48,196 nt of DNA from a virus: positions 1 to 48,196 of IMG/VR virus record IMGVR_UViG_3300028558_000038. One strand, written 5' to 3'. The notes below the pieces were generated by a model. That model worked only from the letters and a program-made list of their open reading frames with translations, ran no database searches and was not told the DNA's origin. The translations under genes were made by a program, and so were the position numbers. Shown one piece after another: positions 1-48,196 of the stretch. Every line of letters starts with the position of its first letter. Position 1 is the stretch's first letter.

Positions 1-126
1 CGGGCTTGCAGCGCGGCAGACACACGCTCAATCATCGTTGTCATTTTGCCTCACATTCGATCTGAACAAGGCGCGGCATGTTCGCCGCCAACTTGGCGCG
101 CCTTGTTCGACCGCTGGCGCGGCCTG
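1..126. repeat. Direct terminal repeat, left copy
   Basis: Bases 1-126 are identical to 48070-48195; base 127 (c) differs from 48196 (t). A repeat of this length at the two contig ends fits the k-mer overlap left when a circular or circularly permuted genome is assembled. A true terminal redundancy cannot be excluded. Joining the copies restores an ATGA overlap between the gene at 47850..48113 and the gene at 41..526. Confidence 0.9.
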
Positions 127-526
127 CCTTGCGCATCAGCGCTTGCAGCTTCTTCGGCGGGAGCTTGGCAAGCCTTGCTTGAGCGCCCTTCCGGCCGATG
201 ATCGACATATGCTCGCGCCGCGTCTTTCCGTCGGCCAGCGTGCCACCGTATTTCACCTTGTATTTGAAACGCAGCGCGTCGAGCTCGGGCCCTTGTCTCG
301 GCTTGATGATGAGGTCGAACCCATCGGGATAGAGCGTGTCCATGATGATCTGCAGCGTGCCCCATTGCGCCTGGCGCCCGCTCGGCTGGTCCGCCCACAG
401 CGCCTTAGCGAAGTATCGCTCGGGCAGGCCGGCGAACTCGCTGAATTTCTCCATCGGTAGGTTGAGCGCGATGCGGCGCTGCTCGCACTCCAGCATGATG
501 GCGCGATAAATCGGCTCTGGGGTCAT
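41..526 (-). CDS. Hypothetical phage protein, leftward early operon
   Basis: 161 aa, not assigned to a named family. The N-terminal half (about residues 1-75) is predicted alpha-helical with a possible helix-turn-helix (SEFAGLPERYFAKAL), and the C-terminal half is very rich in Lys and Arg, so nucleic-acid binding is plausible. The ATG at 526 overlaps the stop of the upstream gene as ATGA. Its own stop overlaps the next ATG as ATGA once the circle is closed (position 44 equals 48113). It therefore belongs to the leftward early operon, whose other members concern replication and DNA. The function is unknown. Confidence 0.8.
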   Translation of the reverse strand: MTPEPIYRAIMLECEQRRIALNLPMEKFSEFAGLPERYFAKALWADQPSGRQAQWGTLQIIMDTLYPDGFDLIIKPRQGPELDALRFKYKVKYGGTLADGKTRREHMSIIGRKGAQARLAKLPPKKLQALMRKAGRASGRTRRAKLAANMPRLVQIECEAK

Positions 527-1200
527 TCCGCGGCCTCACGCTGCGGCATTGGCACGTTGTTGATGCCGTGCATAATCTTGGAAAGCCGTTCGAGATTTGC
601 CGCCCGTTCCTCCTCTGTGAATTCGATGCGTGGTTCGGCCTGCAGCAACTTGCGCATCTCATCCATGCGGCCGCGGATCTTCCACTCCTCGATCCACGCA
701 AGCTTGCGAAGCACTGCCGGCGCTGGTCGCCACCGAAAATCATGTGGCTCCTTGTCCGTTTTTGCGCTCGCGCCGCGATACCAGCCGCGGATTGCCGATT
801 CCACAGCCCATGTCGGAATGTCATCGAGTGCCATCAGGTAGGCATCACCCGTGGCTTCCGCGCCCGCTTCGCTAGTGCGCTGGCCGGGTAACGCCAGCAT
901 CAAATTCGTGACCAGCACCAGCGTCGCCGCCTCGTAATCCGCGCTCACCGCTGGCGTTTGTGACAGCATCGGCACCAGATCCGCGATGTGTTTCTCCATT
1001 GCCGCACGCTGGGCCGGGTTCGGCATCGATGATGCGGGAAGCGTCATCACCGAACGGTAGCGACCCGTCTGATCGGGCTGCTGCGCCTCTTGCAGCGACG
1101 CGAGCTGCGATGTTGCCCATGCCGGCAAGGATGGCATCTGCGCCGGTCTTCGCGGGTCCGGCAGGGCCAGGGGTTCGAGGAGCGCCAATTCCTGTGCCAT
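523..1200 (-). CDS. Hypothetical protein, possible replication accessory (helicase-loader position)
   Basis: 225 aa from the ATG at 1200, preceded by AAGGAAA; a GTG at 1215 would add five residues. The central part (AYLMALDDIPTWAVESAIRG followed by FRWRPAPAVLRKLA) is a compact helical domain seen in hypothetical proteins of rhizobial phages. It lies directly downstream of the initiator-like gene, the place where lambda-type phages carry a helicase loader. That role is inferred from position only. Its first 329 nt overlap the 3' end of the initiator gene in another frame, and it joins the next gene by ATGA. Confidence 0.75.
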   Translation of the reverse strand: MAQELALLEPLALPDPRRPAQMPSLPAWATSQLASLQEAQQPDQTGRYRSVMTLPASSMPNPAQRAAMEKHIADLVPMLSQTPAVSADYEAATLVLVTNLMLALPGQRTSEAGAEATGDAYLMALDDIPTWAVESAIRGWYRGASAKTDKEPHDFRWRPAPAVLRKLAWIEEWKIRGRMDEMRKLLQAEPRIEFTEEERAANLERLSKIMHGINNVPMPQREAAE

Positions 1201-1870
1201 TCGGCTTTCCTTCACGTTCGAGCATGTTCAAAATCCACGTCCGCCACTTCGCCGGCCAGTTCGGGCTCGTGGCGTTCTTCGACGCACCGGTCCAATAGGT
1301 TTTGAATTTCTCGGCCTCTGTCGCGATGCGCGCGTGCGGGACACTACGGCTGTGCGCGAATTCGAAGCCTTCCGTGGTCAATTTCCAATCATCTGGAATT
1401 CGAGTAGCGCGCTTGCGCGCCTCCGAACGAAGTGAGGAGTTCTGGTCTCTGGCTTCTGGTATCTGGGCTTTATCCCCCCCGTTAACCGGGGGGTTAACCC
1501 CCTCGTTAACCGACACCATTATTTTGGGATTACCCCCGGTTTTACCGTTGCTCTTATCGCGCTCAGCCTTTGCTTTATCCCTCACCATGCGCCGCGAGTA
1601 GATCGTGCCGCCTGCGTCTCGGCTAAGCACCTGCCGCTTCTCAAGTTCACCCATCGCCCGCCGCACTTCAGCAAGCGGACGCCCAACTAGCGATGAAATA
1701 TCTTCAATGGATGGTGCGACGGAATTGATGGTCAGATGGCCGTAGGGCTCGGCCTCGTGCATGTACGTGATGAGGTCTATCCACAAGCCGCGCGCGGCTA
1801 GCGAACACATGCGCAGCCGCGGGTCGGCGCGCCAGTCCGTTGGATAAAACTTCAACCACGGCTGCGTCAT
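872..1870 (-). CDS. Replication initiator-like protein (DUF1376-type N-terminus)
   Basis: 332 aa from the ATG at 1870, chosen because it overlaps the upstream stop as ATGA. The N-terminus WLKFYPTDWRADPRL and the following rGLWIDLITYMHE are typical of the DUF1376 winged-helix domain found in phage replication proteins. A basic linker (residues about 110-175) and a short C-terminal helical part follow. The gene contains iteron-like direct repeats at 1441-1511, as lambda O does with its origin, which supports an initiator role. The last 329 nt are also read in another frame by the next gene, and the final 40 residues are Gly/Ala-rich and may be non-conserved. No experimental function is implied. 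Confidence 0.8.
   Translation of the reverse strand: MTQPWLKFYPTDWRADPRLRMCSLAARGLWIDLITYMHEAEPYGHLTINSVAPSIEDISSLVGRPLAEVRRAMGELEKRQVLSRDAGGTIYSRRMVRDKAKAERDKSNGKTGGNPKIMVSVNEGVNPPVNGGDKAQIPEARDQNSSLRSEARKRATRIPDDWKLTTEGFEFAHSRSVPHARIATEAEKFKTYWTGASKNATSPNWPAKWRTWILNMLEREGKPNGTGIGAPRTPGPAGPAKTGADAILAGMGNIAARVAARGAAARSDGSLPFGDDASRIIDAEPGPACGNGETHRGSGADAVTNASGERGLRGGDAGAGHEFDAGVTRPAH
1441..1511. other. Iteron-like direct repeats inside the initiator gene: candidate replication origin
   Basis: Two ordered repeat sets lie side by side. TCTGG occurs four times at exact 7-base spacing (1441, 1448, 1455, 1462). GTTAACC occurs three times at exact 12-base spacing (1481, 1493, 1505), each core GTTAAC being itself a palindrome. 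The second set encodes a VN-x-x tetrapeptide repeat in the initiator protein. Iterons inside the initiator gene are the arrangement of lambdoid origins. The origin role is an inference. Confidence 0.55.
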
Positions 1871-2343
1871 GCGTTGCGCCGCCCCCGGTAGGCCATACGC
1901 CGATGCCGCGTGCAGTATGGGCCGCATTCGCCCGCGCGCTCGCCGCAGAACATCGTGTCGAGTCCGGCACCCGAGATCGGCCAATGGCAGCGGTCGACGT
2001 CGAGGGCGAGTAGCGTCACCGCGGCGTCGCTCGGCTCGGCCGGGAGATCCATGATGCCTGCTGCCACGGGCTCGCTCGGTGTGGCTCCGAACGCGAACGG
2101 TTGCCGGTGCCGTTTCTGATAGACGCGCGGTGTAGCCGGCTTTTTCGGCATCGAAATCTTGAGCCGTTGCAACTTGCTGTAGAGCATGTCGGGTGTTGGG
2201 CATCCGAGCGCCTCGCGCAGCGCATCGCCCTTTATTCCTTCAGCGACGAGCAATCTGAGTTGCTCGACCTTGGCCTCGGTCCAAAAGGTTTCCGGCTTTG
2301 GCACGTAGCGCGACCGTGGTACTGCGGCTTCCATCAGGCTCAT
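1867..2343 (-). CDS. GcrA-like cell-cycle regulator homologue
   Basis: 158 aa, close to the usual GcrA size. GcrA is an alphaproteobacterial transcription factor that works with sigma70 at promoters methylated on GANTC sites. The N-terminus (residues about 17-55: TFWTEAKVEQLRLLVAEG, then DALREALGC) matches the GcrA helix-turn-helix. The C-terminus has the family signature CHWPI...MFCGE...GPYCTRHRRMAY (residues about 118-152), with Cys and His residues spaced as in GcrA. The start follows GAGGT, and the stop overlaps the initiator start as ATGA. A phage copy could redirect host cell-cycle transcription or act on phage promoters. Homology is confident; the role in the phage is inferred. Confidence 0.85.
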   Translation of the reverse strand: MSLMEAAVPRSRYVPKPETFWTEAKVEQLRLLVAEGIKGDALREALGCPTPDMLYSKLQRLKISMPKKPATPRVYQKRHRQPFAFGATPSEPVAAGIMDLPAEPSDAAVTLLALDVDRCHWPISGAGLDTMFCGERAGECGPYCTRHRRMAYRGRRNA

Positions 2344-2351
2344 GGGCTACC

Positions 2352-3233
2352 TCAATGTTGTAAAAAAGCGATACGTCGCTTCGTTTGCCAGCACAGCGCG
2401 CACGTCGAGCACGACGATGTTTGCCCGAGTTGCTGCGGGCAGATGATCGCGTCTTCTGGTTTCTGGTAGGGGTGCTCGATCGAGATCGTTGAGCACTCAT
2501 CGACGGGCGCATTCGAGAAGCGAATGGCGAAGCGGTCCCACCGTTCTCCGGCGAGATCGATCAGGCTTTTGGCGATGATATCGTGGTGGTAATCCCAACG
2601 TGCGCTGAAACCGAAAACATGCAGTTCGGGATGTTTGTCGATCAGGCGGCGCCAAAGGTCGACGTATTCGACCGAGTAGAAATCTCCGAGCACATGCAGG
2701 CGCACCGCGAATCCGCCACGATGCTGCATGGCGCGCGCAGCAACTTCATCTTCGAGACGCCGCTCCAGCGCGGCGCCGGCCACAAAGCGCTGGGCAAACT
2801 GCATATGGTTGCCGAAACATGACCGCCAGTGCTTGCAGGCGGTAGGGCACGTCGCGCGCTCTTCGAGCGTGAGCGTAAAGACCGGGAAATCCTTCCAGCG
2901 GCCCTTGGTGATCCGCTTGCCGATTTTGGCGCTGTTAAAAGCGCTTTTCAGCACGTCGAATTCGCCGATATTGACCACGGTGGACGGATAGATTGTTTTT
3001 CCGTCCATCAACGCGGGATGGTCGTAAGCCGGCAGGCTCGCGGACTTGCCGGAAAGCGTCTGCGGCTCCTGGCGGGATAGCGTTACAGCGCCTTCCGAGC
3101 GTAGCTTCATCTTTCCGCCGGCAATCATCCGCGCATAGGAAGGCGTGCATCCGGCGCGCGCGCCGACCTCAGCCCACGATAGCCGCTGGGTAGCGAGCGA
3201 TTTCACCTGATCGTGGTCGACGCGATGCCGCAT
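2352..3233 (-). CDS. GP88-like cysteine-containing phage protein
   Basis: 293 aa from the ATG at 3233, which overlaps the upstream stop as TGATG; a longer in-frame extension to 3344 would run into that gene. Residues about 5-35 look like a helix-turn-helix (LSWAEVGARAGCTPSYARMI). The middle (TCPTACKHWRSCFGNHM, residues about 127-143) and the C-terminal Cys cluster (CPQQLG...CSTCALCW) recall the GP88-type proteins of mycobacteriophages and other phages, which bear several conserved cysteines. Their biochemical role is not known to me. Metal or Fe-S binding is plausible from the Cys spacing only. Confidence 0.75.
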   Translation of the reverse strand: MRHRVDHDQVKSLATQRLSWAEVGARAGCTPSYARMIAGGKMKLRSEGAVTLSRQEPQTLSGKSASLPAYDHPALMDGKTIYPSTVVNIGEFDVLKSAFNSAKIGKRITKGRWKDFPVFTLTLEERATCPTACKHWRSCFGNHMQFAQRFVAGAALERRLEDEVAARAMQHRGGFAVRLHVLGDFYSVEYVDLWRRLIDKHPELHVFGFSARWDYHHDIIAKSLIDLAGERWDRFAIRFSNAPVDECSTISIEHPYQKPEDAIICPQQLGQTSSCSTCALCWQTKRRIAFLQH

Positions 3234-3673
3234 CAGGAGAATTCCTCCCGATCCCAGCCGTCTGCGGTCTTTTTCAACGCGATGAACTTGAACGGATAGA
3301 TCTCGGCAACGACCTTGATGCGGACCCGCGCCGCCTCGCGCCAAAAGCCCTTTGTTTCATGGGCTTCCAGCACGCAATCGCGCGTCAGCACAAAGAAATC
3401 GACCGTAAACCACGCGCCATCGGCCAGCCGCAGTTTGATCGCCTCGTAGCGATACCAAAGGATTTCCCCGGCGCGCTTGAGCATCTCAAGATGCTGGGCA
3501 TACGCGCCTTCGGTCTTGTTCATGCCGTCGTCCGGCATGCGACCGCGCGCAAAAGTGCCAGCCTCATTCACCGGCAGCTTGAACGGCGGTCGGCTCACGT
3601 CGGCGCGAGGAGTCGCCCCGCGCTTCCCGGTGCGCTCCAGAACTTCAGCGAGTTGTTGCTCGCTCCAATTCAT
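3233..3673 (-). CDS. DUF1064 nuclease-like protein
   Basis: 146 aa. The body fits DUF1064, a phage family with a restriction-endonuclease-like fold: TEGAYAQHLEMLKRAGEI, then WYRYEAIKLRLADGAWFTVDF and HETKGFWREAARVRIKV. The Glu, Asp (TVDF) and Glu-x-Lys (EAHETKG) residues can form a PD-(D/E)XK active site. Phage members are thought to process recombination or replication intermediates. It is in the leftward early operon, overlapping both neighbours by one base (TGATG). Confidence 0.85.
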   Translation of the reverse strand: MNWSEQQLAEVLERTGKRGATPRADVSRPPFKLPVNEAGTFARGRMPDDGMNKTEGAYAQHLEMLKRAGEILWYRYEAIKLRLADGAWFTVDFFVLTRDCVLEAHETKGFWREAARVRIKVVAEIYPFKFIALKKTADGWDREEFS

Positions 3674-3939
3674 CAGATCATCCCAAGCGCGTGCATGTAA
3701 GTTTCGAGGATGGTTTCCTGCTCTTTGCGCTGGTCGACGTCCTGCTTGCGCAGGCGGATGATGGTGCGCAGTGCCTTGGTGTCGTAGCCGACGGATTTCA
3801 CCTCCGCGTACACGTCGCGGATATCGTCCGAGATCGTCTTCTTTTCCTCTTCAAGCCGTTCGACGCGCTCGACGAAGGCTTTGAGCTGCTCTTTCGCGAA
3901 CTTGTGCGCGTTGTCGCCTATGGCTGGGGTGTCGGTCAT
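3673..3939 (-). CDS. gapR: GapR-family (DUF2312) DNA-binding protein
   Basis: 88 aa from the ATG at 3939, preceded by GGGAGGG; an upstream ATG at 3966 has no such site. The protein is nearly all DUF2312: [56 protein letters not shown]. GapR is a small coiled-coil nucleoid protein of Alphaproteobacteria that encircles overtwisted DNA ahead of replication forks and polymerases and assists topoisomerases. A phage copy next to the replication genes suggests help with topology during phage replication, or interference with host chromosome regulation. The family call is strong. Confidence 0.92.
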
Positions 3940-3990
3940 GGCTTTCCCTCCCCGTTGGCGATCCAAGGCGCGATGCCGACGGCGAGCCGC

Positions 3991-4323
3991 TCAGCCAGCC
4001 GTCCGTAGCTGAGGCTGGACCGCAGTAACGCGCGGGCGATAAAAGTCCGCGTCTGCTCGAGCCAATATCGCTTCGAGCTTGACGAGCCTTGTCCGTAATT
4101 CGTGGAGTTCATTGCGTGCGGCCTCTTTGCGTTTCTCTGAAAGTGCCGCAGCGATCAGTTCGCATTCAGCCTGATCGATTTTGCGGGCCTTGCCGTACCA
4201 AATATCGAACGCACGCCAGTAACTCAGACCAACACGCCGTGCCGCTCGATCGATTGCCGATTTGACTTTCGATCCGCTCGGCCACGGCTCAGACAGTTCG
4301 TGAAGCGCTGCTACAGCGTCCAT
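3991..4323 (-). CDS. Hypothetical protein, first gene of the leftward early operon
   Basis: 110 aa from the ATG at 4323, which has a strong GGGAGG site; upstream in-frame ATGs at 4398 lack one. The segment GSKVKSAIDRAARRVGLSYW followed by RAFDIWYGKARKI resembles a helix-turn-helix seen in small proteins of rhizobial phages. The C-terminal half is a charged helix likely to form a coiled coil. It is separated from gapR by about 50 bases and lies next to a palindrome that may control this operon. DNA binding is inferred. Confidence 0.75.
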   Translation of the reverse strand: MDAVAALHELSEPWPSGSKVKSAIDRAARRVGLSYWRAFDIWYGKARKIDQAECELIAAALSEKRKEAARNELHELRTRLVKLEAILARADADFYRPRVTAVQPQLRTAG

Positions 4324-4332
4324 CAGCAAGAC

Positions 4333-4361
4333 CTCCCAACGAATTTGGGAGTGCTCCCAAA
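4333..4361. promoter_or_regulatory. Palindrome and repeated TTGGGAG box upstream of leftward early operon
   Basis: Bases 4344-4361 form an 18-base inverted repeat (TTTGGGAG, TG, CTCCCAAA), and a third copy of the box, CTCCCAA, lies at 4333-4339. The cluster is 10-40 bases upstream of the first leftward gene. The adjacent run of eight A is on the wrong side for a leftward terminator and gives no U-run for a rightward one, so an operator is more likely than a terminator. Confidence 0.4.
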
Positions 4362-4401
4362 AAAAATGCCGCGTGCTGCGGACATCGAACGGGAGCACAA
4401 A

Positions 4402-4482
4402 ATGGAAATCTTCGGCGACGTGGCGTTTGTGATCTGGATCGGCGCGGCGCTGTTGGCGTCCTGCGTGCCGTGGATCGCGTGA
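4402..4482 (+). CDS. Possible 26-aa membrane peptide
   Basis: The ORF starts at an ATG with GGGAG seven bases upstream and encodes a 26-residue peptide that is almost entirely one hydrophobic segment (DVAFVIWIGAALLASCV). Length and composition fit the tiny membrane peptides common in phage early regions. There is no other support. Confidence 0.35.
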   Translation: MEIFGDVAFVIWIGAALLASCVPWIA

Positions 4483-4691
4483 AATGAGAATTCACGAAGT
4501 GAGCAATTTTGACCTGAAGCGCGGCGGGATTCGGCGTAATGGCGCGCGGATAGTAAACGGTACGTCACGTCAAGCGTCAGAGGCGATAGTGTATCTTTCT
4601 GACCGCTTTTTCTGTGGATATGTCCGATACCGGACGTATGAGAAATCAACCCTCGCGTGCACAATACGCATGCGGCCACAGGGGGAGCGTA

Positions 4692-4982
4692 ATGTCCGAA
4701 CCCGTAAGAATACCGATTATCGAACCGTTCCCGGTTGTGGACGAGGTTTTGAAGGGCATCGTAGCGATAGAACCAATTGGCTCTCTTGCTCGCTGGGTCT
4801 GGTACGCCGAGCAGACCGTGTACGATGCCGGCACCCCGGCGCGAGTTCACATCATCAAACGTCGGATTTGCATCGAGAATACGGACATGGCGCTGCCGGT
4901 GCAGATGGCGCTGGCCTATCTCGGAAACCATGCGCTGGTCACCGCGCCGATCATCTGCCGTTTGCCGGGCCTGCATCACTGA
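4692..4982 (+). CDS. Hypothetical protein, immunity region
   Basis: 96 aa from the ATG at 4692, preceded by GGGGGAG; an in-frame ATG at 4614 has no such site. The family is not recognised. It is a compact mixed alpha/beta sequence without membrane segments. It converges on the Cro-like gene, and the two overlap by seven bases at their stops. The 210 bases upstream hold a short inverted repeat (GTCCG, ATAC, CGGAC at 4622-4635) and a possible promoter, but no gene. Confidence 0.65.
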   Translation: MSEPVRIPIIEPFPVVDEVLKGIVAIEPIGSLARWVWYAEQTVYDAGTPARVHIIKRRICIENTDMALPVQMALAYLGNHALVTAPIICRLPGLHH

Positions 4983-5215
4983 TTGCATGCGACAGCCTCG
5001 GACTGGCTGAGATCTTCGGGCACAAAATCGTTGGCTGTAACGTCACCGCCGCTGGCTTTCGGCAGCGCCACGGCGAGGTCTTTCGACATCCACTGCTTGC
5101 CGTTGCGCAGCCGGTTGATGGTCGAGCGATCACAGGCGCAGCCCGTATCACGGACCTTTTGCGCCATCGCCTCGTCGTCGAGGTCGTTCGCGGTCATGTA
5201 GGCGTCGAGCTTCAT
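4976..5215 (-). CDS. Cro-like helix-turn-helix regulator
   Basis: 79 aa. Residues about 1-50 form a small helix-turn-helix (DDEAMAQKVRDTGCACDRST followed by INRLRNGKQW), like the Cro/YdaS group of phage repressors. It is transcribed away from the CI-like gene, and its start is 12 bases from the operator at 5227-5241, the classical cro/cI arrangement. It is expected to repress the early promoters as the lytic cycle proceeds. The C-terminal 25 residues are acidic and probably flexible. Confidence 0.75.
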   Translation of the reverse strand: MKLDAYMTANDLDDEAMAQKVRDTGCACDRSTINRLRNGKQWMSKDLAVALPKASGGDVTANDFVPEDLSQSEAVACNQ

Positions 5216-5226
5216 GGCCGGGAAAT

Positions 5227-5241
5227 GTGCATATAATGCAC
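5227..5241. promoter_or_regulatory. Repressor operator (site 1)
   Basis: This is a 15-base inverted repeat, GTGCA-TATAA-TGCAC, lying 12 bases upstream of the Cro-like start codon. It matches the other sites at 5296, 5905 and 5939. An unpaired half-site, GTGCA, lies at 5261-5265 between this site and site 2. Confidence 0.7.
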
Positions 5242-5295
5242 GGTCCCGTCAACCCCGATTGTGCATATCGTTCCGTATCAGCGGTTAAAACCCGA

Positions 5296-5310
5296 GTGCA
5301 TAATGTGCAC
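5296..5310. promoter_or_regulatory. Repressor operator (site 2), abutting the repressor start codon
   Basis: The repeat is GTGCA-TAATG-TGCAC. Its last base touches the ATG at 5311, so a bound dimer would cover the translation start region of the repressor gene. This implies tight autoregulation, and probably a leaderless or very short-leader transcript. Confidence 0.7.
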
Positions 5311-5625
5311 ATGGGCAAAAAGCGCTGGAAACGAACGTATTTGAGGGAATGGCGCCTGCACGCCAAACTGACCCAGGCGCAAGCGGCCGAGGAACTCGGC
5401 TATGCCGACCACACCATGCTTTCGAAGGTCGAGCGTGCGGACGAAAAATATAGCCAGGAACTGCTTGAAAACGCCGCGGAACTTTATGGCTGCACCGTCT
5501 TTCAGCTTCTGTATCAGCGCCCCGAGGACGAGGAGAGCCCACATGCGATCATCGAGCGGCTGGATGATCGTCAGAAAAAGCGCGCCGTGCCTCACTTGAG
5601 GGCGATTCTGGACGAGCGGTCATGA
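5311..5625 (+). CDS. CI-like XRE-family repressor
   Basis: 104 aa from the ATG at 5311. Residues about 9-62 are an XRE helix-turn-helix (YLREWRLHAKLTQAQAAEEL followed by GYADHTMLSKVERA). There is no LexA-type protease domain, so any induction must work without RecA-driven self-cleavage. A short C-terminal helix (residues about 75-100) may mediate dimerisation. The alternative in-frame start at 5227 would translate through the operators and is unlikely. The stop overlaps the next gene as ATGA. This is the presumed prophage repressor that acts on the GTGCR-N5-YGCAC sites. Confidence 0.82.
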   Translation: MGKKRWKRTYLREWRLHAKLTQAQAAEELGYADHTMLSKVERADEKYSQELLENAAELYGCTVFQLLYQRPEDEESPHAIIERLDDRQKKRAVPHLRAILDERS

Positions 5626-5888
5626 CCCAAGCCGACATGTACCAGCGCTATCTAGATCAGCAGGCCCATATCGCCACAATTGCCGGCGTTGCGGCGCTGG
5701 CGGTCATCGGGGCGGCCGTACTCGTCGCCGCCATTCTGATCTGGCGGCGTCGCGCTCGCATCCTAGGGACGGCTGACGCCATGGTCGTCACCGCAGGCGC
5801 CCATGCCCTGCGCCTTGGCCGCTCCACCGGTGCCACCGCCGGCCACTACGCGCGCCGCATAACCGAAGCCGCCGACCGCTCCAAATAG
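5622..5888 (+). CDS. Membrane protein co-transcribed with the repressor
   Basis: 88 aa with one strong transmembrane helix at residues about 18-42 (GVAALAVIGAAVLVAAILIW) followed by a basic stop-transfer stretch (RRRAR) and an Ala/Gly-rich tail. It overlaps the repressor stop by four bases, so it is likely expressed in the lysogen. Genes in this place often encode superinfection-exclusion or other prophage-maintenance functions. That role is a guess from position. Confidence 0.65.
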   Translation: MTQADMYQRYLDQQAHIATIAGVAALAVIGAAVLVAAILIWRRRARILGTADAMVVTAGAHALRLGRSTGATAGHYARRITEAADRSK

Positions 5889-5904
5889 CCCCTCCACAGC
5901 TTGC

Positions 5905-5919
5905 GTGCGCATTATGCAC
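5905..5919. promoter_or_regulatory. Repressor operator (site 3)
   Basis: The repeat is GTGCG-CATTA-TGCAC, the exact reverse complement of site 4 at 5939. The two sites lie 19 bases apart and flank a TTGACA hexamer (5927-5932) that could be the -35 element of the rightward early promoter. No convincing -10 is seen at 16-18 bases from it. Confidence 0.65.
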
Positions 5920-5938
5920 ATTCCTGTTGACAGGTAAC

Positions 5939-5953
5939 GTGCATAATGCGCAC
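5939..5953. promoter_or_regulatory. Repressor operator (site 4), rightward early promoter region
   Basis: The repeat is GTGCA-TAATG-CGCAC. It lies between the TTGACA at 5927 and the first gene of the rightward early operon at 5983, so occupation would block the recombination and accessory operon. Confidence 0.65.
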
Positions 5954-5982
5954 ATTGCCTCCATCAAACCGATGGAGCGCCC

Positions 5983-6339
5983 ATGGCCACCCTCACCTTC
6001 GACTTCGAAGAACTCCCCCTGATCGTCTCCGGCGGCTTCGAAGCCGGGCTGGTCAATGGCTCTGCCGAGGTCGGATATCAGGCCGACGGCGAGTTTTTCA
6101 TCAAGGCGATCTGGCTCGACGGCTTTCGTAAGCGGGCCAATGGGTGCGGGTTCACGCAAAACGCGGTGACCGTGGAGCAAGGATCGTGGCTCTACAACGC
6201 GATCCACGAGCAGCTTGAAAACGGCACGTTTAAGGGCCACGTGACGGATGCCGTCGCCGCTGAGCTTTCCGAAATCTCGCCCCGCCCGTTTCCCTCCGAA
6301 CATTCTACGCTGAACCGCGCACAGCAGAGCGCCGCGTGA
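5983..6339 (+). CDS. Hypothetical protein, first gene of rightward early operon
   Basis: 118 aa, family not recognised. The first half is rich in acidic and aromatic residues and looks beta-stranded (TLTFDFEELPLIVSGGFEAG); the second half is helical. Its stop overlaps the next start as TGATG. It follows operators 3 and 4 directly, so it should be among the first proteins made after induction or infection. Confidence 0.7.
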   Translation: MATLTFDFEELPLIVSGGFEAGLVNGSAEVGYQADGEFFIKAIWLDGFRKRANGCGFTQNAVTVEQGSWLYNAIHEQLENGTFKGHVTDAVAAELSEISPRPFPSEHSTLNRAQQSAA

Positions 6340-6461
6340 TGTCGGTCATGCAGAAGGTTCAGGACTTTGCTGGCTCGACCACGCACGCCGGCCGCTATCT
6401 GTGCACGTACATCCTGATCGGCGGCGTGTGGTTTCTCGTCGGCATGGAGCGCACGTCATGA
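6339..6461 (+). CDS. Small single-span membrane protein (40 aa)
   Basis: 40 aa with one hydrophobic segment (LCTYILIGGVWFLVGM) near the C-terminus. It overlaps the gene before it as TGATG and the gene after it as ATGA. This tight coupling supports a real gene despite its size. The function is unknown. Confidence 0.6.
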   Translation: MSVMQKVQDFAGSTTHAGRYLCTYILIGGVWFLVGMERTS

Positions 6462-6598
6462 ACGACGATTTTAACGCGCGCGAAGAACTCATCGAAGCTG
6501 GTTTGCTTTCGACCGCTGCCGAGATCGTCGCCATCGCCCTGTTCTGCGCGATGGTACTGGTGTGGTTCATGGTCCTCGCGCCGGGGCGCGTGTCATGA
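6458..6598 (+). CDS. Small single-span membrane protein (46 aa)
   Basis: 46 aa: an acidic amphipathic N-terminus (NDDFNAREELIEAG), then one transmembrane helix (EIVAIALFCAMVLVWFMVLA). It overlaps both neighbours by ATGA. Together with the preceding 40-aa gene it forms a pair of tiny membrane proteins just ahead of the recombination genes. Confidence 0.6.
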   Translation: MNDDFNAREELIEAGLLSTAAEIVAIALFCAMVLVWFMVLAPGRVS

Positions 6599-7539
6599 GC
6601 TTGATCACCAAACCGGGGATCTACACGGACATTTCGGCGGCGGATTACTTCGCCGATCCATGCCCCGAGCCATCGTTCACGCAGTCCATCGGCAAGGTGC
6701 TGATCGCGCAATCGCCGATGCACGCGCGCACTGAGCACCCTCGCCTCGCGCCCCCAGTCGCCGCCGAGGAAGAAGAAACCGAGAAATACGTCGTGGCGCA
6801 GGCCATCGGCAACGCCGCGCACAAGTTGATCATCGAACGCGGCAAGGAGATAGCTGTCGCCGACTTCGATAGCTGGCGCGGCAAGGCTCCGCAGGAATTC
6901 AAGGATGCGGCGCTGGCCAAGGGCCACGTTCCTATCCTCTCGAAACACATGGCCAAAGCCTATGCCATGGAGCGGGGATTCAGAGCGCAGTTGAAGGATC
7001 ACGCCGAGGGCGACGTTTTCACCGCTGGCAAAGGCGAAGTCGTTCTCGCGTGGCAGGAGGACGGTTTCTGGTTTCGCCAGATGATCGACTGGCTTCCGGA
7101 CAGCCTGCTCGGCGGCGATGATTTGAAGACTACGGCGATGTCGGCCTCGCCTTATGCGCTCGGCATGCTGGCCGCAAATGCGGGCTGGGATGTCCAAGCG
7201 GCGATGATGGAGCGTGGATTAAACGCGCTCGATCCGAAGAATGCTAGCCGCCGCAAGTTCCGCTTTGTCGCGCTCGAAAACTACGAGCCGTTCGCCCTCA
7301 ACGTGATGGTGATGAACGAAGACTGGCTCGGCATGGGCCGGAAGAAACTCGAATACGCAATCACCGCGTGGAAAGTCTGCATGGCGCGCGACAAGTGGCC
7401 CGGCTATCCGCGCGCGGGCGTTACGCCCGAATATCCCGGCTTCAAGGAAGCGCAGTGGCTCGATCGCGAGATCAAGGAAGCCAGCGAGGCGCGCGTGCCG
7501 CAACGAAACGAAATGCTCACCGATCTGTCTGGAGGCTGA
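6595..7539 (+). CDS. PD-(D/E)XK exonuclease, RecE/YqaJ-like (DUF3799)
   Basis: 314 aa from the ATG at 6595, chosen for its ATGA overlap over an in-frame ATG at 6562. It matches the RecE C-terminal/DUF3799 type of exonuclease: FTQSIGKVLIAQSPMHA (about 28-44), AIGNAAHKLI (70-79), then the active-site run MIDWLPD (Asp about 165) and DDLKTT (Asp 176 and Lys 178). Such enzymes resect double-strand ends to give single strands for annealing. It is followed immediately by a Sak4-like ATPase, so the two probably form the phage recombination pair. Confidence 0.85.
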   Translation: MSLITKPGIYTDISAADYFADPCPEPSFTQSIGKVLIAQSPMHARTEHPRLAPPVAAEEEETEKYVVAQAIGNAAHKLIIERGKEIAVADFDSWRGKAPQEFKDAALAKGHVPILSKHMAKAYAMERGFRAQLKDHAEGDVFTAGKGEVVLAWQEDGFWFRQMIDWLPDSLLGGDDLKTTAMSASPYALGMLAANAGWDVQAAMMERGLNALDPKNASRRKFRFVALENYEPFALNVMVMNEDWLGMGRKKLEYAITAWKVCMARDKWPGYPRAGVTPEYPGFKEAQWLDREIKEASEARVPQRNEMLTDLSGG

Positions 7540-7540
7540 C

Positions 7541-8521
7541 TTGAATAGCGCTTTCCGTCCCGCCGCCCGCTCCGAAGCTAAGCCCCTCATCGGCCTCTAT
7601 GCCGAATCCGGCGCGGGGAAAACGTGGTCCGCGCTGTTGCTCGCGCGTGGCTTTGTCGGCCCGAACGGCAAAATCGGCATGATCGAAACCGAAGGCGGGC
7701 GCGGCGAGGCTAACGTCGGCCGCGAACCAGTCGGCGATTATCTCGTGCGGCCGATCCGCGGCAACTTCTCGCCCGAGGAATATGGCAAGGCGATCACGGA
7801 CGCCGAGAATGAGAAGCTCGACGCCCTGATCATCGACAGCGCAAGCCACGAATGGGAAGGCGCCGGCGGCGTGCTTGCGATGGCCGCAGCAAACGACGCG
7901 GCGGGCAAAAAAGGCGTGCTCGTCTGGCAGCAACCGAAGATCAGCCATCAGCGGAATTTCATGCTGCGCCTGATGCAGACGCCGATTCCGCTCGTGATCG
8001 TCTGCATGCGCGCGAAATACCCCATGGAGAAGAAAGGCAGCGATTGGGCGCGGTCGACCGTGCTGGAGCCAAAACAGGCTGACGACATCCTGTTCGAGAT
8101 GTTCGTGCACGGCTGGATCGACCAGGAGCACAAGCTCCATGTCACCAAATACACGCTTCCCGAGATCGCCAACGTCATCAAGGATGGCGAGAAGATCAGT
8201 ATCGACACCGGCGCCCGCCTTGCGGCATGGGCGCGCGGTGATAGTTCGCCGAACTCCCCGGCGAAGGCCGCCCCGGCATCATCCACCGCAAACCAGGGTG
8301 ACGCGAAACACGGGGCGGCCCCTATTGCAGACGAGACCGAAAGCGAAAGGCTGGCGCGTCTCGACGCCGAACTTGGCAACGCCGCGAATGACGGCACCGT
8401 CAAGCTACAGGAAAAATGGCGGACCTTGTCGCGCGACGATCAGGCGTCTTTGAAGGCCGCGCTTGATCGTCGCCACAAGGTCACGGCTGCCGAGGCGGAC
8501 GCAAGCAAGGCAGAGGCGTGA
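7541..8521 (+). CDS. Sak4-like RecA-fold ATPase (single-strand annealing)
   Basis: 326 aa. A TTG start at 7541 is indicated by a perfect GGAGG five bases upstream and by the N-terminal fit. The Walker A motif is AESGAGKT (residues 21-28) and the Walker B is DALIID (95-100). The core ends at about residue 235. A Ser/Pro/Ala-rich linker and a charged helical tail follow. Sak4 proteins are phage RecA-like ATPases that promote strand annealing, usually beside an exonuclease, as here. The stop overlaps the next GTG as GTGA. Confidence 0.82.
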   Translation: MNSAFRPAARSEAKPLIGLYAESGAGKTWSALLLARGFVGPNGKIGMIETEGGRGEANVGREPVGDYLVRPIRGNFSPEEYGKAITDAENEKLDALIIDSASHEWEGAGGVLAMAAANDAAGKKGVLVWQQPKISHQRNFMLRLMQTPIPLVIVCMRAKYPMEKKGSDWARSTVLEPKQADDILFEMFVHGWIDQEHKLHVTKYTLPEIANVIKDGEKISIDTGARLAAWARGDSSPNSPAKAAPASSTANQGDAKHGAAPIADETESERLARLDAELGNAANDGTVKLQEKWRTLSRDDQASLKAALDRRHKVTAAEADASKAEA

Positions 8522-9573
8522 GCGCCTCCATCACCATACTTTTCCAGATCAGCCGACGGGCATCGGCATCAACCGCGTGCGCGGCTGGCAACCGGGGACA
8601 CCGGCTGTGCCGAAAGCACGGAGCCTACGAAGTGAAGTTCTGCGAACTGAGTGAAATCTACCTGACCGACCCCCTGTCCGACTTCCACAAGAACCGTTAC
8701 GTCACCCGTCAGAGCTATCGCGGGAACATCCGCCGACTGAATGCTGATATTGGCGACCGGGATCTGAAGACCCTCACCATCCGCGACATTAAAGCCGCGC
8801 ACGCGATATGGGCGGCAGACGGCAAGCTCTCGATGGGCCACGGCCTCGTGACCATGCTGCGGGTCGTCATTGGTTTTGGCGCTGGCATTCTTGAAAACAA
8901 GGACTGCAAGCGCATCCGCGAGTCCCTGAGCGCAGTTAAATTCCAGAACGCCAAGCCGCGCGAGAACTGGATGAGCGCCGAGCAAGCTAAGGCCATCCGC
9001 GATGCTGCGGTCAATGCAGGCGACTATGCCATCGCTCTTGCCCAGGCGCTCCAATTCGATTGCGCTCTCCGGCAGAAAGACGTGATCGGAGAATGGTTGC
9101 CGCAAGGCTCCGATCCGCGCCCGTCGAAGATCGGAACGCTGTGGCTCAAGTGGGTTGGCGGCGTCACCCGCGAGGAAGTCGATGAAGATCTGATCCTTAC
9201 GCACGAGACGAGCAAGCGCGGCAAGGTTTTGTCGTTCCCGCTCAAGTCCTGTCCGATGGTCATGGAAGAATGGGGCTTCGCTCCGTCTAGCGGGCCGCTG
9301 GTGTTTGATCATGACACTGGGCTTCCGTTTCGCTCTTGGAATTATGCTCGACGCTGGCGGTTGTATGCCGAAAAGGCAGGCGTACCCAAGAGCGTCTGGA
9401 ACATGGACAGCCGCGCCGGCCGCATCACGACCGTTCTGGCGAAGGGCGTGCCGCTCGAAGACGCGCGCAAGCTTGCGGGGCATTCGCAGTCATCGACGAC
9501 GAGCCGCTATTCGCGCGGCACTGAGCAAGCAATCGCACGCGCGCTTGAGAGCGTGATGGTAGAGGCAGCCTAG
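8518..9573 (+). CDS. Tyrosine recombinase 1
   Basis: 351 aa from the GTG at 8518 (GTGA overlap). A second GTG at 8632 with GGAG upstream would remove the first 38 residues, which look unlike the rest. The catalytic domain shows Arg185 (CALRQKD), a Lys at about 236 (SKRGK), Arg299 (DSRAG), His322 (LAGHSQ) and Tyr331 (RYSRG). The usual HxxR box is DSR here, with Asp in place of the first His. Nucleophile and arginines are intact, so activity is plausible. It sits with the recombination genes, 8 kb from the second recombinase and the attP-like repeats. Its role may be dimer resolution or an alternative integration event. Confidence 0.82.
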   Translation: MSASITILFQISRRASASTACAAGNRGHRLCRKHGAYEVKFCELSEIYLTDPLSDFHKNRYVTRQSYRGNIRRLNADIGDRDLKTLTIRDIKAAHAIWAADGKLSMGHGLVTMLRVVIGFGAGILENKDCKRIRESLSAVKFQNAKPRENWMSAEQAKAIRDAAVNAGDYAIALAQALQFDCALRQKDVIGEWLPQGSDPRPSKIGTLWLKWVGGVTREEVDEDLILTHETSKRGKVLSFPLKSCPMVMEEWGFAPSSGPLVFDHDTGLPFRSWNYARRWRLYAEKAGVPKSVWNMDSRAGRITTVLAKGVPLEDARKLAGHSQSSTTSRYSRGTEQAIARALESVMVEAA

Positions 9574-9584
9574 GGGGAATTGAA

Positions 9585-9770
9585 ATGTGTGAATTTCCAG
9601 CAGAGAAAAAGACAAGTGAACAGGCAGGAAAAGAATTGGCGAGATTGATGGAGCGCCAACTCGGCTACACCGAAGGTCACATCGACAATATCGCGCTTCG
9701 TCTTTTCATCCGCGCGTATTGGTCGCGCGTATCATCACTCGCGCACATCATTCACGAAGAGGCAGCATGA
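9585..9770 (+). CDS. Hypothetical small protein
   Basis: 61 aa with GGGGGA before its ATG. It is mostly helical and amphipathic (EQAGKELARLMERQLGY, then NIALRLFIRAYW). The family is unknown. It lies between recombinase 1 and the C5 methyltransferase on the same strand. Confidence 0.6.
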   Translation: MCEFPAEKKTSEQAGKELARLMERQLGYTEGHIDNIALRLFIRAYWSRVSSLAHIIHEEAA

Positions 9771-9802
9771 GTGTGCAATCAGAACAACGATTTAGGTGAG
9801 AA

Positions 9803-10864
9803 ATGACCGCCTACTATAACGAGATAGACCCCTATGCAGCGCAATGGCTCCGAAACCTTATCGCCGGCGGACACATCGCCAACGGCGACGTTGACGAGCG
9901 AAGCATTGCCGACGTCAAGGCAGACGAACTGCGCGGCCACACCCAATGCCACTTCTTTGCAGGCATCGGAGGATGGTCGATCGCTCTCCGTCTCGCCGGA
10001 TGGCCCGACGACCGACCTGTTTGGACAGGCTCTTGCCCCTGCCAGCCCTTCAGCGCTGCCGGCGCGGGCAAGGCGTTCTCAGACGAACGTCACCTTTGGC
10101 CTGCGTGGTTTTCTCTCATCTCCGAGTGCCGCCCTCCAGTCGTCTTTGGAGAGCAGGTTGAGGCGGCGGTTGGATGGGGCTGGCTCGACGCTGTTTTCTC
10201 TGACCTGGAAGGCGCGGGCTACGCCTGCGGGGCGGCCGTACTACCAGCGTGCAGCGTCGGGGCGCCGCACATCCGAAACCGACTTTGGTTCGTGGCCGAC
10301 TCCGACACATCACGACGACCGCTTACGCGGCAACACGATGGCCGATCATCACTACAAGCCACACGATCTGCCGAACATGGCAGAACTGGCAGCATGGCCG
10401 GCTCCGATGGCCGGGACACCAGCTCAGAACGGAAACAGCGAGGCTGGGAACAACGACAGCAGCCGGAAGACAGTTGCTCTGGCGGGATGGAGGTCACCCG
10501 CGGCACAAAACGGCGATCGTGGCGGACAGAACGGCTTGGAGAGAGTAGCCGGGGGTCACACTCTGAATCTTCAGGACCAGGCGATGTTGGCGACCTGGGC
10601 GACGCCGCGGGCGGAAGACAGCGAGAGCAGCGGGATGCGCTGGTCTCGTGGTGTGGCGGACACACTGACCGCTCAGGCGTCCTTAACGGTTTCTGGCACG
10701 ACGGCGAATGGATCTGGTGCACCGACGGAAAAGCAAGGCCAGTTGGACCCGGATCATTCCCGCTGGGTCATGGGATACAGCGCCGCGCATCTAAGTTGCG
10801 CGCCTACGGAAACGCCATCGTTCCTCAAGTCGCGGCGCACTTCGTCGCGGCCTGCATGAACTAA
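9803..10864 (+). CDS. DNA (cytosine-5-)-methyltransferase
   Basis: 353 aa. C5-methyltransferase motifs run in order: motif I FFAGIGG (51-57), motif IV GSCPCQPFSAAG with catalytic Cys80, motif VI GEQV (near 120), motif VIII GAPHIRNRLWFV (about 155-166), motif X RAYGNAIVPQVAAHF (near the C-terminus). The expected target-recognition region (residues about 170-285) is unusually Ser/Arg/Gly-rich and repetitive, probably because the same DNA is open in another frame. No partner restriction enzyme is seen, so this is an orphan enzyme likely to protect phage DNA or mimic host methylation. Confidence 0.88.
   Translation: MTAYYNEIDPYAAQWLRNLIAGGHIANGDVDERSIADVKADELRGHTQCHFFAGIGGWSIALRLAGWPDDRPVWTGSCPCQPFSAAGAGKAFSDERHLWPAWFSLISECRPPVVFGEQVEAAVGWGWLDAVFSDLEGAGYACGAAVLPACSVGAPHIRNRLWFVADSDTSRRPLTRQHDGRSSLQATRSAEHGRTGSMAGSDGRDTSSERKQRGWEQRQQPEDSCSGGMEVTRGTKRRSWRTERLGESSRGSHSESSGPGDVGDLGDAAGGRQREQRDALVSWCGGHTDRSGVLNGFWHDGEWIWCTDGKARPVGPGSFPLGHGIQRRASKLRAYGNAIVPQVAAHFVAACMN
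9834..10859 (+). CDS. Long ORF nested in the methyltransferase gene, +1 frame
   Basis: 341 aa read entirely inside the methyltransferase gene. Segments such as TDLFGQALAPASPSALPA, SSPSAALQSSLESRL, GSTLFSLTWKARATP, FGSWPTPTHHDD, DHSRWVMGYSAAH and CAPTETPSFLKSRR match, from memory, a widespread phage and bacterial hypothetical family that often overlaps C5-methyltransferases. The ORF has no clear ribosome site (ATG at 9834). Its Pro/Trp/Ser-rich repeats (GSWPTP, AAWPAP, AGWRSP, ATWATP) look like a real low-complexity protein rather than random shadow. Whether it is translated is unknown. Confidence 0.5.
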   Translation: MQRNGSETLSPADTSPTATLTSEALPTSRQTNCAATPNATSLQASEDGRSLSVSPDGPTTDLFGQALAPASPSALPARARRSQTNVTFGLRGFLSSPSAALQSSLESRLRRRLDGAGSTLFSLTWKARATPAGRPYYQRAASGRRTSETDFGSWPTPTHHDDRLRGNTMADHHYKPHDLPNMAELAAWPAPMAGTPAQNGNSEAGNNDSSRKTVALAGWRSPAAQNGDRGGQNGLERVAGGHTLNLQDQAMLATWATPRAEDSESSGMRWSRGVADTLTAQASLTVSGTTANGSGAPTEKQGQLDPDHSRWVMGYSAAHLSCAPTETPSFLKSRRTSSRPA

Positions 10865-10875
10865 GGGAGGATCAC

Positions 10876-11157
10876 ATGACTTTGGCTGAAGCGAAACAGG
10901 CCGAAAGCCTCACGTTGAAATGGGGCACCGTTAAAGGATGGGACGGCCTGTCTGAGAAGTCCCAAGAAATCATGAAGCGGTTTTTTGCGGACGGGGTGTC
11001 GATGTCAGCAATGACTGACCACCCTGACGCCGGCCGCCGTGAAATCCTTTGCGAGTTGATCGACCAGCTCGACGGCGAAATTTGGAATGACTGGGAAGGC
11101 GGGACCATGACGAAGGACGAGGCGAAGAAGTACGTCCGCGAGTACGGCTCACGCTGA
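10876..11157 (+). CDS. Hypothetical protein
   Basis: 93 aa with a strong GGGAGG before its ATG. Acidic and helical. The middle (MSAMTDHPDAGRREILCELI) could pack as a small three-helix domain. The family is not recognised. It begins the series of small accessory genes after the methyltransferase. Confidence 0.65.
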   Translation: MTLAEAKQAESLTLKWGTVKGWDGLSEKSQEIMKRFFADGVSMSAMTDHPDAGRREILCELIDQLDGEIWNDWEGGTMTKDEAKKYVREYGSR

Positions 11158-11197
11158 TTGCATCTCTATCGACTGACGAAACAAGGATTTAGAGCAG

Positions 11198-11509
11198 ATG
11201 CTTACTCGACGCGGACTTATCTCCGGCCTTGCAGCGCTGGTTGCCGCCCCGGCAATCGTGCGTGCGCAGACGTTGATGCCAATTTCCGGCGACACCTACC
11301 GCATCTGGAAATGGAAGTGTCCGCTACTGCCACCAATCATCGACTTTCACGGCGACAGTGCGGCGCTGGATAGCCACATGCGGTCGTATCTAGGACCAAA
11401 CGGAGGTCTCTATGAAGGGACATGGACGTTCTTCGGCAAGACCGGGAACATCTACGCCGACCAAGAGATCGCATTTTCAAAAGTCGAAATCTTGAGGAGA
11501 GCGCAGTGA
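11198..11509 (+). CDS. Exported small protein with Tat-like signal
   Basis: 103 aa. The N-terminus MLTRRGLISGLAALVAAPAI followed by VRA is a signal peptide with a twin-arginine start and an Ala-x-Ala cleavage site near residue 23. The mature part (about 80 aa) is aromatic-rich (WKWKCPLLPPIIDF, YEGTWTFFGKTGN). An export role in a phage early region suggests a change to the host envelope. The same MLTRRGL start occurs in the late gene at 45990..46238. The stop overlaps the next GTG as GTGA. Confidence 0.65.
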   Translation: MLTRRGLISGLAALVAAPAIVRAQTLMPISGDTYRIWKWKCPLLPPIIDFHGDSAALDSHMRSYLGPNGGLYEGTWTFFGKTGNIYADQEIAFSKVEILRRAQ

Positions 11510-11673
11510 GCGACCTGCAAAAGCAATTCGATTGGTACAGCGAGCGCATTGAGAAAGAGCGCGAGGAAGTGGCGCGCCTGCACAAACTGCTTTTGGATCG
11601 TTCTGACTGCCTTCTCCGTCTCGAACGGGAACGAAACAAAATTTTCAAAGAGCTGTTCGCGGCTGTTGAGTGA
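11506..11673 (+). CDS. Small coiled-coil protein
   Basis: 55 aa from the GTG at 11506, preceded by GAGGAG and overlapping the previous stop. The sequence is one charged helix (ERIEKEREEVARLHKLLLDR), predicted to form a coiled coil. A longer reading from 11422 would overlap the exported-protein gene and is not favoured. Confidence 0.55.
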   Translation: MSDLQKQFDWYSERIEKEREEVARLHKLLLDRSDCLLRLERERNKIFKELFAAVE

Positions 11674-11706
11674 CCCCCTCTCACACGAAGATTTAGGAGC
11701 CGAAAT

Positions 11707-11910
11707 ATGGACAAGAACGAATTCGACGAACGGGTTCTCGAAAACGATTATCCGATCTACGGCAATTATCTCTACGTCGCCGACGGCTGTGTCTATCAAA
11801 GCGATTACCACGACATCACCGTCGCGGAACTGAAAAGGCGCGAAGGCTTCAAAGAGGTTCGTAACTGCAATATTTCCGCCCGGCACAAGGCCGGAATGGC
11901 TGCCGCCTAA
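11707..11910 (+). CDS. Hypothetical small protein
   Basis: 67 aa with AGGAG before the ATG. Tyr/Asp-rich N-terminal half (DYPIYGNYLYVADGCVYQSD) and a basic C-terminus. It may be a small beta domain. The family is unknown. Confidence 0.6.
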   Translation: MDKNEFDERVLENDYPIYGNYLYVADGCVYQSDYHDITVAELKRREGFKEVRNCNISARHKAGMAAA

Positions 11911-11922
11911 AGGACCACTCAG

Positions 11923-12321
11923 ATGAGCAAACAGGGACAGACGGAAGCACTAGAAGCGAAAGTCGCTAAAGCGATCTGTCGCGCGTATTGCCGCCTGCAT
12001 AAGCGCGATGCGGGATGGGACATGCTGACTGCTGCCGAGCAGGATGCGGAAGTAGAGCATCAGCATGATCTGTGGCTGACAGAGGCGCGCGCCGTTCTCG
12101 CACTCCCCGAACTCACCTCCCTCCGCGCCTCACAGGCTGCATTGGTGGATGGACTGAACTCCGCAGTTCGCGCAGCAAACCTCGCCCTGTTCGTCATCCG
12201 CAAGCAAGGCGTCATGCCGAACGACAGTTGGAAGTCAGGTTTCGAGAAAGACATGAAGGTTGCCGAAGCCGCCCTCGCCCAGTCGCAAGAGCGCACATCA
12301 GAGGGAGAAAACCGTGGCTGA
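11923..12321 (+). CDS. Hypothetical protein
   Basis: 132 aa, helical throughout, with a Trp/His-containing N-terminal third (KAICRAYCRLHKRDAGWDML) and a second helical half. It recalls small hypothetical proteins of alphaproteobacterial phages that begin with a segment for calculating or binding near Cys-Arg-x-Tyr, but no function is known to me. The stop overlaps the next GTG start. Confidence 0.6.
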   Translation: MSKQGQTEALEAKVAKAICRAYCRLHKRDAGWDMLTAAEQDAEVEHQHDLWLTEARAVLALPELTSLRASQAALVDGLNSAVRAANLALFVIRKQGVMPNDSWKSGFEKDMKVAEAALAQSQERTSEGENRG

Positions 12322-12550
12322 AATCATTCGGTGTGACGGCGACTGCGGCAAGGAAAGCCCTAACCCGAAAACGGGGCTTCACGACGCAAACCGCTGGACG
12401 ACAATCAACGTAGCTCCCGGCGGCGAACGCGGCAGCACAACTTACATTCTTTGCCCCGAGTGCGTGAAGCGCGATCTATTCGTGCGGCCCTTGAAGGGCC
12501 GTCATCATCACGACAAGCCAACCGACACGTTTTTCTCGGGCCGCAGATAA
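12314..12550 (+). CDS. Small zinc-ribbon-like protein
   Basis: 78 aa from the GTG at 12314, which has GAGGGAG upstream. Cys residues are spaced as CDGDC near residue 7 and CPEC near residue 47, a likely zinc-binding ribbon. The rest is basic. It may bind nucleic acid. Confidence 0.6.
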   Translation: MAEIIRCDGDCGKESPNPKTGLHDANRWTTINVAPGGERGSTTYILCPECVKRDLFVRPLKGRHHHDKPTDTFFSGRR

Positions 12551-12578
12551 CGTGATGGCGAATTATAGGGAGCCCGCG

Positions 12579-12830
12579 ATGGCGAAACAGCCGAAAAGCT
12601 ACTGGCAAGCTATGAGCCTTGATAGCCCGCACTCGCGTGATGCCTGCCGCTCATGGTTCGGCGTGATGGCTGACGAAATGATGCCTTACAAGGCGGAGGT
12701 TCTTTGCGACATTAAAACCGACAAGGAAAAGAAACTCCGCGCGTTCATGCGGGACGGTGACGGCAGGGAATTTAAATTGGAGCGCACGTTGGGCGGGCGA
12801 AATTTCACCATCCGCCGTGTCGCCTTATAG
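12579..12830 (+). CDS. Hypothetical small protein
   Basis: 83 aa from the ATG at 12579 with GGGAG upstream; an ATG at 12552 lacks a good site. Basic, with a helix then beta strands (EFKLERTLGGRNFTIRRVAL). The family is unknown. Confidence 0.55.
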   Translation: MAKQPKSYWQAMSLDSPHSRDACRSWFGVMADEMMPYKAEVLCDIKTDKEKKLRAFMRDGDGREFKLERTLGGRNFTIRRVAL

Positions 12831-12848
12831 CGCCAGATTGGATCGAAG

Positions 12849-13103
12849 ATGGCGAAGAAACCGATTAAATTGACACCAGTGCAGCGCGAGTTACTTGGCC
12901 TGTTGGCGCGCGGGCCGCGTTACGGCTTCACCAATCTGCGGTGCATCAACAGTCTTGTGGCGAAGGGACTAGCCCGCAAGGTCAAATCCGATTGGATCAT
13001 TACAGCGGCAGGCAAGCGGCTGTTACCGCCGCCGCGCAAGCACGATCAATCGACAAGCTGGAATACTCCCGGTTTTGTCGAAGCCTTCCGCATAGTCACG
13101 TGA
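12849..13103 (+). CDS. Small winged-helix-like protein
   Basis: 84 aa. Residues about 8-58 (LTPVQRELLGLLARGPRYGF, then LVAKGLARKVKSDWIITAAG) have the helix-helix-helix-wing order of a MarR/PadR-like winged helix. DNA binding is likely. No target is seen. Confidence 0.6.
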   Translation: MAKKPIKLTPVQRELLGLLARGPRYGFTNLRCINSLVAKGLARKVKSDWIITAAGKRLLPPPRKHDQSTSWNTPGFVEAFRIVT

Positions 13104-13114
13104 GTTGAATCATC

Positions 13115-13327
13115 ATGGCCGCGCTTGAAGAACGACCCTTTACTCAAGATGACTACAACGAGATTGTGTACGCGCTCGATAAGGCGATGAAGACGTGGAG
13201 CGATCTCGGAAAAAGCGAAACGGAGTGCCGGGCGATCCTTAGCGACTTTCTTACCGGGCACTATTTCACAGTGTGGCGCAAAATTGTTGCCGCCAAGCCA
13301 ACAGATCAAGGCTCATACGAAAAATAG
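13115..13327 (+). CDS. Hypothetical small protein
   Basis: 70 aa, helical, with a conserved-looking YNEIVYALDKAMKTWSDL segment. No family recognised. Spacing of about 12 bases on either side fits the operon. Confidence 0.5.
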   Translation: MAALEERPFTQDDYNEIVYALDKAMKTWSDLGKSETECRAILSDFLTGHYFTVWRKIVAAKPTDQGSYEK

Positions 13328-13337
13328 GAGAATGAAA

Positions 13338-13670
13338 ATGACTGAAACGACACAGGCTCCCGACCCGGCTTTGTTTTCGCGCAACGACAAACCGAGAGAA
13401 TACACCGCAGAATTTACCGTGCGCGGCGCGGTATCGTTTTCAATCAAAGCTGACAGCCCCGAAGATGCCAGACGCCAAGCTGAAGCCGAATTAGAGCGTA
13501 TGGAAAAGGAGGGTTACATCGAGATTGATGACGTGCAGGAAATTGAACTTTATCGCGTAGCAAAGGATCGTCCGATGTACCGCGTAACGCGCGAAGGCAA
13601 ATCGATGCAGGTATCTCATCTGCAAGTTGGCGATCTGCCGCGCGATCCTGACCCTGCCTACGGATTTTGA
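13338..13670 (+). CDS. Hypothetical protein
   Basis: 110 aa from the ATG at 13338, which has AGGAG seven bases upstream (an ATG at 13332 is too close to that site). Residues about 20-75 form a beta-alpha unit (EYTAEFTVRGAVSFSIKADS, then a charged helix) found in small DpnD/PcfM-like phage proteins. No function is known. Confidence 0.6.
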   Translation: MTETTQAPDPALFSRNDKPREYTAEFTVRGAVSFSIKADSPEDARRQAEAELERMEKEGYIEIDDVQEIELYRVAKDRPMYRVTREGKSMQVSHLQVGDLPRDPDPAYGF

Positions 13671-13698
13671 TGAGACGCAGTATCAATGGACGGACACG

Positions 13699-14022
13699 AT
13701 GCTAAAAAGCGCCAAAGATGTTCTGATAAACTGGGCGGACAATGCCCGCGCGCCCCCTCGCTTTCAAACGTGCGAGCAGGTCGCCGACAACATCCTCAAT
13801 TGGCTTCACGACAATGGTTACGTCGTAATACCAATTTCAGAGGTTGGACAACTTAACGGCTATATCCAACAGCGGGCGCGCGCCGGGTTGCGCCCCAACG
13901 TCGCGAAAGAGCCGATGCTGCAAATGTATCCCGATGCAGGTTTGAAAAAGCCGGTCAGACGCTTTGCCGACACGTTCAGCGCCACGACGCTTCTAAAGCA
14001 AATGTTTCGGCTCTCGAAATAG
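13699..14022 (+). CDS. Hypothetical protein
   Basis: 107 aa from the ATG at 13699. The first part resembles a small helical domain (KDVLINWADNARAPPRFQTC, then EQVADNILNWLHDNGYVVIP). The C-terminus is basic. The ORF is open 24 codons further upstream, but that would overlap the preceding gene. Followed by a 378-base stretch without a convincing gene. Confidence 0.5.
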   Translation: MLKSAKDVLINWADNARAPPRFQTCEQVADNILNWLHDNGYVVIPISEVGQLNGYIQQRARAGLRPNVAKEPMLQMYPDAGLKKPVRRFADTFSATTLLKQMFRLSK

Positions 14023-14081
14023 GCACACCCGCCATGATGCAGCCCGCAGAGAAAAGCAAAGCATCCCTGTTGCACCGAACT

Positions 14082-14369
14082 GTGGCCGTCCACGGAGCAG
14101 GCGCAGGTGACAGCCTTGACCCCGGTAGGCGCGGGAATGGCGAGGACGGAGAGTCGCGGAGGCCCGCGTGGCCGAGCCAGCCGGGAGGAAATGCCCGGCA
14201 AACAGCGGCAACAAAAATTGGATAAGCATAGCGGAGCCGCAGAAGCCATGAAGATGGCAAGCAAGCGTGGAGCAGCGAGGCGCATCGTTGCCGCCCCTTC
14301 TGGCGAGCGCGTCGAACTCGCCGGTTCTGCGGCTCCGCTATCTTGCCCAGACATTGTCAAGACAATGTC
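14082..14369 (+). ncRNA. Candidate structured RNA, about 290 nt
   Basis: The 14023-14400 gap holds no gene I trust but has at least seven ordered inverted repeats: GTGG/CCAC (14082-14093); CGCGGG 14130-14135 with CCCGCG 14163-14168, enclosing GCGA/TCGC; GCCGGG 14180-14185 with CCCGGC 14194-14199; a perfect 17-bp pair, 14228-14244 with 14325-14341; inside it GCCAT-GAAG-ATGGC (14245-14258) and GGCGAG/CTCGCC (14302-14307, 14317-14322); and GACATTGTC-AA-GACAATGTC (14350-14369). The 17-bp stem closing two hairpins gives a multibranch shape. It is GC-richer than its neighbours. No known RNA family is recognised and no U-run terminator is seen. The strand is assumed from the flanking operon. Confidence 0.45.
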
Positions 14370-14400
14370 GTTTGATGCGGTGTCTCAAGGAGATTGAAGG

Positions 14401-14583
14401 ATGAAAACAGCTTGGCTCTTGTTGGTCATGTACGGGCACAGCGGTTTCGCGATTCCGAACATCGCAACGGAACAGGAGTGCGAGCGCCTGTATGTCGAAA
14501 TGCGGGATAGCAACTGGGCTGCACCAGAAAGCTTCATCCGCAGCAATACTCACCGCTGCATTCAATACGTCGCTGCCAACTGA
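14401..14583 (+). CDS. Small secreted-type protein
   Basis: 60 aa with GGAG upstream. The N-terminus is a short hydrophobic segment (KTAWLLLVMYGHSGFA), perhaps a signal peptide, followed by a domain with two Cys (QECERLYVEM and HRCIQYV) that could form a disulphide. The family is unknown. Confidence 0.55.
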   Translation: MKTAWLLLVMYGHSGFAIPNIATEQECERLYVEMRDSNWAAPESFIRSNTHRCIQYVAAN

Positions 14584-14589
14584 CTTTCT

Positions 14590-14829
14590 ATGGATTACCG
14601 CATGCACTCCATCTTTTTAACACTTCGACAGCGCCGGCAGGAGATGCACCTGCGGCAAATCGATGTTGGCGAAATAGCTGGGTATGTAGAAACTCAGATA
14701 ACGCGGTGGGAGAGCGGCCGTGAAAATCCCAGGTTCCGCGCACTTTGTGATTGGTGCGATGCGCTTGGGCTGGAATTGACCGTAAAGCCAAAATCTGAAT
14801 CAACAAACATCACATTTGACGGAGATTGA
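14590..14829 (+). CDS. XRE-family helix-turn-helix protein
   Basis: 79 aa. Residues about 9-62 form an XRE domain (LRQRRQEMHLRQIDVGEIAG, then YVETQITRWESGRENPR). It lacks any further domain. It sits just after the structured-RNA candidate. It may be a second regulator for accessory genes. Confidence 0.7.
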   Translation: MDYRMHSIFLTLRQRRQEMHLRQIDVGEIAGYVETQITRWESGRENPRFRALCDWCDALGLELTVKPKSESTNITFDGD

Positions 14830-14830
14830 A

Positions 14831-15028
14831 ATGCCAAAAGGTATCACTCGCTATAGCCAGCGCATCAAGGGTACCGCCCGCAATTACAACTGGTCTGTCA
14901 GCTTCGACGATACCGATGGATATGTCGGTATCAACCAGTTGGAGGGCGAGCGAGTTAAAGACCGGATCCTGCTTTCGCCGGCGCAGGTCAAGGCGATGAC
15001 CAAATTCGTTCAATCGAAAGACAAGTGA
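14831..15028 (+). CDS. Hypothetical small protein
   Basis: 65 aa with GGAG ten bases before the ATG. Beta-rich N-terminal half (RNYNWSVSFDDTDGYVGINQ), then a short helix (SPAQVKAMTKFVQS). Similar in plan to the next gene, so the two may be distant duplicates. The stop overlaps a GTG start. Confidence 0.6.
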   Translation: MPKGITRYSQRIKGTARNYNWSVSFDDTDGYVGINQLEGERVKDRILLSPAQVKAMTKFVQSKDK

Positions 15029-15270
15029 CTATGACTGACACGAAACAAGGCGTCTGCATCTGCGACGAATTCATGGTTACAATTCGCGCCGAGAGTGGCG
15101 CAAAATTCAAACGCCCCTTTTCAATCTGGCTACTCAACGGATTGAAGGATGGAGAGTTCATCGTGCGATTTCACGGCGTCGATCAAGACTTGGAGCGCTT
15201 CGATGCCGACCAGGTTCAAGCAATTAAGAACTACGTGAAGGACTGGCGCGCCCAGTTCGCTGATACCTAG
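15025..15270 (+). CDS. Hypothetical small protein
   Basis: 81 aa from the GTG at 15025 (GTGA overlap); an ATG at 15031 is an alternative. Beta strands followed by a C-terminal helix (DADQVQAIKNYVKDWRAQF), the same plan as the preceding protein (SPAQVKAMTKFVQS). Function unknown. Confidence 0.6.
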   Translation: MTMTDTKQGVCICDEFMVTIRAESGAKFKRPFSIWLLNGLKDGEFIVRFHGVDQDLERFDADQVQAIKNYVKDWRAQFADT

Positions 15271-15288
15271 TCAACGTGAGACGAAACG

Positions 15289-15570
15289 ATGAAACTCAAT
15301 CAATACCAACATGCCGAACCGAACGAATGCGGTTCATGTCAGCATTTCAGGCCGCGCGATCCGGGCGACGGCTACGGCCTTTGCACGTTCCGCCTTCCGC
15401 CCTTTGCCGCCATGAGACCCTATGTAGGAGAAGAGCGCGACAGCGATTGCAACGAGCGCACTGTCAGCGACACCGATGGCTGCTCGCTGTACGAGGCCCG
15501 CAATCTTGCTGGCGACCCGACCGAGTTTATCCAAGAACGTGTTTGGCGCGCTGGTATGCCGTCACGCTAA
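15289..15570 (+). CDS. Cysteine-rich small protein, zinc-binding candidate
   Basis: 93 aa with Cys at about 14, 17, 32, 54 and 65 (ECGSCQHFRPRD, YGLCTF, SDCNER, DGCSLY). This resembles the small CxxC-HF proteins found in many phages and proteobacteria. Metal binding is likely. The cellular role is unknown. Confidence 0.65.
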   Translation: MKLNQYQHAEPNECGSCQHFRPRDPGDGYGLCTFRLPPFAAMRPYVGEERDSDCNERTVSDTDGCSLYEARNLAGDPTEFIQERVWRAGMPSR

Positions 15571-15594
15571 TAACTGATCAATGGGAGAAATCGA

Positions 15595-15966
15595 ATGCCA
15601 GAACAGCAAAAAGTTACGCCCGATTTTAGCGCGATGAAAAGTCACCAAATAATTCTGGCATGTGGCGATGACGCCGGAATGTGGGCTTCTGCATTCTGTC
15701 AAACGGCCACCAAGCTCGGCATGGATATTGATGAAGGGTGGATGATTGGCTGGTTCGCCAACGCCATCGAGGCGGCTTGGACAAAACGCATGCAGCGAGC
15801 AGAGCCAGAAACACGCCCCGTCGCGCCTGACGACTGCATACATGGCGCTTCGCTTACCATGACCTGTCCGCTTTGCGAGTCCGAGGCCAGCGAACGGAAA
15901 CACTTGGAGCAAAAATTATCAGGGCGCGTTGGGCGACCTATGCCGGAATCCTTCGGCGAAAATTGA
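15595..15966 (+). CDS. Hypothetical protein with C-terminal CxxC
   Basis: 123 aa with GGAGA before the ATG. The N-terminal helical part includes DEGWMIGWFANAIEAAW, a segment I associate with small rhizobial-phage proteins. The C-terminal third has CIHG...CPLC, a possible zinc site. Function unknown. Confidence 0.6.
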   Translation: MPEQQKVTPDFSAMKSHQIILACGDDAGMWASAFCQTATKLGMDIDEGWMIGWFANAIEAAWTKRMQRAEPETRPVAPDDCIHGASLTMTCPLCESEASERKHLEQKLSGRVGRPMPESFGEN

Positions 15967-15992
15967 ACTGATGAGCAGAGATAGGACGCGCT

Positions 15993-16103
15993 ATGGCTGG
16001 ATTTGAATGGTGGACGGGAAGCTTTAGCCAATGGCTGTTCGTCTGTATCCCGGCAACAGTTCTGATTTCCGCGGCAGTCCTCGCTTATTTTGGACAGAGA
16101 TAA
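15993..16103 (+). CDS. Small membrane protein (36 aa)
   Basis: 36 aa with an aromatic N-terminus (GFEWWTGSFSQW) and one transmembrane helix (LFVCIPATVLISAAVLAYF). GGA lies eight bases before the ATG. Short but well placed between two genes. Confidence 0.5.
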   Translation: MAGFEWWTGSFSQWLFVCIPATVLISAAVLAYFGQR

Positions 16104-16106
16104 GCG

Positions 16107-16304
16107 ATGACAAAACCCACAGAAGCCGAAATGTTCGCCAAGTTCGCCGACTGGCTGATCGACGATCTCATGTCGATGAGCGACGAGGAAATCTTGGCCG
16201 AAAGTACGCCGGAGGAAATTGCCGCAGCCAAGCGCGAGCTTAAGGCCGCAATCCTAAAGGCCGAACTGAGTGATGGGCAATCCTTGGACGGAGAAAAGAA
16301 GTGA
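16107..16304 (+). CDS. Small acidic helical protein
   Basis: 65 aa, acidic and helical (ADWLIDDLMSMSDEEILAES). Spaced four bases after the membrane peptide, and its stop overlaps the GTG of the methyltransferase-like gene. Family unknown. Confidence 0.55.
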   Translation: MTKPTEAEMFAKFADWLIDDLMSMSDEEILAESTPEEIAAAKRELKAAILKAELSDGQSLDGEKK

Positions 16305-16879
16305 CGGTGGTTGCATCGAATTACGCCCGCAAGGAAAACGATTTGTACCAGACCGAGCCTTGGGCGACGGAGGCGCTGCTGCGTCACTTCCCGGTCGGTC
16401 CCGGCTGGGTCGTATGGGAACCTGCGGCCGGCAATCATCTCATGGCGGACGTGATCCGCGAGACCGGCGCGAAGGTCGTCACCAGCGACATTGAGACTTA
16501 TGATCGCGAACACGATCACATCATCGACTTCCTGAATCCTCGCGTGACGGCGCAAGCTTACAACGCTATCTACACGAACCCGCCCTATGGCAAGGGAAAC
16601 CGGGATGCAGTGAAGTTTGCCCGGCTGGCACTCGAACGCTGCAATGGCCACGTCGCGCTTCTGCTCACGGCCAAGTTCGATTTTGGAAAGACCCGCGTGG
16701 ATCTGTTCCGAGACAACCCCCGCTATGTCGCCAAGATCGCCCTGCTCGACCGCATTCAGTGGTTCCCCGGCGATAGCTCGGGGACCGAGGATCACGCTTG
16801 GTACGTTTGGGCACCAGCGCCAGGCCCCGGAATCGGAAATGCAAAAACGCTCTACGACGAGCGCAATCCAGTCGTGTGA
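16301..16879 (+). CDS. N6-adenine methyltransferase-like protein
   Basis: 192 aa from the GTG at 16301 (GTGA overlap). It has a SAM-binding motif WEPAAGNHLMADVI (about 44-57) and the catalytic NPPY (TNPPYGKGN, about 92-100) of amino-methyltransferases. It is short and lacks an obvious target-recognition domain, so specificity would have to come from the core or a partner. It may methylate DNA, or, less likely, RNA or protein. With the C5 enzyme it gives the phage two orphan methyltransferases. Confidence 0.78.
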   Translation: MTVVASNYARKENDLYQTEPWATEALLRHFPVGPGWVVWEPAAGNHLMADVIRETGAKVVTSDIETYDREHDHIIDFLNPRVTAQAYNAIYTNPPYGKGNRDAVKFARLALERCNGHVALLLTAKFDFGKTRVDLFRDNPRYVAKIALLDRIQWFPGDSSGTEDHAWYVWAPAPGPGIGNAKTLYDERNPVV

Positions 16880-16885
16880 TAAACC

Positions 16886-17242
16886 ATGACCGATCTCGCG
16901 CACACCATTGTCACCTTGCCGGCCGACGCGGCGGTGTACCTATCGACGATGGAACTGTACGCGGCGATGAACCTTCCGGAGAAGGTCGGCCGCCGTCTCG
17001 TGCGCGAACTCAGCAAAGCCGCCCCTGGCCGCGCCCCCTTTCCACAGCCTGACCCGTTGACCGATCGCTGGTTTTGGCCTGCCGTTCATCAGTACCTTTT
17101 GCGCTACAACCGCGTGCTGCTATCAAAGCCAACGCCACCGGCACCGCCGGTGGCACAATGGCAGGAGAACTTCCATGCCCCCGCCGCGCCCGCAAACTCC
17201 AATGAACGTCGCCGTCCCCGGACTAAAGTGGCGGCCACGTAA
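16886..17242 (+). CDS. Excisionase-like protein upstream of integrase
   Basis: 118 aa. Residues about 15-75 (AAVYLSTMELYAAMNLPEKV, then VRELSKAAPGRAPFPQPDPL and DRWFWPAVHQYL) follow the pattern of small winged-helix recombination directionality factors. The C-terminal 40 residues are Pro/Ala-rich and overlap the start of the integrase gene by 68 bases. The excisionase role is inferred from fold pattern and position. Confidence 0.6.
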   Translation: MTDLAHTIVTLPADAAVYLSTMELYAAMNLPEKVGRRLVRELSKAAPGRAPFPQPDPLTDRWFWPAVHQYLLRYNRVLLSKPTPPAPPVAQWQENFHAPAAPANSNERRRPRTKVAAT

Positions 17243-18482
17243 AGACGGCTGGACTGCATACTGGGTTGCCCGGGACGACGCAGCGAAGCGAAACTTCCAG
17301 ATCAAGTCGCGGCAGCTATGGCCGCCGAGCGATGGCACAGCCGGCGGTGAGCCGAGCGCCGACGAGTGGCAGGCCATTTCTATTACCTGCGAGGATCTGC
17401 AAGACGAGATGCTGACGTGGCTTCGCGGTGGTGCGGCAGTGAGCGGCGATCCGGCGGCGATGTTCGATGACACGGTTACGTCGCTGATCCGCATCTACGA
17501 GACCGATCCCGACAGCCCGTACAAGGAACTCCGCTTTCACACCGCCAAAAGCTACGATAGCAAGAACCGTACGCTGATCGCGCAGATCGGTGGCGCGCGC
17601 CCTTCCCTCCTCACCTTCCGCGACTTCAAGCGATGGTACGCCGGCTTCCGTGAGCCAGCCGCCGCTGGCAAGCCTGAGCGCGTCGCGCGCGCTCATGGGC
17701 TGATGACGCAGATTAGGTTGATCTTCGCCTATGGCGTGCTGCTCGAACTTCCGGACTGTGCCCGCCTGAAGGCCGTCCTCGATGGAATGGAGTTCGAGAA
17801 CCCGAAGAAGCGAAAGACGCTCGTTACCGCCGAGCAGGCAATCGCAATCCGTGCAGAGGCGCACCGCCGTGGTCGCCCGTCGATCGCGCTCGCCCAGGCG
17901 CTCGAATTCGAACTGGGCTGCCGACAGAAGGATGCAATCGGGGAGTGGATACCGCAGAGCGAGCCCGGCCTATCCGACATCACCGAGGGCGGCGATAAGG
18001 CGATGCACGGCTTCCATTGGAAGAACGTGTCGCCAGATATGATCCTGACGCACCGTCTGAGCAAATCGCTGCGCGGCCGCAAGGCGACGGTCTCTGCCGA
18101 ATCCGGTCTCGAGAAGCGCTGGAACCTGTCGCTCTATCCGATGATCATGGAGGAGCTTGCGCTGATCCCGATCGAGCAGCGCGTCGACGCGATGGTCAAG
18201 GCCGAGCATACCGGCCTGCCCTGGCGGCACAAGTATTTCCAGCAGCACTGGCGCGAGATCGCCACGGCCGTCGGTGTGCCGCTTAACGTGCAGAACCGCG
18301 ACAGCCGAGCCGGCGCAGCGACCGAAGGCGAGAACGCCGGTGCCGATATTGAGACGATCAGGCACGGCCTCGGTCACTCGAAACCGGAGACGACGCGCAT
18401 CTACACGCGCACCGCCGACGAGCAGACCGCGAAGCTCGCTACGATCCGCGCCACGTCGCGAAACAAGCCCGGAACGAAATAG
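17175..18482 (+). CDS. int: Tyrosine recombinase 2, probable phage integrase
   Basis: 435 aa with AGGAG before the ATG. N-terminal arm-binding region (PGLKWRPRKDGWTAYWVARD), core-binding domain (about 95-200), catalytic domain with Arg250 (CRQKDAIGEW), Arg378 (DSRAG), His401 (LGHSKPET) and Tyr410 (RIYTR). As in recombinase 1, the first His of the HxxR box is replaced (DSR), so the two are the same subfamily. It is placed between an excisionase-like gene and an attP-like repeat cluster, which makes it the main integrase candidate. Confidence 0.87.
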   Translation: MPPPRPQTPMNVAVPGLKWRPRKDGWTAYWVARDDAAKRNFQIKSRQLWPPSDGTAGGEPSADEWQAISITCEDLQDEMLTWLRGGAAVSGDPAAMFDDTVTSLIRIYETDPDSPYKELRFHTAKSYDSKNRTLIAQIGGARPSLLTFRDFKRWYAGFREPAAAGKPERVARAHGLMTQIRLIFAYGVLLELPDCARLKAVLDGMEFENPKKRKTLVTAEQAIAIRAEAHRRGRPSIALAQALEFELGCRQKDAIGEWIPQSEPGLSDITEGGDKAMHGFHWKNVSPDMILTHRLSKSLRGRKATVSAESGLEKRWNLSLYPMIMEELALIPIEQRVDAMVKAEHTGLPWRHKYFQQHWREIATAVGVPLNVQNRDSRAGAATEGENAGADIETIRHGLGHSKPETTRIYTRTADEQTAKLATIRATSRNKPGTK

Positions 18483-18650
18483 GGAACGTGATGGGGAATG
18501 ATAGGGAAAGAATGCCAGCGCGATCAGTGACTTATTCACCTTGAGCCGTCACGGATCATAAGACCCAAGTTATTGATGAATAAGGTATCCGTTCCCTATC
18601 ACGGGTAGGGTTGCGGCGGCTAGCGGCGTATGCAGCCAATCCGTTCCCTA
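18480..18650. other. Candidate attP with integrase arm-type repeats
   Basis: The 165 bases between convergent int and the lysis module hold four copies of TAGGGAA: two in plus orientation (18480, 18502) and two inverted as GTTCCCTA (18591, 18643). The latter two share the 12-mer ATCCGTTCCCTA. Between them lies an inverted pair CTTATTCA (18531-18538) and TGAATAAG (18577-18584). Arms on both sides of a core are the usual form of attP for tyrosine integrases. The core itself cannot be named without the host attB. Confidence 0.55.
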
Positions 18651-19184
18651 CCGCGCGGCAGCGTATCGCGGTCCCGCCCTTGGATCGACAAACGTATAGC
18701 CGCGCAGATCGCGTACATGCTGGCGGGTCAGTCCGCCGCCGGAGTTGCTGTCGTGCACCAGCCACGCGCCGGGTTCGCCGCCGATAATGACCGCGACATG
18801 GTGCGGTCGGACGGCTACGGTCCCGATCGCGGCGTGGGTGCGGGGGAAGCGATACCAGGCTCGAGCTGGCCAAAGGTCTCGGCGATTCTCATTGAAAACG
18901 TAGAGCGATGCGCCGCATCCGCAATACGCATGTGGGCATCCCTGTGGCCTACCCCCAACCACAGTGCCGCTGCCAGCAACACTGCCACGATGAACACCAC
19001 GCCCCATCCGAACGTCCCTACGCGCGCGTGACGAGCGCGTAGGAGCAATCTGTCTCGCTCCGCTTTCCGCAGTTCCGAATCCGTGAGGGTCATAAGTCAC
19101 CTGCTGGCTGATGCGCGCGTTCGTTGAGGTGGTGAGCGCAAGCACGATTGCCGCGCCCGCGAGGGCAACGAGGAACGGTTTCAT
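18648..19184 (-). CDS. Exported protein, conserved CGC-x-ASL family
   Basis: 178 aa from the ATG at 19184. A signal peptide (KPFLVALAGAAIVLALTTST) is followed by a low-complexity linker and a conserved C-terminal part (CPHAYCGCGASLYVFNENRR, RAWYRFPRTHAAIGTVAVRP, VHDSNSGGGLTRQHVRDLRG) that I recall from Bradyrhizobium and phage hypothetical proteins. The Cys and the two His suggest a CHAP/NlpC-type papain-like fold, but this is not certain. It is last in the lysis module. The linker region overlaps another ORF. Confidence 0.7.
   Translation of the reverse strand: MKPFLVALAGAAIVLALTTSTNARISQQVTYDPHGFGTAESGARQIAPTRSSRARRDVRMGRGVHRGSVAGSGTVVGGRPQGCPHAYCGCGASLYVFNENRRDLWPARAWYRFPRTHAAIGTVAVRPHHVAVIIGGEPGAWLVHDSNSGGGLTRQHVRDLRGYTFVDPRAGPRYAAAR
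18815..19093 (-). CDS. Possible nested membrane protein
   Basis: 92 aa read in another frame inside the exported-protein gene. The ATG at 19093 has AGGTG five bases upstream, better than that of the host gene. There is a charged N-terminal helix (DSELRKAERDRLLLRAR) and one transmembrane helix (GVVFIVAVLLAAALWLGVG). Rz1-type nesting in a lysis region is known from other phages, but a separate spanin pair is present here, so the role is unknown. Confidence 0.42.
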   Translation of the reverse strand: MTLTDSELRKAERDRLLLRARHARVGTFGWGVVFIVAVLLAAALWLGVGHRDAHMRIADAAHRSTFSMRIAETFGQLEPGIASPAPTPRSGP

Positions 19185-19256
19185 CCGGAGAGCCCCATCC
19201 TGTTTCAGATGGGCAAGGGTGACCGGCGGGACTACGCCGCCCAACGCACAGGCAGG

Positions 19257-19421
19257 CTATATTCGGCCGAGCAACAAGAGGATCAGCAGAACAACAACGA
19301 TTAGGCCAAGCCCGCCGCCGCCGTAATATCCGGTGCCGTAGAACGGGCCACCGCCGAGGCCGGAGAAGCCGCCAAGCAGAACGATGATAAGAACGATGAC
19401 GAGCAGCAATCCGATGGACAT
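19257..19421 (-). CDS. DUF3309-like small membrane protein
   Basis: 54 aa with AGGAG before its ATG. Two hydrophobic helices (IGLLLVIVLIIVLLGGF and LGLIVVVLLILLLLG) flank a Gly/Tyr-rich loop (FYGTGYYGGGG). The plan and the final LLGRI match DUF3309-type peptides, common in Rhizobiales and their phages. The function is unknown. Location suggests a lysis or envelope role. Confidence 0.7.
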   Translation of the reverse strand: MSIGLLLVIVLIIVLLGGFSGLGGGPFYGTGYYGGGGLGLIVVVLLILLLLGRI

Positions 19422-19473
19422 GGCGCGCTCCTGAGAGGTTTCCGGGCCAGACCGAAGCCTGACCCGGTAATAG

Positions 19474-19824
19474 TTACGCGGCAGCCGTATTCGCGACGAC
19501 GGCGGCGCTCAACTGGCTAGCGCGTGAGGCCAAGCCGGTCGAAAGCGCAGCGATACGCGCGACGGTCGCCGGGTCGGTGCCGGCAGCCTTGAGGTCGGCA
19601 ATCTGCTTGCTCAGGGTCGTGAGCAGCGCCTCGACCGAATCCTCCGCATCGCTGTTGGACTTTGCGGCGGCTTCGGCTTGGGTAAGTGCGTCTTCGATAG
19701 CGGACATGATGGTGTCTTCCTTCTGGATGATGAGGCTCAACATTTCTCGGACTTCGATTGCCCAAGGCGGAGCCTCGGCCCAAGGGCTATCGCAGTGATG
19801 GTGGTGGTATCCGAACAGTTTCAT
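19474..19824 (-). CDS. Coiled-coil protein
   Basis: 116 aa, or 77 aa if started at the ATG at 19707, where the main domain begins. The N-terminal part is His-rich (GYHHHHCDSPW). The remainder is a helix with regular hydrophobic spacing (SVEALLTTLSKQIADLKAAG). Similar proteins sit beside lysis genes in other phages. It overlaps the upstream gene as ATGA. Confidence 0.6.
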   Translation of the reverse strand: MKLFGYHHHHCDSPWAEAPPWAIEVREMLSLIIQKEDTIMSAIEDALTQAEAAAKSNSDAEDSVEALLTTLSKQIADLKAAGTDPATVARIAALSTGLASRASQLSAAVVANTAAA

Positions 19825-20036
19825 GTGCTGGCCTTTGCTTCTACTCGGGCAGATCGGATTGTAACTTCGTAGGGCTGCCCGACTTCAAAGTCCGCGTTCT
19901 CTCGCATGACGTTCACAAGCACAGGCTGTTGCTGCGACTTCGGATCGACAAAGTTCGGCTGGTCCATGAGTAACGCCTGCACGATTCCATCGTTCCGCCG
20001 TACCCACCTGCAAATCGCATTAATCGTCAAATTCAT
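19821..20036 (-). CDS. Hypothetical small protein
   Basis: 71 aa. The middle (PVLVNVMRENADFEVGQPYE) looks like a short beta domain. It lies one base downstream of the preceding gene's stop and overlaps the next by ATGA, so it belongs to the lysis operon. Family unknown. Confidence 0.55.
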   Translation of the reverse strand: MNLTINAICRWVRRNDGIVQALLMDQPNFVDPKSQQQPVLVNVMRENADFEVGQPYEVTIRSARVEAKAST

Positions 20037-20037
20037 T

Positions 20038-20520
20038 TCAATGCGCCCGCAGGAAAAAGGACACGATGACCGTCAGTGCCGCGCTCGCGCTGGCGGCGGC
20101 GATGATGTAGCCAAATACATCGCTGCGGCCGGTGGTCTTGCCGCCGCTTTCCCATCGGAATTGATTGAGGCTGCGAAGCTCAATCTGAATATCGGTCTTA
20201 ACTTCCTTGAGTTGCATCGCGAGCAGCGTCGAGGTCGAGTCCATATTGGCGCGCAATACCCTCGCCATCTCGGAATCGAACGTCTGCTTTTGCAGGGATA
20301 GCTCGGCGATCCGGCGCGTTTCCGCCGCCGCCGCCTCGTTCACCCGGCGCGTTTCCGCCTCTCGCATGTCGTTTTGATATTTGCTTTCGGCATCGACGAG
20401 GGCGAGAACATTTTCCGTCGGGTCGATGACCGGGCCGCCGTAGCTATCGACGGCAACACCGGCGCCGCTGACCTTGTTCTGCTGCGAACCGACAGGTCGG
20501 CGAATTTGTCTGCTTGCCAT
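20038..20520 (-). CDS. Coiled-coil protein with C-terminal membrane anchor
   Basis: 160 aa from the ATG at 20520 with GGGAG suitably spaced. A short conserved-looking N-terminus (IRRPVGSQQNKVSGAGVAVD) precedes a long charged coiled coil (about 45-125) and one C-terminal transmembrane helix (YIIAAASASAALTVIVSFFL). Proteins of this plan are common near phage lysis genes; a holin or accessory-lysis role is possible. Confidence 0.65.
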   Translation of the reverse strand: MASRQIRRPVGSQQNKVSGAGVAVDSYGGPVIDPTENVLALVDAESKYQNDMREAETRRVNEAAAAETRRIAELSLQKQTFDSEMARVLRANMDSTSTLLAMQLKEVKTDIQIELRSLNQFRWESGGKTTGRSDVFGYIIAAASASAALTVIVSFFLRAH

Positions 20521-20529
20521 CATGCTCCC

Positions 20530-20826
20530 TCATTTTCCGAGGAGCGCCCTCCCGAAACCGGCCCAGAACATTCCGAAAAATCCGACGACGACCACGCCAA
20601 TAGCGGCGGCAAGGCCGGCGTTTCCGACGCGCTCGGACGCCTTGCGCCAGCGCCGAAGGTGCGAGAAGTCGGCGCGAATTTCCTTTTTCTCATCGTCGTT
20701 GATGCCGAACGACGTGAGTATCGCCGATATGGTCCTGAGAACCACGGCATCGAAGTTTTCTGCTGCGCGTTCACGTTCATCTTGAAGCACCTGATGAACG
20801 ATGCGTTTGATCTCCGCCTCGTTCAT
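20530..20826 (-). CDS. Holin-like membrane protein (DUF6127-like)
   Basis: 98 aa from the ATG at 20826 with GAGGCGG upstream; an upstream reading to 20898 has no support. N-terminal helix (NEAEIKRIVHQVLQDERERA), a segment LTSFGINDDEKKEIRADFSH and a C-terminal transmembrane helix (NAGLAAAIGVVVVGFFGMFW). This arrangement recalls DUF6127-type proteins next to lysis genes. The holin assignment is by position and one membrane span. Confidence 0.6.
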   Translation of the reverse strand: MNEAEIKRIVHQVLQDERERAAENFDAVVLRTISAILTSFGINDDEKKEIRADFSHLRRWRKASERVGNAGLAAAIGVVVVGFFGMFWAGFGRALLGK

Positions 20827-20885
20827 TTCCGCCTCGCACCACCTAGGCAGCGCGCAAAGTTCGTGGTTCGATTGCACCCGGCCAT
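20823..20885 (-). CDS. Possible 20-aa leader peptide
   Basis: A 21-codon ORF starts at an ATG with GAGGATC upstream and ends in ATGA overlap with the holin-like gene. The peptide is basic with two Cys. It fills an otherwise empty 135-base gap and could couple translation to the next gene. Confidence 0.3.
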   Translation of the reverse strand: MAGCNRTTNFARCLGGARRK

Positions 20886-20961
20886 GATTGATCCTCACAC
20901 GATCATTTGTGGTCGGCTCGCCGGACTGGTCACACAGGACGGCGGGCCACGGTTTTACGCT

Positions 20962-21177
20962 TTACTTAATCGGTCGCTTCCACTTGCAAATCTGAATACC
21001 GGTCTCCTGCGTCTTGCCGATCCACTGCTTGTCGATCAGCCGCTTGCCTTGAACTGCGAAGCCGGGGTCGCGAAACGCATTGCACTCGCCAGCGAGTGAA
21101 GCCGGGCCGGGTTCGGGACATCCGCCGAGCAATACGCCAAGCGGCAAGATCGCGGCGATGATGAGAATTCGTTTCAC
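20962..21177 (-). CDS. Outer-membrane spanin lipoprotein (Rz1-like)
   Basis: 71 aa from the GTG at 21177, which overlaps the previous stop as GTGA. A lipoprotein signal (ILIIAAILPLGVLLGGC) puts the lipidated Cys near residue 21, directly followed by PEPGP. The mature part is short. A small lipoprotein directly after a single-span membrane protein and an endolysin is the classical o-spanin position. Spanins join the inner and outer membranes in the last step of lysis. Confidence 0.75.
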   Translation of the reverse strand: MKRILIIAAILPLGVLLGGCPEPGPASLAGECNAFRDPGFAVQGKRLIDKQWIGKTQETGIQICKWKRPIK

Positions 21178-21458
21178 TTCGCGTCCTCCAGCTTGCAGCC
21201 CTGCGTGATGACATCCCAATATCCGTTGATGCCTTCCGCGCACTTGTCCGCCTTCGCGCCGACTTCATCGGCTGCGGCTTTGGTCACATCGTTCTGTTTG
21301 CTGACCTCGACCAGCGCCTTGCTATAGCCGAGCGCGACGTAGTGATGGCGGATTGCGAGCGCGCCGGTCGTCACCGCGACCACGATGGCCGCATAGGCAA
21401 CCAGCCGGAAAATGCTGATGCCGAACAGGTTGGCGATAAGCGTTACGAAAGCCATCAT
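21174..21458 (-). CDS. Inner-membrane spanin (Rz-like)
   Basis: 94 aa from the ATG at 21458 (ATGA overlap with the endolysin stop). N-terminal membrane segment (LVAYAAIVVAVTTGALAI), then a periplasmic helix (VEVSKQNDVTKAAADEVGAK) and two Cys near the C-terminus. Topology and position fit an i-spanin partnered with the following lipoprotein. Confidence 0.7.
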   Translation of the reverse strand: MMAFVTLIANLFGISIFRLVAYAAIVVAVTTGALAIRHHYVALGYSKALVEVSKQNDVTKAAADEVGAKADKCAEGINGYWDVITQGCKLEDAK

Positions 21459-22243
21459 GCCGAGGGTTCCTTGTGGTTGCGCATGTAATACGTCACGCCC
21501 CATGCAACGAGGACAACGAGCAGCGCAACGGCCAGAAATGTCGGGCTTTGCACAAAGGCGAGCGCGCTATGCCAAAAGCCATTCGGCACGGACGTAACGA
21601 CCTGCTTGGTGACACCGACAACCTGTCCGCCGGTATCGATTGTCTGTTGCACCTGCTGGACGGTTTCGGTGACGGGACCGTTGATGGCCGAAACAATCTG
21701 CGTGCCGGCCGTTGCCGCTGCAGTTCCGAGACCAGCAGTCCGCGCAACCGTCACTGCTGACGGCATGGAAATCCCGGTTGTCGCCTTGGCTGGCGGAGCC
21801 ACATCGAAAACGCGCTTCTGCGCTTCGACCCAATCGGCCGCCGGCGCCGGATACTTTTTTCCTGCCTCGTGCCACGCCTGCGCTTTCAGGAATGCGGTGC
21901 CCTTATCGCTTTGCCAGAACTCATCGTTCATGACGGTATCCCGCGTCATCCCCGGCACGCGCTTGAGCACGAAGGCGATGTAGCTTTCAACCTCGTTATG
22001 CCCGGACCAGATCGCAATGGCGTCGGCGAATTTCTTGTTCTTGTAATTCGGCGAGGTGCGCCAGAGATCGAGTTGGGCGCAGATGCCTTGAACGAAGGTC
22101 GGGAACACGGCGATATTATTGCCCTGTCCCTTGCCGTCATTGAGCGTGACCGGGTTTTTTGTCGCTCCCCATTTGATGGCGAGCGGACTGCCCCACATCG
22201 CGCCGGGATTTTTAAAGCGGATTGAAGCCGGCTCTTTGGCCAT
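21455..22243 (-). CDS. Endolysin-like muramidase with C-terminal membrane segment
   Basis: 262 aa. The N-terminal domain (SIRFKNPGAMWG, FPTFVQGICAQLDLWRT, AIAIWSGHNEVESYIAF, QAWHEAGKKYPAP) resembles a lysozyme-like family found in rhizobial phages and related in motif order to the domain in the internal virion protein at 25648. Residues 160-230 form an Ala/Thr/Val-rich linker, and a transmembrane helix (TFLAVALLVVLVAWGVTYYM) ends the protein. A membrane-tethered lysin before spanins suits the position. The exact bond cleaved is not known. A GTGCGTTGT motif lies 49 bases upstream. Confidence 0.72.
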   Translation of the reverse strand: MAKEPASIRFKNPGAMWGSPLAIKWGATKNPVTLNDGKGQGNNIAVFPTFVQGICAQLDLWRTSPNYKNKKFADAIAIWSGHNEVESYIAFVLKRVPGMTRDTVMNDEFWQSDKGTAFLKAQAWHEAGKKYPAPAADWVEAQKRVFDVAPPAKATTGISMPSAVTVARTAGLGTAAATAGTQIVSAINGPVTETVQQVQQTIDTGGQVVGVTKQVVTSVPNGFWHSALAFVQSPTFLAVALLVVLVAWGVTYYMRNHKEPSA

Positions 22244-22291
22244 CGTGACCCCTCAGTATGAGAAGCCACCATGGGGGGTGCCGGACGGCGC

Positions 22292-22301
22292 AACAACGCA
22301 C
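22292..22301 (-). promoter_or_regulatory. Late motif copy upstream of endolysin
   Basis: On the minus strand the sequence reads GTGCGTTGTT, ending 49 bases before the endolysin start, in the 62-base gap after the internal virion protein gene. A GAGGGG site precedes this ATG, unlike at most other copies. Confidence 0.5.
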
Positions 22302-22305
22302 GAAC

Positions 22306-25300
22306 TTACGGCTTGGCCCGCATCGGAATTCCGGCCGCGTTGTTGGCACCTTCCTCGACCTGATCGAACAACTTGCGCAGATAGAACAGGTTCTGCATCG
22401 CGATCAGCCGCCGTACCGCCTTGGTGTCGCTTTCCTGCCAGTCGCCAGCCGCGGCCGCCCCGGTGGCCTGCACCAGCGAGCCGACCTTGCCGGCGGTGGG
22501 GCCGATCAGCATGTCGAGAGTCGAGCGATTGGCGTAGCGGCCGAGCGGCTTGTCGGCGCCGATCATGCGGTATAGGTCGACCCCGCCACGGGTGGCCTTC
22601 GAGGCGAGCGCATTGCCCTCCTCGAACCAGCCAAGCATGCCGCCGCGCGACACCGCTTCCTTGATCCAGTCCTGCGGCCGGTCGCTGGTCGGCGCGCCGC
22701 CAAGGACCGAGTTGGCCTTATAGGACAACATGCCGAGCGCGAGAGAAACCACCATGCCCTGCAGCACGGCGGTGTCCCGGCGCATCAGGTTGGCGACCAG
22801 AATGCGCTCGGTCGACGAAGCGGTGAAGGACTTGAACTGGCCGAACAGCGACAGCACCGGATGCGACATCCACAGCGGCTTTTCCTGTCCCGGCGTGACG
22901 ACCGCAATGTCGACTTCGCGCCCTACCGCGCCGTTAAGTGCATCAGCCGCCGCCCGGTCGGTCCAGTCCGCCGTGTTCGGCAAATGCACGCCGTCGGTGA
23001 TCTCGCCACCCTTTTCGAACTGTGCCGCGATCCGCTCCGCCATTTGCCGGTCGATGCCGGATTCGGCGAGGTTCGCGATCATGCGCTTGGTGGCAGTTCC
23101 GGCGCTCGCGGCCTTGGTCGCGCGCAGGATTTCCGAGACCGCGACATGCGCGGCAATCGTCTTGAAGGCATCGGTTTCCGGGGCCTGCAGGTTCGCGATG
23201 AAAAACTTGTCGGATACGGCCTGTAGCGTCCGCTCGACCCGCGAATGCGGCTTGTAAACGTCGAGCACGTCGTCGATCGCATGCTGGCGGGCATTGATCG
23301 CGGTTTCCGTGCCGATGCCGATGGCGCGCATCTGCGTCTTGAACTTGGCGAACGCCTCGTTACCGCCCACCATATTGCGGAAAAATGGCACCCAGCCGTC
23401 GCGCAACGTGGACGTGATGCCGTAGCGAAACACGGTGCCCGCAAGGTCCGGCAGCGATGACACCGCCGTCATGCCCATGCTGGTCAGGTTGTTGACCGCC
23501 TTCGCGCCATTGGCAATACGGGCCATGTTGCGCAGTTCCGGCGCCCAACCGTACACGCCACGGATGCGATCGCGCACCGCCGCGATGTCGCGAATGTCGG
23601 CCTGGCGCTGCTTTTCGATCTGCTTGAGTTTCTTTTCGTTGCCGCGTGCGCCCTCGGCCATGGCGGCATATTCGTCGTTGATCTTGCGAAACGCCTCGGT
23701 CATCCGCGTATCGCCGAAACGCTCGGTGAGCAACACATCCGGCACCATGGTGCGCAGGTGCATGGCGACGACCTGCTCGACGTCCTGCTCGAGCCAGTCG
23801 CGGATCATGGCGTCGGGAATAGCGAAGTTGCGGGCGGCGAGCGGGCCGCGCGGCGGCGGTCCCTCGTTGTGCCCGATCTGCGGACCGCCGGAAGGCGCAT
23901 CGTAGGGCAGCCGGCCGTCGGGCGAACCAAGAATGCGGTTGACGACCTCATCGGCGCGCGCGCGCAGTTCGGCTGGCGATAGATTTCTATCGCTTTCGAT
24001 GATGCGTTTCACCGCCCTGTCGATGGCGGCATGGGCGCTTTCCAGCGGCGGAGCATCGCTGGCGCGCGCGGTTTCGGCGGCGTACTTCTCCCGCGCCTTG
24101 ATCGCCGACTTAGCCTCGCTGGCCGACTTGCCTTCCCATGATGCAATTTCGGCCTCGAGCTTTTTGCGGATTTCGTCGCGGCTGGCGGTTAGCGCTAGCG
24201 TGCGGTCCTCGGTCTTGGCCTTGGACAGCGCATCCTCGACGCCTTGAAGGTCGCGATTGAGCAGCAGCATTCGGTCTTTCGCCGCCGCCTTGGTCTGCTG
24301 GTCGGTGGTCAGCCAGTTCGCGATGGTGTCGACGAACTGCGGGCGCTGTGCCGATATTTTTTCCTTGTTGTAAACGCGCTGGAAATAGCTATCGGCAGTC
24401 TTCGGGTCGATGCCCTCTGGCAACAGGCCAGCATCAATCGCCCGCTGTTTCCAAGGATCGAACACCCGCTGGCGCACGAACTGAGCGGCCTGCTGTACCT
24501 GCGGAATTTCGTGGGTATCGCCTTCCTGCAGCGCCTTTGCCGCCTCCGTCTTGAATTCGGTGAACGTCATCTTTTCGGTGTCGCGGCCCGTCGCGCGCTC
24601 GAATTGGGCCTTGAAGCGCGGGAAGCGCTGCTCGCTGTCGCCGAAACGATAGTCGCCGAACAGCCGGTCGAACTCATCGGATACCGCAACTCGGGTGCCG
24701 GTGACCTCCATTCGAGCCAGCCGGTCAAGGGCGGGGCCCTGTGTCGCCGCCACGCCCTCGCCGCCCTCCTTGAAACGGTATGGCGTCTCGGCAAGGTCGG
24801 CTATTGCCTTGCGGGCCTCGATGCTGGGGCCTGCCAGCACGCGGCGGGTCGGCGATAGTTTGGCGGTGCTGCCAAGGCCGGATAGTTCAAGTTCGAGCTG
24901 GCGGGTATCGGCGGCGGCGGCACCAGCGGCCTCCGGCTTGGCGGGTAGTTGCGGTTCCGGTAGCCCCTCGGCATGGGCCGTCAGTGCCGCGCGGTCGCCG
25001 TCGAGCGCCTTTTCCAGTGTCATCCGTTCGGCTTTGGTCAGGATACTCGCCGCCCCCGATCCGATCAGGCCACCGAGCACGGTTGCCGATCCGATGGCGG
25101 CCAAAGATTCGCCCGCCGTTCGGGTCTCCTGCGTCGCCTGTAGCGCGGCTTCCTGCACCGCCGTCTGTGTGCCCGCCGCTACCCCCACGCTCACGGCGCT
25201 CCGCAAGGCCGAATAGCCACCCTTGGCGCTCCTTGCGATTGCACCCGCCGGCAGCGCCACGGTCGGGTCGATCAGCCCGGCACCGATCTGGGCCACAAAC

Positions 25301-25641
25301 CCGGCGGTGCCGGAGGCGTCCAAAATCTTGCGGTCCCGCTCCTCGCCATCAATCCGGCGCATGATTGACCGGGTTTCCCCCGGAGATTGCGACGCGATGA
25401 AGTTGTCGGCGTGGTGCTGCTCGTAATAGCTGCCCTTGAATTCCGGGTCGGCGAGCGGCGTATAACCGGGTTCCGGCGGGTAGGTTTCGGCAAACAGGCG
25501 GCTCGCCAGATTGTAGGTCGGGTTGTCCTGCCGGATTGCAGCGGCCGCGGTCTCGCCAAGCATCGGCGCAAGCGGGGTCGGCGGCGCAACGCCGGTCGGC
25601 GCGCGCGGCATAACGTCAGGCTCGGCGAGAACGAACGGCAT
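22306..25641 (-). CDS. Large internal virion/ejection protein (gp16-like position)
   Basis: 1111 aa. The N-terminal third has an Ala/Gly-rich hydrophobic stretch (GFVAQIGAGLIDPTVALPAG) of the kind that may enter the membrane on ejection. Long coiled-coil segments follow, and the C-terminal third has further helices (NLTSMGMTAVSSLPDLAGTV, VSLALGMLSYKANSV). Size, helical make-up and position after gp14- and gp15-like genes match the largest T7-type core protein. No transglycosylase motif is seen in it. It likely forms part of the transenvelope channel for DNA. Confidence 0.78.
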   Translation of the reverse strand: MPFVLAEPDVMPRAPTGVAPPTPLAPMLGETAAAAIRQDNPTYNLASRLFAETYPPEPGYTPLADPEFKGSYYEQHHADNFIASQSPGETRSIMRRIDGEERDRKILDASGTAGFVAQIGAGLIDPTVALPAGAIARSAKGGYSALRSAVSVGVAAGTQTAVQEAALQATQETRTAGESLAAIGSATVLGGLIGSGAASILTKAERMTLEKALDGDRAALTAHAEGLPEPQLPAKPEAAGAAAADTRQLELELSGLGSTAKLSPTRRVLAGPSIEARKAIADLAETPYRFKEGGEGVAATQGPALDRLARMEVTGTRVAVSDEFDRLFGDYRFGDSEQRFPRFKAQFERATGRDTEKMTFTEFKTEAAKALQEGDTHEIPQVQQAAQFVRQRVFDPWKQRAIDAGLLPEGIDPKTADSYFQRVYNKEKISAQRPQFVDTIANWLTTDQQTKAAAKDRMLLLNRDLQGVEDALSKAKTEDRTLALTASRDEIRKKLEAEIASWEGKSASEAKSAIKAREKYAAETARASDAPPLESAHAAIDRAVKRIIESDRNLSPAELRARADEVVNRILGSPDGRLPYDAPSGGPQIGHNEGPPPRGPLAARNFAIPDAMIRDWLEQDVEQVVAMHLRTMVPDVLLTERFGDTRMTEAFRKINDEYAAMAEGARGNEKKLKQIEKQRQADIRDIAAVRDRIRGVYGWAPELRNMARIANGAKAVNNLTSMGMTAVSSLPDLAGTVFRYGITSTLRDGWVPFFRNMVGGNEAFAKFKTQMRAIGIGTETAINARQHAIDDVLDVYKPHSRVERTLQAVSDKFFIANLQAPETDAFKTIAAHVAVSEILRATKAASAGTATKRMIANLAESGIDRQMAERIAAQFEKGGEITDGVHLPNTADWTDRAAADALNGAVGREVDIAVVTPGQEKPLWMSHPVLSLFGQFKSFTASSTERILVANLMRRDTAVLQGMVVSLALGMLSYKANSVLGGAPTSDRPQDWIKEAVSRGGMLGWFEEGNALASKATRGGVDLYRMIGADKPLGRYANRSTLDMLIGPTAGKVGSLVQATGAAAAGDWQESDTKAVRRLIAMQNLFYLRKLFDQVEEGANNAAGIPMRAKP

Positions 25642-25647
25642 GTGTCC

Positions 25648-28581
25648 TCAAAAGCGCAGCGGATTGTCATGCAGCGAGTTGTAGTTGAATACCCGCTGGC
25701 GCTCGATCGCGAATTCGGTGCGCGCCTTTTCCTGATCGGGTCCGGCATCCCAGACGTAGCGGAATTCCTTGCCATCATCGCGCTTCACGACGTCGGTCTT
25801 ACCGGTCTTGCGGTCGGTGACGACAATCGAATAGCTCGGCGGCTGCCCGGCCTGCGCCTCGGCGTCGGTGCGGCGATCCGCGACGATGTTGTAATCCCAG
25901 TTTGTGTCGGTGGACGGCCCCGTTTCAAAGCGCGGCCCAAGTTTTTCGGCGAGATCGCTTTCGAGCCGGTCGGTCATCCAGCGCCAGTTGCCGTTCACCG
26001 CCGGATAGGTGGTCTCCGGCGCGCGCAGCATCAGGCGTCCGCCGTTAACTTCGGAACGCTGCCACTTGGTCTTGAGGATTTCGAGGGTCTGTTTTGCCGC
26101 CGTGTCCTTGTCGAGCGTCTCGGCGTAGCGGCGGGCAAAGATATTCTCGTAGTCGCCCATCAGCGCATCGCGCGTACCGGCGTCGCCGGGCGCCAGCGGC
26201 TGCGAACCCATGGCCCGGGCAATCGGCCCCGGGGTAATCCACCACGACGTATCAAATTGCTTGACGACCTCGCCCGGGTCCATGGCGCGTGCGAGTTTGC
26301 GGCCCTCGCTTTCGTTGGCCTGCTGTCGTTGGCGTACCTGCGGATCACCCGACAATTTCTCGCGTTCCTTGGCGAGTTGATCTGGCGTCATGTAGCGAAG
26401 GTTGCTCTGCCACGTCATCAGCGAGTGGATCGCGTCATCGCCAAGCACCGCCTTTGCCGTCTCCGGCGCGCGCTGCCACAGTCCGTCGGCGAACATCATG
26501 GCGGCGTTGTAGCGCGCGGGATCGGTCGAGCGGGTTGCCCCGGTAATCGCCGAACGGATTTCTGCATTCTTGAGCGCCGGCACCAGCATGTCATCCGGCA
26601 GGCTCGTAAGTGATCCGAGCGCCGCGGATGCCGTTTCCGGCTTACCGCTGATAATCGCCCCGGCCATGGCCGTGGTTTCGGCGGGCCTGAATGGGTTACC
26701 GGGCTGTACCTGCTGATCCTGTGCCACGGCGCGCGCGATGTTGACGCGCTCACGCACCGCGCCTTGAGCGGCCTGCGGATTGGAAAAGTCGAGCGGCGCC
26801 GGCGGCGGACGACCACCCTCGACCGCAAACCCGACCGGGTCTTCCGTCACCATCTTCACCCGGCGGTCGAATTGCTCCTTGACCGCCGCCGAAACATTGT
26901 CGGTGAACTTCTGCTTGATCTCGTCGAGGGCAGTCTGGCCCCGCGTAATCGGTGCAGCCGAAACGACCTTACCGAGCACGCGCGCCTGATTGGCCTCCTC
27001 GACATCCTTGATCCATGCCGCATCTCCCGACACCGCGGCGGCCATGCGGATGGCATCGAAATCTTCCGGGTCGACCTGTTTTCCCGCCTTGATCTGCTTC
27101 TGGAAATCCGGCCATTCCTTGCGCATCTGCGCGGCGAATTCCTGCTGCGCGCGCTTGACGATGATGCCCTGATACTGACCTCCCGAAGCATCCGCTGAAA
27201 TAGGCCGGCCATTCTCGAACTCGCCCATCGCCGAGACAAGTTTCGAGCGCGTGCCGGGATCGTTGAGGTCGATAGTGTCGCCCGGCGCAACGCCGAGTTT
27301 CTGCGCGACAAAGGCTGAATAGGCTCCGACGTCGTTCTCCGATGCGGGCGCCCACTTGCCGATGACGCCGCTGATCGTGGAAATGCCCTGCTTGCCGTAG
27401 CGCGCGAGCAACTCTCCCGCCGCCGCCGTGCCCTGTTCCGGTGTCGCGAACTTGGCAAAACGGCCATCGCTTCCGGCAAAGCCCGGCTGGCTCTGCGTGA
27501 ACTGCCCGGCCTCGATGTTGAGCGGATTGTTGTTGCGGATGCCGCGCGGCGCATTGCCATCGCGCAGATCCCCGATGGTTTTGGCAAAGTCAGCGGGCCG
27601 CTGCGCGCCCGTGCGATACGGCGCAGTCAGATCGCTGACCTGCGATTGCACATAGAGATCGCGATAGGCTGACCATGCGCCCACCCGCTTGAGCGCCGAA
27701 AGCTGGCTTTGCACCGTGCCGGCATCGATGGGCTGGTTGGATTGCAGCCGCGCCATCGTGTCCTTGGCCTCGTCGACCAGACCGACGCGGTCCTCGCGGT
27801 CGACCCGCCGCTCCAGCGTGATCGCCTCAAGCCCGCGCGAGAACGCCTTGCGCTTTTCGGCAGGCTTCAAACCGAGGCTTTCGTTTTCGAGCACGTTCTG
27901 GCGCAGATGGTTGATCGCCGCCTCGTAACCGTCGGATTTATAAACCTCTACCGCATCACGCGCGGCAACCTCGCCCTGCGCCCTGCCTGCCGTTTCGTCG
28001 AGCAGCATGTCGGCTTTTTCCTGCGTCATCAGACGCGAGGTCACCGCAGTTGCAAGAACACCCTTGAATTTTTCAAGCCGCGCGGGATCGGGATTTCCCG
28101 CCATCGCCGAGGCGACATAATCGGACGACGATTGCTGCGCGAGGGTAGATATTTTCTCGCTGTCGAGCCGCGTATCGGTGGCGCGCTTCTCGCCGAGGAT
28201 CGCTGCATAGGCACCGTTGCCCTCCGCGCCGAGCGTGCGCTTGATGTGCGGGATCGCCCACGGCTCTGCGTTGGCAATCTTGCCGTCGGTGTAACCCTTC
28301 CATGCGTTGTCAAATCCCGCCGGGTCATTGGCGTACTGGTTGCGCAAATCTGTGCGCATGCGTGCTGCGTCGATTTCCTGATCGGCGAGATAACCGACCT
28401 GCCGCTGATGTTCGTCGAGCTTCCACAGATCCGCGCCAGTATTCGCTATTTCCGCGCCGCTCCGGGCGATGCTGCCCCACGCCGCCGCGCTCAGATGCGA
28501 TTCCATATTGACGACCGGCGTGATCGGCGACGGAATGCCCTGATCTTTCGGAAGCGGAAGGCCGGTGCCCTGAATGGCCAT
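25648..28581 (-). CDS. Internal virion protein with lysozyme-like domain
   Basis: 977 aa. Mostly helical. Residues about 345-465 carry a peptidoglycan-hydrolase-like domain (RGIRNNNPLNIEAGQF, FAKFATPEQGTAAAGELLAR, VIGKWAPASENDVGAYSAFV), the common form of the cell-wall-degrading part of podovirus ejection proteins. In T7 that function is in gp16; here it lies in the gp15-position protein. The enzyme would open the murein locally for the ejection tube. The gene is six bases from the next one. Confidence 0.82.
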   Translation of the reverse strand: MAIQGTGLPLPKDQGIPSPITPVVNMESHLSAAAWGSIARSGAEIANTGADLWKLDEHQRQVGYLADQEIDAARMRTDLRNQYANDPAGFDNAWKGYTDGKIANAEPWAIPHIKRTLGAEGNGAYAAILGEKRATDTRLDSEKISTLAQQSSSDYVASAMAGNPDPARLEKFKGVLATAVTSRLMTQEKADMLLDETAGRAQGEVAARDAVEVYKSDGYEAAINHLRQNVLENESLGLKPAEKRKAFSRGLEAITLERRVDREDRVGLVDEAKDTMARLQSNQPIDAGTVQSQLSALKRVGAWSAYRDLYVQSQVSDLTAPYRTGAQRPADFAKTIGDLRDGNAPRGIRNNNPLNIEAGQFTQSQPGFAGSDGRFAKFATPEQGTAAAGELLARYGKQGISTISGVIGKWAPASENDVGAYSAFVAQKLGVAPGDTIDLNDPGTRSKLVSAMGEFENGRPISADASGGQYQGIIVKRAQQEFAAQMRKEWPDFQKQIKAGKQVDPEDFDAIRMAAAVSGDAAWIKDVEEANQARVLGKVVSAAPITRGQTALDEIKQKFTDNVSAAVKEQFDRRVKMVTEDPVGFAVEGGRPPPAPLDFSNPQAAQGAVRERVNIARAVAQDQQVQPGNPFRPAETTAMAGAIISGKPETASAALGSLTSLPDDMLVPALKNAEIRSAITGATRSTDPARYNAAMMFADGLWQRAPETAKAVLGDDAIHSLMTWQSNLRYMTPDQLAKEREKLSGDPQVRQRQQANESEGRKLARAMDPGEVVKQFDTSWWITPGPIARAMGSQPLAPGDAGTRDALMGDYENIFARRYAETLDKDTAAKQTLEILKTKWQRSEVNGGRLMLRAPETTYPAVNGNWRWMTDRLESDLAEKLGPRFETGPSTDTNWDYNIVADRRTDAEAQAGQPPSYSIVVTDRKTGKTDVVKRDDGKEFRYVWDAGPDQEKARTEFAIERQRVFNYNSLHDNPLRF

Positions 28582-28583
28582 GG

Positions 28584-29075
28584 CTATGCCCTTCCGGCAG
28601 AGATCGGATAATTTCCAGTGCTGATGCCGTAGGCTTTCGCACCGGAACTCAAAATCGTTGAACCGGCGGCGAGATCGCCCGAGAGGAGCGACATATAGGA
28701 TTTGCGGTCGGACAACAGCGCCGCACGGCCCGCCTGATCCGAGCGCGTCGCGTAATTCAGCTTTTCAGCCGAGATCGTGCGGCTGGTATCCTCAATGGCG
28801 CTGTCGAGAATGGCAAGGCCGGTTGGCGATCCTGACCCGACATTGCGGCCCGCGCGGATGGCCTGAATGGTTTCGAGCGAGGCCGTCAGGTCATTGCGCC
28901 GCTTGGTCTCATCCTGCGCCGATGCGATTGCGATTTGCTGTTGCTGAGTGCGGAGTTGATCCGCTTCCATCTGTGCGGCGCGCGATTGCTCGCGGCCCTG
29001 CATGATCTGGCCATAGGCGGTCGCGCCGGAACCACCGACGACTGCTGCAATTGCGAGGGGTTCAAGGCCGGACAT
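28584..29075 (-). CDS. Small internal virion protein (gp14-like)
   Basis: 163 aa from the ATG at 29075 (TGATG overlap with tail tube B). An N-terminal hydrophobic Gly/Ala helix (EPLAIAAVVGGSGATAYGQI) precedes a charged Gln-rich coiled coil (EADQLRTQQQQIAIASAQDE). This is the usual form of the T7 gp14-type core protein thought to form the outer-membrane part of the ejection channel. Order gp12-gp14-gp15-gp16 is conserved. Confidence 0.78.
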   Translation of the reverse strand: MSGLEPLAIAAVVGGSGATAYGQIMQGREQSRAAQMEADQLRTQQQQIAIASAQDETKRRNDLTASLETIQAIRAGRNVGSGSPTGLAILDSAIEDTSRTISAEKLNYATRSDQAGRAALLSDRKSYMSLLSGDLAAGSTILSSGAKAYGISTGNYPISAGRA

Positions 29076-31177
29076 CAGAATGCGACCTCTTGTCGAATGG
29101 CGAGAATGTCGAGCGGCAAAGCATCGGGCTGCGTCACCGAGATCGTCGGTTCGCGCTCCCAGCCCGCAAACTGGAACGGCTGCGGGCCATTCAATTCCGG
29201 CGGCGGTTCGTCGAGATTGTCGGTGACCTGATAGGCGGCGAGCGCCCGGCCATTGGCGGTGAACCTTGCCGATCCGATGACGTGCACATAGCATCCGAGT
29301 ATGCGCTTGAAGTCGCCCGCGCGCGAGCCGTCGGGCCCCTCGATCACCGGCGGCAACGTCTCCAGCACCGCGCTATAGTTGAAGCCGACAAAATACGGCC
29401 CAGTCGGAGGATTTTCGAGCGACAGCGGGAAATTGCCAAGATCGTAATCCGCGGTAACAACCCGCACGGTCGATGCGCCATAGCTATCTGTCACCGTTGC
29501 GAGGCTCGTCGCGTATTCGGTAACGCAATCCAGCGTCAAATCCTGATCGAAGATTTCCAGAATGTAGGTCGTATTGCCGGCGATGGCCCGCGTAACGGCC
29601 GCCGCAACCGTACTGCCGATGGCGGCGATGGCGGTATAGGTTCCATTCGTATCCCACGGCGTCATGTTGCGGATTTTCTGCGATTCGACGAGTTGTAGCG
29701 CGACCAGCGTGCCGTCGTCGTTGACCGCGATGGCATAACGCTCCGGGCCGTTGGCAAAATTCGAGGTAACGGCCAGTGCGGTCGGATTGCTCACGATATG
29801 ATGCGCGAGTAGCGAGACCTCGTCAGCATCCCACGAACGCGTTAGATCGCCCGTCGGCCGAGCCTTGATGATCGACGAACCCGATACGAGCAGGACACCA
29901 TTATCAAACGGGCGGTGCTTGCAGGTTGCCGTGATCGGCCACGGTGAGCCGAACGGGAAGAATGCAATTGACGACGGCCGGAACGGATTGGACTGGCCCT
30001 CTGGGCAATAGTAGAGGCCATGATCGGTCGCGACGAGAAGCTGCTCCGCGCTATGCAGTTGCACGATGCGCGACGCCTGACCGTCGCCAACGGATTCCAG
30101 AAATCCATCACCGTCCGCGCCAGTGCCGACGTTGAAATTGTAGAGATTGTTGAGCGCCGATCCGGCGAGATAATCCGGTGCCGTGAGATGCCCGCCGAAC
30201 AGTAGCCGGTTGCGATGAAGCTCGACGCAGGCCGGATAACCGTAAACGGCCCCGAACATCTGCTCATCCCAATCCGTCACGGCCGCTTTTGTGCCGGCCG
30301 ACGACACTGCCGAGATCGCGGTAACACCGTTCGGACCAACCACGTTTTCTGTCGTGAACGGAATAAGCCCGTTGGTTTGCAGCACGTTCATGTGCGTGCC
30401 ATCGGTGACTTCGGTCACGAAACCTTCCGCGCTCGACGTCGAGCCAGTTACGCTCTCGCCGACGGCAAACTTCGCCGTTGAGGTAACGGTCAGCGTTTGC
30501 GTATCCGGCAAGGTCTCGATTACCGTCGCGGTGCAAGAAAGCCCGTTGGCCGCAACCGCCGTAATGAGGCAGGCTTTTTTGACATAGCGGATATAGGAGC
30601 CGACGTGTCTGGCAACGAGTACGGCATCCGACGCGGTCAGCGTGATCGATCCCGTCAACGCCGATGGCTGGAGCGTGACGACTTGCGCTGCCAGTTTGAG
30701 ATAGGGCTGTTCCGGCCGCGCAGCTGGGCCAATGTAATATCCGAAGTTCGCGAGCGCCCACGATGATGCACCGGTGCGGGTCACAACCTGCGGGATCATG
30801 TCCTTGTGAACGACGAACATCGTATTGCCGGACTGCACGTAATCTAGTTCGCGCCAGATGTTGCCGATCCATGGGCAGCCTGAGAGCGAACCGGCAGCCA
30901 CGCCGGCGGACGTGTAGGCGAACATAAATCCGTCGCCGATGGCGATGAAATACGAGGTGGTCTGGTTGACCACAAATTCGACCAGACGGCACGGGCCGGG
31001 CAGGTCCGACTTGCGCCACGTTCCCGGTCGGCGTTTGGTGCCGCCGCCAATCAGGCAACGACGGTTGCGCAGCGATTTGGCGCCATTCTGGTATTGCTCG
31101 GTGTCCTGCCTCATCCCGAGATCGGGGGCGAGTTCACCGGCTGAAAAGTTGGTCTGTAGCGACTTGTGGCGGGCCAT
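29075..31177 (-). CDS. Tail tubular protein B / nozzle (gp12-like)
   Basis: 700 aa. The N-terminus TNFSAGELAPDLGMRQDTEQ and YQNGAKSLRNRRCLIGGGTK is the standard opening of podovirus nozzle proteins. The body is beta-rich with repeated segments such as CVELHRNRLLFGGHLTAPDY. It closes the tail tip. It follows tail tube A by three bases. Confidence 0.88.
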   Translation of the reverse strand: MARHKSLQTNFSAGELAPDLGMRQDTEQYQNGAKSLRNRRCLIGGGTKRRPGTWRKSDLPGPCRLVEFVVNQTTSYFIAIGDGFMFAYTSAGVAAGSLSGCPWIGNIWRELDYVQSGNTMFVVHKDMIPQVVTRTGASSWALANFGYYIGPAARPEQPYLKLAAQVVTLQPSALTGSITLTASDAVLVARHVGSYIRYVKKACLITAVAANGLSCTATVIETLPDTQTLTVTSTAKFAVGESVTGSTSSAEGFVTEVTDGTHMNVLQTNGLIPFTTENVVGPNGVTAISAVSSAGTKAAVTDWDEQMFGAVYGYPACVELHRNRLLFGGHLTAPDYLAGSALNNLYNFNVGTGADGDGFLESVGDGQASRIVQLHSAEQLLVATDHGLYYCPEGQSNPFRPSSIAFFPFGSPWPITATCKHRPFDNGVLLVSGSSIIKARPTGDLTRSWDADEVSLLAHHIVSNPTALAVTSNFANGPERYAIAVNDDGTLVALQLVESQKIRNMTPWDTNGTYTAIAAIGSTVAAAVTRAIAGNTTYILEIFDQDLTLDCVTEYATSLATVTDSYGASTVRVVTADYDLGNFPLSLENPPTGPYFVGFNYSAVLETLPPVIEGPDGSRAGDFKRILGCYVHVIGSARFTANGRALAAYQVTDNLDEPPPELNGPQPFQFAGWEREPTISVTQPDALPLDILAIRQEVAF

Positions 31178-31180
31178 GGA

Positions 31181-31798
31181 CTACACCCGCGAAATGGCGC
31201 TGGCGGATGGAATGCCGCGGCGGGCCTCGAGTGTGGGCGACGTCATGGGTTCGCGGGCGGTCTGGCTCTGGCTGTCGCGGTTGCGGGCCCGCGCAAACTG
31301 CCGCTCTGCTGCCTTGTCGCGGTCGTCCGCTTCCTGATAGCGCTCGCCGATGCCACGCAGGAACATCGCCTCGCAGCGGTGGATCATGCCGAGCCGAAAC
31401 CATGCCGGCCAATCGGCTTCCGCCGCCCGCCAGATGTAATGCAGGATCACGGCATCGGTGGTGCCGGCATCGCACAGGATCTTGTCGCCGTGGACCTCAT
31501 AGTCGATCGGACGCCCGGCAACCTTCACGGTGCGAATTTCGACCAGATCGTCAGGTAGTTGATAGGCGGCGGACCACGGCTCAGGCGGATCACCCATGGT
31601 ATCGGCATCGATACGGTCAAGCTGCGCGATCTTGCTGGCCCGCTTCCATGGGTAATTGGCCAGTTCCGCCTCGACCAGATCGTCATAGTTCGAGGCTGCA
31701 ATCTTGGCGCCGAGCGACCCGTCGGTAAGCGACGTAATCGGGTTGTTGCCGGTGCGCGTTAGCGCGGCGTTGATGATGCCGAAATCCGTGGTCGCCAT
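31181..31798 (-). CDS. Tail tubular protein A / head-tail adaptor (gp11-like)
   Basis: 205 aa from the ATG at 31798; a longer reading from 31834 crosses the palindromic motif and is rejected. The N-terminal FGIINAALTRTGNNPITSLT and VEAELANYPWKRASKIAQL, and the WRAAEADWPAWFRLGM region, are typical of gp11-like adaptor proteins. No Shine-Dalgarno is visible. The late motif lies 32 bases before its ATG. Confidence 0.85.
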   Translation of the reverse strand: MATTDFGIINAALTRTGNNPITSLTDGSLGAKIAASNYDDLVEAELANYPWKRASKIAQLDRIDADTMGDPPEPWSAAYQLPDDLVEIRTVKVAGRPIDYEVHGDKILCDAGTTDAVILHYIWRAAEADWPAWFRLGMIHRCEAMFLRGIGERYQEADDRDKAAERQFARARNRDSQSQTAREPMTSPTLEARRGIPSASAISRV

Positions 31799-31828
31799 TT
31801 TGGCAGGGTGGGCCGCGTAAACCGGCGT

Positions 31829-31850
31829 CCACAACGCACGTGCGTTGTGG
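31829..31850. promoter_or_regulatory. Palindromic double late motif between divergent tail genes
   Basis: A perfect 22-base palindrome: CCACAACGCAC followed by its exact reverse complement. Each arm is one GTGCGTTGTGG motif, so one copy points at tail tube A (minus, 32 bases to the ATG at 31798) and the other at the tail-fibre gene (plus, 32 bases to the ATG at 31881). Neither gene has a visible Shine-Dalgarno. Confidence 0.65.
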
Positions 31851-31880
31851 GGACGGCTATCGGCACGTCACGGTGCCAGA

Positions 31881-32513
31881 ATGTCGGATTTCAGCACGCA
31901 AGGCTGGCTCAACGTTTCAGACGTTACCCCGCGCATCGCCTATACAGCCAGCCCCGGGCAGGCGGCCTTCACCGTGCCGTTCGTGTTCTACGACGAGGCC
32001 GATCTTCGGGTGTACGTCGACAACGTCTTGCAGGTGCTCTCGACCGATTATGCGACCTCCGGGGCGCTCGATGAAGACGGCGGATCGATCACGCTGGTCG
32101 CCGCCCTCGCCGGTGGGGAATCCGTCATCATCCTGCTCAGCCTTACCTACGAGGTCACGACCCACATTCCGCCGTCCGGGCCGCTCGATATTGCGTCGAT
32201 CAACCTGCAATTTTCCAAGGTTGTTTCGATGCTGCAGCAAATCGACACCAATCGGGTGCGATCGCTGCATCAGCCCGATAGTGATGCCGACGACCTCAAT
32301 GATCTGCCAATCGCCGCTACACGCGCGAGCAAATTCCTGGCCTTTGACGCCACCGGTCAGCCGATGGCTTCCGCCGCGCCACCCAGCGCCCCGACGTCAG
32401 CCTTCATGGCGACGCTGCTCGACGATGCTGATGCCGCCGCCGCCCGCGCGACGCTCGGTGTTATCGACCAGGCTTCCTACGCAGGACTTTCCAACTGGCA
32501 TTTCTGTCGCTGA
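31881..32513 (+). CDS. Tail fibre N-terminal adaptor protein (T7 gp17-like)
   Basis: 210 aa from the ATG at 31881. The N-terminus (PRIAYTASPGQAAFTVPFVF, YDEADLRVYVDNV, SGGSIT-like strand) matches the T7-type tail-fibre attachment domain. A coiled-coil-like part follows (ASINLQFSKVVSMLQQIDTN). No receptor-binding tip is present, so later genes in the cassette probably provide it. Unlike the flanking tail genes it is on the plus strand. Confidence 0.8.
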   Translation: MSDFSTQGWLNVSDVTPRIAYTASPGQAAFTVPFVFYDEADLRVYVDNVLQVLSTDYATSGALDEDGGSITLVAALAGGESVIILLSLTYEVTTHIPPSGPLDIASINLQFSKVVSMLQQIDTNRVRSLHQPDSDADDLNDLPIAATRASKFLAFDATGQPMASAAPPSAPTSAFMATLLDDADAAAARATLGVIDQASYAGLSNWHFCR

Positions 32514-32525
32514 AGGATCTGATCG

Positions 32526-32927
32526 ATGGCCAAGACCGCGACCCCGATTTTTGCGCAAGATCCCCGCCATTCCGCCGCGGCGATTTCGACCGCCAATACC
32601 AACCGCGACGGAACCGGCACCATCGGCACCGTGTTTACCGCCGATGCTACCGACGGCTCCGAGATCGACAGCATCCAGATCACGGCAACCGGAACAACGA
32701 CCGCCGGCGTTGTCCGACTCTACAAGCACAACGGAATAACCGCCTTCCTCTGGAAAGAAATTCTGGTCGGTGCCATTACGCCATCCGCAACCATTGCCGT
32801 ATTCCAACGTCGCATCGATTGCTCCATGCCCGGGTTTGCCTGCCGTCTTCCCGCAGGCTGGTCGTTGCGCGCATCCACGCATAACGCCGAATCCTTCAAC
32901 GTCCACGCCGAAGGGTTTGATTACTAA
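32526..32927 (+). CDS. Virion-associated protein, fibre cassette
   Basis: 133 aa, beta-rich. Segments TNRDGTGTIGTVFTADATDG, TGTTTAGVVRLYKHNG and the ending ESFNVHAEGFDY are typical of small phage structural proteins found among tail genes. GGA precedes the ATG. The stop overlaps the next start as TAATG. Confidence 0.7.
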   Translation: MAKTATPIFAQDPRHSAAAISTANTNRDGTGTIGTVFTADATDGSEIDSIQITATGTTTAGVVRLYKHNGITAFLWKEILVGAITPSATIAVFQRRIDCSMPGFACRLPAGWSLRASTHNAESFNVHAEGFDY

Positions 32928-33784
32928 TGGAGCGCCCTTTCGGATTACCAGCATCGGCTATTGAAAAACGGGTTGAACGCCGGTTTGCGCAAGGTTTCCT
33001 GCCGCGCGGTTGGATCGATGGACTCATTTTGTCGAACGACTCCACCGACGCAACTAACGATATCGCCATTTCTGCGGGTGTTTGCCGCTCGACATCAAAT
33101 CTCATCGATGGCGTCGCTTCTACTCTCGCGCGCGATCAGATCGACATGGAAATACCTGTCGCGATCATCAAGCAGCTCGATACGGCATGGGCCCCAGAGA
33201 ACTACGATCCTGAAGGATTCTCTGGCGGTGACCGCAGTGGCGGCCGCTCACCTTCAACGCTCTCCAATACGACGTGGCACGTTTTCGTCATTGGTGGCGG
33301 CGGGTTACCGCCAGATATTCTCTTGCACGATGCGGTGACCGCCACCGCCGTTCTGCCGACGGGCTACACTGCATGGCGCCTTATCGGGTCCGTCGTCAGG
33401 ACCGGCGGCTCGGTCAAGCCGTTCGTGCAGGATGGCGATCTGTTCATGTGGGTCACGCCAGTGCTTGACGTCTCGAACAATACCCCAGGCACCTCCGCTA
33501 ACACGGCGACGCTGACCGTCCCCACCGGCGTGCGCGTATTGGCGCTGATGAATGCCATGATGAACGTCGGGCAACTCTACCTATCGCCACTCGACGTTAC
33601 TGACCAAGCCGCAACAAACGGCGCCAATCCTATTTCAACTGTGGACAGCGGCACCGGCGATGGCGCTGGTCAGGCTCAGGTTTTGACCAACACGTCCGCC
33701 CAAATTCGATATCGAACGGCTCAAAATGTTCTCGTTGCAATCGCAACCCTAGGATACTGGCATCGGCGCGGTAGAAATTCCTGA
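32927..33784 (+). CDS. Tail fibre / receptor-binding candidate
   Basis: 285 aa. The N-terminal segment RRFAQGFLPRGWIDGLILSN and the Gly/Asn/Thr-rich beta pattern suit a fibre protein. A conserved-looking unit TWHVFVIGGGGLPPDILLHD and YTAWRLIGSVV recalls distal fibre domains of several podoviruses. Coupled to the preceding gene by one-base overlap. Confidence 0.7.
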   Translation: MERPFGLPASAIEKRVERRFAQGFLPRGWIDGLILSNDSTDATNDIAISAGVCRSTSNLIDGVASTLARDQIDMEIPVAIIKQLDTAWAPENYDPEGFSGGDRSGGRSPSTLSNTTWHVFVIGGGGLPPDILLHDAVTATAVLPTGYTAWRLIGSVVRTGGSVKPFVQDGDLFMWVTPVLDVSNNTPGTSANTATLTVPTGVRVLALMNAMMNVGQLYLSPLDVTDQAATNGANPISTVDSGTGDGAGQAQVLTNTSAQIRYRTAQNVLVAIATLGYWHRRGRNS

Positions 33785-33853
33785 TAATAACACCCCCCGT
33801 TGAATCACCGAAGCAAGCGCGCTAAGGTTGAGTCATCAAGCGGGGAAAGCCAG

Positions 33854-34591
33854 TTGGCCAAAGACTTGTTCAAATCGTCCGTATATGCTGCTGGACGCCG
33901 AAGCGCGGCAGCATCTTGGGTTGCCAATATGGCGGCGCACACGTTTGAGGCTATCCGTTTTTTCCCCGCGCGCTTCGCCGATCATGGCCTCGAATACGCC
34001 TCGTCCGACAACGTCATCGGATCACTTCCCGGACACGCTCATCTGAATGACATCCCGTTGAATTTCTTTGCGCGCTCGATACTCGAGCACGACTACCAAT
34101 ATGTGATCGAGATCGGTTCGTATTCGCTTGAGCGCATCAGACGCCTTGCAATGTTGTTTCCTACAAAGAAGTTTTTTGCGCTCGATATTGGTTTCGAATA
34201 CATCACAGAACGAACCATCGATCGCGTCACTTTGATGCCAAATAACCTCACCAATATTTCATTTTTGGTGGAAAAGCAGACCGGCCGCGGTCTGTTGATC
34301 TCCCATGGAACGCTCGCCTATTATCCGCTGTTCCGCATCGAAGCTCTGATCGAGCAGGCTGCTCAACTACATCTTGATATTGCTTTGGCGGAACCAAACG
34401 GTATCGGTGAAAATTCGCGCAATTGCTCCTTGCAGCGAACCCGAAAAAGCTGGCACCATCCCTATCTTTCGCTATTGCGCGCGAACGGATTCACGATGCC
34501 GGATTCGAAAGGCCATCAGGTCGGCGGATCATTCTCAACTTTCGGAGAATGGCACACGTATATTTTTGCCACTCAACGATCTACCACGTAG
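33854..34591 (+). CDS. Class I SAM-methyltransferase-like protein in fibre cassette
   Basis: 245 aa from a TTG at 33854 with GGGGA upstream; the ORF is open from a TTG at 33800 (263 aa), and an ATG lies at 33929. A Rossmann methyltransferase core is visible: YVIEIGSYSLERIRRL (motif I), FFALDIG (acidic end of strand 2), NISFLVEKQTGRGLLISHGT. Base composition is more AT-rich than the flanking virion genes, as for a recently acquired gene. Placed after the fibre genes, it could modify a surface sugar or the virion fibre. The substrate is unknown. Converges on the next gene with an 11-base overlap. Confidence 0.6.
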   Translation: MAKDLFKSSVYAAGRRSAAASWVANMAAHTFEAIRFFPARFADHGLEYASSDNVIGSLPGHAHLNDIPLNFFARSILEHDYQYVIEIGSYSLERIRRLAMLFPTKKFFALDIGFEYITERTIDRVTLMPNNLTNISFLVEKQTGRGLLISHGTLAYYPLFRIEALIEQAAQLHLDIALAEPNGIGENSRNCSLQRTRKSWHHPYLSLLRANGFTMPDSKGHQVGGSFSTFGEWHTYIFATQRSTT

Positions 34592-35030
34592 CCGTTTTTG
34601 CGCCGGCCGCGCCGGTCGAACTCAGGCCTGTATAGACCGTCGTCCATGATACCCCGTCATTGGAATATTCGATGTTCCACGTCGCGGGCGTCGTGCCGTT
34701 GACCCAGAAAATCCACGTATGGACATTCTTTCCGTTGCCGGCGCCGAGATAGATTTGCAAATAGCTTCCGATGCCAGATGTGTCAGTTTGAAAGCCGGTG
34801 CCTGAAGCGGTGGTGCCGTCGACCAATACTGCGGCGTTGAACGAGCTGAGGCCGCTTTGACTGAGCATTCCGCTCGTGATCGTGATCAGCGTGCCGGTAT
34901 CGTCTTTCATTTGAACTTCGGTATGCGTATTGCCACCAGCAGCCGCATCCGTCTTGATCGCGCGCCAGTATTCATGCGTGAGCACAGAGGCAGCGACGGA
35001 TAAACCGATGAGTTGATTTGAAGCCAGCAT
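34581..35030 (-). CDS. Tail fibre-associated protein
   Basis: 149 aa, beta-rich with repeated Thr/Gly/Asn (WNIEYSNDGVSWTTVYTGLS), which resembles a small carbohydrate-binding or fibre-tip domain. It is last in the minus-strand fibre run and is joined by one base to the next gene (ATG at 35030). A receptor-binding tip is possible. Confidence 0.62.
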   Translation of the reverse strand: MLASNQLIGLSVAASVLTHEYWRAIKTDAAAGGNTHTEVQMKDDTGTLITITSGMLSQSGLSSFNAAVLVDGTTASGTGFQTDTSGIGSYLQIYLGAGNGKNVHTWIFWVNGTTPATWNIEYSNDGVSWTTVYTGLSSTGAAGAKTATW

Positions 35031-35422
35031 CAGAGCAGCGCCTTAACGCCGGTCTTGAATTGAGTCATCGTGATCGCGCCTTTCGACTCCAGCGCGCGAA
35101 TGCGATTTTCATGGTTGAGCAGCGTCTTCGCGAGTGCAGCGAATACAGTTCCGTTGAGCGACAAAATGGCGTTGTCTTTCGCGTCACTGATTTCCTGCGT
35201 GGTCAAAGACGCGGTAGCCCAAACCTCCGTAACGGACGACGAGCCGACCGTGTAAGTCGGGCCGGTCAATTTTTCCGCAGCAGGATCGAAGATCGGCTGC
35301 GCCATCGCAGGACACGGCAGCCACTTTCGCGGCTTCCCAACCGGATCGGCTGGCTGCGTCGCGTAGTCGCGCAACTCGATCAAGGCACTGTTAGACGTGT
35401 TGATCAGCGCGAAGCGGGCCAT
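35030..35422 (-). CDS. Hypothetical fibre-region protein
   Basis: 130 aa. The first half (RFALINTSNSALIELRDYAT, PRKWLPCP) resembles the N-termini of small phage tail-assembly proteins, with a C-terminal coiled coil (LAKTLLNHENRIRALESKGA). A role as fibre assembly factor is possible from position between fibre genes. Confidence 0.6.
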   Translation of the reverse strand: MARFALINTSNSALIELRDYATQPADPVGKPRKWLPCPAMAQPIFDPAAEKLTGPTYTVGSSSVTEVWATASLTTQEISDAKDNAILSLNGTVFAALAKTLLNHENRIRALESKGAITMTQFKTGVKALL

Positions 35423-35424
35423 GG

Positions 35425-36762
35425 CTAGGCATCCGTTGCTGCATTCGTGGTGTAGTAGATTTCGACGCTGATCAGATGGGCATCAACGGCGAGCGTGTCA
35501 GAACCGTTGGTAGCCAAGCGCGAAACGCGAACGAAAAGACCATCCTGTTTCGCCGCCGTATTGCTTGGCGTGATGGCCCCGGTTTCGGCAGACTGATAGA
35601 ATGAACCTGTCGTTCCGCCGGTGTCAGTCACCGTAACCGCTGTTCCGACCGCAGTGTCGAGTGCGTCCCCGTCAGCTACTGATAGAACCTCGATCTGCCA
35701 TACCACGCCAAAATTCGTCGTTGTCGCTGGATGCGTCCACTCAAACCTGGCCGTAAGCGTCGATGCGTTGTATGATTTCGGCGACGGAATATAGGCCCAC
35801 GCATATTCAACGGCGGACGCATCGAATGCCAGATATTGGTAATTGATCTTGTTCGTAGTGGTTTCGCCCGTGGCGACCGCGGCGCAGCCGTTGGTGGTGG
35901 CCGGCTTCAATGCGCCTGCCGGAATGCCGATCGTCTGCTTACCTTGGCCGGCGGCAACCAGCGGGATTTCAGCCTTCACGTAGGCGGTCGTCGCGAGCTG
36001 TGTTGAATTCGTGCCGGTTGCCGCCGTCGGACCTGCGGGCGTACCTGTGAAGGTTGGGGATGCAATTGTCGCCTTCAACGCAAGTTCGGTTGCAATCTCT
36101 GCCAGCGTATCGAAGGCTGCCGAAACGCCATTCTTGAGAGCCGTGATCAGGCCGTCGGCATAGGTCTTAACGGCCTTCTGTGACGGAATTTTCGCGTCGC
36201 TGTTCGCCGCGAGCGTGCCGTCTATATCAAGCGATAGGCCGCTATCCTTGATCACATCGCCCGTCGTATCAACGAAAGATGCGAGATGATCCGCCGTGGA
36301 CGTGCCGGTGCTCGACACCTCGCCGGCGGCTCCTGTTGCTCCGGTCGCTCCCGTGGCTCCGGTCGCGCCCTGCGATCCTGAAAGCGATATTACCCAGTCG
36401 GCGAACGTGCCTGACCCGCCAATATTGTCGATGCTCACGATTAAGGTCGTCCCTGAATAGGACGTAATCGGGCCGTTCATGAAATTGGTCGGATCGGCCG
36501 CGCTTGCAATATTCAGCCATTGCCCGGTCTGCCACGACTTGAGCGTTTGCGTGGTGAAGGTCTTGCTGCCAGTCGCGATAGCGACGCTAGACGCCGACGT
36601 GCCGGAGAGCGAAGCAACAAGCGCCGTTTGCAATCCGCCGCCGGCAAGCTGCCCGTAGATCGCCTTGAGCAGCGACATCGCCGACCATTCCGACGATGTA
36701 TCGGTCGCAACGGGATCTTCGGGGGCGCCGAGCGTGCGCAACCAATCTCGAAACGTTTGCAT
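35425..36762 (-). CDS. Tail fibre with collagen-like repeat
   Basis: 445 aa from the ATG at 36762 (TGATG overlap). After an N-terminal unit shared with the upstream gene (WSAMSLLKAI), there is a collagen-like Gly-x-y run (GSQGATGATGATGATGAAGE, residues about 131-150) that can trimerise. A fibre repeat region follows (ATELALKATIASPTFTGTPA, NSTQLATTAYVKAEIP) and a beta-rich C-terminal domain of about 170 residues that may bind the receptor. Confidence 0.75.
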   Translation of the reverse strand: MQTFRDWLRTLGAPEDPVATDTSSEWSAMSLLKAIYGQLAGGGLQTALVASLSGTSASSVAIATGSKTFTTQTLKSWQTGQWLNIASAADPTNFMNGPITSYSGTTLIVSIDNIGGSGTFADWVISLSGSQGATGATGATGATGAAGEVSSTGTSTADHLASFVDTTGDVIKDSGLSLDIDGTLAANSDAKIPSQKAVKTYADGLITALKNGVSAAFDTLAEIATELALKATIASPTFTGTPAGPTAATGTNSTQLATTAYVKAEIPLVAAGQGKQTIGIPAGALKPATTNGCAAVATGETTTNKINYQYLAFDASAVEYAWAYIPSPKSYNASTLTARFEWTHPATTTNFGVVWQIEVLSVADGDALDTAVGTAVTVTDTGGTTGSFYQSAETGAITPSNTAAKQDGLFVRVSRLATNGSDTLAVDAHLISVEIYYTTNAATDA

Positions 36763-37103
36763 CAGAGGCCCGCCTGTGCGCAAATTCCCTTGAGCAACGA
36801 GATCGCGGACCATCGTCCGGTATCGGTCGCGGGGGCATCCGAACGCGCACCGAGCGTCTCAAGCGGATCGCCGTAAATCTTGGAATTGTTGTTCGTGTCA
36901 CCGCTGCCAGTTCCGACAGCAACAGATAGATTGGCCACCATCCCTTTCAACAGAGAAAAGACCGAATTCTCATCGCTGATGCTGGTTGCAGTCGCATCGT
37001 GGGGAGTGCCAATCGATTCCGGCGGGTCGACCAGAGTTCGCTCGACGCTGTTCACGCCGTTCGATGGAATGCCCGAAGGGAATGCCTGCCAAGCTTGAGC
37101 CAT
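36762..37103 (-). CDS. Fibre-base protein with internal repeat
   Basis: 113 aa from the ATG at 37103. Two copies of a unit with the pattern LGxPxDxxATD...WSxxSLLKxI occur here (GTPHDATATS...NSVFSLLKGM and GARSDAPATD...WSAISLLKGI), and a third opens the next protein. The late motif lies 31 bases upstream of this ATG and no Shine-Dalgarno is seen. Probably part of the fibre or of its attachment. Confidence 0.65.
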   Translation of the reverse strand: MAQAWQAFPSGIPSNGVNSVERTLVDPPESIGTPHDATATSISDENSVFSLLKGMVANLSVAVGTGSGDTNNNSKIYGDPLETLGARSDAPATDTGRWSAISLLKGICAQAGL

Positions 37104-37132
37104 GCCCGACGATGGCGCGCGCAACGACGCCG

Positions 37133-37145
37133 TCACAACGCACAC
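37133..37145 (-). promoter_or_regulatory. Late motif copy after terminator, before fibre genes
   Basis: The minus strand reads GTGTGCGTTGTGA. It lies one base downstream of a terminator and 31 bases (from the end of GTGCGTTGT) before the fibre-base ATG. A terminator followed at once by this motif is the best single argument that it starts transcription. Confidence 0.65.
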
Positions 37146-37146
37146 G

Positions 37147-37169
37147 AAAAAGCCGCCCCGAAGGGTGGC
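37147..37169 (-). terminator. Rho-independent terminator with UUCG loop
   Basis: On the minus strand GCCACCC-TTCG-GGGCGGC is followed by TTTTT: a 7-bp stem with one A-C mismatch, an extra-stable UUCG loop and a U-run. It ends the capsid-side transcription unit, 28 bases after the stop of the gene at 37197..37775. Confidence 0.85.
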
Positions 37170-37196
37170 TAGTTCGCTTGGGACGGTAGGAGGAAA

Positions 37197-37775
37197 CTAG
37201 AACGCGGCGGTGACTGAAACGCCGGGGCCGAGCGGCTTGAAGCGCATGTAGTGCCGCCATGTCGACGCGGTCGTGTCCGCCCCGCCAATGACCATCTTGA
37301 TCACACCGGCCGGGATGATGATTGAGCCGCCGGTGGCGGCGGTAGGGCCCTGAAGCGCAACACCATTCGCCGCGATGACCGGGGCCGTCGCAAGCGTGGT
37401 GAAATCGCAGTTTACGATGCCGCCAGGGGCTACCGAGGCAACCGAAGAAGATGCGCCGGTAAACGTCGTTGCCGAACCGAGCGTGCCGTCTGCGGTCCAC
37501 TGGATCGTGGCAGCCGCGGCGTCCGCGTCGACCACGTTCTCGGATAGCAAATCGGTGATGCAGATGAACCCGCCAGCTACGGTGAAAACGACGGTTCCAT
37601 TCACCAGCAGCGCGGCACCAGTTTTGATCGTGCGGTAACCGTTATCGACGATGTCCTCAAGCCGTTCGAGGATCGAGCCGTCGCGGTTCGCCGTGACCGA
37701 CGAGGTACTCGCCGCGTTATCGGCGCTGTTGTTGCCGATCAGATAGTCGCGTGGGTAAAAGGTCTTGTCGACCAT
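37197..37775 (-). CDS. Virion protein, capsid-fibre junction
   Basis: 192 aa, beta-rich, with a segment KTGAALLVNGTVVFTVAGGF followed by TFTGASSSVASVAPGGIVNC that looks like a structural domain found in small virion proteins of several phages. It is the last gene before the terminator. Exact place in the virion is unknown. Confidence 0.65.
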   Translation of the reverse strand: MVDKTFYPRDYLIGNNSADNAASTSSVTANRDGSILERLEDIVDNGYRTIKTGAALLVNGTVVFTVAGGFICITDLLSENVVDADAAAATIQWTADGTLGSATTFTGASSSVASVAPGGIVNCDFTTLATAPVIAANGVALQGPTAATGGSIIIPAGVIKMVIGGADTTASTWRHYMRFKPLGPGVSVTAAF

Positions 37776-37792
37776 CGTTCGTCTCCGTCAGG

Positions 37793-38161
37793 TCAGACCA
37801 CCGCGCGATTGGCGATCTCTGCCTTGATGAAAGCATCTGCCGCCTTGATCCCGGTGCCCTTTACAGGAGCGCCAAGCTTGCGGGCGAGGTTGATGCGCTG
37901 CTCGGAATTGAGCTCTTCCCAATTGTCCGGAATTTCAACGAGACGCCGCTTTTCCGGGTTGACGTTGATGGGCGCGAACTTCGACGTGGCTCGGCCGGTG
38001 CCTTCTGCGCGTTGGGCACCGGCGGCTTCCTTTGCCGCCTTGGCCTCATCGTCGAGCGGCGTGAGCTTCGAGCCGGGAATGCCGGCATACTCGATCTCTT
38101 CGCCGGGCTTTACAGTCCGGCCCCCGATCCATGAAGTCGCCTCAACGCGATAGCGAGCCAT
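37793..38161 (-). CDS. Hypothetical virion-module protein
   Basis: 122 aa. N-terminal beta part (ATSWIGGRTVKPGEEIEYAG), charged linker, and a C-terminal helix-extended-helix like part (ELNSEQRINLARKLGAPVKG) seen in phage head-completion or SAP-like domains. It lies between cement and fibre genes. Function unknown. Confidence 0.62.
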   Translation of the reverse strand: MARYRVEATSWIGGRTVKPGEEIEYAGIPGSKLTPLDDEAKAAKEAAGAQRAEGTGRATSKFAPINVNPEKRRLVEIPDNWEELNSEQRINLARKLGAPVKGTGIKAADAFIKAEIANRAVV

Positions 38162-38189
38162 ATCGAAACCCTCAAATTACTCCGGGCGA

Positions 38190-38663
38190 TCAGTTGATGC
38201 CGGTGGTAAAGCCAGCCTCGTAGGTGCGGTCGTCGTAACGGTTCTCGGAAATCCATGCGTCGACCTTTCCGGCCGTGAATGCATGGGTCGCGTTGTTGAA
38301 ACGCAGGCCGAGATAGCGTTCGTAGGCGCCCGATGGAATGGCGATGCCCTTGGCGATCCAGTAGCCGGCGACCAGCGTCGCTTCGGCGATTACCAGCGTC
38401 GACGTCCAGTGCACGGTGGCCGACGTGGCGAGGTCCGCAGTGCTGTCGCTTTCGAGCGTAACGTCCAGGGTCGCGTCCTCTTCCGCAGAGTCGAACGTTT
38501 CCTTGACGAGAATGTGCAGGTAAAGCGTGCGGCCGGCACCGATGTCGCGGATCGTGTTCGCCGTGGCGCCGCCAAGCGGCCCGAGGTCGATCACGTTCTC
38601 GGAGATCGCATCGACGGTGATGGCTTGATCGGTGGAAAACATATTCAGACGGTCGATAAGCAT
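38190..38663 (-). CDS. Capsid cement protein, Bbp16-like
   Basis: 157 aa. LIDRLNMFSTDQAITVDAIS, ENVIDLG, DIGAGRTLYLHILVKETF and AYERYLGLRFNNATHAFTAG fit the Bbp16 family, which decorates the BPP-1-type capsid. It is directly downstream of the major capsid gene as in that phage. AAAGGC precedes the ATG. Confidence 0.8.
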   Translation of the reverse strand: MLIDRLNMFSTDQAITVDAISENVIDLGPLGGATANTIRDIGAGRTLYLHILVKETFDSAEEDATLDVTLESDSTADLATSATVHWTSTLVIAEATLVAGYWIAKGIAIPSGAYERYLGLRFNNATHAFTAGKVDAWISENRYDDRTYEAGFTTGIN

Positions 38664-38711
38664 TGTCGTTTGCCTTTCGTGAAGGGCGATCCTGGTGGGG
38701 TTGCGCCCCGG

Positions 38712-39710
38712 CTAGACCACGCGGTCCTCGGTGATGCGCATCTTGTCGACCTTGTTGATCGGGATGCCGTCGAAGTGGGTTTTGCGCTTGCCCTCTTCGC
38801 CGCCGACCGTGAGATACACGTTGTTCTTGGACATGGTCTGGATGCGGAGCATCGTCGAGACGACGCGCGGCACGTAGAAGGCGAGCCGGCCGCCGTCGAG
38901 CGACGGAAGCTTGTCGACCATGATCGCCATCAGCTTGAGGATGTCCGCCGCGCTCGATTCCGCGATGAGGTTTGAGACGTCGATGTTGGCGGCGCGAACG
39001 ATGTGGCGCCAATCCTTCACGACAAGACCGCAGTCCTGCATGAATTTCTCTTCTTCGGCGGTGAACACGCCGGAAGAACCGTCGGGCGGGATGGCCTGAT
39101 GGTTGACGCCGATGTCTTCGCGCTTCACGCCGGCCGATGAGCCCTGCGGATAGGTGAAGAACACCGTGCGGGGCGACCAGTTGATCAGCAGGATCGAGGC
39201 GTTGTCGGTCGAAGTGCCGCCGGCGTCGATGATGTTCTCGCCGGATGCGGCACTGAGCGAGGAATACCGCGGCATGATGCCGTTGAATTTCGACGGCGAC
39301 GTTGCAACCGAACCGTAGAGCGCGGTGTCGACGAGCGACTGCGACATGCCTTCGAGATGGCCTTGCGCTTCGATGAGGCGGATCTGGCCTGGATTGCCGG
39401 AATTCTTGAGAAGGCGCTGATCGACCTGCGACCGCGCTTCCATCGAACCAATCGGCTCGTCGACCTGCGCGTAGCTCGACTTCCCCGGCTGGACGCCCTG
39501 ATAGTATTGGACCCAGGTCGGGTCAGGCAGGCCGGTGCGGATCGAGGTGCGGTGATAGGTGCCGCCGTTGGCTTCGAGATAGGTCGCCTCGTCCATGAAC
39601 GGATTGAACTGATGGAGCATTTCGACCACATCGGTCGTGACGCCACCGTTCGGCTCAACCAGCTTTGCGATATCCATCGCGGTGGGATTCGTCGCAGCGA
39701 GAGTCGCCAT
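38712..39710 (-). CDS. Major capsid protein
   Basis: 332 aa, with the features of the podovirus/BPP-1-type HK97-fold capsid: an early segment TYHRTSIRTGLPDPTWVQYY, QGVQPGKSSYAQVDEPIGSM, then KFNGIMPRYSSLS, and a C-terminal DGIPINKVDKMRITEDRVV. Placed between scaffold and cement genes. Length is normal for the family. Confidence 0.88.
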   Translation of the reverse strand: MATLAATNPTAMDIAKLVEPNGGVTTDVVEMLHQFNPFMDEATYLEANGGTYHRTSIRTGLPDPTWVQYYQGVQPGKSSYAQVDEPIGSMEARSQVDQRLLKNSGNPGQIRLIEAQGHLEGMSQSLVDTALYGSVATSPSKFNGIMPRYSSLSAASGENIIDAGGTSTDNASILLINWSPRTVFFTYPQGSSAGVKREDIGVNHQAIPPDGSSGVFTAEEEKFMQDCGLVVKDWRHIVRAANIDVSNLIAESSAADILKLMAIMVDKLPSLDGGRLAFYVPRVVSTMLRIQTMSKNNVYLTVGGEEGKRKTHFDGIPINKVDKMRITEDRVV

Positions 39711-39712
39711 GA

Positions 39713-40453
39713 TCAGCTAGCCTTCTGTTTCTGTGGATACCAACGGTCGGTAATCGGAACTTCTGCGGGCTTTGGCGGCGGATCGCCGCGATTGCCGGGG
39801 ATGCTCCCGTTCGCCATCGCCATGATTTTTTCGAGCGCGGTGACGGTGGCTGCATCGGTCGCGTAGATGCGGACAGCTTCGTATTCGTCGCCGGTGAGTT
39901 TCGCGCTGTCCTTGAGGCCCTTGAGCCAGTTGCCGACGGCGGCCTTGCGATCCGGAGCCTTCTCGCCGAGCTTGGCGTCTTCGGCCTTCACGCGCTCCAT
40001 TTCGGCGGCGTGGGCCTGAATTTTCTGCTGCGCATCGAGCGCAACGAGGCCGTTGACCGTATCCTGATCCCAGCCGTTCTTAAGCGCCATTTCCCGAATG
40101 ATCGGGACGCGAGGGTCTTTCGCGTCGATCTTCAGTTCCATGCCTTCCGGCACCTTCACAGTGTCGGGAAGCTTGACTTCGAATTTGATGTCTTCTGGCT
40201 TGCGAGCGGCGAGCGCGGCGCGCTTCTCGGTCTCGGTCTGGTAGAACTTCGCGACCTCGGCGTAGTGCTGGCCGAACTCTGGCTTGATCGAGTTGGCGGT
40301 GCCATCCCAATAGGTTTCGGGAATGTAGTCGGGGCGTGTCGCGGCCTGCTGCTGTTGCTGCTGGCCTGTGCCGCCTGCGGCGGGCGCGCCACCGGCTGCG
40401 GCCTCACCGCTTGCCTGCGCGCCACCTTGATTGGAATTCGCTGCGTCCGTCAT
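39713..40453 (-). CDS. Scaffold protein
   Basis: 246 aa. Gln/Ala/Gly-rich N-terminus, a long charged helical centre (ALDAQQKIQAHAAEMERVKA) and a proline-rich end (RGDPPPKPAEVPITDRWYP). Composition and place just before the capsid gene mark it as the internal scaffold. The start follows a late motif copy by 33 bases with no clear Shine-Dalgarno. Confidence 0.82.
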   Translation of the reverse strand: MTDAANSNQGGAQASGEAAAGGAPAAGGTGQQQQQQAATRPDYIPETYWDGTANSIKPEFGQHYAEVAKFYQTETEKRAALAARKPEDIKFEVKLPDTVKVPEGMELKIDAKDPRVPIIREMALKNGWDQDTVNGLVALDAQQKIQAHAAEMERVKAEDAKLGEKAPDRKAAVGNWLKGLKDSAKLTGDEYEAVRIYATDAATVTALEKIMAMANGSIPGNRGDPPPKPAEVPITDRWYPQKQKAS

Positions 40454-40485
40454 GCGCGCAAAACTGCGTCACAAGCGAAATCTTC

Positions 40486-40495
40486 AACAACGCAC
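40486..40495 (-). promoter_or_regulatory. Late motif copy upstream of scaffold gene
   Basis: The minus strand reads GTGCGTTGTT, 33 bases before the scaffold ATG, in the 53-base gap between this and the preceding gene. It would give extra transcription of scaffold and capsid, which are needed in large amounts. Confidence 0.55.
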
Positions 40496-40506
40496 GCGCG
40501 ACGATT

Positions 40507-40791
40507 TCAGGATTTCGGCTCGGCTTTGCGCGCCTTCACGCCACGCTCGCACGCCGCTTCGAGGTCGCGGATAAACTGCTGCTGCGTCACGCGGACACGC
40601 AGCGAAGCCTCGGTGCCAAGCGGGTTTTCGGGTCTCTCGATGTAACGAGCGCGCAGCGCTTCAAGCAGTGCTCGACCGCCGATGGTCGTCAACGCGGTTG
40701 CCACGATGGAATCGAAATCGGCGTCGTTTCGCGGAGTTGGATCGGATCCCCTGCGCTGTTCGAACTCGCTCCAGTTCGGGTTTCCGTTCAT
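40507..40791 (-). CDS. Bbp19-like small protein
   Basis: 94 aa. The middle (ALTTIGGRALLEALRARYIE) and the Arg-rich end (RVTQQQFIRDLEAACERGVK) follow the plan of the small gene between portal and scaffold in BPP-1-like phages. It overlaps the portal gene by four bases. Function unknown. Confidence 0.68.
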   Translation of the reverse strand: MNGNPNWSEFEQRRGSDPTPRNDADFDSIVATALTTIGGRALLEALRARYIERPENPLGTEASLRVRVTQQQFIRDLEAACERGVKARKAEPKS

Positions 40792-42392
40792 GGCCCGCCG
40801 CCTTGCACAAGGCCGGTCGGGGGTGCCGTCGGCAGGCCGCCGGACGGAATTGCACCCGTTGCCTGCAGCACCGGCAGGAATTTCTTGATCGCCTCTTCGA
40901 GATCGGCCTTGTTGCGGACCAGCTTCGAATTGATGCCAAGCGCCGCTGCCTGCTCGTTGGCGTATTCGAAAATCTCGATCACGATCAGGCCGACTTGCGG
41001 GCCGAACCGGCCGATAATGAGTTCGGCGAACTTGTCGTTACGAACTACCTTTTCCTGCTCCTGCGCGCGCAGGAGCGGAGACACCGGCTCGATGCCGATG
41101 TCTTGCCCGCCGAGCATGACTTTCGGCAGCGTGCCGCGTGCCGCCAGCAGATAGGCAAAGCGGCGGGCGATGCCATATTGCAATTCTTCAACGAGGTTCG
41201 TCGCCGGCGTGCCCATGCGGCGGGCGCGCTCTGCGGCTTCATCGGCCCATTGCGTCGCCGACGGTGGGGTCTTGCCGAGTTGTTCGGGCCGGTCCTGATA
41301 ATGCGCTCGGCGGATGTTGGAACGCAGTTCGTCGCGCTCGAATACGCCGACATCGAACCGTGCCTTGCTTTCCAGCGTTTCCGGTGCTTCCGAACCCGGC
41401 GCGCGCGGCACCCAGGTTCCGGGCACAACGCCGCCATCGACATTGAGTACGCCGTCGTCCTCGTAGGACGTGATCGGATCGACGTACTTGTCGTAGTTTT
41501 TCAGATCGAGATAGCGGACATGGTTGAGCGTCTTGATCGACGGCAGCGTACGATAGGTCGGGCCGACGCCAATCGCCGTAGTGCTGTCGCGTGACCAGCG
41601 CGCGGGAACGAACGGGCACGATCCCGCACCCTTCCACGTCTTCTCGTAAATCAGTTTGCCATCGGCGCGAACGACGTAGCGGTAGGTCTCATTGCCGCGA
41701 TCAGACCAGTCGCGCCAGCATCCGTCGGCGACCTCGATTTCCTTGGACGTATCCTGCGGCTTCGGGCCAAGTTTCGACAGGTCCGCATCCGGCCAGACCG
41801 ATAGCAACTCTTCGTAGAGATACATCTTTTTCGGGCGGAAGATGCCGTCAACGTAGCCGAATGGACCGCGCGTGAAGCGGCCGTCGGTGAGCGCAATCGC
41901 CTCACAGTGGATCGGCTTGATCGGGTCGATGTCGGTGATGAGCAGGCACATCGTGCCAACGCCGAGATCGAGATAGGCTTCCTGCAGCGCCTGGTACAAG
42001 TTCGACCGGCCCATCTCGGAAAACATGACGTTCTCGTATTTCGCGAGTTCGTCCTTGATCTGCGCCCTGTCGCTCAACTCCATCGTGACGCGCGGCTGAA
42101 ACTTCAACCAGTTGTTCTTGCGCGGAGTGAACGTGTTGCCCATGTCCGCGGCAAAATCTTCAAGGACGTTCTGCACCGTCTCGTCAAAAATCTCGTCGAG
42201 CTGGTCGGTCGGAATGATCTGATCGATCATATGCCGCCACGGCAGCGCGTATTTGTAGCAATCGGAAATACGCTGGCGATGCCGCGTAAAATCAAGCTCG
42301 GCGCGAGACAGATGCTTGTTGAATTCCTTCAAGGTCTCCGCATCGGCGTCTGGCGCCGGCGGGACAACCGCAAAGGTAGGCTTCATCGCCAT
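40788..42392 (-). CDS. Portal protein (head-tail connector)
   Basis: 534 aa, the usual size for T7/BPP-1-type portals. Conserved parts: DCYKYALPWRHMIDQIIPTD, DFAADMGNTFTPRKNNWLKF, SLIKTLNHVRYLD-type region (LPSIKTLNHVRYLDLKNYDK), and QQAALGINSKL near the C-terminus. It forms the dodecameric DNA entry ring. Follows the small 42393 gene without a gap. Confidence 0.9.
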   Translation of the reverse strand: MAMKPTFAVVPPAPDADAETLKEFNKHLSRAELDFTRHRQRISDCYKYALPWRHMIDQIIPTDQLDEIFDETVQNVLEDFAADMGNTFTPRKNNWLKFQPRVTMELSDRAQIKDELAKYENVMFSEMGRSNLYQALQEAYLDLGVGTMCLLITDIDPIKPIHCEAIALTDGRFTRGPFGYVDGIFRPKKMYLYEELLSVWPDADLSKLGPKPQDTSKEIEVADGCWRDWSDRGNETYRYVVRADGKLIYEKTWKGAGSCPFVPARWSRDSTTAIGVGPTYRTLPSIKTLNHVRYLDLKNYDKYVDPITSYEDDGVLNVDGGVVPGTWVPRAPGSEAPETLESKARFDVGVFERDELRSNIRRAHYQDRPEQLGKTPPSATQWADEAAERARRMGTPATNLVEELQYGIARRFAYLLAARGTLPKVMLGGQDIGIEPVSPLLRAQEQEKVVRNDKFAELIIGRFGPQVGLIVIEIFEYANEQAAALGINSKLVRNKADLEEAIKKFLPVLQATGAIPSGGLPTAPPTGLVQGGGP

Positions 42393-42623
42393 TTAACCGC
42401 TCCCGAGGAGCGATGATTTCGGCGAATTGAAGACGTCAAACAGCGAGCGGGTGCCGTACTTCTGCGTATTCAACTGCGTCTGCTGGCGTAGCTGATCCTG
42501 CGTCGCCTTGGTCTTGGCATCCTCGGCCCGCTGCTGCTCGATCTCGCGTTGCCGCGTAATCGACGGGTCTTCCTGCGGAATGTCCGGTTTGCTGAACAGG
42601 CTCGACATGAACGATTTCGGCAC
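42393..42623 (-). CDS. Small virion-module protein between terminase and portal
   Basis: 76 aa from a GTG at 42623, or 71 aa from an ATG at 42608. Pattern FSKPDIPQEDPSITRQREIE, a Gln-rich helix, and the ending RSLFDVFNSPKSSLLGSG are typical of the small gene just before the portal in such phages. Its 5' part overlaps the preceding gene by up to 188 bases. It may be a minor head protein. Confidence 0.68.
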   Translation of the reverse strand: MPKSFMSSLFSKPDIPQEDPSITRQREIEQQRAEDAKTKATQDQLRQQTQLNTQKYGTRSLFDVFNSPKSSLLGSG

Positions 42624-43017
42624 CTTGTGCGATCAGATGCTTGAACACGCCATAGGGCGTGAACGCGCCACAACGCACACCCAGCAGCGCCTTGAGCGCG
42701 CCGATACAGCCGAAAAACAACGGTTGCCGCTTTCTTTGCCCGCCGGTCTTCACACGCAGGTATCTGCCATCCGACCAGTGCAGCCACTCCCCGAGCCGTT
42801 CATCGACCGAAGGGTCGTCCCAGCCGTACACGTCAAAGCGAATGCCGGCGCGCGTCGGATCGAACATGATCCACACCCGCTTGCCCGGGTCGCACGCCGC
42901 GGCCGCGACATGCCGGAAGCCGCGCCGGGTGAAGATGTCCCACCACGCATAGCGGCCCGCATCGCAGAAAAAGACCATCCACTCGGTGACCGCCGGCTTT
43001 TGGACCAGCCGGATCAT
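42436..43017 (-). CDS. Conserved phage protein upstream of portal
   Basis: 193 aa from the ATG at 43017 (ATGA overlap with the preceding gene). Trp/Tyr-rich N-terminal part (FFCDAGRYAWWDIFTRRGFR), then FFGCIGALKALLGVRC and YGVFKHLIAQGAEIVHVEP, which suggest a papain-like/NlpC-type fold with a Cys near residue 124. The last 60 residues lie over the small gene at 42393 and look non-conserved. Function unknown. Confidence 0.6.
   Translation of the reverse strand: MIRLVQKPAVTEWMVFFCDAGRYAWWDIFTRRGFRHVAAAACDPGKRVWIMFDPTRAGIRFDVYGWDDPSVDERLGEWLHWSDGRYLRVKTGGQRKRQPLFFGCIGALKALLGVRCGAFTPYGVFKHLIAQGAEIVHVEPVQQTGHSAGRPVDYAATRDRAAAGRGCQDQGDAGSATPADAVEYAEVRHPLAV
42668..42681 (-). promoter_or_regulatory. 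Late motif copy inside coding sequence
   Basis: The minus strand reads GGTGTGCGTTGTGG, about 46-61 bases before the possible starts of the small gene at 42393. It lies within the upstream gene (codons for GVRCG), so it could be an internal promoter or chance. Confidence 0.35.
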
Positions 43018-43589
43018 TCCGCGAAATACTCCCGGCCATCGCTCTCGAAATCCGGTTGCCCTGTGAGGGTGATCCATTGCGCCGGATCGTTGAGCAGCAT
43101 GCGATTATTCGGAAAGGCGGCGAAGTGCCCGGAGTCCATCTTGCAAATGTGCAACTGCTTATGCTGCTGCGGATCATCGGCGAGGTCGGAACCGCAGAAA
43201 TCGATCGTGAAGAGATAGCGGCCCGGTCGTTTCCCGGACAGCGTTTGCATGCGCATGCGCGTGAGCATGTCGAGTTCGACGACGGTGAAGGTCTCGGAAA
43301 ACACATCCCAGGGCGCGACGTCATCAATGGCGGCCGGAGGCGGAACGGGCAGGTCGCAAAGCGCAATGATCGGGACCATCGCAAACATCGCGCCGCCGGT
43401 CTGCACCGGGTCGCCGACCTCGTTCTCGCCGGTGAATACCACCTGAAAATCGACCATCCGACCGCGGCGGCAATGAACTGCGAACGCAATCGCCGATAGG
43501 AATTCACCTTCTCCGCGCTTGTGCGCAGTGGTGTATTCGCGACGAACAAGGCATCTGAAATATGGAATGCTGGCAAGTAAATAGGACAC
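43014..43589 (-). CDS. Conserved podovirus protein of the packaging module
   Basis: 191 aa from a GTG directly after the terminase stop. Segments SYLLASIPYFRCLVRREYTT, KRGEGEFLSAIAFAVHCRRG, VFTGENEVGDPVQTGGAMFA and IDFCGSDLADDPQQHKQLHI are strikingly conserved in phages of this type, as I recall. The family has no known function. Position suggests a head or packaging role. Confidence 0.75.
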   Translation of the reverse strand: MSYLLASIPYFRCLVRREYTTAHKRGEGEFLSAIAFAVHCRRGRMVDFQVVFTGENEVGDPVQTGGAMFAMVPIIALCDLPVPPPAAIDDVAPWDVFSETFTVVELDMLTRMRMQTLSGKRPGRYLFTIDFCGSDLADDPQQHKQLHICKMDSGHFAAFPNNRMLLNDPAQWITLTGQPDFESDGREYFAE

Positions 43590-45104
43590 TTATCGCCTCA
43601 TGCTTTGCGTCCGCATTTGCGCCAGCGGATTGTAACTCGCGACCTTGGTGTTGACCGGCTTTGGCCGCGTCGAGCCCTGCATCACCACGCCCCGCCCCTC
43701 GCCGCCGCCGAGCACCGCATACTCGCCCGCCTCGCAAACGTGGCTGTACTGGTTCTTGTTCGGGGCGTCCGAGTAGCGTTCTCCGGAAACCTGAATGCGC
43801 TTGAAGTGATAGCCGCCCGCCATGCCGGTGATGAATGTCGTGCACCGCGGGTCGACCAGCATCGATGGCTTGCCATCCGTCATTCGGCACAGCACCGTCT
43901 CCATCGCTTCTTTGCGCAGGCTGTCGAGGTTGTTGCCCGGCGCGGGGCGAACGATCATGCCGTGCGTGCGAAACACCTGAAATGGCGTCGTATCGTCGTT
44001 CTGGCCCTGATACCCGCCCGACGGGTCGCCCCAGAAGTGAAACTCGAAACCGGGGAAATGCGTGCTCAGGTCGCTCTTGACGATCGGCGCAAACTTCGCC
44101 GCGCCCATGTCCCGCCCGATGATCTCGCGCAGCACGTACCAGCGCCCCCGCAGGTTCTGCATGCAGATCGCCGCCGGTTGCCGGCCGAAGTCGATGCCGA
44201 CAACGATCGGCAAGTGTGGTATCGGCTCGATCGGATTGTCCGATACCATCACGTCGCGGCGGAAGTCCGGATAGACCGGCTTGCCATCTACCACGACCGA
44301 CGAGCGGTTCATGATGTTGGCGTCGATCCACGATTTCGGCTTGCCGCCAATCTTCTGCATGTAGAAATCCGGCGGCAGGTAACGCAGGTTTTCCGCGTCC
44401 GGATTTGGCTTGTACCCGACCAGCGAGCCGTTCTCGAAAACCTCGATCAGCCCCGGCGGCTGCATGTAGAACGACCAGTTCGCAGGCTTGGTCAGCGCGC
44501 GCTTCTGATCATCCGTCATCCAGTCTGGCGCCGGCGCATCGCCGCGCATGATCGGAATCCAGTGGTCCGCCGGCGGCGCGTTGGTGTCGAGGATCAGCCC
44601 GCCCCAGGTGCAGCCGCCATCAATGACGCGCGGATAGCGCGGCGGAGAAACACGGTCGACCGCCTCCGCGATCACCGACCACGCCGCAAACTGCCCCTCG
44701 TTGAACCAGATCAGCGACGGTTCGAGCGATTTGAAGTGCGCCTTGGCATCGTTGATGTCCTCCATCGCCGTAAAGGTGACGTCGAGCTCGAGCGGTCCGA
44801 TGCGGATTTCATGCCGGAACGGCTTGGACCAGAAAAACCGGCCAAACTCCCGCTCCGGAAACCACTCCAGCCACGTCTTGATCGTGGTCTCTTCCAGCAT
44901 CGGGTAGGTCTCGCGATAGACCGACGCCCGAAACCGCTGCTTGCCGTCCGCCTGCTTGGCCTGCGCCATCGCCTGTTCGTAGATGTGCATGCAGCACGCC
45001 GACGACGTACCCGATCCGACCGGCCCCTGAATGATCTTCACCCGCGACGTGCGGTCTTCCATGAATTCATTGAGCACATCGCCGTCGGCCCAGAACTCCT
45101 TCAC
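43590..45104 (-). CDS. terL: Terminase large subunit
   Basis: 504 aa. The ATPase domain opens with QGPVGSGTSSACC (residues 26-38) as Walker A; the usual Lys of GK(T/S) is Thr here. The Walker-B-like SLIWFNEGQF lies near 130. The nuclease domain shows VVGIDFGRQPAAI (Asp in the first metal site) and FHFWGDPSGG. It drives DNA into the prohead and cuts it. It overlaps the upstream small gene as ATGA. Confidence 0.9.
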   Translation of the reverse strand: MKEFWADGDVLNEFMEDRTSRVKIIQGPVGSGTSSACCMHIYEQAMAQAKQADGKQRFRASVYRETYPMLEETTIKTWLEWFPEREFGRFFWSKPFRHEIRIGPLELDVTFTAMEDINDAKAHFKSLEPSLIWFNEGQFAAWSVIAEAVDRVSPPRYPRVIDGGCTWGGLILDTNAPPADHWIPIMRGDAPAPDWMTDDQKRALTKPANWSFYMQPPGLIEVFENGSLVGYKPNPDAENLRYLPPDFYMQKIGGKPKSWIDANIMNRSSVVVDGKPVYPDFRRDVMVSDNPIEPIPHLPIVVGIDFGRQPAAICMQNLRGRWYVLREIIGRDMGAAKFAPIVKSDLSTHFPGFEFHFWGDPSGGYQGQNDDTTPFQVFRTHGMIVRPAPGNNLDSLRKEAMETVLCRMTDGKPSMLVDPRCTTFITGMAGGYHFKRIQVSGERYSDAPNKNQYSHVCEAGEYAVLGGGEGRGVVMQGSTRPKPVNTKVASYNPLAQMRTQSMRR

Positions 45105-45286
45105 GACGCGCGCTCCCTGGCACCAAGCGCAACCTGATGCGTCCGCAACATCGCGTCCGTCGTAATCACCGTCATTTCGTCCGAAAGCCGTGTCAGCGCG
45201 ATGCGCTCACCCCGTATCTCAATCACGCGCGCCGCAGCGCCTCGCCAGAGCACAGGGTCGCCAATCTCAAAGGGCAGGATCATCAT
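45101..45286 (-). CDS. Small protein ahead of terminase
   Basis: 61 aa, beta-rich (FEIGDPVLWRGAAARVIEIR), like a small SH3/KOW barrel. It couples to terL by ATGA. A second ATG at 45283 is an alternative start. Function unknown. Confidence 0.6.
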   Translation of the reverse strand: MMILPFEIGDPVLWRGAAARVIEIRGERIALTRLSDEMTVITTDAMLRTHQVALGARERAS

Positions 45287-45345
45287 GCCGCCAAGGTGCG
45301 GCGGTCCGGCTACGCGATGAAACGCACGGTCGATAGCGCTATTGA

Positions 45346-45651
45346 TTACTTTTCGCTATTTTCGGCCAACAGCGCCGCGTATTCGGCGGCCCAAACCTTG
45401 TAATATTCCCGCTCCTGAAGCTTCAAAATGCCGAACGGAAGCAGAAATCCGGCAGCCACAACGATCAAAGACGCCCCGCCCACCGCACTAGCGTTCGTTC
45501 GAGTAAGCCCGATGAACACGGCAATCACAAAGCCGGTGACAGCCGCGCCAGTTACACCAGCCGCGACAGGGTCCCATGCGGGCTTCGGTACACGCGCAGA
45601 AGCTCTCCGATGAGCCAGTTCGAAAAGTTCTCCTGACGTAAGTTTTGCCAT
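45346..45651 (-). CDS. Membrane protein with two transmembrane helices
   Basis: 101 aa: helical N-terminus, two hydrophobic helices (GVTGAAVTGFVIAVFIGL and GGASLIVVAAGFLLPFGIL), then a charged C-terminal helix (EREYYKVWAAEYAALLAENS). Located between terS and terL. Not a recognised holin, though topology would allow it. Confidence 0.62.
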   Translation of the reverse strand: MAKLTSGELFELAHRRASARVPKPAWDPVAAGVTGAAVTGFVIAVFIGLTRTNASAVGGASLIVVAAGFLLPFGILKLQEREYYKVWAAEYAALLAENSEK

Positions 45652-45708
45652 GGCCGAAGTATGGTCAGAAATGCTGCCATGTACCAGTGGGTTATGCTGG
45701 TCGATGGA

Positions 45709-45990
45709 TTACCCGTGCATCCGCGGAACAACCAGCGACGACCGCTTCTGCGGCTGAAACGCCGCATCCAGCAACTGCCGCTGCATCTGCGCACACCCCG
45801 AAGCCATCGTCAGCGCAAACCCGCCCGCGCACACAAGGTTCAATTGCTCAGCTCCCTGCGCCGCGATGATCACCACCCCAGCCATCTGACCCGCGCGCGC
45901 CGCAACCAACGCCTGCTCCAGCACCTTGATCACATCCGGGTTGCCAATCGGACCCTTCGCGATCTCCGCAATGTTATCGGGAAATCCCAT
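45709..45990 (-). CDS. Hypothetical protein
   Basis: 93 aa from the ATG at 45990, with GGAGGG six bases upstream, rather than the ATG at 46005. The middle (VIKVLEQALVAARAGQMAGV) followed by VIIAAQGAEQLNLVCAGGF is mildly hydrophobic and could be an alpha/beta domain typical of small phage/rhizobial proteins. Start overlaps the previous stop as TAATG. Confidence 0.6.
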   Translation of the reverse strand: MGFPDNIAEIAKGPIGNPDVIKVLEQALVAARAGQMAGVVIIAAQGAEQLNLVCAGGFALTMASGCAQMQRQLLDAAFQPQKRSSLVVPRMHG

Positions 45991-46238
45991 TAGGTCGCCC
46001 TCCATGGCTCAAATTGACAATCGGTAATCCCGTCAACGCAAAAGGTGCTGATCTTGGGGGGAGCAACAGACCGCGTAGAGAGTATCACAAAGATGCGCTC
46101 GGTAGTTTCGCGGCCAAATCGCATTTCAATCATCTTTCTGAACTTGGCGTCGTCACCAGTTAGCTCACCAAGTGCAAGAGCCGGAACGGCGGCCGCACCA
46201 ATCCCGAGAAGTTGAAACAATCCACGGCGCGTCAGCAT
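45990..46238 (-). CDS. Exported small protein with Tat-like signal
   Basis: 82 aa from the ATG at 46238, preceded by GAGGAG. The signal MLTRRGLFQLLGIGAAAVPA ends near an Ala-rich cleavage site. The mature part has two Cys (STFCVDGITDCQF). The start MLTRRGL is identical to that of the early gene at 11198..11509, though the mature parts differ. Confidence 0.62.
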   Translation of the reverse strand: MLTRRGLFQLLGIGAAAVPALALGELTGDDAKFRKMIEMRFGRETTERIFVILSTRSVAPPKISTFCVDGITDCQFEPWRAT

Positions 46239-46424
46239 CAAAATCTCCTCGACGTTTTCAGGAGAAAAAAATTCCAGACACAGCCCCGAGGTTTTAGGGG
46301 AATGTCGCGTGGAGAAGGGTGGTCGCTGAACGGCCGCCCGTTTTTGGGGCCCCGCCCTCGCTGCGCGTGAATGCCAGGCGCGAGGCCCGCCACCCCCGTC
46401 GTTGTGCGTCGCACCCTGCCCGCA

Positions 46425-46949
46425 TCATCGCTCACGTTCCCCATCGCTATCGGGAACGGCTTCCAATTCAATCAATGGCTTAGCATCGTTTCCGCTTACA
46501 CGGGCCATGTCACCCCGGCGCCCGTGGTTGATCACGTAACCGGGAGATATGTGAATGTTCACAGAGGCTTGCGACTGTTCTGGCGGACGAATGCCCTCAA
46601 TCGCCAGGATGTGTTGCGAGGCGTTGAATGCGACGTGCTCCGATGCCGCGTCAACGAGGTCAACCAGCCTAGCCGCGGCTCGCAGCGAGCCCACCGCGAT
46701 TGTTTTGGATCGTTCGCGCGCGATAAATGCCCTTCCTGCGGGTGAATGTATGAGTTCACTGAAATGGCTTTCGTTCATATTGATGCGCTTGGCGGCTTCG
46801 GATTGCGATTTCACCTCGCCTTGGAGGATCAACCGGATGCCGGTCTTGGCGCGCTTCGAAATCTGCTTGGGCTTGCCGGTTCTGCGGTCGATTGCTTCGG
46901 GATCGACGAGGACTTTCGGCGGATTGTGGTCTGCTTCGGTGAGCGACAT
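46425..46949 (-). CDS. terS: Terminase small subunit-like protein
   Basis: 174 aa from the ATG at 46949; the frame stays open to 47105. Residues about 20-65 form a helix-turn-helix with a basic lead (RRTGKPKQISKRAKTGIRLI, KSQSEAAKRINMNESHFSEL), followed by a helical oligomerisation region (AARLVDLVDAASEHVAFNAS). DNA-binding N-terminus, central oligomer part and position at the head of the packaging genes fit TerS. The 186 bases after its stop hold no gene that I can see and may include a packaging site. Confidence 0.72.
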   Translation of the reverse strand: MSLTEADHNPPKVLVDPEAIDRRTGKPKQISKRAKTGIRLILQGEVKSQSEAAKRINMNESHFSELIHSPAGRAFIARERSKTIAVGSLRAAARLVDLVDAASEHVAFNASQHILAIEGIRPPEQSQASVNIHISPGYVINHGRRGDMARVSGNDAKPLIELEAVPDSDGERER

Positions 46950-47086
46950 CAGGCGTTGGTGCTCTCGGGCTTTGCTGCCGTCGGCTATCGCCTTCCGGCT
47001 GGTCCTCGCTCGCAGTGCTCGCTGTGGAAGGAAAAGACGCGCGCAGTGCGTGACGCGCGATGAAAATGCGGTGGCTGCACGCACGT

Positions 47087-47100
47087 CCACAACGCACACC
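47087..47100 (-). promoter_or_regulatory. Late motif copy upstream of terminase operon
   Basis: The minus strand reads GGTGTGCGTTGTGG, 139 bases before the annotated terS ATG. It heads the whole packaging and head operon. It is divergent from the copy at 47148, 47 bases away. Confidence 0.55.
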
Positions 47101-47147
47101 ATCAACCTCTTGATATTGCGCTATTTCACGTAATGAGCTTTCAGCTT

Positions 47148-47156
47148 GTGCGTTGG
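47148..47156 (+). promoter_or_regulatory. Late motif copy upstream of HTH/GIY-YIG pair
   Basis: The plus strand reads GTGCGTTGG, 32 bases before the ATG at 47189, with no Shine-Dalgarno in between. Spacing equals that of both arms of the palindrome at 31829-31850. Confidence 0.5.
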
Positions 47157-47188
47157 GGCGGCCGTAAAGGCTGACTTACGTTTGTGAA

Positions 47189-47395
47189 ATGGCTGAGGTT
47201 GATCACGAGGCGAGACGTGCGGCGATAGCCATCCTGCGGCGCGGTTACATGACCGTTCCTGAGGTTGCGGCGCATGCCGGGGTGTCTCGGCAACTGGTGC
47301 GGTACTGGTGCAAACGGGCGGGCGTCAACTTCGCCAAGGTGCGGGCGGCGCGGATAGGTCGGCTGTGGTTACGGCACATGAGGTCGCCACCGTGA
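47189..47395 (+). CDS. Small helix-turn-helix protein
   Basis: 68 aa. Residues about 20-50 form a resolvase-type helix-turn-helix (YMTVPEVAAHAGVSRQLVRY followed by WCKRAGVNFAK). It is basic at the C-terminus. It is divergent from terS and could regulate late genes, making it a candidate to bind the late motif. The stop overlaps the next GTG as GTGA. Confidence 0.7.
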   Translation: MAEVDHEARRAAIAILRRGYMTVPEVAAHAGVSRQLVRYWCKRAGVNFAKVRAARIGRLWLRHMRSPP

Positions 47396-47847
47396 CCATT
47401 TCCGCGCATGAGGTCAGCCAAGTCAAATCGATCTACGTGGTTCACGGTGGGCCGAAACATGTCAAGATCGGCATCGCCAGCGATGTGAAACGCCGCATCG
47501 CTGGCATACAGACTGGCTGCCCCTATAGGGTTGGGCTCGTCAAATCGTGGCTGACCCCGAATGCTCGGATCATCGAGAAGCGCGCGCACCGCGCATTTGG
47601 GAAATATCAATCCGCTGGCGAATGGTTTACGCTGCCAACGAAGGTGGCGATGACGGGCGTGGCCGCATTGGTGAGGTGTCACCCGCGCTCTAATGAGTTG
47701 CGCGAATATTCGCTTGGCAATCCTACACTCGTGTTTTGCAGCTATTGCGCGAACTGCCGAACCTTCCCGGCCGTACCTGAATTCTCAGCTCGATTCAGGT
47801 GCACGAAGTGCAACCGGACGGAGCACGTCCACGTCGTCGAGATGTGA
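47392..47847 (+). CDS. GIY-YIG/T5orf172-like nuclease-domain protein with zinc ribbon
   Basis: 151 aa from the GTG at 47392. N-terminal domain: SIYVVHGGPKHVKIGIASDV, RRIAGIQTGCPYRVGLVKSW, IIEKRAHRAFGKYQSAGEWF follows the GIY-YIG plan of the T5orf172 type (Y in the first strand, K-I-G, R of RRI, E of IEKRAH). The C-terminus has four Cys (CSYCANC...CTKC), a zinc ribbon. This could be a homing-type or regulatory nuclease. Activity is unproven. Confidence 0.7.
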   Translation: MTISAHEVSQVKSIYVVHGGPKHVKIGIASDVKRRIAGIQTGCPYRVGLVKSWLTPNARIIEKRAHRAFGKYQSAGEWFTLPTKVAMTGVAALVRCHPRSNELREYSLGNPTLVFCSYCANCRTFPAVPEFSARFRCTKCNRTEHVHVVEM

Positions 47848-47849
47848 GC

Positions 47850-48113
47850 CTATTCAGCCAGCGCCGCAGCAATCATGACGGGGAAGGATTCGGCGACGTC
47901 GTAATCATATGGATATTGGCGGCGCGCGGCAGCGACCATCGCGTCAGTCGGCTCCCTCATCGCGTTGATGGCAGCGCGGGCGTATCCCTCCCAAACTTCA
48001 TCACCGGGCATCTCGACGCCCGTCGCGCCGAAGGGTTTCTCTGCGGCCTCCGAGATAACCAGCCGGAAGCGGGCTTGCAGCGCGGCAGACACACGCTCAA
48101 TCATCGTTGTCAT
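47850..48113 (-). CDS. Hypothetical protein, end of leftward early operon
   Basis: 87 aa. The segment MPGDEVWEGYARAAINAMRE is typical of small hypothetical proteins of proteobacterial phages. On the circular map its ATG overlaps the stop of the gene at 41..526 (ATGA), so it is the last gene of the leftward early operon. It converges on the GIY-YIG gene with two bases between stops. Confidence 0.68.
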   Translation of the reverse strand: MTTMIERVSAALQARFRLVISEAAEKPFGATGVEMPGDEVWEGYARAAINAMREPTDAMVAAARRQYPYDYDVAESFPVMIAAALAE

Positions 48114-48195
48114 TTTGCCTCACATTCGATCTGAACAAGGCGCGGCATGTTCGCCGCCAACTTGGCGCGCCTTGTTCGACCGCTGGCGCGGCCTG
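48070..48195. repeat. Direct terminal repeat, right copy
   Basis: Identical to bases 1-126. The final base, 48196, is t where base 127 is c, so the copies part exactly at the window end. This could reflect a variant at an assembly branch point. Confidence 0.9.
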
Positions 48196-48196
48196 T

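Follow-up and report, generated by a model that had tools for sequence, protein, structure and literature searches.

Operator palindromes belong to phage repressors of the Cro/CI/XRE type, and intercistronic mRNA hairpins are stems through which polycistronic transcripts are stabilised or processed. MITE-like mobile elements, in turn, are bounded by terminal inverted repeats. A different kind of intergenic element is represented by GOLLD and ROOL, the large structured phage and bacterial RNAs outlined in PMC12286853. We analysed a 378-base gap (14023..14400) between two rightward genes of a 48,196-base virus record, here called the window, that recalls each of these systems in part. Like GOLLD and ROOL as outlined there, it is an intergenic stretch with a proposed structured RNA, but it is far smaller, has one significant stem only and comes without an Rfam match or a conserved family. 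The likeness to Cro/CI/XRE-type operators is a short palindrome without mismatches just upstream of an operon with an HTH regulator gene; the palindrome here is nevertheless single copy and no orthologous regulator was found, leaving it a candidate operator only. As with intercistronic mRNA hairpins, a long stem is positioned between co-directional genes, upstream of a ribosome-binding site, although, at 80 nt, its loop is on the large side for a stem of this kind and the hairpin is a predicted one. Finally, perfect inverted repeats delimit a short unit in the manner of MITE-like elements, yet this unit has no further copies in the window or in the species-genome collection and no clear target-site duplication. 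For the gap, an ordinary control or spacer region is a more probable reading than a new RNA class.

The first 126 bases of the window are identical to 48070-48195, and because they recur at 48070 the record is very likely a complete phage genome assembly, probably circularly closed. An inverted repeat, GAACAAGGCGCG / CGCGCCTTGTTC, with a spacer of 21 bases is located inside these repeated ends (64-108 and 48133-48177). Genes point rightward from about 4.5 to 18.5 kb, while the structural genes are leftward. The integrase (17175-18482) shares 33-35% identity with relatives in Bradyrhizobium and Sinorhizobium phages; many Hyphomicrobiales genomes also contain relatives. Judging from these gene relatives, the phage probably infects Hyphomicrobiales (rhizobia-like bacteria). 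A second frame, 8518-9573, matches the same integrase family, phrog_1, its residues 41-190 aligning to the middle of the profile and those of 17175-18482 to the C-terminal part. The phage may carry two tyrosine-recombinase-like genes, or 8518-9573 may have a different function. Just 3' of the integrase gene lie an inverted repeat, ATAGGGAACG / CGTTCCCTAT (18479-18488, 18590-18599), and a direct repeat, ATCCGTTCCCTA (18587-18603 / 18639-18655), where a phage attachment site could be. Four near-identical palindromic sites of the GTGCGCATTATGCAC type, with 0-3 mismatches (5227-5241, 5296-5310, 5905-5919 and 5939-5953), surround an XRE-type regulator gene (5227-5625). These sites are a probable repressor operator set and immunity region.

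Within the rightward block from 9.6 to 18.5 kb, the 378-base gap is the largest, the other gaps ranging from −88 to 140 bases. It contains no confident gene, and the description of a gene-poor gap in a tightly packed region, given by the first-pass annotation, is borne out. The same annotation had called the stretch GC-richer than its neighbours; its GC content (62% for the gap, 64% for 14082-14369) exceeds that of most flanking genes but is near the window-wide value of 60%. Directly downstream, as had also been noted, are a small secreted-type protein and an XRE regulator. The first (14401..14583, + strand) has 60 amino acids, a hydrophobic N-terminus and a good ribosome-binding site, AAGGAG, ahead of it, and is without family match or relative. 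The second (14590..14829, + strand), a 79-amino-acid XRE/HTH regulator matching Pfam HTH_31 and HTH_3, starts 6 bases after the end of the first. With neighbour genes as bait, no relatives of genes 13699, 14401 or 14590 were found in viral contigs. Gene 14831 has relatives in two viral records, L125 and L298; the repeat element described below is absent from both, and other genes stand upstream of their 14831 relatives. No tRNA or tmRNA was found.

One open frame of 96 codons with a GTG start (14107..14397, + strand) crosses the region. A small protein gene, encoded by this frame or by a shorter version from an internal ATG, would fit a frame that is open throughout, scores best across much of the gap and stops 3 bases short of the following ATG, in the manner of neighbouring genes. 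However, shuffling yields an open stretch of this length on that strand in 16% of cases, and the codon score is neutral, near 0. A neutral codon score taken alone is still compatible with coding, because the adjacent XRE gene also scores near zero. The GC content by codon position (0.67/0.59/0.59) lacks the low second position typical of most genes of this phage, and the frame has no match in Pfam, PHROGs, NCBIfam, phages or plasmids. Searches of 249 genomes gave two weak matches, which crossed stop codons and were rejected, leaving the frame without a family or credible homologue. We consider the frame unlikely to be a gene, and a small protein in either form is a slim prospect. Nor was the stretch found to be part of a conserved protein gene or of a host insertion sequence, and no homologue lacking compensatory changes turned up; any of these would have spoken against a structured RNA.

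At least seven ordered stems had been proposed for the region, and comparison with dinucleotide-shuffled controls suggested as a check. Only 14215-14372 folds better than its shuffles, with z −6.3 on the + strand and −6.2 on the reverse strand, and the other stems are what chance would produce. The left half shows no excess (z +0.6 for 14023-14210 and −0.4 for 14082-14227), and neither does the 80-nt interior of the repeat (z −0.5). All folding excess in the gap is within 14215-14372 and consists of the palindrome and a 17-bp inverted repeat that extends imperfectly outward. The fold indicates no strand and leaves DNA-level roles equally open, because the reverse strand folds as well. The case for a multi-stem RNA reduces to one 17-bp hairpin and one palindrome, which may act as DNA no less than as RNA.

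The arms of the perfect 17-bp inverted repeat are ATAGCGGAGCCGCAGAA (14228..14244, + strand) and TTCTGCGGCTCCGCTAT (14325..14341, + strand). They enclose a loop of 80 nt (14245..14324, + strand) that holds a GAAG-capped 5-bp hairpin, GCCAT-GAAG-ATGGC, at 14245-14258. The arms, their exact spacing and the small hairpin all agree with the first-pass annotation; the interior, which it described as a multibranch loop, folds no better than shuffles. This is the longest perfect inverted repeat in the window. With a spacer of up to 120 bases, no 17-bp repeat arose in 300 dinucleotide shuffles of the window, the longest being 16 bp, reached once. Related viral loci totalling 2.39 Mb contain 11 inverted repeats of at least 17 bp, several of them clustered in one locus, a rate of roughly one of this length per 200 kb. 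The repeat exceeds chance for this sequence; phage DNA yields such repeats now and then, making it uncommon but not extraordinary. Among related viral contigs, L133 has a 32-bp perfect inverted repeat (5783-5916) and L251 a cluster of 19-25 bp repeats (13583-13876), both stronger than the repeat here. A search for the arms as copies of a repeated operator revealed no further copies.

Perfect terminal arms that flank an interior without excess structure could also mark a MITE-like mobile-element remnant, a 114-bp unit (14228-14341) with 17-bp terminal inverted repeats. Its absence from the records that share a neighbouring gene would be in keeping with such an origin. However, the window contains no second copy, and inspection together with a repeat listing revealed no clear target-site duplication at 14227/14342. 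When one arm was used as an exact pattern in viral contigs, 48 loci were recovered, in none of which (0/48) was a partner arm nearby, and arms paired at that spacing occur nowhere in the species-genome collection. A remnant of this kind is an improbable source of the repeat.

The searches for relatives of the region as a whole were likewise negative. Rfam 15 gave no match at gathering score and only chance-level matches (E about 5-8) at relaxed thresholds, in agreement with the earlier statement that no known RNA class was recognised. By blastn, no homologue of the region turned up among 50,697 phage and 72,556 plasmid records; at a limit of 10, matches were confined to E about 7, and the annotated ones among the matches listed lay in unrelated phage genes. 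Searches by tblastn gave no homologue either. DNA matches in 22, 397 and 392 Hyphomicrobiales genomes were rejected as chance, being no longer than 48 bases, aligned to scattered pieces of the region and located in long open frames; these searches scored a few first-look candidates per genome in sampled groups and could miss a rare homologue. A single-sequence covariance model gave chance-level matches only over viral relatives, prophage loci and 199 genomes, the related viral loci searched numbering about 165. One weak match of this model, in L125, was rejected; it falls inside a protein frame, and many of its pairs are broken. In a literature search, the titles and abstracts contained no description of such an element.

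These results bear directly on a reading in line with the first-pass annotation: a separate small structured RNA, about 130-170 nt long, with the 17-bp stem closing it and its end near the palindrome. The strong predicted fold of 14215-14372, in a stretch without a confident gene, is what such an RNA would show. Against it, the folding excess amounts to one stem plus the palindrome, and neither an Rfam match nor a structural homologue accompanies it. A consensus scan of the + strand, poorly suited to alphaproteobacteria, detected no promoter-like or terminator-like match at the expected ends. We judge an independent RNA decidedly unlikely; that it would be a phage small RNA of about 130-170 nt from an undescribed family, with the host or the neighbouring exported-protein/XRE cassette as its target, is very improbable. 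Beyond one hairpin, nothing supports a new RNA class.

The gap could instead be a neutral spacer, left from gene loss or exchange, in which the perfect repeat arose through a recent template-switch event and has no particular role. Several observations are compatible with this origin: no homologue turned up in any collection searched, the element is missing from L125 and L298, the interior and left half are without excess structure, and related viral loci contain inverted repeats of this length at the rate given above. Yet 378 useless bases would be odd in a tightly packed block, and the perfect repeat and adjoining palindrome are located where regulation would be expected. A neutral spacer is a real, if doubtful, possibility. 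For the perfect repeat itself, a neutral origin such as template switching is nearly as likely as the leader reading set out below.

The palindrome is 20 bp in length (14350..14369), arranged 9+2+9 as GACATTGTC-AA-GACAATGTC, and is either a candidate operator or, as RNA, an 8-bp hairpin. It had been described as a terminal 9-bp stem with AA; the palindrome is present, but as RNA it forms an 8-bp stem around a 4-nt loop, because a 2-nt loop cannot close. An XRE/HTH operator requires a dyad-symmetric site, and the palindrome provides one upstream of gene 14401 and the XRE gene 14590. Its copy number in the window is 1. In Hyphomicrobiales genomes it is not a recurrent site, with no match at fewer than 2 mismatches, and the search for orthologues or close relatives of XRE gene 14590, whose upstream regions could be compared, found none.

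Given the observed repeats and where they lie, the order of the genes, and a remainder of the gap that has no extra structure, we tentatively favour the gap as the leader of a small accessory cassette, composed of the 60-amino-acid signal-peptide-like protein and the XRE regulator, in a rightward early operon, with the palindrome as operator and the repeat as hairpin. The ribosome-binding site follows the palindrome after about 17 bases, and either the XRE regulator of the cassette itself or another HTH protein would bind the palindrome as its operator. Read-through of the gap is expected, because the neighbouring genes share direction and nearly touch; the 17-bp repeat would then form a hairpin in the early transcript, which may insulate or stabilise the downstream message. 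The sole folding excess is in the 3' part of the gap, beside a gene start with a good ribosome-binding site, and palindromes near regulator genes fit this phage, because another XRE gene sits among operator-like palindromes (5227-5953). On the other hand, the + strand has no promoter-like site in the consensus scan, whose consensus suits alphaproteobacteria poorly, and the single-copy palindrome, not recurrent in Hyphomicrobiales, belongs to a regulator with no close relative for upstream comparison. The leader reading also leaves the left 200 bases of the gap without explanation.

This case shows how a single long inverted repeat can lend an entire stretch the look of a multi-stem RNA, and why shuffle controls should be run separately for every sub-region. 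Were the hairpin expressed as RNA, the phage would encode an orphan RNA next to a testable cassette. In practical terms, the locus is of use as the candidate operator and leader for an XRE cassette not yet characterised.
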